NCBI GenBank assembly: GCA_002714805.1
Contig: PAYK01000015.1
Coordinates: forward strand, 81,527-122,491
Length of the DNA stretch: 40,965 bases
Direction: 5' to 3'
DNA from: Flavobacteriales bacterium
GTDB lineage: Bacteria; Bacteroidota; Bacteroidia; Flavobacteriales; UBA7312
Numbering within the stretch: position 1 is the first letter of the stretch; each line of letters begins with the position of its first letter. Made by a program: the position numbers and the translations under genes. Under the pieces are notes generated by a model that was not told the DNA's origin, did no database searches, and saw nothing but the letters and a program-made list of their open reading frames with translations. Shown here in pieces: positions 1 to 40,965 of this stretch.

Positions 1-68
1 AATGATAGATTTTTGTAAAATGATTTAGATAAAAAAAACGATAACCAAGAATTGTTGCTATTTTCCAT
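1..68 (-). CDS. PASTA domain protein, N-terminal fragment (partial)
   Basis: An open minus-strand frame begins with ATG at 68 and runs off the left edge. It encodes 22 residues starting MENSNNSWLSFFLSKSF and ending near YKNLS. The pattern of a short polar start followed by F-L-x-S-K-S/T-F-x-x-N-L resembles the N-terminus of the single-pass PASTA protein that lies divergently next to ddl in many Flavobacteriia. A TATATTTG promoter box on the same strand lies 19 bases upstream. The PASTA domains themselves are outside the window, so the family name is inferred from the N-terminus and gene order. Confidence 0.5.
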   Translation of the reverse strand, partial: MENSNNSWLSFFLSKSFYKNLS

Positions 69-87
69 ATTAATCGATAACGAAAAA

Positions 88-95
88 CAAATATA
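88..95 (-). promoter_or_regulatory. -7 promoter box for the PASTA gene
   Basis: The minus strand reads TATATTTG here, an exact match to the Bacteroidota sigma-70 consensus TAnnTTTG. It lies 19 bases before the ATG at 68, a usual leader length. It supports the partial minus-strand gene at the left edge. Confidence 0.55.
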
Positions 96-135
96 ATAAT
101 TATGCTGCCCTTGTCGTGATTATATGTATTTAGTT

Positions 136-143
136 TATTTTTG
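136..143 (+). promoter_or_regulatory. -7 promoter box for ddl (leaderless spacing)
   Basis: TATTTTTG matches TAnnTTTG exactly and ends four bases before the ddl ATG at 148. In this phylum transcription starts about 5-7 bases after the box, so the mRNA would begin at or next to the start codon. Confidence 0.55.
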
Positions 144-147
144 AATT

Positions 148-1122
148 ATGAAGAACATCGCCGTTGTAATGGGAGGCTTTTCTGCTGAGAAAGTAATTTC
201 ACTTAAAAGCGGAAAGGTCGCATTGAACTTTCTAGACAAAGATAAATACAATGCCTTTGCTGTAATTATCGACAATGAAAGCTGGAGATTAGAAAAAAAC
301 GAAAAGTTATACCCTATTAATAAATCAGATTTTAGTGTAAATATTGACAATCAAAAGATAAAATTTGATGGTGTATTTATGGCAATTCATGGAACACCTG
401 GAGAAGATGGCGTACTACAACGATATCTTGATAATTTAGAAATACCTTACACTTGCTCTGGAGTAAAAGCTTCTAAATTAAGTTTTGACAAAGGAGCTTG
501 TAACGAATTTTTAAGGGATTTTAATATACCTTGTGCTAAGTCTATAAAGCTAAAAAAGGGTGATATAATAAATTCTTCAAACATCATTAAAGAGTTGAAA
601 CTACCATGTTTCGTTAAGCCTAATGGCAACGGAAGTAGTTTTGGTATCAGTAAGGTAAAATCAAGTGATGAATTAATGCCGGCCATAGATAAAGCTTTTA
701 AGCACGACGAATTTATCCTTATTGAATCCTTATTAATTGGCACTGAAGTAACTTGTGGTGTTCATAACTTAAATGGAATAATTGAAACCTTTCCTATTAC
801 AGAAATAGTTAGTGAAAATGACTTTTTTGATTTCGAAGCTAAGTACGAGGGTAAATCAAAAGAAATCACCCCAGCACGAATTAGTAAAGATCTAGCTAAA
901 AAAGTTTCTGAAAGAACTATTGAAATTTATCAATTACTAGATCTAAATGGAATTGCAAGAGTTGATTTTATAATTATGGACAATGAACCTTACACCATTG
1001 AAGCAAATACTGTACCTGGTCTTTCTGAGGAAAGTATTATTCCACAACAAGCACTCTTCAAAGGAATGTCACTTAGTGAATTGTTTAATCAATCTGTTGA
1101 ACACATGTTTTATGGAAAATAA
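148..1122 (+). CDS. ddl: D-alanine--D-alanine ligase
   Basis: The enzyme joins two D-alanines with ATP in the cytoplasm to make the dipeptide for peptidoglycan precursors. The protein is 324 aa, normal for the family. ATP-grasp ligase motifs are present: GGFSAEKVISLKSG near residue 9 (variant of the GGxSxExxxS loop), HGTPGEDGVLQ near 79, the glycine loop PNGNGSSFGISKV near 152, and EANTVPGLSEES near 285, carrying metal-binding Glu and Asn. The start is fixed because the first beta strand follows immediately (MKNIAVVMGG). The gene diverges from a PASTA-type gene and overlaps the next small gene by 11 bases. Confidence 0.95.
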   Translation: MKNIAVVMGGFSAEKVISLKSGKVALNFLDKDKYNAFAVIIDNESWRLEKNEKLYPINKSDFSVNIDNQKIKFDGVFMAIHGTPGEDGVLQRYLDNLEIPYTCSGVKASKLSFDKGACNEFLRDFNIPCAKSIKLKKGDIINSSNIIKELKLPCFVKPNGNGSSFGISKVKSSDELMPAIDKAFKHDEFILIESLLIGTEVTCGVHNLNGIIETFPITEIVSENDFFDFEAKYEGKSKEITPARISKDLAKKVSERTIEIYQLLDLNGIARVDFIIMDNEPYTIEANTVPGLSEESIIPQQALFKGMSLSELFNQSVEHMFYGK

Positions 1123-1348
1123 AATTCGTCTAGTTTGGGATTTTAGAGGTTCGGATGCTTTAAAAACTGCTGAACATCAACTAACACATCTTGTTGAATT
1201 TATGATAAAAGAAGACATTTCTTATTTAGATAAGTCAACAGAACGGATTAGTGATTTACATTCTTTTTGCTCGATTATTATTAAAGAAAGTGATTTGGAT
1301 TTCATTAAAAAAAGACTGAAGCCTCATCGTGGATTTTTAGTGAATTAG
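1112..1348 (+). CDS. Small uncharacterised protein downstream of ddl
   Basis: This 78-aa protein starts MENKIRLVWDFRGSDALKTA at an ATG that overlaps the last 11 bases of ddl in another frame, suggesting translational coupling. A longer reading frame extends upstream to 983 but lies wholly inside ddl, so the internal ATG is preferred. The sequence has no signal peptide or membrane segment. It is mixed alpha/beta in appearance, with a His-containing helix (AEHQLTHLVEFMIKE) and a basic C-terminus ending KPHRGFLVN. I recall similar short proteins in Flavobacteriia but no assigned function. Its stop overlaps the convergent aroQ stop by four bases. Confidence 0.7.
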   Translation: MENKIRLVWDFRGSDALKTAEHQLTHLVEFMIKEDISYLDKSTERISDLHSFCSIIIKESDLDFIKKRLKPHRGFLVN

Positions 1349-1761
1349 TTTTTTAAACTTTCAAGTGCTAAACGATAACTATCCAATCCAAAACCACAAA
1401 TACTAGCTTTACAATATGGAGCTATTAAAGATTTTTTACGAAAATCTTCTCTAGAGTAAATATTTGAAATATGAACCTCAATGACATCAGTATCAATAGA
1501 AGATATAGCGTCAGCAATAGCAACAGAGGTATGCGAATACCCTCCAGCATTAATAATAATAAAATCACAATCAAAGCCATTTTCATGAAGACAATTAATA
1601 ATTTCACCTTCAACATTGCTCTGAAAATAGCTTATATTTATGCTGGAAAAATTTTGACGTAATTCTATTAAATATTCTTCAAATGATTGATCACCATAAA
1701 TACTCTTTTCTCTTACGCCTAATAAGTTTAAATTTGGTCCATTAATAATTACGACATTCAT
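1345..1761 (-). CDS. aroQ: 3-dehydroquinate dehydratase, type II
   Basis: This 138-aa enzyme performs the third step of the shikimate pathway, dehydrating 3-dehydroquinate. Type II hallmarks are clear: NGPNLNLLG at residues 8-16, the catalytic Tyr22 in SIYGDQ, the NAGGYSHTSVA loop at 71-81 and the catalytic His97 in EVHISN. The length is slightly below the usual 145-150 aa, but no motif is missing. It is transcribed divergently from xerD with only 16 bases between the two start codons. Its promoter box at 1766-1773 lies in that gap, four bases from the ATG, which implies a leaderless transcript. Confidence 0.95.
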   Translation of the reverse strand: MNVVIINGPNLNLLGVREKSIYGDQSFEEYLIELRQNFSSINISYFQSNVEGEIINCLHENGFDCDFIIINAGGYSHTSVAIADAISSIDTDVIEVHISNIYSREDFRKKSLIAPYCKASICGFGLDSYRLALESLKN

Positions 1762-1765
1762 AGTG

Positions 1766-1773
1766 CAAAAGTA
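1766..1773 (-). promoter_or_regulatory. -7 promoter box for aroQ (leaderless spacing)
   Basis: The minus strand reads TACTTTTG, an exact TAnnTTTG match, ending four bases before the aroQ ATG. It occupies nearly the whole 16-base gap between aroQ and xerD. Confidence 0.55.
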
Positions 1774-1777
1774 ATCA

Positions 1778-2677
1778 ATGAGTTGGAAAAATAATATAAA
1801 TGGCTTTCGTTCTTACTTAATGCTTGAGAGAAATCTATCAGAAAATTCTATTGAATCTTATGTCAGAGACGTAAATAAACTCGTTTATTTTCTAGAAATG
1901 AATGATAATAGAGTTAGTGTTAAAAAAATAAATACTAGTGATTTGACCGCCTTTATCCGATGGGTTGCAGAAATAGGAATGAGTGCAAGTTCACAATCTA
2001 GAATAATTTCAGGGATAAAGGCTTTTTTTAGATATTTAATATTAGAAAATATTATTAGTAATGATCCAAGCACCCTCATTGAAGGCCCAAAAAAAGGTCT
2101 AAAAATTCCTGAAACTTTAAGTATTGAAGAAATTGATCAAATTATAAACGCAATTGATTTAAGCCATCCACAAGGACAACGCAATAAAGCAATAATAGAA
2201 ACATTATACGGATGTGGTTTAAGGGTTTCGGAACTTATTAACCTAAAGATGTCCAATTGGTATAAAAAAGACGGATTTATAAAAGTAATTGGAAAAGGTG
2301 ACAAAGAGCGTTTGATACCGATAGGAAATATAACAGCTAAAGTACTGAATATATACGTTAACGAAGTTAGATGCCATCTGAGTATTCAAAAAGGACAGGA
2401 AGATTACATATTCCTAAGTAAAAGAGGTAAATATTTAAGTAGAATATCTATTTTTAATATTGTTAAAGAACTTGCTGAAAAAGCACAAATAAAGAAAAAT
2501 ATAAGCCCTCATACATTTAGACATAGCTTTGCAACAGAATTAATAGAAAGAGGTGCTAACCTTAGAGCAGTACAAGAAATGCTTGGACATGAATCCATTA
2601 CAACTACTCAACTTTACACACACATTAACAAAGAATTTTTAAGGCAATCAATAATATCACATCATCCAAGATCATAA
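1778..2677 (+). CDS. xerD: Tyrosine recombinase XerD
   Basis: This 299-aa tyrosine recombinase would resolve chromosome dimers at dif together with a XerC-type partner. The N-terminal SAM-like core-binding domain covers about residues 1-95 and the catalytic domain 110-295. Catalytic residues are visible: Arg149 in GCGLRVSEL, Lys173 in GKGDKER, His245 and Arg248 in PHTFRHS, His271 in LGHES and the nucleophile Tyr280 in TQLYTHI. The size and the conserved position beside aroQ in Flavobacteriia favour housekeeping XerD over a phage integrase. A TAAATTTG sequence at 1729-1736, inside aroQ, could be its promoter. The next gene begins right at its stop codon. Confidence 0.93.
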   Translation: MSWKNNINGFRSYLMLERNLSENSIESYVRDVNKLVYFLEMNDNRVSVKKINTSDLTAFIRWVAEIGMSASSQSRIISGIKAFFRYLILENIISNDPSTLIEGPKKGLKIPETLSIEEIDQIINAIDLSHPQGQRNKAIIETLYGCGLRVSELINLKMSNWYKKDGFIKVIGKGDKERLIPIGNITAKVLNIYVNEVRCHLSIQKGQEDYIFLSKRGKYLSRISIFNIVKELAEKAQIKKNISPHTFRHSFATELIERGANLRAVQEMLGHESITTTQLYTHINKEFLRQSIISHHPRS

Positions 2678-3850
2678 ATGAATATTTACTCTAATATTTG
2701 GAAGCTTTATGTTATCAAAGGATTGAAATGGTTTATGATAGTCATGCCTATTGTTGTTCTATTTTTTCAAGAAAATGGATTAAGTCTTAAAGAGGTGATG
2801 ATTCTGCAAGGCATGTATTCCTTTATGGTAGCAACAATGGAAATTCCTTCAGGATATTTAGCCGATGTCTTTGGGAGAAAAAACACACTGATATTAGGGT
2901 CAATTTTCTGTTTTTTTGGATTTCTAATCATCAGCCTTTCATTCAGTTTTTGGTATTTTATCATAGGTGAAATCATTTTAGGTATTGGTTCAAGTTTTAT
3001 TTCTGGAGCAGATTCGGCTATTTTGTATGATTCTCTAGCTGAAAGTAAAAAAGAAAATGAATACACAAAAGTTGAAGGAGTAGCCTATGGTATAGGAAAT
3101 TTTTCAGAGTCCATAGCAGGAATTTGTGGTGGTTTATTAGCAGAAATATCTTTGCGATTACCTTGGAATGTTCAAGTTGTTGTAGCAGGACTAATTATAC
3201 CATTAACTTTTTTATTGGTAGAACCAAAAAAACATAAACAAAATAAACTAAAAAAGAGTTTCAAGGCTATATGGCAAGTTGTTAAATTTTCTCTAGTTGA
3301 AAATAAAACTCTGAAGTGGTTGATAATTCTATCGTCTTCAATTGGGTTTTCTACACTATCTCTTGCCTGGTTTGCTCAACCTTATTTTAAAAGCATTGAT
3401 ATGCCTTTAAAATACTTTGGATTTGCTTGGGCATTTTTAAATCTAACAACAGGCTTTTCATCTATAAATGCCTATAGAATGCAAGGATTATTTTCTAAAA
3501 ATAGTTTTTTGATTTTATTAAGTTTAGGTATAAGTATACCTATTTTTTTACTTTCAAAATCAACAGCTATATTGGGGTTAATTTTAATTACGACAGTATA
3601 TATTGTTAGAGGATTAGCTACTCCTATTATGAGAACATATATAAACGATTTAACTCCTTCCAATATGAGAGCGACAGTCTTGTCTATAAGAAGTTTTTGT
3701 ATTAGAGTAACCTTTGCTTTAATGGCACCACTTATGGGTTGGATTGTTGATGTTTATTCTTTAGGTCAAAGTTTTTTATTATTAGGAATAATTGTTGGAA
3801 TTACTACTTTAGTAGCTAGTTTAAAATTAAAATCCTTATTTAACGATTAA
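2678..3850 (+). CDS. MFS transporter
   Basis: A 390-aa integral membrane protein with about 12 hydrophobic segments. A motif-A-like loop, SGYLADVFGRKNTLILGS, lies between predicted helices 2 and 3, as in the major facilitator superfamily. A central basic loop (EPKKHKQNKLKKSFK) divides the two halves. The substrate cannot be read from the sequence; drug or metabolite efflux is only a guess. The ATG directly follows the xerD TAA with no spacer, so the two are probably cotranscribed. Its 3' end overlaps the convergent T9SS cargo gene by 15 bases. Confidence 0.85.
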   Translation: MNIYSNIWKLYVIKGLKWFMIVMPIVVLFFQENGLSLKEVMILQGMYSFMVATMEIPSGYLADVFGRKNTLILGSIFCFFGFLIISLSFSFWYFIIGEIILGIGSSFISGADSAILYDSLAESKKENEYTKVEGVAYGIGNFSESIAGICGGLLAEISLRLPWNVQVVVAGLIIPLTFLLVEPKKHKQNKLKKSFKAIWQVVKFSLVENKTLKWLIILSSSIGFSTLSLAWFAQPYFKSIDMPLKYFGFAWAFLNLTTGFSSINAYRMQGLFSKNSFLILLSLGISIPIFLLSKSTAILGLILITTVYIVRGLATPIMRTYINDLTPSNMRATVLSIRSFCIRVTFALMAPLMGWIVDVYSLGQSFLLLGIIVGITTLVASLKLKSLFND

Positions 3851-5281
3851 TTGCTCTACATTCCTTTTTACATCACTTATTATTTCCACAAAATACAAAC
3901 CTTTAGACAATTTACTAATATCTATACTATTAGAAGGATTTTCTTCAAACAACATCAATTGCCCTTTAGTGTCAAATATTTTAATAGCTTTCACATTTTC
4001 AAACATCAAATTCACATTAGAAAATGTAGGATTAGGATAAAATAAACTAACATCATCAAAAGTTGTAATAGTATTTGTGCAATCAATGTTAAAATCAAAT
4101 TGATTAAACGCATCATCATTTAACTCAGAAAAAACAACTACACTAAATTGCAATAATGATGGATTAGGATTCATAAAGATTCCTAATAAATTTATTTCTA
4201 AACTATTTCCTGAAGTATAAAAGTTATTATCAGCAGGAGAAACAATTGACATTTCTATGCCACCATCTGATAAATTTAGTATGCTAAAGGAATATTGAGT
4301 TTGCTGATCATTATTAACCAAATCTATTTTAATGGAATTTTCTTCTGAATTGATCTCAGACAATACTAAAGTAAATTCTTCATTTATAAAACCATTAATT
4401 CCGGCTATTGCAAAAGCATTTCCTACAGTTTGACCTAATTGTAAATTATCAACAAAAATATATCCTAAATTTGATGTGACAATAGTTGATTGAATATCTG
4501 GCTCATTAGATCCCTGCTCAGAAATAAAGTTAATATTAGTAATATCATCACATATTAATGAAGATAAACTTATATTAATTTCTGGAGAAAATTCTTCAGG
4601 GATAAAGCTTCCAATATAAAATGTATCTCTTTCTGACCAATCTGAATAATAACTTTGGTTTTGAGAACAATAGGCCTGAACTTTCCACTCATAATAGTTA
4701 TTGTGTGCTAAATTACCGCCAATTGTTTGATAATTGATTGTACTATCCATATTTGAAATATTAGTCCAAATAGTATCGTTTATATTTTTATAGGAAAGCA
4801 AAAAATGATCAACCCCCATACCAAGCATCGAATCCCAATGTGTATCAACAAAACCAGTTACCTCCGTAATAATAATATTATCTGAAAATGTATTAGTAGG
4901 TGAAGGACATTCAATATATTCCATTGTTGTAAATGTATCAATTACTGACCATTCAGCCGGATCTTGATAAGATTCAGAACAAAAAGAGCCAACCCTCCAA
5001 ATATAAGTAGTATTAAAATCTAAAAATGGTATTATCTTGCTAGTTGAAGAACTATCTAAATTTGCTAAATTATTCCATTCAACAGAGCCAAGCTCTTTAT
5101 AGTTAACCAAAAAGTGTTGAACACCTGTTCCCAGCAATGAGTCCCAATGACCTTCTACAAAAACATAAGAAGAATTAAAAGATGATGTTGAAGTATATAA
5201 TCCGATTGGATGTGGACAATCCTGAGAAAACAAAAATTGTGTACAACAAATTAAAAAAATACCTAAAAAATAAAAACGCAT
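3836..5281 (-). CDS. Secreted T9SS cargo protein with fibronectin-III-like repeats
   Basis: A 481-aa protein with a signal peptide (MRFYFLGIFLICCTQFLFSQ) and a C-terminal T9SS type A sorting domain of about 70 residues, beginning FYPNPTFSNVNLMF and ending GLYFVEIISDVKR. Two related modules of about 105 residues follow the signal. Each contains a HWDS-L/M-LG-x-GV-x-HFL motif and ends in a W-S-x-x-DTF strand, like fibronectin type III repeats. The middle (about 240-400) is beta-rich and unassigned. Export through the type IX system to the cell surface is expected. The binding target is unknown. A TAACTTTG box lies 26 bases upstream of the ATG. Confidence 0.85.
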   Translation of the reverse strand: MRFYFLGIFLICCTQFLFSQDCPHPIGLYTSTSSFNSSYVFVEGHWDSLLGTGVQHFLVNYKELGSVEWNNLANLDSSSTSKIIPFLDFNTTYIWRVGSFCSESYQDPAEWSVIDTFTTMEYIECPSPTNTFSDNIIITEVTGFVDTHWDSMLGMGVDHFLLSYKNINDTIWTNISNMDSTINYQTIGGNLAHNNYYEWKVQAYCSQNQSYYSDWSERDTFYIGSFIPEEFSPEINISLSSLICDDITNINFISEQGSNEPDIQSTIVTSNLGYIFVDNLQLGQTVGNAFAIAGINGFINEEFTLVLSEINSEENSIKIDLVNNDQQTQYSFSILNLSDGGIEMSIVSPADNNFYTSGNSLEINLLGIFMNPNPSLLQFSVVVFSELNDDAFNQFDFNIDCTNTITTFDDVSLFYPNPTFSNVNLMFENVKAIKIFDTKGQLMLFEENPSNSIDISKLSKGLYFVEIISDVKRNVEQLIVK

Positions 5282-5307
5282 AATTTTATAAATTTAACCA
5301 ATCCTTA

Positions 5308-5315
5308 CAAAGTTA
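5308..5315 (-). promoter_or_regulatory. -7 promoter box for the FN3 T9SS protein
   Basis: The minus strand reads TAACTTTG, matching TAnnTTTG, 26 bases upstream of the ATG at 5281. Confidence 0.5.
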
Positions 5316-5369
5316 ATTAAAAAATTAAAAAATGATTTTGATGAATGATAAATGACATATGTAAATTAG

Positions 5370-5377
5370 TACTTTTG
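5370..5377 (+). promoter_or_regulatory. -7 promoter box for the aminotransferase gene
   Basis: TACTTTTG matches TAnnTTTG and lies 26 bases before the ATG at 5404. A TTTG at 5337-5340 could be the upstream element, although the spacing is longer than usual. Confidence 0.55.
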
Positions 5378-5403
5378 TAAATAATATTTAATTTGTCACA
5401 ATA

Positions 5404-6597
5404 ATGCCAAAAGTTTCAAATCGTCTAAAGAAATTATCAGAATCAGCAACTCTTGCAATGGCTAGAATTAGCCGTGAGCTAAAAGCTCAGGGACATAACG
5501 TAATTGCACTTAGTCTTGGAGAACCAGATTTTGATACGCCAAAATTTATTAAAGATTCTGGCAAAAAAGCTATAGACAACAACTACTCTCACTACACTCC
5601 TGTTCCTGGTTTACCAGAACTAAGACAAGCCATTAGTAAAAAATTAAAAAGAGATAATAAACTAGAATATAGTGCTGATCAAATTGTTGTATCAACCGGA
5701 GCTAAACAATCTATAGCTAACATTTGTTTAAGTTTATTAAATTCAGGTGATGAAGTTATTTTACCTGCTCCATATTGGGTAAGTTACTATGAACTAGTAA
5801 AGTTAGGAGAAGCAATACCAATAGTCGTAAAAAGTAGTATTGATAATGACTTTAAAATGAGTCCTCAAGCATTAGAAAACGCTATTTCACCAAATACTAA
5901 AATGGTTATTTTCAGTTCTCCTTGTAATCCAAGTGGAACAGTATATAGTCAACAAGAACTTAAAGAATTAGCCAAAGTATTGGAAAATTACCCAAATATA
6001 TATGTCGTTAGTGATGAAATATACGAACTAATTAATTATGGAGTTGAGCATTTCAGTATTGCAAGAATAGAATCTATAAAAAATAGAGTAATTACAGTTA
6101 ATGGGGTTTCCAAAGGTTTTGCAATGACTGGATGGAGAGTTGGTTATATAGCAGCTCCGCAATGGATTGCTAGTGCCTGTAATAAAATACAAGGTCAAGT
6201 TACTTCGGCAACCTGTGCAATTGCTCAAAAGGCAACGGAAACTGCTATGTTAGCATCACCATCTGAAGTCAAATATATGAGGATAGCATTTCACAAAAGA
6301 AGAGATTTAATGTTAGAAATGTTATCTGAAATACCTGGAATAAAAACTAATAAACCTGATGGTGCATTTTATATTTTTCCTGACATATCACATTATTTTG
6401 GTAAAAGTGATGGTGAAAAAACAATTTACAACTCTAATGACTTCTGTATGTTTATTCTAAACGATGCCTATGTAGCCTTAGTTTCCGGCGAAGCTTTTGG
6501 CTCGCCTAATTGTGTTAGAATTTCTTATGCTGCAAATGAAGAAAATCTTATTGAAGCTGTAAAAAGAATGAAAAAATCTTTAGCAAAACTACAATAA
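5404..6597 (+). CDS. aspC: Aspartate aminotransferase-like class I/II PLP enzyme
   Basis: A 397-aa fold-type I PLP enzyme that would exchange amino groups between aspartate and 2-oxoglutarate. It has LSLGEPDFDTP near residue 37, the substrate/PLP residues Asn175 (SSPCNPSGT), Asp204 and Tyr207 (SDEIYE), the PLP-binding Lys237 (VSKGFAMTGWRVGY) and a C-terminal Arg in NCVRISYA. It resembles the Ib subgroup of aspartate aminotransferases common in Bacteroidota. Other class I specificities, such as prephenate or aromatic amino acids, cannot be excluded. It has its own promoter box, and the sugar kinase follows four bases after its stop. Confidence 0.88.
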   Translation: MPKVSNRLKKLSESATLAMARISRELKAQGHNVIALSLGEPDFDTPKFIKDSGKKAIDNNYSHYTPVPGLPELRQAISKKLKRDNKLEYSADQIVVSTGAKQSIANICLSLLNSGDEVILPAPYWVSYYELVKLGEAIPIVVKSSIDNDFKMSPQALENAISPNTKMVIFSSPCNPSGTVYSQQELKELAKVLENYPNIYVVSDEIYELINYGVEHFSIARIESIKNRVITVNGVSKGFAMTGWRVGYIAAPQWIASACNKIQGQVTSATCAIAQKATETAMLASPSEVKYMRIAFHKRRDLMLEMLSEIPGIKTNKPDGAFYIFPDISHYFGKSDGEKTIYNSNDFCMFILNDAYVALVSGEAFGSPNCVRISYAANEENLIEAVKRMKKSLAKLQ

Positions 6598-6601
6598 AAT
6601 A

Positions 6602-7567
6602 GTGGATACAAATTGGCATAGCATTTTCAATAATTTTAAGAATATTAAGGTATTAATTGTTGGAGATGCAATGATTGACTCTTATATGTGGGGTATTATA
6701 AATAGACAATCTCCGGAAGCTCCTATTCCAATAGTAGACATTGATAAACATGAAAAAAAACTTGGCGGCGCTGCAAATGTAGCCTCTCATATCAAAGCTT
6801 TGGGTGCCACTCCTATACTCTGCTCTGTAATAGGAAATGAAGACAAAGGTTTCTTTGATTTAATGAAGCGTGAAAATCTTTCAACTAAAGGCATTTTACA
6901 AGAGGAAAGGAAAACAACTGTAAAAACTAGAATAATTAGTGAAAATAAACACCAATTAAGAGTCGATGAAGAAGATAATTTTCCTATAACTAATGAATAT
7001 AAGTTCATTAAGCATACTACTGATTTGATGAACAATGCTAATGTTGTTATTTTTCAAGACTATAATAAAGGTGTACTTACGAAAGATGTTATTAGAAGTT
7101 TAATGAAATATGCTAAAATTAAAAAAATACCAACTTTAGCTGATCCCAAGAAAGAAAATTATTGGGAATATAAAGATGTAACCATTTTTAAACCTAATAT
7201 TAAAGAACTAAAAGAAAGTATTTCTACTAATGAATCATTAACCTTAGAAAGTATATTAAAAATAGTTTCTAAACAAAGAAAAAAATTAAATGCAGATTGT
7301 TTTCTTTTAACCTTATCAGAAAAAGGAGTTTTTATTCAAAGTGAAAAAATAAATAAACACATTCCTGCATTAAGTAGAAATATTGTTGATGTTTCAGGGG
7401 CTGGAGATGCTGTAATCGCGACTGCAGCTTTAGCATTATCAATAAAATTAGATTTTTATATTATTGGACAATTAGCAAATTTAGCAGGTGGATTATCTTG
7501 TGAAAAGATTGGAGTAAACCCTCTAAAAAAAGAAAAACTTTTAAAAGAAATTAGTTGTTTAGACTAG
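6602..7567 (+). CDS. PfkB-family kinase, RfaE/HldE kinase-domain type
   Basis: A 321-aa PfkB/ribokinase-fold kinase. Conserved features are DAMIDSYMWG near residue 22, the GGAANVASHIKALGA substrate loop near 55, LADPKKENYW near 180, and the anion hole with catalytic Asp in DVSGAGDAVIA near 267. The pattern fits the kinase half of HldE (D-glycero-beta-D-manno-heptose-7-phosphate kinase) of lipopolysaccharide core synthesis. The nucleotidyltransferase half present in bifunctional HldE is absent. Many Bacteroidota carry such stand-alone kinases and the true sugar is uncertain. The start is GTG at 6602, immediately after the aminotransferase. The 3' end overlaps the convergent channel gene by 17 bases. 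Confidence 0.8.
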   Translation: MDTNWHSIFNNFKNIKVLIVGDAMIDSYMWGIINRQSPEAPIPIVDIDKHEKKLGGAANVASHIKALGATPILCSVIGNEDKGFFDLMKRENLSTKGILQEERKTTVKTRIISENKHQLRVDEEDNFPITNEYKFIKHTTDLMNNANVVIFQDYNKGVLTKDVIRSLMKYAKIKKIPTLADPKKENYWEYKDVTIFKPNIKELKESISTNESLTLESILKIVSKQRKKLNADCFLLTLSEKGVFIQSEKINKHIPALSRNIVDVSGAGDAVIATAALALSIKLDFYIIGQLANLAGGLSCEKIGVNPLKKEKLLKEISCLD

Positions 7568-8348
7568 CACCACAAAATTTACAGTGTCTTGCATCTAAAT
7601 CATGTCCTTCCCTTGAACAAACACGACATGACTGCGTAGTTATTTTACCAGCAGATTTAGCTATAGCTGCAGATACAATTCCTGTGGGTACAGCAATAAT
7701 TCCGTAACCTAAAATCATAATGATTGATGCTAAAAATTTTCCAGTTGTTGTTAAGGGAACAACGTCTCCATAACCAACTGTAGTTAAAGTAACAACAGAC
7801 CAATATATAGATTTAGGTATATTTTCAAAGCCATTTTTTTGTCCTTCAACGATATACATCAAAGTTCCTAAAATAATAACGATTAGAACAACAGATAGCA
7901 AGAATACTATAATTTTTGGCCTTGAAGATTTGAGAGCAATTTGCATAATATTTGCACCTCTTAAATATCTTGACAATTTAAAAACTCTAAAAACTCTAAT
8001 TAATCTAATTGCTCTTATATCAACAAGAACATGAATTGGAGGATATAAAAAAACAAGATAAGTTGGAATTATTGATAAAAAATCAATAATTCCCATAAAT
8101 GAGAAAATGTATTTAATAGGTTTTTTGATGCAATAAATCCTAAATATATATTCAATGGTAAATAAAATTGTAAATATCCACTCTGAAAACCTTAAAATAT
8201 TACCATAATCTTTTTCTATTGAATCAACACTACTTAAAATAACTCCAAATACTGAAATTAAAATAGCAATAAGCAATATTATATCGAAAATTTTACCTTT
8301 TTTGGTATCAGCTTCAAAAATAATTTCGTGAAGTTTAGCTCTTGTCAT
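7551..8348 (-). CDS. Voltage-sensor-type potassium channel with C-terminal zinc ribbon
   Basis: A 265-aa six-helix cation channel subunit. The S4-like helix carries regularly spaced arginines (Arg112, 115, 118, 121) in IRAIRLIRVFRVFKLSRYLR. The pore loop contains the K+ selectivity filter TVGYGD at residues 190-195, followed by an inner helix. The cytosolic tail holds four cysteines (241, 244, 256, 259; CRVC and CKFC) forming a probable zinc ribbon. Such channels work as tetramers. Gating by voltage is suggested by S4 but not proven. It sits between two genes in the opposite orientation, and its 3' end overlaps the kinase gene. Confidence 0.9.
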   Translation of the reverse strand: MTRAKLHEIIFEADTKKGKIFDIILLIAILISVFGVILSSVDSIEKDYGNILRFSEWIFTILFTIEYIFRIYCIKKPIKYIFSFMGIIDFLSIIPTYLVFLYPPIHVLVDIRAIRLIRVFRVFKLSRYLRGANIMQIALKSSRPKIIVFLLSVVLIVIILGTLMYIVEGQKNGFENIPKSIYWSVVTLTTVGYGDVVPLTTTGKFLASIIMILGYGIIAVPTGIVSAAIAKSAGKITTQSCRVCSREGHDLDARHCKFCGASLNN

Positions 8349-8403
8349 ATTATTAGCTAAATTAATAACTATTTTTATATCTTAAACTGATTTTAATTTT
8401 TTA

Positions 8404-8411
8404 TAAATTTG
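8404..8411 (+). promoter_or_regulatory. -7 promoter box for the SLC12-like transporter
   Basis: TAAATTTG matches TAnnTTTG and lies 19 bases before the ATG at 8431, in the divergent gap with the channel gene. Confidence 0.5.
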
Positions 8412-8430
8412 GGGAAATTTTCATTAATAA

Positions 8431-10659
8431 ATGTCTAGAAAATTACAAAATAATCTAGGTCAATTTGGGACAACTCCGGTCTTTATTGCATCAATTAGTA
8501 CTATTTTAGGTGCTATTTTATTTTTAAGATTTGGTTATGCTGTTGGAAATGTTGGCTTTTTTGGCGCAATTGCTATTATCATTTTAGGTCATGCTGTTAC
8601 TATCCCTACAGCTCTAGCTGTAGCCGAAATTGCTACAAATAGAAAAGTTGAAGGAGGTGGTGACTATTATGTTATTTCAAGATCATTCGGATTAAATATT
8701 GGCGCAGCTATTGGAGTTGCTCTATTTTTATCTCAAGCAATTAGTGTATCTTTTTATGTAATAGCATTTGCAGAGTCATTTATTCCATTTGGACAATATT
8801 TAAACGAAACATTTAACATAGGAAGTTATTTACAAAACAAAAAAATAATTGGTTTAATTTCAATGGGATTATTATCAATTCTTATTTTATCAAAAGGTGC
8901 TGAATTAGGCGTAAAAGCCTTGTATGTTGTCGCATCTATAATTTTCATTTCACTAATTTTGTTTTTTTTAGGTAAAAATCAAATTAATTATGAAGAAGTT
9001 AACTTTTTTACTAAAGTTGAAAATGCAGATAATTTCTTTTATGTGTTTACAATTATTTTTCCTGCATTTACAGGAATATCTGCAGGACTTGGACTTTCTG
9101 GAGATTTAAAAGAACCTAAAAAATCCATTCCAAGAGGAACTATTTTAGCGACTGTTCTTGGTGCAATTGTTTATGTTTTAGTAGCTTATAAATTAACAGT
9201 TTCAACAGACATCGATAGTCTAGCAAATAATCAATTAGTTATGAGTGATATAGCGTTATGGGGACCAATAATTCCAATTGGATTAGCATGCGCAGCTATT
9301 TCATCAGCACTTGGCTCAATAATTATAGCTCCAAGAACACTTCAAGCACTTGCAAAAGATAAAATTTTTCCCTACAAAAAATTAGATTTTTGGTTGGCCA
9401 AAGGAAAAAAAGAAAATAACGAGCCGCTAAATGGAACAATAGTTACGTGTGTAATCGCATTCTTCTTTGTTTATATAGGAGATATAAATTTTGTAGCAAG
9501 AATTATATCAATGTTTTTTATGGTGACATATGGAGCAATTTGCCTTATTTCATTTTTAGAACATTTTTCTGGAGATCCATCATACAGACCAGCATTTAAA
9601 TCAAGATGGTACATTTCATTGATTGGTGCACTATTATCAGTTTGGCTAATGTTTAAAATGGATACTCTGTTTGCTTTTTTATCTATATTAATAATGATAT
9701 GTTTTTACTACTTTATTAGTAAAAAATCATCTGATAACAGAGAATTTGTAAATCTTTTTAAAGATGTTTTAGAGCAATTAGCTAGACAATTACAAATATT
9801 TATTCAAAGAAAAAATGAAAGTTCGATATCAAATAATGGACATTGGCGACCATTTGTAGTTAGTATTAGTGATGCTTCGTTAAAAAGAAAAAATGCTTTT
9901 GATATTACTAGATGGATAGCTTACAAATATGGTTTTGGAACATACATTCACTACATAAAAGGTTATTTGAGTAAACAAAATTTTGAAAACTCACAAATTA
10001 TTAAACACAAACTAATTGAAGGAAAAAAAACTAATGTTTACGTTGACACACTTATCTCTCCATCATACACCTCGGCTCTTGCACAAGTAGTACAACTTTC
10101 CGGAATTTCTGGCACGGAAAATAATCTAATATTATTAGAATATTGTGAATCTGACAAAGATTCTTTTAAAGATGTTATGGACAACTTTAATCTTCTTCAT
10201 ACAACAGGATATGATGTGGCAATAATGCGCTCAAATACTATTAGAAAAGATAAAAAAGAAGAAATACATATTTGGATATCACCAACAGATTATGAAAATT
10301 CTAATATGATGATTCTTTTAGGTTATATAATTTTAGGTCATCCTGAATGGAAAAATGCGCAAATTAAAGTTTTTACCATCTATCCTAAAAATAAATTTGA
10401 AGAATACAAAAATCAAATGTTTGAATACATAGAGGATGGAAGACTACCAATTTCTCCAAAGAATATGAAAATGGTTCCATACGACGAAGGTGTTAATTAT
10501 AAAGAAACAATAAATAAAAGATCATCTAATTCAGATTTAACAATTATTGGATTTAGAGATGAGCTAGTTAAAAAGCATAAACTTAATATTTTTGAAGGAT
10601 ACAATAGTTTAGGTAATATATTATTTGTCAATAGTATTGATAAAAAAAATATAGAGTAA
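8431..10659 (+). CDS. APC-superfamily transporter, cation-chloride cotransporter (SLC12)-like
   Basis: A 742-aa protein with a membrane domain of about 12 helices (residues 10-430) and a soluble C-terminal domain of about 300 residues, the architecture of SLC12 cotransporters. The first helix region reads GTTPVFIASISTILGAILFLRFGY, close to the helix-1 signature of the family. EGGGDYYVISRSFG follows near residue 74. Eukaryotic relatives couple chloride with Na+ and/or K+. In bacteria the substrate is generally unproven and could be an amino acid. It diverges from a K+ channel gene, so a role in ion balance is a reasonable inference. menG begins 10 bases downstream. Confidence 0.85.
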   Translation: MSRKLQNNLGQFGTTPVFIASISTILGAILFLRFGYAVGNVGFFGAIAIIILGHAVTIPTALAVAEIATNRKVEGGGDYYVISRSFGLNIGAAIGVALFLSQAISVSFYVIAFAESFIPFGQYLNETFNIGSYLQNKKIIGLISMGLLSILILSKGAELGVKALYVVASIIFISLILFFLGKNQINYEEVNFFTKVENADNFFYVFTIIFPAFTGISAGLGLSGDLKEPKKSIPRGTILATVLGAIVYVLVAYKLTVSTDIDSLANNQLVMSDIALWGPIIPIGLACAAISSALGSIIIAPRTLQALAKDKIFPYKKLDFWLAKGKKENNEPLNGTIVTCVIAFFFVYIGDINFVARIISMFFMVTYGAICLISFLEHFSGDPSYRPAFKSRWYISLIGALLSVWLMFKMDTLFAFLSILIMICFYYFISKKSSDNREFVNLFKDVLEQLARQLQIFIQRKNESSISNNGHWRPFVVSISDASLKRKNAFDITRWIAYKYGFGTYIHYIKGYLSKQNFENSQIIKHKLIEGKKTNVYVDTLISPSYTSALAQVVQLSGISGTENNLILLEYCESDKDSFKDVMDNFNLLHTTGYDVAIMRSNTIRKDKKEEIHIWISPTDYENSNMMILLGYIILGHPEWKNAQIKVFTIYPKNKFEEYKNQMFEYIEDGRLPISPKNMKMVPYDEGVNYKETINKRSSNSDLTIIGFRDELVKKHKLNIFEGYNSLGNILFVNSIDKKNIE

Positions 10660-10669
10660 TTAGCTGACT

Positions 10670-11422
10670 TTGAGAAACACATTTTTAAAGAAATTGAAAA
10701 ACAAAATTAAACCATACCAGAAAGATAAAACATCTAAAAAAGAACAAATTGCAAAAATGTTTGACAATATTGCTGCTAGATATGACTTTCTTAATCATTT
10801 TTTATCATTAGGAATAGATATAATTTGGAGAAAAATAGCTGTAAGAGAAATTGCCAAAATAAACCCAAAAATAATTTTGGATGTTGCAACGGGAACCGGA
10901 GATTTAGCTATTGAAATAAGTAAGCTTAAACCAAAAAAAATTATTGGAATAGATATTTCGAACAATATGCTGAATGTAGGTCGAAAAAAAATGATAAAAA
11001 AATCATTAGACCATCTTATTGACATGCAATATGGCGACTCTGAAAATTTAAATTTTAATGACAATACATTTGACGCTATCACAGCAGGTTTCGGTGTAAG
11101 AAACTTCGAAAATTTAGATAAAGGTCTAAAAGAAATATATAGAGTAATGAAATGTGGTGGTAAACTTGCAATATTAGAACCTTCTGAACCTAAGATATTT
11201 CCATTTAAACAATTTTATGGACTTTATTTTAAAGGAATTTTACCTCTACTTGGTAATTTTTTTTCAAAAGATAATTCTGCATATGAATATTTACCAAATT
11301 CTGTTGTTGAATTCCCTAGTAGAGAAGCATTTGTTAGAGAACTTGAAAAGGTAGGATTTAAAGATTCTAAATTCAAATCATTGACATTTGGAATAGCTGC
11401 TTTGTATACTGCATCAAAATAA
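10670..11422 (+). CDS. menG: Demethylmenaquinone methyltransferase
   Basis: A 250-aa class I SAM-dependent methyltransferase (UbiE/MenG) that makes menaquinone from demethylmenaquinone. Family signs are KKEQIAKMFDNIAARYDFLN near residue 24, the SAM-binding loop DVATGTGDLA near 66, and TAGFGVRNFEN near 139, a motif diagnostic of UbiE/MenG. Menaquinone is the usual quinone in this phylum, so menG is preferred over ubiE. The chosen start is TTG at 10670; no ATG lies upstream of the conserved region and the next Met is inside MFDN, so the exact start is uncertain. The order menG-porT is conserved in Bacteroidota. Confidence 0.93.
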   Translation: MRNTFLKKLKNKIKPYQKDKTSKKEQIAKMFDNIAARYDFLNHFLSLGIDIIWRKIAVREIAKINPKIILDVATGTGDLAIEISKLKPKKIIGIDISNNMLNVGRKKMIKKSLDHLIDMQYGDSENLNFNDNTFDAITAGFGVRNFENLDKGLKEIYRVMKCGGKLAILEPSEPKIFPFKQFYGLYFKGILPLLGNFFSKDNSAYEYLPNSVVEFPSREAFVRELEKVGFKDSKFKSLTFGIAALYTASK

Positions 11423-11448
11423 TTCTCATAATTTAACGATTTTATAGT

Positions 11449-12144
11449 ATGAATAAAATTTTAACAATTACTATATTATTTATTTTCTGCCAAAATGCAT
11501 TTGGACAGCGCTATAATGTACCATTAAATCTACCAAATTACGACAGAAAACCTTTGCATTTTGGCTTTTTAATCGGCTTAAATACTCTAGATTTTAAAAT
11601 TACACCTATAACCAATACTGAAGATAACCTCTTTGTTATGAAATCTCAAAATCAAAAAGGATTCAATCTTGGAGTAATTAGTAATAAAAGATTAGGAAAT
11701 AATTTTGATTTGAGATTTATTCCAACATTATCATTAGCTGAAAGAAGAATATTATACACAATAAAAAATGATGAAACATTAATAAGTGAAAATAAAAAAA
11801 TTGAGTCAACATTTATTGAGTTTCCTGTAAGCATTAAATATAAATCTTTAAGATATAACAATGGCAAAGCATATGTTTTAACTGGCTTCAAATACTCATT
11901 AGACTTAGCATCTCAGAGAAATATCGATGATGAAGGTTTAGAAATAGTAAAAATCAAAAAAGATGATTTTTTATGCGAGATTGGTTTTGGACTTGATCTT
12001 TACCTTCCATACTTTAAGCTATCACCAGAATTAAAAGCTAATTTTGGATTAACAAATTTAATTGTAAATGATGGTAATATTTATAGTAATTCAATTAAAG
12101 AGATGAAAACAAGAGGATTTACAATTTCACTAACTTTTGAATAA
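11449..12144 (+). CDS. porT: Type IX secretion system protein PorT/SprT
   Basis: A 231-aa protein with a signal peptide ending around AFGQ, followed by LNLPNYDRKPLHFGFLIGLN and a series of amphipathic beta strands ending in a Phe-containing strand (TISLTFE), as expected for an outer-membrane beta-barrel. The N-terminal NLPNYD-x-K-x-x-HFGF pattern and the position directly after menG and near a TrmH methyltransferase match PorT/SprT, a protein required for type IX secretion and gliding. It would support export of the CTD proteins encoded elsewhere in this window. The gene starts 26 bases after menG with no obvious promoter between, so cotranscription is likely. Confidence 0.85.
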   Translation: MNKILTITILFIFCQNAFGQRYNVPLNLPNYDRKPLHFGFLIGLNTLDFKITPITNTEDNLFVMKSQNQKGFNLGVISNKRLGNNFDLRFIPTLSLAERRILYTIKNDETLISENKKIESTFIEFPVSIKYKSLRYNNGKAYVLTGFKYSLDLASQRNIDDEGLEIVKIKKDDFLCEIGFGLDLYLPYFKLSPELKANFGLTNLIVNDGNIYSNSIKEMKTRGFTISLTFE

Positions 12145-12152
12145 TTTTTGAG

Positions 12153-13691
12153 ATGTCTAAAGTAATTACATTATCACTAAATCCAATTGATGCTAATTCT
12201 GACGAATCAATTAACAAATACATCTGTAAAAAATTAAATTCAAAAAATATAAAATTAGATAATTGGAAAATTTTAAAGAAATCAATTGATGCTAGAGAAA
12301 AAAATGTTAAAATTTTTTTAAAAATTGAAGTTTCTCAAAACAAAATTTTTAAAAACCTAAAAATTGAAAGAAATTATAAAAATGTTTCGAATTCAGAAGA
12401 AGTAATAATTATTGGTTCAGGTCCAGCAGGATTATTTGCAGCTTTAACTCTTTTAGAGAAAGGGAAAAAACCCATTTTACTTGAAAGAGGCAAAGATATT
12501 AGAAGTAGAAGAAGAGATATTGCTGCAATAAATAAATATCACAAAGTTAACCCGGAATCAAACTACTGTTTTGGCGAAGGAGGAGCAGGAACATATTCAG
12601 ATGGTAAATTATATACTCGTTCAAAAAAAAGAGGATCAATTATTAATATTTTAGAAACATTAGTATTTCATGGTGCCAAAGAAGATATACTAATTGAATC
12701 GCAACCTCATATTGGAACAAATAAATTACCAAATATTATAGCTAATATTAGAAAAACAATTATATCATGTGGTGGTGAAATTCATTTTAATACTAAAGTT
12801 GTAGATTTTATAGTTAAAAATAATAGTATAAAAGGTGTTATATTAGAAAACAAACATAAAGTTCTTGCTAAAAATACAATTTTAGCAACAGGACATTCGG
12901 CAAGAGATATTTTTTATCTTCTTCATAAAAAATCAATTGAAATCATAAACAAACCATTTGCAATGGGAATAAGAATAGAACATCCTCAGGAATTAATTGA
13001 TCAAATTCAATATTCTTGTAAAGAAAGAGGACCATACCTCCCACCTGCATCATATAAATTAGTAACGCAAATTAATAAAAGAGGTGTATATTCATTCTGC
13101 ATGTGTCCAGGTGGATTTATTGTTCCCGCAGCAACCAATAAAGGTGAAATTGTTGTCAATGGGATGTCTCCATCAAAAAGAAATTCATTTTTTTCAAATT
13201 CAGGAATAGTTGTTGAAATAAAAGAAAAAGACTTACATAAATATGAAAAATATGGAAATCTAAAAGGCTTAAAATATCAAATAGAATTAGAAAAAAACAT
13301 GAGTAAATCAAAACCCGATCTACAAATTGCTCCAGCTCAGAAAATGTTAGATTTTTTGAATAAAAAAACATCAAATAGCTTAAATAAAACTTCATATCAA
13401 CCAGGAGTTATATCGGAACCTTTACATGAAATTTTACCGCAAAATATTGCAGAATCTCTATCGGAAAGTTTTAAAATTTTTGGAAAAAAAATGAAAGGAT
13501 ACCTTACCAACGAGGCGAATATAATTGGATTAGAAAGTAGAACATCATCTCCTTTATCAATTCCAAGAGATAATTTAACACTTCAACACATTAAAATAAA
13601 AAACTTATTTCCATGCGGTGAAGGTGCAGGATATGCAGGTGGAATTGTATCAGCCGCTATTGATGGTAAAAAAGTCGCTGAAAAAGTATGA
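12153..13691 (+). CDS. FAD-dependent oxidoreductase (COG2509-like)
   Basis: A 512-aa flavoprotein. After an N-terminal domain of about 80 residues comes the FAD-binding dinucleotide fold IIGSGPAGLFAALTLLEKG (GxGxxG at 88-93). Further on are FGEGGAGTYSDGKLYTR near 144 and a C-terminal flavin motif CGEGAGYAGGIVSAAIDGKK near 489. The middle includes YSFCMCPGGFIVPA and GMSPSKRNS, typical of the uncharacterised FAD-dependent dehydrogenase family COG2509. The substrate is unknown. The gene is in series with menG and porT (8-base gap), but nothing ties its activity to secretion or quinones. The Cys pair in FCMCPG may be redox active. Confidence 0.85.
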   Translation: MSKVITLSLNPIDANSDESINKYICKKLNSKNIKLDNWKILKKSIDAREKNVKIFLKIEVSQNKIFKNLKIERNYKNVSNSEEVIIIGSGPAGLFAALTLLEKGKKPILLERGKDIRSRRRDIAAINKYHKVNPESNYCFGEGGAGTYSDGKLYTRSKKRGSIINILETLVFHGAKEDILIESQPHIGTNKLPNIIANIRKTIISCGGEIHFNTKVVDFIVKNNSIKGVILENKHKVLAKNTILATGHSARDIFYLLHKKSIEIINKPFAMGIRIEHPQELIDQIQYSCKERGPYLPPASYKLVTQINKRGVYSFCMCPGGFIVPAATNKGEIVVNGMSPSKRNSFFSNSGIVVEIKEKDLHKYEKYGNLKGLKYQIELEKNMSKSKPDLQIAPAQKMLDFLNKKTSNSLNKTSYQPGVISEPLHEILPQNIAESLSESFKIFGKKMKGYLTNEANIIGLESRTSSPLSIPRDNLTLQHIKIKNLFPCGEGAGYAGGIVSAAIDGKKVAEKV

Positions 13692-13725
13692 ATTTTTAAA
13701 ATTCAAAAAAAAACATTAATTTCAA

Positions 13726-14004
13726 ATGATGTTTTTATTGGAAATATTTACTTTTTTAGCAATTATCTATCTTTTAATATTAATCTTTTTAAGAATTAAA
13801 CTTTTCAAATCTAGACTAATTTCTAAAGTGTGTATTAATTGTTGTCCAAAATGTTATCATCCACTAGAAAGGATGAAATCTAATTTGTATAATAAATTGA
13901 CAAATTTTTTAACTATTGATATTTTTCAATTCATGAAATTTTATTGTAATAAATGTAAGTGGAATGGCTTATTAGCAAAATATTCAAAAAAAATTACAGT
14001 TTAG
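13726..14004 (+). CDS. Small membrane protein with zinc ribbon
   Basis: A 92-aa protein with one N-terminal membrane helix (about residues 3-24) followed by a basic, cysteine-rich segment. CINCCPKCYHPLER and, 40 residues on, CNKCKWNG form two CxxC knuckles of a probable zinc ribbon, facing the cytosol if the positive-inside rule holds. Two ATGs in tandem (13726, 13729) could start it. It follows the FAD enzyme by 34 bases on the same strand. Its end overlaps the convergent methyltransferase by 11 bases. I do not recognise a named family. Confidence 0.65.
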   Translation: MMFLLEIFTFLAIIYLLILIFLRIKLFKSRLISKVCINCCPKCYHPLERMKSNLYNKLTNFLTIDIFQFMKFYCNKCKWNGLLAKYSKKITV

Positions 14005-14698
14005 AAAGAATAATTGCTGACGCAATAGATACATTCAATGATTCAGCTTTTGAAAATTCGGATTTTGGAATTGTAATTTTTTGATTTGCTTTATCTAATA
14101 TTTCTCTTTTAATACCATTTGATTCACTTCCTAAAACTATAATTTTTTTATTTTTAGTTGTAATATTATTAATTGGAGTACCGTTTAAAACTGTTGCTAA
14201 AATTTCATGTTCAGGATATAATTTAAATGTATTTAGCAAATTAGCATATTTGATACCTACTCTTAAAAATGAACCCATAGATGACTGAATAACTTTTGGA
14301 TTAAAATAATCGACACAATCTTCAGAACATAAAATATTTTTCACACCAAACCAGTCAGCAACACGAATGATTGTTCCTAGATTTCCTGGGTCTTTTATAG
14401 AATCTAAAGCCAAAATAGTATCGTTAGAAATTGAAGAAAAATTTTCTTTGATTCTAACTAAGGCTAAAACTTTATTTGGAGACTTTTGATTTGATATTCG
14501 ACATAAATCACTTTTTGATATTATAGTTGCATTTTTACCTCCCCAATCACTAGAAGCATAAATACTATGAATTTGCCAATCAGATTTAATTATTTCATTG
14601 ACAATTTTCTCTCCTTCTACAACAAACAATCTATTCTTAAAACGATTCTTTTTAGTTGATAAGGAACGAATTAATTTTATTTGATTTTTAGTTAACAT
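13994..14698 (-). CDS. TrmH/SpoU-family RNA 2'-O-methyltransferase
   Basis: A 234-aa SPOUT methyltransferase with the three family motifs. Motif 1 is DSIKDPGNLGTIIRVADWFG near residue 92, motif 2 is IIVLGSESNGIKREIL near 184, and motif 3 is IPKSEFSKAESLNVSIASAI near 210. The N-terminal part (KNRFKNRLFVVEGEKIVNEI) is the substrate-binding region seen in rRNA 2'-O-methyltransferases of the RlmB/TrmH group. The modified nucleotide cannot be told from sequence. A gene of this type commonly neighbours porT in Flavobacteriia, as here. It is convergent with the zinc-ribbon gene and overlaps it by 11 bases. Confidence 0.92.
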   Translation of the reverse strand: MLTKNQIKLIRSLSTKKNRFKNRLFVVEGEKIVNEIIKSDWQIHSIYASSDWGGKNATIISKSDLCRISNQKSPNKVLALVRIKENFSSISNDTILALDSIKDPGNLGTIIRVADWFGVKNILCSEDCVDYFNPKVIQSSMGSFLRVGIKYANLLNTFKLYPEHEILATVLNGTPINNITTKNKKIIVLGSESNGIKREILDKANQKITIPKSEFSKAESLNVSIASAIILSKL

Positions 14699-14770
14699 TC
14701 TCTGTTTAAAACTTTAAGCCTAAATTAAAAAAATATATTGATGAAATAATATAAAAAAAATAGTATTTAA

Positions 14771-14778
14771 TACATTTG
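14771..14778 (+). promoter_or_regulatory. -7 promoter box for fbaA-accD
   Basis: TACATTTG matches TAnnTTTG and ends 24 bases before the fbaA ATG. Confidence 0.5.
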
Positions 14779-14802
14779 TTAAAATAATTTAATATTTGAA
14801 AA

Positions 14803-15864
14803 ATGATAAAATCAGGAGTTGCCACAGGAAATGAGGTGCAAGAAATATTTGAACATGCAAAGCAAAATAAATACGCTTTGCCTGCAATTAATGTTGTAAA
14901 CACAAGTAGTGTAAATGCAGTTCTAGAATCTGCAAGAGATAATAATTCACCGGCAATGATTCAATTTTCAGCTGGTGGTTGCCAATTTTTTGCAGGAAAA
15001 GGCCTTTCAAATGATAATTATCAATCTTCAATAGCAGGAGGAATTTCTGGAGCAATGCATACTCATACACTTGCAGAATTATATGGTGCAACAATTATAT
15101 TACATACCGACCATTGTGCAAAAAAATTATTACCATGGATAGATGGTCTATTAAATGCTAGTGAAGATTTTTTCAAAGTACATGGAAAATCATTATACAG
15201 TTCGCATATGATTGATCTTTCAGAGGAACCATTAGAAGAAAATTTAGATATCTGCAAAAGATATTTAGAAAGAATGAGTAAAATGGATATGACTCTTGAA
15301 ATTGAACTTGGTATAACAGGAGGAGAAGAAGACGGTGTTGACAATTCAGATGTTGATAGTTCTAAACTTTACACTCAACCTGAAGAAGTAGCATATGCCT
15401 ACGAAGAATTAATGAAGGTGAGCGATAAATTTACTGTTGCAGCTGCTTTTGGAAATGTTCATGGAGTATATAGACCAGGTAACGTTGATCTAAAACCTAA
15501 AATACTTAAAAACTCTCAAACATATATTGAGGAAAAGTTCAATACAAAAAAAAATCCTGTTAATTTTGTTTTTCATGGTGGGTCTGGCTCATCAAGTGAA
15601 GATATTAGGGAAGCAATTGGATATGGTGTAGTTAAAATGAATTTAGACACAGATTTTCAATTTGCGTTTACTTCAGGAGTAAGAAATTATATGATCGAAA
15701 AGAAAAACTATATCTCTAAACAAATTGGAAATCCTGAAGGAATTGATATTCCAAATAAAAAATATTACGATCCTAGAGTATGGCTCAGAAATGGTGAGGA
15801 AGCATTTAAAATACGCCTAAATAAAGCTTTTTCGGATTTAAATAATGTTAATACTTTAATTTAA
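14803..15864 (+). CDS. fbaA: Fructose-bisphosphate aldolase, class II
   Basis: This 353-aa enzyme interconverts fructose 1,6-bisphosphate with glyceraldehyde 3-phosphate and dihydroxyacetone phosphate. The size and segments fit class IIa: LPAINVVNTSSVNAVLE near residue 27, zinc-ligand region ILHTDHCAKKLLPWIDGLL near 98, the Glu-rich ELGITGGEEDGVD loop near 168, FGNVHGVYRPG near 218, and FHGGSGSSSEDI near 255 with a zinc-binding His and phosphate loop. It begins the fbaA-accD pair with its own promoter box. accD starts three bases after its stop, so the pair is very likely one transcript. Confidence 0.96.
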   Translation: MIKSGVATGNEVQEIFEHAKQNKYALPAINVVNTSSVNAVLESARDNNSPAMIQFSAGGCQFFAGKGLSNDNYQSSIAGGISGAMHTHTLAELYGATIILHTDHCAKKLLPWIDGLLNASEDFFKVHGKSLYSSHMIDLSEEPLEENLDICKRYLERMSKMDMTLEIELGITGGEEDGVDNSDVDSSKLYTQPEEVAYAYEELMKVSDKFTVAAAFGNVHGVYRPGNVDLKPKILKNSQTYIEEKFNTKKNPVNFVFHGGSGSSSEDIREAIGYGVVKMNLDTDFQFAFTSGVRNYMIEKKNYISKQIGNPEGIDIPNKKYYDPRVWLRNGEEAFKIRLNKAFSDLNNVNTLI

Positions 15865-15867
15865 ATT

Positions 15868-16713
15868 ATGGGATGGTTTAAAAGAATTCAAGGTGGCATT
15901 AAGACTACCACAAATGAAAAAAAGGAGATACCAGAAGGATTGTGGTATAAATGTCCAAAGTGTAAAAACATTGTTCCAAGTGAAGAACACGAATTAAATC
16001 TTAGCGTATGTCAAAAATGTGGATTTCACGAAAGAATAAATGCTGACATATATTTTTCATTTCTTTTTGATAATGGTAAATTCAAGGAATTAGATCAAAA
16101 AATGGAATCAAAAGATATATTAAAATTTGAAGACACTAAAAAGTATAGAGATAGACTAAAACAATCTAAAAGAAAAACTGGTCTTTATGATGCAATTACT
16201 ACTGGATATGGAAAAATTGAAAACAAAAATATAGTAATAGCATGTATGAATTTCAATTTTATAGGCGGATCTATGGGTTCAGTTGTAGGAGAAAAAATTA
16301 GTAGAGCTATTAAATATGCAATAAATAATAAATGTGCTTTTATGATGATATCAAAATCAGGAGGCGCAAGGATGATGGAAGCTGCATTTTCATTGATGCA
16401 AATGGCAAAAACATCTGCTAATCTATCTTTACTTGCTAAGAAAAAATTACCATACATTTCCTTACTAACAGATCCTACAACAGGAGGAGTAACTGCATCA
16501 TTTGCTATGCTAGGTGATGTTAATATTGCAGAACCGGGAGCACTTATTGGTTTTGCAGGTCCTAGAGTAGTTAAAGAAACTATTGGTAAAAATTTACCAG
16601 AAGGTTTTCAAACATCTGAATTTGTATTAGAACATGGATTTTTAGACTTTATAGTAGAAAGAAAGAACCTAAAATCAAAAGTATCTTTATTACTAGATAT
16701 GTACACTAGCTAG
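15868..16713 (+). CDS. accD: Acetyl-CoA carboxylase carboxyltransferase subunit beta
   Basis: This 281-aa protein forms, with AccA, the carboxyltransferase that moves CO2 from biotin to acetyl-CoA, giving malonyl-CoA for fatty acid synthesis. A four-cysteine zinc ribbon (Cys29, 32, 48, 51) lies near the N-terminus. The crotonase-fold part includes [38 protein letters not shown] and [14 protein letters not shown], all standard AccD segments. The length is normal. The partner accA is not in the window. Confidence 0.96.
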
Positions 16714-16729
16714 AAATAAAAAAAATTAT

Positions 16730-16752
16730 CTTTATTTATTTATAAAGTTTTT
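16730..16752 (+). terminator. Possible weak terminator after accD
   Basis: CTTTAT and ATAAAG (16730-16735 and 16742-16747) can pair around a six-base loop and are followed by five T. The stem is AT-rich, so the hairpin would be weak. It immediately precedes the rpsO promoter box. Confidence 0.3.
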
Positions 16753-16753
16753 C

Positions 16754-16761
16754 TATATTTG
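16754..16761 (+). promoter_or_regulatory. -7 promoter box for rpsO
   Basis: TATATTTG matches TAnnTTTG and ends 30 bases before the rpsO ATG. It also rules out a longer in-frame start at 16759, which would fall inside the promoter. Confidence 0.6.
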
Positions 16762-16791
16762 CAATCCAATTTTAGGATTAAAAAAAATATA

Positions 16792-17061
16792 ATGCATTTA
16801 ACTGCCAAAGATAAAGACTCCATTTTTAAAAAATATGGTGGTGACTCAAAAAATACAGGCTCAACTGAAGGTCAGATAGCCTTATTTACTAATAGAATAT
16901 CATACCTAACTAGTCACTTAAAAAAGAATAGAAAAGATAAAAATACTCAACGCTCCTTACAACTTCTTGTCGGTAAAAGAAGAGGACTTCTTGATTATTT
17001 AATGAACAAGAATATCGAAAAATACAGAGCTTTAATCAAAGATTTAGGAATAAGAAGATAA
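16792..17061 (+). CDS. rpsO: 30S ribosomal protein S15
   Basis: An 89-aa protein, the standard length of S15, which binds 16S rRNA in the platform of the 30S subunit. Recognisable segments are GSTEGQIALFTNRISYLTSH and the rRNA-binding LQLLVGKRRGLLDYL, ending with YRALIKDLGIRR. The ATG at 16792 gives the standard length; an in-frame upstream extension overlaps the promoter. A strong terminator follows and pnp comes next, the same order as in many bacteria, where the 5' UTR of S15 or PNPase is often autoregulated. Confidence 0.97.
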   Translation: MHLTAKDKDSIFKKYGGDSKNTGSTEGQIALFTNRISYLTSHLKKNRKDKNTQRSLQLLVGKRRGLLDYLMNKNIEKYRALIKDLGIRR

Positions 17062-17086
17062 AGTATCTTCCAGGCGGATATTTCGC

Positions 17087-17113
17087 AAAAGGCAATTATT
17101 CAATTGCCTTTTT
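17087..17113 (+). terminator. Rho-independent terminator after rpsO
   Basis: AAAAGGCAATT (17087-17097) pairs with AATTGCCTTTT (17102-17112) around a four-base loop and runs into a T tract. It separates rpsO from pnp, so pnp needs its own promoter or read-through. Confidence 0.85.
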
Positions 17114-17149
17114 GTGTATAAGTTCGTTAGTATGTAAATAGATGAAAAA

Positions 17150-19261
17150 ATGAATGAAATTGTAAAAAAAATTGAACAAAAAGATGGTAGAATCATCGAA
17201 ATCAGAACTGGTAAACTTGCTAAACAAGCACATGGATCAGTTGAATTAAGAATGGGTAATTCTGTTCTGCTAGCTACTGTAGTTTCTAATAAAGAGGCGA
17301 AAGATGATGTTGACTTTCTGCCATTAACCGTTGATTACAGAGAGAAATTTGCTGCCGATGGACGTTTTCCGGGTGGTTTTCTTAAGCGAGAAGCTAGACC
17401 AACAGATCACGAAATTTTAATAATGAGATTAGTTGACAGAATATTACGTCCACTATTCCCAAGCGACTATCACGCTGAAACACAAATTATGTTATCACTT
17501 GTTTCTCATGATGAAAATGTATGTCCGGAAGCTCTAGCTGGTTTAGGTGCATCTGCTGCACTTGCTGTTTCAGACATACCATTTAACGGTCCTATTTCTG
17601 AAGTTAGAGTTGGTCGTGTCAATGGAGAATTTATAGCTAACCCTAGTCCAATTCAATTAGAAGAATCTGATATTGATATGGTAATAGGAGCATCAGCAGA
17701 CAGCGTAGCAATGGTTGAGGGTGAAATGGACGAAATTTCTGAAGCAGAAATGGTAGAGGCTATCAAATTTGCTCACGATGAAATAAAGAACCACTGTTCT
17801 GTTCAACTTGAACTTAGTAAAGAATTAGGTACAGAAAACAAAAGAGAATATTGTCACGAGATTCACGATAAAGAATTAGAGGATAATGTAATGTCGTACT
17901 GTTATGACAAATTCTATGCAGTAGCAAAAAAAGCTTCTGAAAAACATACTAGAAGTAATGACTTTAAAGCTATTAAAGATGCTTTCAAAGAAAAATTTTC
18001 CGAAGAAGAATTATCAGAAAAGAGTTTTATGCTTGGTGCTTACTTCAAAAAAGCAGAAAAAAAAGCTGTTAGGGATATGGTGCTAAACGAAAATATTCGT
18101 TTAGATGGTCGTAGCCCTTCTGAAATTCGTCAAATTTGGTGCGAAATAGATTATCTTCCAAGACCTCATGGTTCTGCTTTGTTTACAAGAGGCGAAACAC
18201 AATCCCTTACTACTGTCACATTGGGCACTAAAATGGATGAAAATAGGATTGATGGCGTAACAGAAGTGGGGTCTGAACGATTTTATTTACACTACAATTT
18301 TCCACCCTTTTCTACAGGAGAAGCAAGGCCAATTAGAGGGGTAAGCAGAAGAGAAATTGGTCATGGTAATTTAGCTCAAAGAGCATTATCTAGAATGATT
18401 GACGAAAACAACCCATATACAGTAAGAGTAGTTTCAGATATTTTAGAATCAAATGGCTCTTCTTCAATGGCAACAGTATGTGCAGGAACAATGGCATTAA
18501 TGGATGCAGGAGTAAAATTAAACAAACCTGTTTCCGGAATTGCCATGGGACTAATTACTGATGGAAGTAAATTTGCAGTATTATCTGATATATTAGGAGA
18601 TGAAGATTTTCTAGGAGATATGGATTTTAAAGTTTGTGGAACTAAAGATGGTATTACCGCTTGTCAAATGGATATTAAAATTGAGGGGTTATCATATGAA
18701 ATTTTAACTCAAGCATTAGAACAATCTCATGCTGGAAGAATCCATATTTTAGAAAATTTAACAGATACAATTAGTGAACCAAGAGCAAAACTTAAACCAC
18801 ACGTACCAAAAATACATGTTATGTATATTCCAAAAGATACTATCGGAGCAGTAATTGGACCGGGTGGAAAAATTATTCAACAACTTCAATCTGATACAGA
18901 TACTACAATAACTATTGAAGAAATTGACAATCAAGGAAAAGTTGAAATTTTGGGTAGTTCACAAGATTTATTAGACAATGCAATTACTGAGATTAAAGCA
19001 TTAACATTTACCCCCGAAGTAGGTGATATTTATACAGGAACCGTGCGCTCTATTATGCCATATGGTGCTTTTATAAATATTGGCAAGGGAACTGATGGAT
19101 TGTTACATATTTCCGAAATAAACTGGGATAGGGTTGAAAATGTTGAAGATTTTTTAAAAGAAGGGGATAAAGTGGAAGTTAAATTAACTGAAATTGACGC
19201 TAAGTCTGGAAAACTTAGATTATCTAGAAAAGTACTTTTACCTAAACCTGAAAAAAAATAA
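17150..19261 (+). CDS. pnp: Polyribonucleotide nucleotidyltransferase (PNPase)
   Basis: A 703-aa phosphorolytic 3'-5' exoribonuclease that works as a trimer in RNA decay. It contains two RNase PH domains (about 1-230 and 310-545), with [16 protein letters not shown] in the first and the active-site [13 protein letters not shown]-type segment ([11 protein letters not shown]) and [16 protein letters not shown] in the second. A KH domain follows near 560 ([18 protein letters not shown]), then an S1 domain near 625 ([20 protein letters not shown]). All domains are complete. No exact promoter box is seen in the 36 bases between the rpsO terminator and the start. Confidence 0.97.
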
Positions 19262-19338
19262 TCAATTATTGTAACCTTTAATTAATCAAAGCGTATATAT
19301 ATGCTAGTTTAGCAAAGTTACTAATCTTAAATTATATA

Positions 19339-20202
19339 ATGAGACAATTAAAAATTACAAAACAGGTAACTAATAGAGAAACCGCATCTCTCGATAAATA
19401 TTTACAGGAAATTGGCCGTGTAGACCTTATTACAGCCGAAGAAGAAGTCGAATTAGCACAACGAATAAAGGCTGGTGATGAATTGGCTCTTGAGAAACTT
19501 ACTAAAGCTAATCTTAGATTTGTAGTTTCTGTTGCAAAACAATACCAAAATCAAGGCTTATCACTTCCTGATTTAATAAATGAAGGAAATCTTGGTCTAA
19601 TAAAAGCCGCACGTCGTTTTGATGAAACTCGTGGTTTTAAGTTTATTTCTTATGCTGTTTGGTGGATTCGTCAATCAATACTACAAGCATTAGCAGAACA
19701 ATCAAGAATTGTGAGACTTCCATTAAACAAAATTGGTTCAATTAATAAAATCAATAAAGCTTATGCCTTATTAGAACAACAATTAGAGAGGCCCCCAACA
19801 GCTGAGGAAGTGGCAAAAGAATTAGATTTAACCGAAGAGGAAGTGAAGCAAGCGATGAAAAATTCGGGTAGACATGTTTCTATGGACGCTCCATTGGTCG
19901 AAGGTGAAGATAGCAATATGTACAATGTAATTGGTAGTGAAGATAGCCCTAATCCAGATGAAGGTCTAATGGTAGACTCATTAAGACAAGAAATTGGCAG
20001 AGCATTAGCAACTCTTACTCCTAGAGAAGGAGAAGTGGTAAAAGCGTATTTTGGTTTAAACGGAGCTCATGCTATGACACTTGAAGAAATTGGTGAAGCC
20101 TTTGACTTAACAAGAGAGAGGGTTAGACAAATAAAAGAAAAGGCTGTTCGTCGATTAAAACATACTTCTAGAAGTAAAATATTAAAAACCTATTTGGGAT
20201 AA
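19339..20202 (+). CDS. rpoD: Primary RNA polymerase sigma factor (sigma-70 type)
   Basis: The 287-aa protein is the short primary sigma typical of Bacteroidota, lacking the long region 1.1 and the non-conserved insert of enterobacterial RpoD. Region 1.2 starts at [10 protein letters not shown] (about 18), region 2 spans [20 protein letters not shown] to [14 protein letters not shown], region 3 includes [12 protein letters not shown], and region 4.2 holds the helix-turn-helix [20 protein letters not shown]. It would recognise the TAnnTTTG-type promoters seen across this window. Upstream, TAGTTTAG at 19305-19312 is a one-mismatch version of the box. A strong terminator follows. Confidence 0.96.
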
Positions 20203-20205
20203 ATT

Positions 20206-20233
20206 AAAGAGAGCATCTGCTCTCTTTTTTTTT
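20206..20233 (+). terminator. Rho-independent terminator after rpoD
   Basis: GAGAGC (20209-20214) pairs with GCTCTC (20219-20224) around a four-base loop, flanked by A and followed by about nine T. It ends the rpoD transcript before rpe. Confidence 0.85.
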
Positions 20234-20263
20234 AAAATTTGTAGTAAATATTAAATAATATCC

Positions 20264-20914
20264 ATGTCACATTTAATAGCACCATCGATTTTAGCAGCTG
20301 ATTTTGCAAATCTTAAAAATGATTGTGAAATGCTAAATAAAAGTCAGGCAGACTGGTTTCATATTGATGTAATGGATGGTGTGTTTGTACCTAACATTTC
20401 TTTTGGTATTCCTGTAATAAAAGCCATTAAAAAACATACACAAAAGACTATGGATGTGCATTTAATGATTATTGAGCCTGATAGATATATCAAAAAATTT
20501 AAAGAAATTGGTGCAGATATACTAACAGTTCACTATGAGGCGTGTACACACCTACACCGAACATTACAAGCCATTAAAACAGAAAATATGTTAACAGGAG
20601 TTGCACTCAATCCACATACACCAATTCAAGTTTTGAAGGATATTATTAATGATATAGATTTAGTATGTTTAATGTCAGTAAATCCTGGTTTTGGGGGTCA
20701 ATCTTTTATAGAAAATACCTATGAAAAAGTTAAAGAATTAAAAACACTTATAGAAAATAAAAAAGCCAAAACTAAAATTGAAATTGATGGCGGCGTAAAT
20801 AATGAAAATGCGTCAAAACTAATTTCTTCAGGAGCAGATGTACTCGTTGCTGGCAGCTATGTTTTTAAGTCCAAAGATCCAATGAAAACAATAGCCAAAT
20901 TAAAATCAATTTAG
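20264..20914 (+). CDS. rpe: Ribulose-phosphate 3-epimerase
   Basis: This 216-aa TIM-barrel enzyme interconverts ribulose 5-phosphate and xylulose 5-phosphate in the pentose phosphate pathway. Segments that identify it are APSILAADFANL near residue 6, FHIDVMDGVFVPNISFG near 37 with catalytic Asp and metal ligands, MDVHLMI near 68, MSVNPGFGGQSFI near 138, and IDGGVNNENA plus VAGSYVFK near the C-terminus. It stands alone between the rpoD terminator and a convergent gene that it overlaps by four bases. Confidence 0.96.
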   Translation: MSHLIAPSILAADFANLKNDCEMLNKSQADWFHIDVMDGVFVPNISFGIPVIKAIKKHTQKTMDVHLMIIEPDRYIKKFKEIGADILTVHYEACTHLHRTLQAIKTENMLTGVALNPHTPIQVLKDIINDIDLVCLMSVNPGFGGQSFIENTYEKVKELKTLIENKKAKTKIEIDGGVNNENASKLISSGADVLVAGSYVFKSKDPMKTIAKLKSI

Positions 20915-22125
20915 TCATTATTATTTACGAAGCTTCTTAAATAACCGTAATTATTAGTTAAATCACCATTCTCACAAATAGTTGCTCTTGAAATAATATT
21001 ATCTGGGTCATCTATTAGTAAAGCTGGAAAAATATGTTTAATAAGTTTATCTCCAAAATCTTCTGAAGCATCTTTTGGCAATTCACAAGGTAAATTATCA
21101 ACCGCCATTACTGTAATAACGTCATCTTTATCGAAGTCATCTTCAGATTCATTTCGTGGGTTATAACCATAAATTGGATCTGCAATGGTAGATGATCTAA
21201 TTGTTGAAGCAACTGGACCATCGATATCACAAGAAATATCTGCAATAGTTCTAATTTTAAAATCTGGAGATTTTGCATCTTCTCTAGTAAATAAATAAGG
21301 AGAGCCTTTGCCATAATAATGCCCAGCAATAAAGATATCTCCACAAGAAGCGTAGTTCATAAAGCAAGATTGGAACCATTCCGGATTGGATATAAAATCT
21401 TTATTAGAAAATGTAGAACCATCGATTCGTTCGTTATAATCATAAAAATCTAAATGTACGTAAACAGCCTCATCAAAGGTTTTTGAAATAAATTCTTCTT
21501 TACTGACTTCTCTAATTTGTAATTGCCTAATAATTTCTAAAGCCCCTTGCCCTACTCTACCATTTCCCGAAACGATAATTTTTACAGCTGGTAAATCAAT
21601 TTTCTGTAATTCTGTTTCAAGCTCTAATCGATTGGAACACAAATGAGCTGCTTTCAATGAATATCGTTTTGTTCTTTTTCCATAAGCTAAGAAACCGTTG
21701 TAACAACCAACTACTCCTGCATATCGACCAAAACCTAAAATTCGTCTACCATTAGTATCAGTTAAGGCTTCATAATCTACCATTGAAATACCTTTCTTTA
21801 TCATTGTTTGTAGTAAGACTCTATTGTATGACTGCTCCTTTATTGTGTGTGAAAAATAAAAATAGGTTTTAAAATCTAGTAGTTCTGACTTAACAACCTC
21901 TTTAATACCAAATAAAACATCACAATCAGATACATCTTCAACTAGTTTAACTCCCAGGTCTGCATATTCTTTATCCTTAAAACAACGAATTGAACTTTTT
22001 TGAACAACTAAATATAAATTTGGATATTGAGATATCAATTTCTTGCATTGAAATGGTGTCAAAGGAACTCTTTTATCCGGAGGTGTTTTTCCTTCTTTTA
22101 TTATACCAATTTTAATTTTAGCCAT
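20911..22125 (-). CDS. Saccharopine dehydrogenase (lysine-forming)-like NAD(P) oxidoreductase
   Basis: A 404-aa protein of the alanine dehydrogenase/transhydrogenase/LYS1 superfamily. The N-terminal domain starts IGIIKEGKTPPDKRVPLTP, the typical AlaDH_PNT start. A nucleotide-binding glycine motif, VSGNGRVGQGALEI, lies near residue 194. The HTIKEQ-type segment (FSHTIKEQSYN) resembles LYS1-type saccharopine dehydrogenases, as does DISCDIDGPV near 291. The actual substrate in Bacteroidota is not established, and bacteria generally make lysine via diaminopimelate, so a different imino-acid or opine reaction is possible. The promoter box sits four bases before its ATG. Confidence 0.8.
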   Translation of the reverse strand: MAKIKIGIIKEGKTPPDKRVPLTPFQCKKLISQYPNLYLVVQKSSIRCFKDKEYADLGVKLVEDVSDCDVLFGIKEVVKSELLDFKTYFYFSHTIKEQSYNRVLLQTMIKKGISMVDYEALTDTNGRRILGFGRYAGVVGCYNGFLAYGKRTKRYSLKAAHLCSNRLELETELQKIDLPAVKIIVSGNGRVGQGALEIIRQLQIREVSKEEFISKTFDEAVYVHLDFYDYNERIDGSTFSNKDFISNPEWFQSCFMNYASCGDIFIAGHYYGKGSPYLFTREDAKSPDFKIRTIADISCDIDGPVASTIRSSTIADPIYGYNPRNESEDDFDKDDVITVMAVDNLPCELPKDASEDFGDKLIKHIFPALLIDDPDNIISRATICENGDLTNNYGYLRSFVNNND

Positions 22126-22129
22126 AACC

Positions 22130-22137
22130 CAAAATTA
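22130..22137 (-). promoter_or_regulatory. -7 promoter box for the saccharopine-dehydrogenase-like gene (leaderless spacing)
   Basis: The minus strand reads TAATTTTG, matching TAnnTTTG, ending four bases before the ATG at 22125. A leaderless transcript is predicted. Confidence 0.5.
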
Positions 22138-22216
22138 AAAGAAATTATACAATGAACAACTAAAAATTATATCAATAAAATAAAGTCTTTAAAATTTCAT
22201 AAAAATATAATTATTG

Positions 22217-22224
22217 TATTTTTG
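22217..22224 (+). promoter_or_regulatory. -7 promoter box for tmRNA
   Basis: TATTTTTG matches TAnnTTTG and ends 20 bases before the mature tmRNA 5' end, leaving a short precursor leader to be removed. Confidence 0.55.
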
Positions 22225-22244
22225 CTGAATGTTCTTTAATTATT

Positions 22245-22612
22245 GGGGCTGACTGGTTTTGACTACAAGATGAAGTTAACCGTAAGCATGTCGAGCGTTG
22301 TTTGTTAGCTCGTAAATATCAATTCACACACTTTTAAATGGCGAGTATAACTACGCTATGGCTGCCTAAGTATAGTATTTAGGCCGTCTTTGCTTCCGAA
22401 TAAAAGAAAGCTCAGTGCTTTTATTCATATGAAGTATCATAGAAAGATTGAGCTAGTTTTTTAGTGCTTCGACCAAAAAACGAAATTTAAGAAGATAAGG
22501 TTGGAGTTCGGTTGTGTTTTTCCTTTTCTTTCCCGACAATCAAAAAACAATAAACATGTAGAAAGCGTTTGGGTTCCTTGTTTGGACGTGGGTTCGATTC
22601 CCACCAGCTCCA
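22245..22612 (+). ncRNA. ssrA: Transfer-messenger RNA (tmRNA)
   Basis: The RNA rescues stalled ribosomes and tags the unfinished protein for degradation. The 5' end GGGGCTGACTGGTTTTGAC pairs with the 3' CAGCTCC (22605-22611), forming the seven-pair acceptor stem with one G-U, followed by discriminator A. The T-arm GTGGGTTCGATTCCCAC precedes it. The 3' CCA is not encoded, as CTT follows. The tag frame at 22340-22369 encodes GEYNYAMAA and a TAA stop, a good match to Bacteroidota tags of the form GExNYAxAA. The 368-base length is one-piece and normal. Confidence 0.95.
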
Positions 22613-22620
22613 CTTGCTAA

Positions 22621-22643
22621 TTTAAAATAAAAATTATTTTAAA
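22621..22643. terminator. AT-only hairpin between tmRNA and a convergent gene
   Basis: TTTAAAATAA (22621-22630) is the exact inverted copy of TTATTTTAAA (22634-22643), with a three-base loop. It lies eight bases past tmRNA and covers the stop of the convergent hydrolase, so it may act as a weak bidirectional terminator. With no G-C pairs the stability is doubtful. Confidence 0.35.
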
Positions 22644-23398
22644 AATCTTAATGTGAAGTTATTGAAAATTTTGTGTTGATCAATATTTACAATATGACCT
22701 GAATTATTGACTTTTTGTAAAAAACAGTTAGACTTATCTTTCACATATTCTTCAATCTGTCGCACAAAAAGATAATCCTCAATTCCTGAAATAAATAATG
22801 TTGGCTTTGAAAGTTTAAGTTTAGAAATATCGTCAATAGTGCGTTTAATATCAGGCAACAACCTAAGCCAATTTTTAAAAGCTTTATTTTTTATCTTTTT
22901 AGCCTCATTGATGAAGACTCTTCTAGAAACTCTGTGTTCTTTACTTGGCATTATAATTAAGGCGAATAAACGGTATAAAATGATGTTAGGAGTAAAACCT
23001 TTAATTGCTTGTGCTGTTCTTAAAAGAAATAATGTACGAGTTGAAAAGCTAGTAATTGCACCACTTAATATAACCTTATCGACAATTTTTGGATATAGAT
23101 CAGAAATCTTTGTAATGATAATTGTACCTAATGAAACACCAATGAAATGAGATTTTTTGAGTTTTAAATGCTGAATAACCTCAACCACTTCATCAACCAC
23201 TACATTTAATGAGTAATCATTATTGACAGGTAAATCGTTAGACATTCCATGTCCCCTAAGATCTATAAGTAATAAATTAAAATGTTCTTTTAATACTTTA
23301 ACTTGTTTATGCCAAATTGTACTACTGCCACCAGCTCCATGAATAAATGTTATCCATGCGGCATCATCAGACTTTATAAAATGTTTAAATTTTAACAA
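22634..23398 (-). CDS. Alpha/beta hydrolase
   Basis: A 254-aa alpha/beta-hydrolase-fold protein. The oxyanion segment IHGAGGSSTIW is near residue 18, LIDLRGHGMSN near 44, the nucleophile elbow GVSLGT near 87 with the catalytic Ser, the acid Asp in SGIEDYLF near 205, and the His in NNSGHIVNID near 233. The Met-rich cap region (about 120-180) is hydrophobic and basic. The substrate is unknown; esterase-like or C-C hydrolase activity is possible. The first codon appears to be TTG at 23398, because no ATG lies between it and the stop of the upstream gene 15 bases away; coupling to that gene is likely. Confidence 0.85.
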   Translation of the reverse strand: MLKFKHFIKSDDAAWITFIHGAGGSSTIWHKQVKVLKEHFNLLLIDLRGHGMSNDLPVNNDYSLNVVVDEVVEVIQHLKLKKSHFIGVSLGTIIITKISDLYPKIVDKVILSGAITSFSTRTLFLLRTAQAIKGFTPNIILYRLFALIIMPSKEHRVSRRVFINEAKKIKNKAFKNWLRLLPDIKRTIDDISKLKLSKPTLFISGIEDYLFVRQIEEYVKDKSNCFLQKVNNSGHIVNIDQHKIFNNFTLRFLK

Positions 23399-23413
23399 GA
23401 GTATTAAACTAAA

Positions 23414-24751
23414 TTATTGATTAAAAATAATCTTCTTTTCAAAACTACCATCATCGTAAAAGTAGATGTATGGATTATTAGAATTTAAATTATTAACTGT
23501 TTTACCTAAAATATTCTTTATGAATAAAAGTTGTCTTTCTGACTTTTCGAAATTTGTAATATTAGATATAACATCACAATTTACCGTTCCTAAATCGAAG
23601 TAGCTAGAACATTCTGAATCCTGATTATCAGTAATAGTAAACTCATACTGGGTTTCGCCATCAGCTAAAAATGGACCTAATTGATAAAAGGGCTCTCCAT
23701 ACTCATAAGAACCGTAATTCGTACCATTACCCTGAATAGTAAAGTTGTAAGCCATAGGATTTTCAACATCAAATTCTATATCGACTAAAAAATAACCTAA
23801 GCTATCACATTTTCCTGCCTCGGCAAATACATTAGAAATAATACAGTCTGTAGAATCCTCATTACATTCTTGCCAATCAGAAGCATCAAAAGAGATATTA
23901 TCCAACAAAACATAATCTTCAGCATTCATTAGCATTATATTATTTTCAGAAAATTCATAATTATACATAATTTGTAACTCAAATTCTGCATTAATAAGTG
24001 CTAATTGAGAGTCTGACGCTAAATAGCTAAAAGCAATATACTCGAAGCATTCCATATCATCCTCAAAATCATAAATAAACATAGAATCAGATGTAAACTC
24101 CACATAATCATATTCGTTGGCTAAATAATATTGTCCCTCAAAGGAAATGCCAGAACTATCAAGAGTAAAGGTAATAGGAAATGAACAGACAAGTTCAGAG
24201 TTACCAGCAAAAAACCCTTCGTAAAGTAATAAGGATCCCTCAAAAGGAATACTAAAAAATTCTTCAAAATATAATGTTCTCGTATCACTATAGTTAGAAC
24301 CAAAACCATACACATTTCCAGCATCCATACCTTCCTCAGCAATTTCTTCTCCATCGGAATTTACTAATATAAAACCTGCATAACCAAAAAATTCTGATGA
24401 AGTAAAGAAAGTAGACATATTAATAGTTAAAGTAGCTTCTCCATCATTTGTCATAAAATTAAATGAATCAATTTCTATATTAATAGAATCACAAATTGAA
24501 GAATTTGAATTAAAAGTTGAGCAATCTATAATATTTCCTTTATCATCCAATGCAGAAATATAGGATGTTACTCCTGCACAAGATGAGGCTTCACATGAAT
24601 TCACATAAAATTCGCCATCACAACCACAGACTGGATCATATAAATCAAAACAAATACAATTAGGATCAATGGCCAAAGAATCTATACAATCCTGCTGAGC
24701 AAATATAAAAAGTGGATAAATTGAAAAAAAGAATATTATTTTCTTAAACAT
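23414..24751 (-). CDS. Secreted Kazal-domain protein with a T9SS-like C-terminus
   Basis: A 445-aa protein with a signal peptide ending near FIFAQ. Residues 22-64 hold a Kazal-like module with cysteines 22, 32, 34, 42, 44, 53 and 58, including YDPVCGCDG and NSCEASSCAGV. The middle is acidic and rich in Asp, Glu, Phe and Tyr, with paired beta-like strands and no recognised domain. The last 40 residues contain LFIKNILGKTVNN and IYFYDDGSFEKKI. This is the pattern of a short C-terminal sorting sequence common in secreted Flavobacteriales proteins. Protease inhibition is possible from the Kazal module but unproven. The alpha/beta hydrolase lies directly downstream. Confidence 0.75.
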   Translation of the reverse strand: MFKKIIFFFSIYPLFIFAQQDCIDSLAIDPNCICFDLYDPVCGCDGEFYVNSCEASSCAGVTSYISALDDKGNIIDCSTFNSNSSICDSINIEIDSFNFMTNDGEATLTINMSTFFTSSEFFGYAGFILVNSDGEEIAEEGMDAGNVYGFGSNYSDTRTLYFEEFFSIPFEGSLLLYEGFFAGNSELVCSFPITFTLDSSGISFEGQYYLANEYDYVEFTSDSMFIYDFEDDMECFEYIAFSYLASDSQLALINAEFELQIMYNYEFSENNIMLMNAEDYVLLDNISFDASDWQECNEDSTDCIISNVFAEAGKCDSLGYFLVDIEFDVENPMAYNFTIQGNGTNYGSYEYGEPFYQLGPFLADGETQYEFTITDNQDSECSSYFDLGTVNCDVISNITNFEKSERQLLFIKNILGKTVNNLNSNNPYIYFYDDGSFEKKIIFNQ

Positions 24752-24885
24752 AATTTTAAATTTAATTAAATTTAGTTAAAATTATGTAATTAACTGAATA
24801 ATAAAGTTTAAACTGACAATTTGACTATTAAACTATAGTTGGCATAGTATTTGTTATTTAAAAATGTGCAAACAAACTGATTATT

Positions 24886-25191
24886 ATGAATGTTCCAAGT
24901 AAAATAAAAAATTTATCATCATTTGAATTAGAGAAACTTTGCAATCTTTTAGAGTGTGATAAAATAGAGTTAGAAGAATTTGAAAAATTAGCACTTCAGA
25001 TAGTTGATGAAACTGAACACACCTACGATGCAATGATGAAAATTCTTCAAAAAGGCCTTAACTTGAGAGAAGCTATTATTATTGGTATGATAATTGGTAG
25101 AAAAGAAGGATATCTTCAAGCTGAATCTGATATGGAAGAAGAAATTAAAGATAAATTATATCAAGCCTTTAGAGGAAATAGAAATCAATAA
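24886..25191 (+). CDS. Uncharacterised 101-aa protein
   Basis: A small acidic protein (MNVPSKIKNLSSFELEKLCN...) that looks entirely helical. A hydrophobic helix, LREAIIIGMIIGRKEG, lies near residue 66, flanked by charged residues and followed by an acidic helix. It is probably soluble rather than membrane-spanning because the hydrophobic run is short. No family is recognised. TAGTATTTG at 24845-24853, with a TTTG at 24820-24823, resembles a promoter with one extra base in the -7 box. The divergent neighbour is the Kazal protein; the photolyase-like gene follows 73 bases later. Confidence 0.7.
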   Translation: MNVPSKIKNLSSFELEKLCNLLECDKIELEEFEKLALQIVDETEHTYDAMMKILQKGLNLREAIIIGMIIGRKEGYLQAESDMEEEIKDKLYQAFRGNRNQ

Positions 25192-25264
25192 TTTTTTTGC
25201 ACTCATCTTTTACGCTTATAATCACTTAAATCTGTATTTTTTTTTACTGTTATAGTTATACATA

Positions 25265-26356
25265 ATGATTACAGACTATTCACAAATACTTCAAAAACTT
25301 GAACAACTCAAACCTGTCAAATACGCCAATACCCGCAATTTCATCAATGGAGATGTAAGCAAATTATCTCCATATATTTCTAGAGGTGTAATTTCTACCT
25401 TAGATGTTTTTAAATATGTTATAGCAAAAGGATATCCTTTTTATAAAATCGAAAAATTTATACAAGAATTAGCGTGGAGAGATTATTGGCAACAAATTTG
25501 GATTAATAAAGGAACACTTATCAATTCTGATTTGAAAAATAAACAATTAGGTGTTAAAAATTACCTGATTCCAAAAGCTATAATTGATGGCAAAACTTCA
25601 ATAAAAGCAATAGACGTTAGTATAGAAGATTTTTATAAAAATGGATACATACACAACCACCTACGTATGTACATTGCATCACTGTGCTGTAATGTGGCTA
25701 AGTCGCATTGGAAATTACCTGCTCAATGGATGTATTATTATTTGTTAGATGGAGATTGGGGAAGTAATGCTTTGAGCTGGCAGTGGGTATGTGGTAGCAA
25801 TAGCCATAAATTATATTATGCTAATCAGAACAACATTAATAAATACTGCCATACCACGCAAAAAAATACTTTTCTTGATATCGAATACAATCAGTTTAAT
25901 GATTTAAATATCCCAAAAGAATTAATAGAACTAGAGGATATTATACTGACTACACCACTCCCCAAAATGACTAAAGAAATTATAATTGATATTAACAAGC
26001 CTACATTGATATACAACTTTTATAACCTAGATCCAAAATGGAAAATAAATATTGACGCAAACAGAATTCTTCTAATCGAACCATCTGTTTTTGAAAACTA
26101 TCCAATTTCTAAAAAATCAATGGAATTTATGATAGACTTGTCTAAAAATATTAATAGCATACAACTATACGTTGGCGAATTCAAAGAATTAAAAAAAATC
26201 ACTAAAGAAAGTAATATCTACTTTAAAGAACATCCTTTAAATAAAGAATATTTTGGATATGAAGAAAGTAGAGATTGGATGTTTCCTTCTAAAGAAAACT
26301 ATAATAGTTTTTTTAAATATTGGAAAATTTGTAAAAAAAATCTTATGTCTATTTAA
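25265..26356 (+). CDS. Photolyase/cryptochrome-like FAD protein with reversed domain order
   Basis: A 363-aa protein. Residues 16-200 match the helical FAD-binding domain of photolyases: SKLSPYISRGVIS (32-44), FIQELAWRDYWQQIW (65-79), NGYIHNHLRMYIASL (126-140), and LLDGDWGSNALSWQWVCG (160-177). The N-terminal alpha/beta (antenna) domain that precedes this in canonical photolyases is missing. Instead a C-terminal region (246-361) has alternating strands and helices (TLIYNF, NRILLIEPSVFENYPIS, IQLYVGEFKEL, IYFKEHP) that resemble that domain. DNA repair or light sensing are both possible. A relative lacking photochemistry is also possible. Confidence 0.8.
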   Translation: MITDYSQILQKLEQLKPVKYANTRNFINGDVSKLSPYISRGVISTLDVFKYVIAKGYPFYKIEKFIQELAWRDYWQQIWINKGTLINSDLKNKQLGVKNYLIPKAIIDGKTSIKAIDVSIEDFYKNGYIHNHLRMYIASLCCNVAKSHWKLPAQWMYYYLLDGDWGSNALSWQWVCGSNSHKLYYANQNNINKYCHTTQKNTFLDIEYNQFNDLNIPKELIELEDIILTTPLPKMTKEIIIDINKPTLIYNFYNLDPKWKINIDANRILLIEPSVFENYPISKKSMEFMIDLSKNINSIQLYVGEFKELKKITKESNIYFKEHPLNKEYFGYEESRDWMFPSKENYNSFFKYWKICKKNLMSI

Positions 26357-26391
26357 ATATTTTTTTTTAAAAAATAGGTTTAAACAAAACA

Positions 26392-26440
26392 TTAAATTTA
26401 ATTCATAAATTTATCAAAGATTTATTCGAATTAAATTTAA
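26392..26440. repeat. 13-bp perfect inverted repeat upstream of the CotH gene
   Basis: TTAAATTTAATTC at 26392-26404 is the exact reverse complement of GAATTAAATTTAA at 26428-26440. Inside it, ATAAAT (26405-26410) and ATTTAT (26420-26425) can also pair. The hairpin lies between the photolyase-like stop and the CotH start codon. It could be a terminator-like or leader structure, but being AT-rich it may also be compositional chance. Confidence 0.4.
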
Positions 26441-26456
26441 AATTTTATTGATCCAT

Positions 26457-29138
26457 ATGAAAAGGTTTTTAATACTACTATCATTATTTATCAATGTTGA
26501 TTCTTATGCTCAAGTTTTAATTAATGAGTTTTCTGCTCATAAAGGGATCTTTGATGAAAATAACATAGAATCAGATTGGATTGAACTATACAACAATAGT
26601 AATCAAGTTGAACAATTATCAAATTATTTTTTATCAGATGATTTAAATAATCTAGAAAAATGGCAATTACCTAATATTTTATTAGAACCATATCAGTATA
26701 TAATTTTTTATGCATCATCAAAAAACACACAATTCAATGACGGCATAAACAATTATTACCATACTAACTTCAAACTTTCTCCATCTGAACACATTTCATT
26801 ATATAATGGTAATGAAATTATTGATAGCACATTTATTAATAATGACTTATATTTTGGAATTTCAATGGGTAAGTATCCAAATGGTTCCAATCAATGGTGC
26901 TATTTCGATAATTCAACACCGAATTTATCAAATCTTACTAGCGTTTGTTTTTCTAACATTACAAGTCAAGCAAATTTGAATTTAGAATCAGGATGGTATA
27001 ATTCTTCTCAAACCATTATTATAGAGCCCCAAATAAACTCAACAGTTTATTATACTACTGATGGAAGTATTCCAACAATAGATGATATGCTTTACAGTAA
27101 ACCATTAAATGTTAATGAAAATACAATATTATCATTTAGATCATATTCTGATAATAAATTGCCATCAAAAATTAACGATAGAACTTTTCTTTTTGAAGAA
27201 GATAATTACCAATTAGCTGTTTTTTCTATTCACACTGATCCAAATAATCTTTGGAGTAATGACAGCGGGATTTATGTTTCTGGCGATAATCCAAGTTCAG
27301 ATTATCCCTATTATGGAAGTAACTTTTGGCAACCTTGGTCACGATTTTCAAGAATAGAATATTTCGACGAGAATAAAATAAAAAAAGCTGAAGAAAGTAT
27401 TGATTTAGAAATTCATGGTGGTTGGTCTAGAGCTGAACCTCAAAAATCATTTAGAATAGATCTTAAATCAAAATATACCGGTAGATTAGAAGAAATTATT
27501 ATTCCATCAAAAAGTAATATCGGAAGTTATAATAATTTTAATCTCAGAAATGGAGGGCAACACACCTGGTCAGATAAAATACAAGATGCAATCATTGCAA
27601 GAACTTCCTCTGAAACAAATGTAAATTATATGGCTTATGAACCCTGTATTATATATTTAAACGGTGAATACTGGGGTATATATGGAATAAGAGAAAAAAT
27701 TGATGAACATTATATTGAAGATAATTATGGATTTAATTCTGATAGCGTTGATCTATTAAACTCATTTGGTGTTTTAAGCGGAAGTGATATCAATGCTACA
27801 AACACCTATTACTCAATTATTAGTGAAGACCCAGAAAGCTTTGGCTTTTATGAGCTTTTTTCATCACATTGGAATATTGAAAATTATATTGATTATTTTA
27901 TAATACAAACTTTGATTCAAAATATGGATTGGCTTGGTATAGCATGGGGTGCTAATAATATAAAATTATGGAGACCACAAACAGAAGATGGAAAATGGAA
28001 CTATGTATTATATGACACAGATGGTGCGTTAGGATATTTTGGACAAAGCTACTATGAAAACTACCTGTTTTACGCAATGAACCCACTTTTCACAAATGAA
28101 CACTCTCAAATATTTAATCACGTTTTACAAAATCAAATTTTTAAATGTGAATTTGCAAATCGATATGCAGATTTAATTAACTCAGTACTATCTTATGAAA
28201 ATGTTGAAGAAAAAGCCAATATTATTAAAAATGATATTTACTACGCGATGCCAAAACATATTGAAAGATGGGAAAACTATGATAATTTAAACGGAACAAT
28301 AAGTTCAATGACAGAATGGGAAAATAGCATTAATAATATATTGAGTTATTACTCAAATAGAATTGATCCTGCACGATATTTTTTAGGCACTACATTGAAT
28401 TTAAATGGAATGGTTAATGTAAGCTTGGATATATTTCCTATCAACTCAGGAAAAATTGGCTTGAACACTATTTCAATTAATGATTTTCCTTGGGAAGGCA
28501 TATACTACAATGGATGTGAAATTAGCCTTAATGCTATTGCAGACAGTGGATATTCGTTTAAATATTGGACAGATTTAGATGATAATATTATTTCAGAAAA
28601 TAACTATATACAAATAAACTTAAATGAAGTTCAAGAACTTAAAGCTCATTTTGAAAAATGTGAGGATATACTCAATGTTTCAATTTATTCTGAAAATAAT
28701 AACATTTATGCATCATTAATATCATCTAATGAACAAAATACATACTTATGGTACCAAAATGGGATCCCATATTCTACAGATAGTATTCTTTATCAACCAT
28801 CAAGCGGAATATATCATCTAGAAGTTTCTAATAATTTATGCTCAATTATTTCTAATGAAATTAATTATAATGTTAACATAGATGAATTAGATAAAAAACA
28901 AGATTTAAATTTATACCCCAATCCATTTGTAAGTCAAGCAATTCTTGATTTATCTAAATTTCAAGATCAAAAATTGAATATTTTTATTAATGATATAAAT
29001 GGAAGATTAGTTAGACAATACAATGAAATAAATGATAAAAAACTATTAATCAAAAAAGGTAAATTAAAAAGTGGCATATATATTGTAGAAGTAAAATCTC
29101 AAATGAAAACAAATAGAATTAAAATCGCTATAAACTAA
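26457..29138 (+). CDS. CotH-family secreted protein with lamin-tail and T9SS domains
   Basis: A cell-surface protein of 893 aa when started at the ATG at 26457; an in-frame TTG nine bases upstream is less likely. A signal peptide (MKRFLILLSLFINVDSYAQ) is followed by a lamin-tail domain (about 18-125, VLINEFSAHKG). A chitobiase-like beta module (about 180-230, STVYYTTDGSIPT) and a CotH kinase-like domain (about 235-560, with EIHGGWSRAEPQKSFRIDLK, NLRNGGQ, GEYWGIYGIREKID and YDTDGALGYF) come next. Ig/PKD-like strands and a C-terminal T9SS type A sorting domain starting NLYPNPFVSQA complete it. CotH homologues can phosphorylate spore-coat proteins; in Bacteroidota the substrate is unknown. Confidence 0.9.
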   Translation: MKRFLILLSLFINVDSYAQVLINEFSAHKGIFDENNIESDWIELYNNSNQVEQLSNYFLSDDLNNLEKWQLPNILLEPYQYIIFYASSKNTQFNDGINNYYHTNFKLSPSEHISLYNGNEIIDSTFINNDLYFGISMGKYPNGSNQWCYFDNSTPNLSNLTSVCFSNITSQANLNLESGWYNSSQTIIIEPQINSTVYYTTDGSIPTIDDMLYSKPLNVNENTILSFRSYSDNKLPSKINDRTFLFEEDNYQLAVFSIHTDPNNLWSNDSGIYVSGDNPSSDYPYYGSNFWQPWSRFSRIEYFDENKIKKAEESIDLEIHGGWSRAEPQKSFRIDLKSKYTGRLEEIIIPSKSNIGSYNNFNLRNGGQHTWSDKIQDAIIARTSSETNVNYMAYEPCIIYLNGEYWGIYGIREKIDEHYIEDNYGFNSDSVDLLNSFGVLSGSDINATNTYYSIISEDPESFGFYELFSSHWNIENYIDYFIIQTLIQNMDWLGIAWGANNIKLWRPQTEDGKWNYVLYDTDGALGYFGQSYYENYLFYAMNPLFTNEHSQIFNHVLQNQIFKCEFANRYADLINSVLSYENVEEKANIIKNDIYYAMPKHIERWENYDNLNGTISSMTEWENSINNILSYYSNRIDPARYFLGTTLNLNGMVNVSLDIFPINSGKIGLNTISINDFPWEGIYYNGCEISLNAIADSGYSFKYWTDLDDNIISENNYIQINLNEVQELKAHFEKCEDILNVSIYSENNNIYASLISSNEQNTYLWYQNGIPYSTDSILYQPSSGIYHLEVSNNLCSIISNEINYNVNIDELDKKQDLNLYPNPFVSQAILDLSKFQDQKLNIFINDINGRLVRQYNEINDKKLLIKKGKLKSGIYIVEVKSQMKTNRIKIAIN

Positions 29139-29148
29139 AAATCAATTG

Positions 29149-29772
29149 TTAATCAAAAAATTGAAAAATTACAAGTGCATAAACAATAAATCTTAAGAAC
29201 CTGAATAAAGACCACAATAAATATCTTTTAAAATTATACTTTATAAGTCCACAAGCCATACTAACAATTGAGTGAGGTAAAGGTGATACAGCGCCAAGAA
29301 AAACGAATAAACCTCCCCATTTTCTTAAGTTAATTATATGGGTATTAATTTTATTTTCTATATGATTTTTAATAGCTGGTATAAGAAATAATCTACTTCC
29401 AATAAAGTATGATAATGCACCCCCAACATATGAAATAAAAGAAAGAATAAATAAAGTTAAAAATGAATTTGACGATTTTGATGCCCAAGCAATAAATATT
29501 TCAGGCGGCAATAACCCCAAAAAAGACTCTGAAACTAAAAAAACTGAATAAATAATAATTGGCGAACATGTTTCAACAAGATTGGTAATTAAGTAGCCAA
29601 TATCAATAATAAAACAGTCAACTAAAAATAAAAAGAAAATAAAAATTAAAGCTATTGCTAAACCTTTAAATGCAGTACTCTTAATAAAAGAATAAAAACG
29701 AGTTATTTTAAAATATCTATTTAATAGAGAAAGTCGCTTAAGAAAATTGCTATATGATGTATTATTAATCAT
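29149..29772 (-). CDS. DedA/VTT-family membrane protein
   Basis: A 207-aa integral membrane protein with about five to six hydrophobic segments after a basic N-terminus. FLGLLPPEIFIAWAS near residue 84 and the YVGGALSYFIGSRL segment, followed by GGLFVFLGAVSPLPHSIVSM, match the VTT (SNARE-associated/DedA) domain, including the conserved F/L-x-G-x-x-S/P-x-P loop. Family members are linked to lipid flipping and membrane stress, but the cargo here is unknown. Its end is ten bases from the convergent CotH stop. The TATTTTTG box at 29821-29828 is a possible promoter. Confidence 0.82.
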   Translation of the reverse strand: MINNTSYSNFLKRLSLLNRYFKITRFYSFIKSTAFKGLAIALIFIFFLFLVDCFIIDIGYLITNLVETCSPIIIYSVFLVSESFLGLLPPEIFIAWASKSSNSFLTLFILSFISYVGGALSYFIGSRLFLIPAIKNHIENKINTHIINLRKWGGLFVFLGAVSPLPHSIVSMACGLIKYNFKRYLLWSLFRFLRFIVYALVIFQFFD

Positions 29773-29820
29773 TTAAAATGCACCTCTATTAGAGATTTTA
29801 TTAATTATTGATAAACAGTA

Positions 29821-29828
29821 CAAAAATA
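29821..29828 (-). promoter_or_regulatory. Possible -7 promoter box for the VTT gene
   Basis: The minus strand reads TATTTTTG, 48 bases before the ATG at 29772. The rest of the 184-base gap (29773-29956) is AT-rich and shows nothing else. Confidence 0.4.
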
Positions 29829-29956
29829 AAGTAATTTTAATTGAAAAACATTATTTCAATTGTTCATTAAATAGAAACAGAATTATTCTTAATGAAATAC
29901 CGATAAATAAATTAATAATATTAAAATAAAATTAATTATAGAAAAAGTAATGTATG

Positions 29957-30346
29957 CTATTTCTCTTTTTTATGAAATGAAAAAACTGAAAATTGTTTTT
30001 CACCATCAGGATAATCAGGAAAAGTTCTTACATCCCAAGTTTTGGTAGCCCATTGATCACAAGCACCCGAACCAAAATCAATTGAAGCAACCCAATTTCC
30101 ATTATCGTCGTGATATTCAATTAATCCAGTGATTGGAGTTAAAATTGTTTTATTCCAATCATCAAAATAACATTCTTGCTTTAAAATCGGATCAACTATT
30201 GATTCAATATAACCATTATTTTGTAGTTCAGAACGCATTTCATATGCATCATGACTATATATTTCTGAGGAAATATTTTCAGATTTTTGACACGATACAC
30301 AAAATATTATTGTAAAAATTAATAATGGAAAAAAAGATTTTATCAT
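29957..30346 (-). CDS. Small lipoprotein of unknown function
   Basis: A 129-aa protein with a lipoprotein signal: a hydrophobic N-terminus (MIKSFFPLLIFTIIFCVSCQ) with a lipobox-like sequence before Cys19. The mature part is rich in Asp, Trp and Tyr and contains CYFDDWNKTILTPITGLIEY and FGSGACDQWATKTWDV, suggesting a small beta-sheet domain. Similar short lipoproteins with a C-D-x-W segment occur in Flavobacteriales, but I know no function. A TATATTTG box at 30367-30374 lies 20 bases upstream, so the gene is a single transcription unit. Confidence 0.72.
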   Translation of the reverse strand: MIKSFFPLLIFTIIFCVSCQKSENISSEIYSHDAYEMRSELQNNGYIESIVDPILKQECYFDDWNKTILTPITGLIEYHDDNGNWVASIDFGSGACDQWATKTWDVRTFPDYPDGEKQFSVFSFHKKEK

Positions 30347-30366
30347 AACTTAAATTATTTTACATT

Positions 30367-30374
30367 CAAATATA
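30367..30374 (-). promoter_or_regulatory. -7 promoter box for the small lipoprotein
   Basis: The minus strand reads TATATTTG, matching TAnnTTTG, 20 bases before the ATG at 30346. Confidence 0.5.
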
Positions 30375-30387
30375 CTAAAAAAGTATT

Positions 30388-31173
30388 TTAGATGCTAAAA
30401 TAACCAATAGAAAAAAGAATAGCTTGACCACCAATAATTACTCTATTATCTTTGTTTTCGCACAATAAATAACCTCCTCTTTCTGAAACTTGTTTAGCTT
30501 TTAAAATATTTTTATTGAGTAATTCAGACCAAAAGGGTATTAATGAACAATGAGATGATCCAGTTACTGAATCTTCCAAAATAGTTGCTTGCGGAGTAAA
30601 AAAACGAGATACAAAATCAACTTTAACACCTGGAGCTGTAAATATAACTCCTCCTGTACCTAAATTTATTTTATCAAATTTATGTCTATTAATTTGAATA
30701 TCATATATTTCTTTCTCGCTTTCATAAACTAACATATAGTCTCTTGATTTATATATTTTTTTTGGTTGAATATTTAATGAATCTTTGAGTTTATTTGGTA
30801 ATTTAGTTTTAATTGGCTTTCTGGATGGAAAATTTAGATAGTAAAATTCATCACTAACAAGAACACTTAAATTACCACTAAGTGTTTTAAAATGGATTAT
30901 ATTAGACTTGTATTTTAATTCTGTTTTAATAATGTGCGCTGTGGCTAATGTTGCATGACCACATAAATCCATCTCTAAGTCTGGAGTAAACCAACGTAAA
31001 TGAAATTCACAACCATTTTTAATAAAAAATGCTGTTTCAGACACAGCATTTTCCCTTGCAATTTTTAACAAAAGTTCGTCACTTAACCACTCTTTTAGCG
31101 GGACTACACATGCAGGATTACCTTTAAAAAGTTTATTTGTAAATGAATTTACCTGAAAAATTTGATATTTCAT
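30388..31173 (-). CDS. PhzF-family isomerase/epimerase
   Basis: A 261-aa protein with the diaminopimelate-epimerase-like fold of the PhzF family. The N-terminal half has QVNSFTNKLFKGNPACVV (7-24) and the catalytic Glu46 in NAVSETAFF, then WFTPDLEMDLCGHATLATA near 60. The C-terminal half has RFFTPQATILEDSVTGSSHC near 190. Both halves carry the conserved GHAT/G-S-x-H phosphate- or carboxylate-binding turns. PhzF isomerises a phenazine precursor, but no other phenazine genes are here, so a different small metabolite is likely. The region upstream lacks an exact promoter box; TTTATTTG five bases before the ATG is one mismatch away. Confidence 0.9.
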   Translation of the reverse strand: MKYQIFQVNSFTNKLFKGNPACVVPLKEWLSDELLLKIARENAVSETAFFIKNGCEFHLRWFTPDLEMDLCGHATLATAHIIKTELKYKSNIIHFKTLSGNLSVLVSDEFYYLNFPSRKPIKTKLPNKLKDSLNIQPKKIYKSRDYMLVYESEKEIYDIQINRHKFDKINLGTGGVIFTAPGVKVDFVSRFFTPQATILEDSVTGSSHCSLIPFWSELLNKNILKAKQVSERGGYLLCENKDNRVIIGGQAILFSIGYFSI

Positions 31174-31296
31174 AAAAGCAAATAAACAAAATAAATGAAT
31201 ATTTACTAGATTAAAATTAATTAAATTAAATTAAAAAAAACAACATAGATATAATCAGACAAAAATTCATATATTTAAGAAATAAAAAATATTAAC

Positions 31297-31863
31297 ATGA
31301 AAAAAATCATTATCTCATCATTATTTTATTTAATACTTAATGCTACCTCGTATGCACAAGAAAAACCAGTAAGAATTGGGCTTAAGTTTGGTATTCCGAA
31401 CGTTGCAGGATTAAGTTTAGAATATGCCACTCCCCTAATTGATAATAAATTAGCTGCAGCAATTGATTTTTCTTCAATTTCAATTTCAGCAGGTGAAACT
31501 AAAGTAAGTTTTTCGTATATAGAGGCCGGCGGAAATTATTACTTTATAAATGATGGAAAAGGACTTTATGGTAATATAAGTTTTGGAAGAATAGGGTCTA
31601 AAGTTGAATATGAAGATGCTGTCCTTGGAAGTGGTGAAGGAAAAGCAGGAATAAATTTAATTAATTTAAAAATCGGCGGTAAATTTGGAAATGGATTTTA
31701 CTTCAGACCTGAAATAGGTTTTGCTGCACTTGCTGGCAACTCTGAAATTGAAGTTGAATATACTGATCCATTTACAAATAATATAGTTGTTGAAAAAGAG
31801 GAAATTCCTGGATTTCTATCTGGAGGACCTGTATTTAACGTCGGTTTTGGTGTAGCATTTTAA
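31297..31863 (+). CDS. Outer-membrane beta-barrel protein, small
   Basis: A 188-aa protein with a signal peptide ending near ATSYAQ and about eight amphipathic strands rich in Gly and aromatic residues. The final strand, GPVFNVGFGVAF, ends in Phe, the usual signal for outer-membrane barrel assembly. The pattern of strands such as RIGLKFGIPNVAGLSLEYA, FSYIEAGGNYYF and YGNISFGRIG suggests a small porin-like or OmpA/OmpW-type barrel. Function is unknown. It sits alone between two minus-strand genes. The 123 bases before it are AT-only in parts, and TATATTTA at 31270-31277 is one base off a promoter box. Confidence 0.72.
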   Translation: MKKIIISSLFYLILNATSYAQEKPVRIGLKFGIPNVAGLSLEYATPLIDNKLAAAIDFSSISISAGETKVSFSYIEAGGNYYFINDGKGLYGNISFGRIGSKVEYEDAVLGSGEGKAGINLINLKIGGKFGNGFYFRPEIGFAALAGNSEIEVEYTDPFTNNIVVEKEEIPGFLSGGPVFNVGFGVAF

Positions 31864-31884
31864 AATAATTTTACTTCAAAAAAT

Positions 31885-32103
31885 CTATTTTAGATTGCTA
31901 ACAATTCCTTTCAACTCTTGTATCTGAATAATGATATTTTTTTCTTGCTCTAGAATAGAGCCTTCAAGACTTAAAATTTGTTTTTCAAGTTCAATAATTT
32001 TATCCTGCTTCTTTTTAGATTGATTTAAATCATTAATTAACCAAGCAAAAGCTATAAGTTCAATTATCAAAAGTATAAGAGTTAAAATAAGTTGTGTATT
32101 CAT
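31885..32103 (-). CDS. Small single-pass membrane protein with a coiled coil
   Basis: A 72-aa protein with an N-terminal membrane helix (LILTLILLIIELIAFAWLI) followed by a charged heptad-like helix (QDKIIELEKQILSLEGSILEQE), probably a coiled coil. It follows the CNNM/CorC gene by 12 bases on the same strand and so is likely cotranscribed. No family is recognised. It may be a small partner or scaffold, but this is not supported beyond the gene order. Confidence 0.6.
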   Translation of the reverse strand: MNTQLILTLILLIIELIAFAWLINDLNQSKKKQDKIIELEKQILSLEGSILEQEKNIIIQIQELKGIVSNLK

Positions 32104-32115
32104 ATTTAAATTAAA

Positions 32116-33138
32116 TTATTTTGTATTCTTTTTAAGCCATTTTTGTTTAGCATATTTTTGCATATCAATAACCTGATCACTTTCATCCATTATTTCTAAA
32201 CCTAGAAAAGTTTCAATAACATCTTCCATAGTAATTATTCCTTCAAGACCACCATATTCATCAACAACAATAGATATATGCTCCTTTTTTTCAACTAAAC
32301 GGTTGAATAAAACAAATAAGTTAATAGTCTTAGGGACAGTTATAATGTCTCGTTTATAGTCTTTAAGTACAGCTTGAGAATTATTTTTAGAATCACTTTT
32401 AAGAATATCCTGCAATAAAATATAACCAGTGATCTTTTCATTTTGATCTGAAAAAAGTGGAATACGAGAAAAACTAAAAAAATGTTTTTGAGATTTAAAA
32501 TCATCTACCTTTAAGTTTTCATCGGCTGAGACAACAACAACTCTAGGAGTTAAAATTTCTGTAACCTTAATCTTTTTAAGATTTATTATATTTTGAATAA
32601 TTCTGTTTTCATCTTTAGAAAAAACTCCTTCATCGAAACCCAAATTTGCCATAGCAGATAATTCTTCCCTTGAAATAATCTGATTTTTCTTCTTTGTAAA
32701 TAATTGTGTTATTCTTAATGATATAAAAACCAATGGATAAGTTAAAATCATCATCCATTTAATAGAATAAAAGGTAATCTTAGACAAACTTTTACAATAT
32801 ATAGCTCCGAGAGTCTTTGGAATAATTTCAGAAAAAATAAGTATTAGCAATGTTAAAATAGCAGAAATAATTCCTAATGATGCATGGCCAAATAGCTTTG
32901 TTGCTTCAGCACCTACTCCAGCTGCTCCAATTGTATGTGCTATAGTATTTAAAGCAAGAATAGCAGATAAAGGCTTATCGATATTTTGCTTGAAATTTAA
33001 AAAAGATTTCGCCCATTTATGGGTTTCTTTAAGAGTAATTAAATAAGATTGAGAGATAGACAAAAGGACTGCTTCTGTTAGCGAGCATAAAAATGATACA
33101 AATAAAGCTACAAATAGATAAAAAAGTAATGTACTCAT
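32116..33138 (-). CDS. CNNM/CorC-family protein with DUF21 and CBS domains
   Basis: A 340-aa membrane protein. The DUF21 (CNNM transmembrane) domain covers about residues 1-170, with SLTEAVLLSISQSYL near 20, LALNTIAHTIGAAGVGAEAT near 62 and FSEIIPKTLGA near 102. A pair of CBS domains (about 190-315) follows, including TEILTPRVVVVSADENLKVD, FSFSRIPLFSD and VDEYGGLEGIITMEDVIE. Family members export Mg2+ or Co2+, sometimes called hemolysin C-like. The usual C-terminal CorC/HlyC transporter-associated domain is absent, so the protein is shorter than many homologues. It heads a two-gene unit with the small coiled-coil protein. Confidence 0.9.
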   Translation of the reverse strand: MSTLLFYLFVALFVSFLCSLTEAVLLSISQSYLITLKETHKWAKSFLNFKQNIDKPLSAILALNTIAHTIGAAGVGAEATKLFGHASLGIISAILTLLILIFSEIIPKTLGAIYCKSLSKITFYSIKWMMILTYPLVFISLRITQLFTKKKNQIISREELSAMANLGFDEGVFSKDENRIIQNIINLKKIKVTEILTPRVVVVSADENLKVDDFKSQKHFFSFSRIPLFSDQNEKITGYILLQDILKSDSKNNSQAVLKDYKRDIITVPKTINLFVLFNRLVEKKEHISIVVDEYGGLEGIITMEDVIETFLGLEIMDESDQVIDMQKYAKQKWLKKNTK

Positions 33139-33212
33139 AATTTATAGCAATACTACAAAATATATTTTTATGCCGCTATTAAAATCAAGTGTATATATTT
33201 AAAAAATAATTA

Positions 33213-33220
33213 TATTTTTG
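33213..33220 (+). promoter_or_regulatory. -7 promoter box for the MerC-domain gene
   Basis: TATTTTTG matches TAnnTTTG and lies 29 bases before the ATG at 33250. Its last two bases are shared with a palindrome, so a repressor bound there would block the promoter. Confidence 0.6.
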
Positions 33221-33243
33221 CAACGAAGTTGCATTAAAATGCA
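33219..33243 (+). promoter_or_regulatory. Palindromic operator in the MerC promoter
   Basis: TGCAACGAAGTTGCA (33219-33233) is a perfect dyad with six-base arms and a three-base centre. A second dyad, TGCAT-TAAA-ATGCA (33230-33243), overlaps it. Both lie at the predicted transcription start. The form suits a dimeric repressor; a Fur-family metal regulator (zinc or iron type) is the likely candidate given the MerC gene, but the regulator is not in the window. Confidence 0.6.
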
Positions 33244-33249
33244 TATAAT

Positions 33250-33645
33250 ATGAAATTAGAATTACAATACGATAAAATAGGAATTATTTCAAGTACATTA
33301 TGTATGATTCATTGTATTGGAACTCCGTTTATATTTATTGCTAAATCATGCAGTGCAACCTGTTGTTCAGACGCTCCAACTTGGTGGCTAATGATAGATT
33401 ATTTATTTTTAATAATATCCTTTTTTGCAATATTTCATACAACTAATAGTTCAACTAGTCGATGGTTAAGAATTTTGTTTTGGACTACGTGGACAATTCT
33501 ACTATTTTCAATAGCTGACCACACCTTTAGTTATTATATATTTCCTAAAAATTTCACTTATTTTCCTGGGCTTTCAATTGTTGCTCTTCATTTTTATAAT
33601 TTAAAAATAAACAAATGTGAAAATAAGAATTGTAAAATATGCTAA
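33250..33645 (+). CDS. MerC domain-containing membrane protein
   Basis: A 131-aa protein with about four hydrophobic segments. The N-terminal CMIHCIGTPFI (Cys18, Cys22) and SCSATCCSD motifs, and the C-terminal His and CENKNCKIC cluster, match MerC-domain proteins of Bacteroidota. True MerC transports Hg(II), but these chromosomal forms are not next to other mer genes and are often found beside zinc-responsive regulators. Metal import or sensing is therefore inferred. A palindromic operator overlaps the promoter, which suggests metal-responsive repression. Confidence 0.85.
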   Translation: MKLELQYDKIGIISSTLCMIHCIGTPFIFIAKSCSATCCSDAPTWWLMIDYLFLIISFFAIFHTTNSSTSRWLRILFWTTWTILLFSIADHTFSYYIFPKNFTYFPGLSIVALHFYNLKINKCENKNCKIC

Positions 33646-33682
33646 ATAATTATTTTAGGAGATAAATTTACCATCTTTCCAT

Positions 33683-34045
33683 TTACGATTTATTTCTAAT
33701 GGTAACTCTTGGCCATCCATCATCATTATCAAACTGATCCATTGTACCATCATTATCTCTATCATTATCAAACTGATTCATGATACCATCATTATCAGCA
33801 TCATTGTCAAACTGATCCATTATCCCATCATTATCAGCATCATTGTCGAACTGATCCATGATTCCATCATTATCAGCATCATTGTCAAACTGATTCATTA
33901 TCCCATCATTATCCCTATCATTATCAAACTGATCCATTGTACCATCATTGTTATTTCCTCCATCACTATACCATGATTGTGCAATAACATCATTAGTACA
34001 TAGAAATACTATTAATATGCTTAAAATTCTCATTATTTTTTTCAT
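33683..34045 (-). CDS. Secreted Asp-rich tandem-repeat protein
   Basis: A 120-aa protein beginning with a signal peptide (MKKIMRILSILIVFLCTNDV..AQ). An in-frame ATG eight codons upstream is less likely because the signal then loses its short basic start. After SWYSDGGNNN come six copies of a 13-residue unit of the form DG-I/T-M-D/N-QFDND-A/R-DN, followed by a short tail WPRVTIRNKS. Each unit contains a DxDxDG-like calcium-binding loop (DADNDG, DRDNDG), as in thrombospondin type 3 and dockerin-like repeats. Calcium binding outside the cell is a reasonable inference. There is no visible T9SS domain. Its promoter box is at 34072-34079. Confidence 0.75.
   Translation of the reverse strand: MKKIMRILSILIVFLCTNDVIAQSWYSDGGNNNDGTMDQFDNDRDNDGIMNQFDNDADNDGIMDQFDNDADNDGIMDQFDNDADNDGIMNQFDNDRDNDGTMDQFDNDDGWPRVTIRNKS
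33721..33942. repeat. 39-bp tandem repeat array
   Basis: Five full 39-base units start at 33748, 33787, 33826, 33865 and 33904, preceded by a 27-base partial unit at 33721 and followed by a further partial copy. On the plus strand each begins CATCATTAT. The inner units share CATCATTATCAGCATCATTG, while the outer full units carry CTCTATCATTA or CCCTATCATTA. Units encode the Asp-rich 13-residue repeats on the minus strand. Copy number may vary between strains. Confidence 0.9.
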
Positions 34046-34071
34046 TAAAATATTTGTTTTGGTTAACACTA

Positions 34072-34079
34072 CAAAAATA
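34072..34079 (-). promoter_or_regulatory. -7 promoter box for the Asp-rich repeat gene
   Basis: The minus strand reads TATTTTTG, matching TAnnTTTG, 26 bases before the ATG at 34045 and 14 bases after the tRNA-Pro 3' end. Confidence 0.5.
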
Positions 34080-34093
34080 TAAAAAAATAGAAG

Positions 34094-34168
34094 TCGGGAT
34101 GAGAGGATTCGAACCTCCGATCTCGCGCCCCCCAGACGCGCACTTTAACCGGACTAAGCTACATCCCG
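34094..34168 (-). tRNA. tRNA-Pro (anticodon GGG)
   Basis: The minus strand folds as a tRNA. Acceptor CGGGATG (34168-34162) pairs with CATCCCG (34101-34095) and is followed by discriminator A. The D-arm is GCTT/AAGT, the anticodon stem CGCGT/GCGCG with loop CTGGGGG (anticodon GGG), and the T-arm GGAGGTTCGAATCCTCT. The 3' CCA is not encoded. The tRNA reads CCC and CCU proline codons. Confidence 0.93.
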
Positions 34169-34196
34169 AAATAAAACAGTTAAAATATTTTTGTTT

Positions 34197-34204
34197 TATC
34201 TTTG
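34197..34204 (+). promoter_or_regulatory. -7 promoter box for the TonB receptor gene
   Basis: TATCTTTG matches TAnnTTTG and ends 29 bases before the ATG at 34234, in the gap between the divergent tRNA-Pro and the receptor. Confidence 0.6.
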
Positions 34205-34233
34205 CAAAAATAAAATTCTATTCATTTTCTACA

Positions 34234-36576
34234 ATGAAAAAAACTATTTTATCACTTTTTCTTACAATGTTTTTCTTTTCTTTATTTGCACAAGAAAAAT
34301 ACACCTTAAGCGGCTATGTTAAAGATAATGAAACCGGAGAATATCTTATTGGTGCAACCGTTTATTTAAAGGAAAATCTTAAAGGCACTTCAACTAATCA
34401 GTATGGCTTTTATTCAATAACAGTTGAAAAAGGAAACTATTCTGTTATTTATTCTTTTTTAGGCCTAAAAAAAGAAGAAAAAACAATCAAATTAAATAAG
34501 AATTTACGCTTAAATATCTCTCTACAATCTAATGCTATAATTACCAATGAAGTAGTTATTGAATCAGATGGAGCGGATAAAAATATAGCTTCATCTAATA
34601 TGAGCCAAGTAAAAATTGATGTCAAAAACATTAAAAGATTACCTGCTTTTATGGGTGAAGTTGATGTACTAAAAACTATTCAACTACTACCTGGTGTTCA
34701 ATCTTCAGGAGAAGGAAACTCAGGATTTTATGTAAGAGGGGGAGGTCCTGATCAAAACTTAATTTTATTAGATGAAGCTACGGTTTACAATGCTTCTCAC
34801 CTATTTGGTTTTTTCTCTGTATTTAATGCAGACGCTATAAAAGATATAAACTTAATAAAAGGCGGAATGCCAGCTAAATATGGAGGTAGATTAGCTTCTG
34901 TTTTGGATATTTCAATGAAGGAGGGAAATAGTAAAAAGTTTGAAGTTGATGGCGGGCTTGGACTTATTTCATCAAAACTTACATTACAGGGTCCTGTTAA
35001 AAAAGACACTAGTTCCTTTATAATTTCAGGACGTAGGACATATATTGATGTTTTAATTAATCCTTTAATCAATGACACTTCAGCTTTCAAAGGGACTGGC
35101 TACTATTTCTATGATTTAACAACAAAAGTAAATTACCGTATTTCTGATAAAGATCGAATTTTTTTGAGTGGTTATTTTGGAAGAGATGTATTCACTTTCA
35201 GAAATGCTGACAGAGGTTTCAAATTTGACATCCCTTGGGGCAATGCTACCGGATCCATTCGATGGAACCATTTATTTAATGATAAACTTTTTGTTAATAC
35301 ATCTGTAATTTTTAGTGATTATCAGTTTTCTTTTGGAGCAGAACAAAATGACTTTGAATTTAAACTCAACTCTAGTATTACTGATTGGAACACAAAAATT
35401 GACTTTTCATACATACCAAATCTAAAACATAATATCAAATTTGGAACTCACTTTACATATCATACATTTATACCTGGCAGTGTAACAGGACGTTCTGGAG
35501 ATGTATCATTTAATCCTGAGAAAATATTTAAACAATATTCTAATGAAGGTGCTATGTATATCTCAGATGATTTTGAAGTGAATGAGGAATTAAAAATTAA
35601 TGCCGGATTACGTTACTCAAGTTTTCAATTTGGTGGACCTATAACAGTTCGTAATTATCTAAAAAACGAATTTACATTTGACTCAACTAATCATCATAGA
35701 AATCTTGAACCAAGACTGTCAATGCGATATAAAATTGATAAAAACCATTCGTTAAAAACATCATACACCCAAAATTATCAATATATTCATTTAGCATCAT
35801 TATCAAGCGTATCGCTACCAACTGATTTGTGGGTTCCTAGCACCAAAATAGTTAAACCTCAATACGGGAGACAATTTGCAGTAGGCTTTTTCAAAAATTT
35901 ATTAAATGATACATGGGAGACTTCTGTAGAGGCTTACCATAAAAAAATGAAAAATCTCATTGAATATAAAGAAGGTGTGCTACCAGAAGATAATACAAAC
36001 ACTTCTTCTGATGACTCATTTACTTTCGGATCAGGTAATTCTTATGGTCTAGAATTTTTTATAAAAAAAAGATTAGGAAGAACCACAGGATGGTTAGGTT
36101 ACACTATATCTAAAACTACACGCAATTTTGACGACTTAAATAACGGAAACGAATTCCCTGCAAAATATGACCGCACACACGATCTTTCAGTTACAGCAAC
36201 ATATGATATTAATGATAATTGGGTACTATCTGCTGTTTTTGTATACGCAACTGGTAATACACTTACACCGGCGTTAGATCGTTATATAATTGACGGAAAT
36301 ATTTTTACTGAATACGCTAATAGAAATAGTTATAGAATGCCAGAATACCATCGAATGGATGTTTCAGCCACCTATACCAAAAAAAAGCCTGAAAAACGCT
36401 TCAATTCATCTTGGAGCTTTTCTATATACAACATATACAATAGAGCCAACCCCTACTTTATTTATTTTGATTTTGAAGGAGAAGGCAATTTGGCAGAAGG
36501 TGGAATTGATCCTAAAGCATTTCAAATATCCCTTTTCCCTATAATACCTTCAATCACATGGAACTTTAATTTTTAA
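34234..36576 (+). CDS. TonB-dependent receptor with carboxypeptidase-like N-terminal domain
   Basis: A 780-aa outer-membrane receptor. A signal peptide (MKKTILSLFLTMFFFSLFAQ) is followed by a carboxypeptidase-D-regulatory-like domain (about 22-105, GYVKDNETGEYLIGATVYLK). A plug domain comes next (about 130-230, with LPGVQSSGEGNSGFYVRGGG and FNADAIKDINLIKGGMPAKY), then a 22-strand-type barrel. The reading frame continues upstream across the tRNA-Pro on the other strand, so the ATG at 34234 is chosen. This start fits the signal peptide and the promoter. With the DUF4249 lipoprotein immediately after, the pair resembles a receptor/surface-lipoprotein unit for an unknown substrate, not a SusCD pair. 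Confidence 0.92.
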   Translation: MKKTILSLFLTMFFFSLFAQEKYTLSGYVKDNETGEYLIGATVYLKENLKGTSTNQYGFYSITVEKGNYSVIYSFLGLKKEEKTIKLNKNLRLNISLQSNAIITNEVVIESDGADKNIASSNMSQVKIDVKNIKRLPAFMGEVDVLKTIQLLPGVQSSGEGNSGFYVRGGGPDQNLILLDEATVYNASHLFGFFSVFNADAIKDINLIKGGMPAKYGGRLASVLDISMKEGNSKKFEVDGGLGLISSKLTLQGPVKKDTSSFIISGRRTYIDVLINPLINDTSAFKGTGYYFYDLTTKVNYRISDKDRIFLSGYFGRDVFTFRNADRGFKFDIPWGNATGSIRWNHLFNDKLFVNTSVIFSDYQFSFGAEQNDFEFKLNSSITDWNTKIDFSYIPNLKHNIKFGTHFTYHTFIPGSVTGRSGDVSFNPEKIFKQYSNEGAMYISDDFEVNEELKINAGLRYSSFQFGGPITVRNYLKNEFTFDSTNHHRNLEPRLSMRYKIDKNHSLKTSYTQNYQYIHLASLSSVSLPTDLWVPSTKIVKPQYGRQFAVGFFKNLLNDTWETSVEAYHKKMKNLIEYKEGVLPEDNTNTSSDDSFTFGSGNSYGLEFFIKKRLGRTTGWLGYTISKTTRNFDDLNNGNEFPAKYDRTHDLSVTATYDINDNWVLSAVFVYATGNTLTPALDRYIIDGNIFTEYANRNSYRMPEYHRMDVSATYTKKKPEKRFNSSWSFSIYNIYNRANPYFIYFDFEGEGNLAEGGIDPKAFQISLFPIIPSITWNFNF

Positions 36577-36579
36577 AAA

Positions 36580-37737
36580 ATGAAACTACCCATTTACTTA
36601 ATTTTAATCACTACGTTATTATCTTCTTGTGAAAAGTTCTTTGAATTTGAGCAAGAAGTTGATTTTGGACAAAAAAATACGGAAGAAAAATATGTCATAC
36701 AATCTGTTATTCAAACAGGATATCCTGCATATGCATTTGTGACAAAATCTGAACCCTATTTTTCTGCAGTATCACCAAATAATCTTGAAAATATGTTTAT
36801 AACAGATGCTAAAATTACAATTACTGATAGTGAGGGTCAAAGCGTAGAATTAGTTAATATAAATGAAATTCCCTCATTTGGCACTTTAGATTCTATAGCT
36901 CAGATATTTCCAGGATTTTATATTGAATGGCCAATTAGTAATCTGATCTCCATTGATGAATCAGAAATTAATTTTAACAACGGACCATACAATACAATTG
37001 CTAGAAATGGTAAGGAATTTCAGCTAAGCGCTGTAATTAATCAAGATACTCTTTTTGGAAGAACAATTATACCTCATGAACATCTAATTGATAGTTTATG
37101 GTTTGAAATTGATGAATTTGCTCCAAGAGAAAACCTTGGTAATTTCTGGTTTCATTATTCTGACCCTGATACAATGGGAAATACAATTATGATAGAACAT
37201 AAACGACTAGCTCATACGAAGGAAGTATTTTGGGGTGATAACCCTCCAGAAGGAACAGAACCTAACACATATTATGTAAAACAGGTTCAAGATCCACTAT
37301 TTGCTAAAGCACTTTGGGGGAGTGTTAGAAATGACTTTGAAGGATTAAACGGAACATCTTTTGATACCTATTTCCAAAGAGGTACAATAAGTCCACTAAT
37401 TAACAGCTCTTTTGATGAAGTCATCTTTGAACAAGAAGAAAATGGTTATTTTAAGTCGGGTCAGTCTATTAAGGGTCATAAAATCAATGTTTATCCAGAC
37501 ACCGTATTAGTAAGACTTAGCCAAATCGATTATAATTCATATTTATTTTGGCGTTCGGTTGATTTTCAAGCAAGTAGTAATGGTAATCCGTTTGCAGAAC
37601 CAATCAATATACAATCTAATATTGAGAATGGATATGGTGTTTTTTACGGGCAAGCAGCAGTTTATTATAAATTAATAGCTAAAGAAGATACAACATATTT
37701 TGAAAGATATTTCCCAGGAATTACGGAAATATTATAA
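36580..37737 (+). CDS. DUF4249 lipoprotein
   Basis: A 385-aa protein with a lipoprotein signal (MKLPIYLILITTLLSSCEKF, lipobox LSSC with Cys17). The mature part starts with an Ig-like region (KYVIQSVIQTGYPAYAFVTK) that includes DAKITITDSEGQSVEL, and continues with FWFHYSDPDTMGN and LWGSVRNDFEGLNGTSF, all usual for DUF4249 proteins of Bacteroidota. These lipoproteins are commonly encoded directly after a TonB receptor, as here, with three bases between stop and start. A role as the surface partner of that receptor is inferred; the ligand is unknown. Confidence 0.85.
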   Translation: MKLPIYLILITTLLSSCEKFFEFEQEVDFGQKNTEEKYVIQSVIQTGYPAYAFVTKSEPYFSAVSPNNLENMFITDAKITITDSEGQSVELVNINEIPSFGTLDSIAQIFPGFYIEWPISNLISIDESEINFNNGPYNTIARNGKEFQLSAVINQDTLFGRTIIPHEHLIDSLWFEIDEFAPRENLGNFWFHYSDPDTMGNTIMIEHKRLAHTKEVFWGDNPPEGTEPNTYYVKQVQDPLFAKALWGSVRNDFEGLNGTSFDTYFQRGTISPLINSSFDEVIFEQEENGYFKSGQSIKGHKINVYPDTVLVRLSQIDYNSYLFWRSVDFQASSNGNPFAEPINIQSNIENGYGVFYGQAAVYYKLIAKEDTTYFERYFPGITEIL

Positions 37738-37742
37738 ATTTG
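37735..37742 (+). promoter_or_regulatory. -7 promoter box for trxB
   Basis: TAAATTTG matches TAnnTTTG and starts inside the stop codon of the DUF4249 gene, 35 bases before the trxB ATG. It allows trxB to be expressed separately from the receptor operon. Confidence 0.45.
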
Positions 37743-37777
37743 AAAATTATTTTAACAAGTATATTAAACATCATTTT

Positions 37778-38716
37778 ATGTCAGAAAAAGTAGAAAACAT
37801 TGAAGTACTTATAATAGGATCAGGCCCAGCAGGATACACAGCCGCAATTTATGCTGCAAGAGCAGATTTGAAACCTGTTCTTATTCAAGGCCTTCAACCA
37901 GGAGGACAGCTTACAACTACTACAGAAGTTGACAATTATCCTGGTTATCCAAATGGAGTTGATGGTACTAAAATGATGGAGGATTTTAAAGCACAAGCGG
38001 AAAGATTTGACACTGACACAAGATGGGGTATGGTTAGTAAAGTGGATTTTTCTAAACGACCATTTAGAGTAGAAATTGATGGCAATAAAAATGTGTTAGC
38101 ACAATCTGTAATTATTGCAACAGGAGCTTCTGCCAAGTGGCTTGGCATTCCTGATGAAGAAAGACTTAATGGTTTTGGCGTTTCAGCCTGTGCCGTTTGT
38201 GATGGTTTTTTCTATAAAGGTCAAGATGTTGTGGTAGTTGGTGCTGGTGATACAGCAGCTGAAGAAGCTACCTACTTAGCAAAATTGTGTACTAAGGTAA
38301 CTATGCTTGTTCGAAGAGACAAAATGAGAGCCTCTAAAGCTATGCAGAAAAGAGTGTTCAATATGAATAACATTACTGTACTTTTCAACCACGAAACAAA
38401 AAGTATTAATGGTGATAAGGGAGTTGAAAGTGTAACTGCTTACAACAACCAAACTAATGAAGAGACAGTTATTCCTGCAACTGGTTTTTTTGTTGCCATA
38501 GGACACAAACCAAACACCGACCTTTTCAAAGGTCAATTGGATATGGACGATAACGGTTATTTGATAGTGGAAGCTGGAACTTCTAAAACTAAGATAGATG
38601 GTGTTTTTGCAGCTGGTGATGTAGCAGACCATATATACCGTCAAGCAGTAACTTCTGCTGGAACTGGCTGTATGGCAGCATTAGATGCAGAACGTTTTTT
38701 AGCTAGTCAAGAATAA
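37778..38716 (+). CDS. trxB: Thioredoxin-disulfide reductase
   Basis: A 312-aa flavoenzyme that reduces thioredoxin with NADPH. The FAD-binding GSGPAGYTAAIYAARA is at 15-30, the redox-active CAVC at 138-141 in SACAVCDGFF, the NADPH-binding GAGDTAAEEA near 155, and the C-terminal FAD motif GVFAAGDVAD near 280. Starting at the ATG at 37778 gives the standard length; an in-frame extension to 37700 lies within the upstream gene and is rejected. The convergent hypothetical gene ends three bases after its stop. Confidence 0.96.
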   Translation: MSEKVENIEVLIIGSGPAGYTAAIYAARADLKPVLIQGLQPGGQLTTTTEVDNYPGYPNGVDGTKMMEDFKAQAERFDTDTRWGMVSKVDFSKRPFRVEIDGNKNVLAQSVIIATGASAKWLGIPDEERLNGFGVSACAVCDGFFYKGQDVVVVGAGDTAAEEATYLAKLCTKVTMLVRRDKMRASKAMQKRVFNMNNITVLFNHETKSINGDKGVESVTAYNNQTNEETVIPATGFFVAIGHKPNTDLFKGQLDMDDNGYLIVEAGTSKTKIDGVFAAGDVADHIYRQAVTSAGTGCMAALDAERFLASQE

Positions 38717-38719
38717 TAG

Positions 38720-39652
38720 TTATTCATTAATATCAAAATTATAGTTTAAAAGTTTAAAATCTGCAATTTCTGGCTTACTAAAAGGAGTATCCCAAAACCC
38801 ATTGTAATGTATCTTTAATGGAATAAGTTGGTTTTGAATATAGCCCATTTCCACATTCACAATAACATTCAAATCAATTAACCAATAATCGTATTTCATA
38901 ACATATTTTCGATAAACAACATTAAAAGTATTTCTATCAAAATAAGAAACTAATTCCCTAATGAGAACCTCATCTTGTTCCTTTTCAGTCAAATTTTTTT
39001 TCATTCTACACACAAATTCATAACATTCTAATGAGTCTTTATATATTGTTTTTGAAATAATATAATCGTAATACTTCTGCATAGATATATCGAAAACTGC
39101 TAATTTCTCTTTTTTACTGCCTGATCTATTAACTTCTACTGACCCGGGATTAAATATAATGACTTTAGCATCGTTTTCATTTTTTTTATTTGAATCATTA
39201 GAATCAATATCATCGTCATTTGATTTGAACTTGCTAACATTTAGAGTATCTTTTGGAAAAAAAATATAATCAAAAAACTCAGGAGTGTAATATCGATACT
39301 TACCTCGTCTATTGTAAATTTTACCATCATCCTTTTCTGATTCAACTTTAACAACTAAACGATTGTCATTAACTTTATAATGACCATAACGTGTCAAAAA
39401 ACCAATAGATTTATTTGATCTATCAAATATTTCTAACTCGCTTTGGAATTGATGTGAATAATACCTCAAATTTTTGAAACCTTGGTAAAAGGTAGTATCT
39501 GTTTTTACATAATGAATAAATTCTTCAACACTAAATCCAGAACTAACAGCTGATACCATAACAGAATCTAACATAACTGATTTTACAATATCATCTTGGG
39601 ATCTAGATAAAAGACTAAAAAACATAAACAACAAAAAGAGCAAAAATCTCAT
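38720..39652 (-). CDS. Secreted hypothetical protein
   Basis: A 310-aa protein with a signal peptide (MRFLLFLLFMFFSLLSRSQ). The mature part contains EFIHYVKTDTTFYQGFKNLR, a Tyr-rich segment RRGKYRYYTPEFFDYIF, an Asp/Asn-rich linker (about 165-185) and FDISMQKYYDYIISKTIY, pointing to a beta-rich fold like DUF-type proteins seen in Flavobacteriales. No function is known. The open frame continues 17 codons upstream into the RNase P RNA terminator, so the ATG at 39652 is preferred. The promoter box at 39657-39664 ends four bases before it. Confidence 0.7.
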   Translation of the reverse strand: MRFLLFLLFMFFSLLSRSQDDIVKSVMLDSVMVSAVSSGFSVEEFIHYVKTDTTFYQGFKNLRYYSHQFQSELEIFDRSNKSIGFLTRYGHYKVNDNRLVVKVESEKDDGKIYNRRGKYRYYTPEFFDYIFFPKDTLNVSKFKSNDDDIDSNDSNKKNENDAKVIIFNPGSVEVNRSGSKKEKLAVFDISMQKYYDYIISKTIYKDSLECYEFVCRMKKNLTEKEQDEVLIRELVSYFDRNTFNVVYRKYVMKYDYWLIDLNVIVNVEMGYIQNQLIPLKIHYNGFWDTPFSKPEIADFKLLNYNFDINE

Positions 39653-39656
39653 AATA

Positions 39657-39664
39657 CAAATATA
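39657..39664 (-). promoter_or_regulatory. -7 promoter box for the secreted hypothetical gene (leaderless spacing)
   Basis: The minus strand reads TATATTTG, matching TAnnTTTG, ending four bases before the ATG at 39652. It directly continues the T tract of the rnpB terminator. Confidence 0.5.
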
Positions 39665-39689
39665 AAAAAAGCTGCCCACAAGGGGCAGC
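39664..39689 (-). terminator. Rho-independent terminator of RNase P RNA
   Basis: On the minus strand GCTGCCC (39689-39683) pairs with GGGCAGC (39677-39671) around a five-base loop, followed by seven T. It lies directly after the RNase P RNA P1 helix. Confidence 0.85.
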
Positions 39690-39985
39690 ATGTAGTAATT
39701 CATAAGCCGGATTCTGTTATCTTTCGATCTTCATCATTTATCTGAACTAGCTATTACTAACTAGCTATAGCTGTCTACCCCCCAAGATTGAACGAGCAGT
39801 CCCTTTTCTTGGTATACATGACATTGCACCACATAGAGTTTACATGATTTCACTACAGCCGAACTGTACTTGCTTTCTGTTGCACTTGTCCTCACCTTAC
39901 GGCGGACGGATGTTATCCGCTATGCTGCTCTTTGGTGTCCGGACTTTCCTCTTAAACAATAAGCGATGAAGTCCATTACTACATT
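39690..39985 (-). ncRNA. rnpB: RNase P RNA component
   Basis: The catalytic RNA that removes tRNA 5' leaders. The minus strand shows the universal core GAGGAAAGTCCGGACACC (39951-39934) and ACAGAATCCGGCTTATG (39717-39701). The P1 helix forms between ATGTAGTAAT (39984-39975) and ATTACTACAT (39699-39690). At about 296 bases it is shorter than the 350-400 bases of most type A RNAs, so some peripheral helices are probably reduced. It is flanked by a TACTTTTG promoter box and a strong terminator. The exact ends are estimated. Confidence 0.92.
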
Positions 39986-39987
39986 GG

Positions 39988-39995
39988 CAAAAGTA
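39988..39995 (-). promoter_or_regulatory. -7 promoter box for rnpB
   Basis: The minus strand reads TACTTTTG, matching TAnnTTTG, ending four bases before the P1 helix of RNase P RNA, which fits the expected start of transcription. Confidence 0.6.
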
Positions 39996-40015
39996 AAAAA
40001 TACTATCTTAGTACA

Positions 40016-40396
40016 ATGAAAAAAGTGATTTATACTAAAAATGCACCTAAAGCTATAGGTCCATATAGTCAAGCTATTTTAGCTAATAAAACCTTATACA
40101 CCTCAGGTCAAATTGCAATAAATCCTATAAGTGGTGATTTGATTATAAACTCTATTACAAATGAAACACACCAAGTTATGAAAAATCTACAAGCAATTTT
40201 AAAAGCTGCTGACATGAACTTTTCTAATGTTTTGAAGTGTACTATTTTTTTAAAAGATATGAATCATTACACAGATGTCAATTTGGTTTATTCTGAATAC
40301 TTCGATAAAAACCCCCCAGCAAGAGAAGCTGTTCAAGTTAGTTTATTACCAAAAAATGTAAATGTAGAAATATCTCTTATAGCTCATAAATTATGA
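40016..40396 (+). CDS. ridA: RidA family reactive intermediate deaminase
   Basis: A 126-aa protein of the RidA/YjgF/UK114 family, which hydrolyses reactive enamine/imine intermediates of amino acid metabolism, usually as a trimer. Typical segments are APKAIGPYSQAI at 10-21, LYTSGQIAINPISGDL at 27-42, KCTIFLKDMNHYTDVN near 78, and NPPAREAVQVSLLPKNVNVEI near 100, with the conserved Arg in PPAREAV. It diverges from rnpB, with TATCTTAG at 40003-40010 as a one-mismatch promoter box. Its stop overlaps the next ATG (ATGA). Confidence 0.95.
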   Translation: MKKVIYTKNAPKAIGPYSQAILANKTLYTSGQIAINPISGDLIINSITNETHQVMKNLQAILKAADMNFSNVLKCTIFLKDMNHYTDVNLVYSEYFDKNPPAREAVQVSLLPKNVNVEISLIAHKL

Positions 40397-40965
40397 AAAG
40401 AAGACAAGCTATAAAATCATTCATTAGTGCCTCAATCATACCATTTTTACCTTTTAAACACCTATTTGCGCAACAAGAATGCATTACTACAAATGATATT
40501 TTAGGCCCCTATTTTATAGAAGGAGCTCCTAACATTAGCAATATAGCACCTCCTAATATTAAAGTGCCAAGATTATATATTACTGGTACTGTTTATGCTA
40601 AAGATTGTATAACACCTGTTCCAAATGCTCTAATTGATGTGTGGCAAGCGAATAATGATGGTGAATATGAAGATATAAACTTTAGAGGTAAAATCTATAC
40701 AGACGAAGGTGGAAATTATGCTTTTGAAAGTATTCAACCTGGTAAATACTTGAACGGAAGTTATTATAGACCAAGTCATATTCATTATAAAGTTGTCTAT
40801 AAAAATAATCCTGATTTTGTAACCCAATTGTACTTTGAAGGTGATAACTCAATAGACATTGATCCTTGGGCTTCTGACCCATCTGCAGTAGATAGAATTA
40901 TTCCATTGACTATTGATGATAATTCAAATTTAAATGGTGTTTTTGATATATATCTTGACGTTGAA
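40393..40965 (+). CDS. Intradiol ring-cleavage dioxygenase-like protein (partial, 3' cut off)
   Basis: The frame starts at the ATG overlapping the ridA stop and continues for 191 codons to the window edge. It begins MKRRQAIKSFISASIIPFL, a twin-arginine-like signal that may direct Tat export or anchoring. It continues with ILGPYFIEGAP, the beta-sandwich segment PNALIDVWQANNDGEY, and GSYYRPSHIHYKV near residue 132. The last holds the Tyr and His expected among the iron ligands of intradiol dioxygenases (RP-x-HIH). Family members cleave catechol or protocatechuate; exported Bacteroidota versions have unknown substrates. Only the far C-terminus is missing. Confidence 0.85.
   Translation, partial: MKRRQAIKSFISASIIPFLPFKHLFAQQECITTNDILGPYFIEGAPNISNIAPPNIKVPRLYITGTVYAKDCITPVPNALIDVWQANNDGEYEDINFRGKIYTDEGGNYAFESIQPGKYLNGSYYRPSHIHYKVVYKNNPDFVTQLYFEGDNSIDIDPWASDPSAVDRIIPLTIDDNSNLNGVFDIYLDVE

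Follow-up and report, generated by a model that had tools for sequence, protein, structure and literature searches.

The 363-amino-acid protein encoded at positions 25265-26356 on the plus strand of the window (the whole 40,965-nucleotide stretch of DNA analyzed; positions from its list of open reading frames) is quite probably a reversed-order photolyase of the NewPHL/SPL type. This assignment draws on sequence comparison, predicted structure, and analogy with characterized enzymes, and includes a putative CPD repair mechanism, single-stranded DNA as the substrate, and the job done elsewhere by DASH. In photolyases and cryptochromes the α/β domain usually comes before the FAD domain. In the window protein, the reading frame starts with a photolyase FAD domain and ends with a separate α/β domain, the reverse of the usual order, as supported by sequence and structure prediction. 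The layout is far beyond chance, as relatives keep it in intact reading frames. The present analysis adds a widespread Bacteroidota branch. Most of its genes lie in a cluster for photorepair, and in the order sample none occurs in a genome with DASH.

Domain organization and integrity of the reading frame

A sequence-only reading of the window had proposed a photolyase rearranged so that its antenna-like domain stands at the C-terminus, and both fold comparison and relatives support it. No α/β domain precedes the FAD domain in the window reading frame, which thus departs from the canonical photolyase/cryptochrome order. For the whole protein, AlphaFold gave a single confident two-domain model (pLDDT 94.2, pTM 0.92).

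An in-frame TAG stop (25253..25255, plus strand, read directly from the sequence) lies 9 bases before the ATG; the open frame (366 codons) extends only 3 codons 5' of the start and leaves no room for an N-terminal domain. The upstream reading frame at 24886-25191 had no photolyase match in profile or sequence searches. Among 60 related genomes, 12 encode a relative (E<=1e-30) whose reading frame measures 362-381 amino acids and has no internal stops, and the survey of homologs found the same domain order in frames of like length. The stop and the shared layout together indicate that the gene is not truncated. A misplaced start, named beforehand as the finding that could overturn the rearrangement, was not encountered: none of the examined relatives carries a canonical domain ahead of its FAD domain. 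A canonical photolyase that only seems to lack its N-terminal domain owing to a misassigned start or a frameshift can practically be dismissed, given the upstream stop and relatives equal in length and layout. The next gene downstream (26448-29138) encodes an 896-residue CotH kinase-like protein with a lamin-tail domain and a secretion-tail sorting domain, and has no evident link to the photolyase.

FAD-binding domain and active-site residues

The helical FAD-binding (catalytic) domain covers residues 1-222 (25265..25930, plus strand). Residues 65-190 are recognized as Pfam FAD_binding_7 at E 1.7e-18, with 67.2 bits where 27 would suffice, PDB photolyases match approximately residues 15-183 in sequence and profile searches, and the predicted fold of residues 1-222 superposes on solved photolyase FAD domains with Z of 13-16 and rmsd mostly of 2.4-3. 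With nothing preceding it, this domain comes first, as the sequence-only reading had it. A match to the reverse transcriptase connection domain (Pfam E 0.0012, below its cut-off; PDB E about 0.03) was rejected as a chance hit, because the region folds as a photolyase FAD domain.

Residues were mapped onto E. coli Phr, for which the literature numbering equals that of the K-12 record minus one, and conservation was counted over 68 rows. The alignments took in 67 of the 80 loci and left out 13, either as partial, shortened or frame-shifted (L070, L076, L082, L085, L086, L091, and L092) or as resembling others (L037, L079, L087, L089, L090, and L093). The 67 aligned proteins share 44-81% identity with the window protein.

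The motif E68-L-A-W71 (25466..25477, plus strand; E68 in 67/68 rows, W71 in 68/68) aligns with the lesion contacts E274 and W277 of the E. coli enzyme. H130-N-H-L-R-M135 (25652..25669, plus strand) corresponds to the E. coli HNRLRM motif; its H132, present in 68/68 rows, replaces R342 and is common to all six FAD-first proteins compared residue by residue. W149 (25709..25711, plus strand; 67/68 rows) aligns with W359, the second Trp of the electron chain. Each of the residues named in D162-G-D164...N168...W172-Q-W174 (25748..25786, plus strand) is found in 68/68 rows; D162, D164 and N168 correspond to the flavin-pocket Asp and Asn residues, W172 to the first Trp of the electron chain, and W174 to the lesion-contacting Trp. 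Altogether, E274, W277, R278, N341, R344, M345, W359, D372, D374, N378, W382, and W384 of E. coli Phr are kept, window residues matching the enzyme being E68, W71, N131, R134, M135, D162, D164, N168, W172, and W174. W306 is absent, while R342 and E363 are replaced by H132 and A153, respectively. The sequences thus show a Trp dyad, with W172 in 68/68 rows, W149 in 67/68, and no Trp at residues 88-106 in 65/68. The flavin-facing Asn (N168) is conserved throughout, and C142 is the only cysteine among the alignment columns conserved at 90% or more.

C-terminal α/β domain

The last domain spans residues 247-361 (26003..26347, plus strand), as delimited by predicted structures, fold comparison, and profile comparison. 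Modeled alone, residues 236-363 fold into alternating β-strands and α-helices (pLDDT 88.3) in the order E-E-H-H-E-H-E-E-H. The confident alternating fold bears out one part of the earlier proposal, while descent from the antenna domain is held with moderate confidence, as universal stress proteins tie with photolyases in Z. Family members share on average 61% of residues 1-200 and 54% of residues 241-363 with the window protein, the latter figure indicating that the last domain is also under strong constraint.

The last domain appears most similar to the photolyase antenna domain, and the prediction confidently joins it to the FAD domain in a single unit. In VIA-align comparisons of residues 236-363, the highest-scoring chains are universal stress proteins and N-terminal domains of photolyases and cryptochromes. 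The latter reach Z of 5.5-6.8, in most cases with 118-121 of the 128 residues aligned (e.g., 1qnf with Z 6.8, rmsd 4.8 over 120 residues; 6k8i_B with Z 6.6, rmsd 3.5 over 119 residues; and class II 5o86 with Z 6.4, rmsd 3.9 over 120 residues). The closing segment Y346-N-S-F349-F350-K-Y-W353-K (26300..26326, plus strand; F349 and F350 in 67/68 rows each, W353 in 66/68) was profile-aligned with the closing motif Y..FT.F.k of canonical α/β domains, the family consensus YpSFFxFWKK falling onto Y.VFT.F.K. Against 17 canonical N-terminal domains, the profile of the last domain scores 28.2 (probability 25.7%), compared with 11.8 for the reversed profile and 11.1 for canonical FAD parts. An origin of the last domain from the N-terminal domain of DPRP (PhrB-like) proteins was rejected, the profile score being only 15.3; the lack of a DPRP-containing chain among the listed fold-comparison matches excludes nothing. 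A profile search of the last domain against solved structures gave no match up to E 10, and no solved structure with the reversed order was detected by profile, all photolyase matches of the full profile stopping by position 197.

Alternatively, an unrelated Rossmann-like lid (e.g., one similar to universal stress proteins) might have been fused to the FAD domain of what would still be a photolyase. We regard this origin as rather unlikely, although several results are in keeping with it: Foldseek returned no match under E 0.001 for residues 236-363, Pfam gave no family match at E up to 1 in the window protein and single weak matches in other family members, and the profile score is borderline, the best of 200 column shuffles reaching 26.5. 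Stress proteins also attain similar Z values, all below 8 (3ab7_B with Z 6.6, rmsd 3.3 over 88 residues; 7ji4 with Z 6.3, rmsd 2.7 over 89). However, they align over only 84-96 residues and leave the closing helix uncovered, whereas most photolyase matches include it. Moreover, none of the 200 shuffled profiles attains the real score, and same-order relatives from Deinococcus end in a recognizable photolyase α/β domain (profile probability 95.7% against canonical N-terminal domains). The reading adopted here, with the moderate confidence that the sequence and model comparisons allow, is a photolyase α/β domain that has changed place and diverged strongly.

Other FAD-first proteins and phylogeny of the FAD domain

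The plasmid collection contains FAD-first proteins, annotated as FAD-binding domain-containing protein, in Ruegeria, Novosphingobium, Asticcacaulis, Peteryoungia, and Deinococcus. The Deinococcus last domain matches PF00875 with E of 7e-4 and 2e-4, neither match reaching the curated cut-off. Both domains are fused in the FAD-first order on two Deinococcus plasmids (L096 and L134), and on the Deinococcus sp. QL22 plasmid (L101:2378-3669) the FAD and α/β domains are encoded by two genes overlapping by four bases, a parallel to the split phr4/phr5 genes of marine Synechococcus as described in PMC9426592. No profile similarity connects the window family's last domain with that of the alphaproteobacterial proteins (hhalign probability 0.2%) or of Deinococcus (0.4%); the latter two groups are weakly linked to each other (24.5%).

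In a tree of 48 FAD domains, in which 14 of the 68 aligned family proteins were used, the Bacteroidota family forms one group (98/99). When the PhrB-like rows (branch length 4.1) are present, the alphaproteobacterial group joins the canonical side (87/85). In a 38-row tree, from which 10 long-branched rows of the 48 were dropped (nine PhrB-like and one haloarchaeal), 22 FAD-first rows split from 16 canonical rows (100/100). The sequences thus favor one common origin for the FAD domains of FAD-first proteins, a result that depends on dropping the longest branches. In these trees, NewPHL is represented by alphaproteobacterial and Deinococcus FAD-first proteins standing in for the D. shibae and M. 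mesophilicum sequences; the first 50 kb of the D. shibae plasmid pDSHI01 contains no photolyase among its annotated genes.

Distribution and mutual exclusion with DASH

A scan of GTDB genome contigs yielded 86 relatives, of which 80 loci were examined. They belong mostly to Bacteroidota, where the reversed-order photolyase is widespread, and also to Balneola and to metagenome-assembled genomes labeled Ignavibacteria, Kapaibacterium, and Verrucomicrobia. A contig titled as a Rhodobacteraceae metagenome-assembled genome (L024) carries a Bacteroidota-type copy together with the gene cluster, possibly owing to a binning or labeling error. Eight weak FAD-domain matches were found among phage records, none covering 80% of the query. 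The viral fold library gave two matches under E 0.001, the first being a Tetraselmis virus 1 photolyase and the second nameless in the tables.

In the order sample of 296 genomes, requested at 90% completeness or more, the last-domain profile occurs in 26 genomes and DASH above its cut-off in 89, with no overlap (DASH in 0/26 family genomes vs 89/270 others; Fisher p 7e-5, uncorrected for kinship). This absence from DASH genomes fits an exchange of repair enzymes. The exclusion is weak outside the order sample, and the three samples share genomes: DASH was found in 1/17 family genomes vs 69/279 others of the phylum sample (p 0.08), and in 0/12 vs 10/48 of the 60 related genomes (p 0.19). Among the listed genomes of the genus coded g181, five contain DASH, three contain the window family, and none contains both; such cases make the idea of a stand-in for DASH testable inside single genera. 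In the window's own genome, class I and PhrB-like photolyases are present and no DASH was found.

Gene neighborhood

Among the 67 family loci whose contigs extend 4.5 kb or further downstream, which come from one sequence search and therefore over-represent related species, a PhrB-like photolyase gene occurs in 49 (its type being assigned from the copy in the window genome), a gene for a 450-residue photolyase-like protein downstream in 30, and a flavin-reductase-like gene in 26. At least one of the three is present in 58 loci, and none in nine. The window's own copy sits outside the photorepair cluster, and no cluster gene was found near L015, a close relative of it. More generally, another photolyase-like gene lies nearby in 34 of the 80 family loci examined.

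The 450-residue protein, encoded directly downstream in many family loci (e.g., L020:3089-4444), combines a strongly matching FAD domain (227 bits) with a degenerate N-terminal half, in which PF00875 scores only 16.7 bits, under its cut-off. On another contig of the window's genome (C16, L114:126-4659), a MerR/B12-binding regulator, two flavin-reductase-like genes, a PhrB-like (DPRP) photolyase gene and, further along the contig, a class I photolyase gene beside genes judged by eye to be carotenoid-like together look like a light-response cluster. The translation of this PhrB-like photolyase (L114:3172-4659), likewise inspected by eye, seems to be without the C-terminal iron-sulfur cysteines.

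Proposed activity and alternatives

By analogy, the protein would most likely take over the role of DASH and use light to repair cyclobutane dimers in single-stranded DNA. Light would excite the reduced FAD, and an electron would pass to a cyclobutane dimer held by W71 and W174, so that the dimer is split. Photo-reduction of the enzyme would proceed through a chain of two Trp residues, W172 and W149, since the canonical chain's third Trp is missing. As in NewPHL, the last domain would cover the protein on its FAD side. Dimers in single-stranded DNA, elsewhere dealt with by DASH, are the presumed main substrate, as suggested by characterized NewPHL together with the exclusion with DASH; the class I and PhrB-like photolyases of the same genome would take duplex DNA. 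Emmerich et al. are said to have described NewPHL standing in for DASH in genomes (2020, NAR).

Similarity in the FAD domain does not tell a light receptor from a repair enzyme, and the photolyase-like genes near 34 of the 80 loci could themselves perform the repair. Nevertheless, a cryptochrome-like receptor devoid of repair activity is improbable, since almost all rows retain the mapped residues that contact the dimer, and no genome of the order sample in which DASH was found has the gene. Still more doubtful is a (6-4) photoproduct photolyase, as proposed for Synechococcus Phr4/Phr5 and Phr6, with which the family shares the reversed order (PMC9426592). The family is without the conserved four-cysteine set, C142 being its one conserved cysteine, the mapped contacts are of the CPD-enzyme type, and the genome already encodes a PhrB-like (DPRP) protein.

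Finally, the gene might belong to a Bacteroidota photorepair operon in which the neighboring flavin reductase keeps FAD reduced in the dark, offsetting poor photo-reduction by the Trp dyad, and the swapped domain, its antenna function lost, serves as a lid selecting single-stranded DNA. This elaboration of the proposed CPD repair is highly speculative and seems very unlikely to hold in full.

Comparison with known systems

Reversed domain order is not new: NewPHL (2020), SPL (2021), and Phr4/5, Phr6, and Phr7 (2022) are published. A partial literature search by title and abstract found no paper on the Bacteroidota reversed-order branch, which may nonetheless have been published. By its architecture and residues, the window protein would be filed with NewPHL/SPL; the tree speaks in favor of this placement and is not decisive.

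The literature on NewPHL mentions an "inverted domain topology" and repair of CPDs in single-stranded DNA (PMC13274461), "a mere Trp dyad" in the D. shibae protein (PMC8948257), and a conserved flavin Asn (PMC12083526). The window family shares with NewPHL the FAD domain in first position, a further domain in last position, the flavin Asn, and, by sequence, the Trp dyad. In the tree without the long-branched rows, its FAD domain groups with those of the alphaproteobacterial stand-ins for NewPHL. The alphaproteobacterial proteins are longer (387-410 residues vs 348-366), and their last domain has no detectable profile in common with that of the family.

SPL (Xu et al. 2021, MBE) is described, in PMC9649867, PMC9178010, and PMC9498864, which cite it, as being without the N-terminal α/β domain and as having an FAD part like that of class I/III. 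Both features apply to the window protein; however, SPL is described there as lacking the α/β domain, whereas the window family has a domain of that general fold at the end. Phr7, Phr4/Phr5, and Phr6 of marine picocyanobacteria likewise have the reversed order, with the FAD domain first and a photolyase or "Z" domain last (PMC9426592). The same paper infers (6-4) activity of the marine Synechococcus iron-sulfur proteins Phr4/Phr5 and Phr6 from four cysteines; Phr4 and Phr6 carry these iron-sulfur cysteines, unlike the window family.

The class I CPD photolyase of E. coli (Phr, L129) resembles the window protein in its flavin and lesion residues and differs in the opposite domain order, the Trp triad, and R342/E363 in place of H132/A153. 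FAD-first photolyases on Deinococcus plasmids (L096, L134, and the split L101) share both the domain order and the FAD-domain branch; their last domain is recognizably PF00875-like, whereas that of the window protein is much more diverged. The FAD-first proteins thus offer a natural series for the change of domain order, with a recognizable last domain in Deinococcus, a diverged one in Bacteroidota, and another in alphaproteobacteria.
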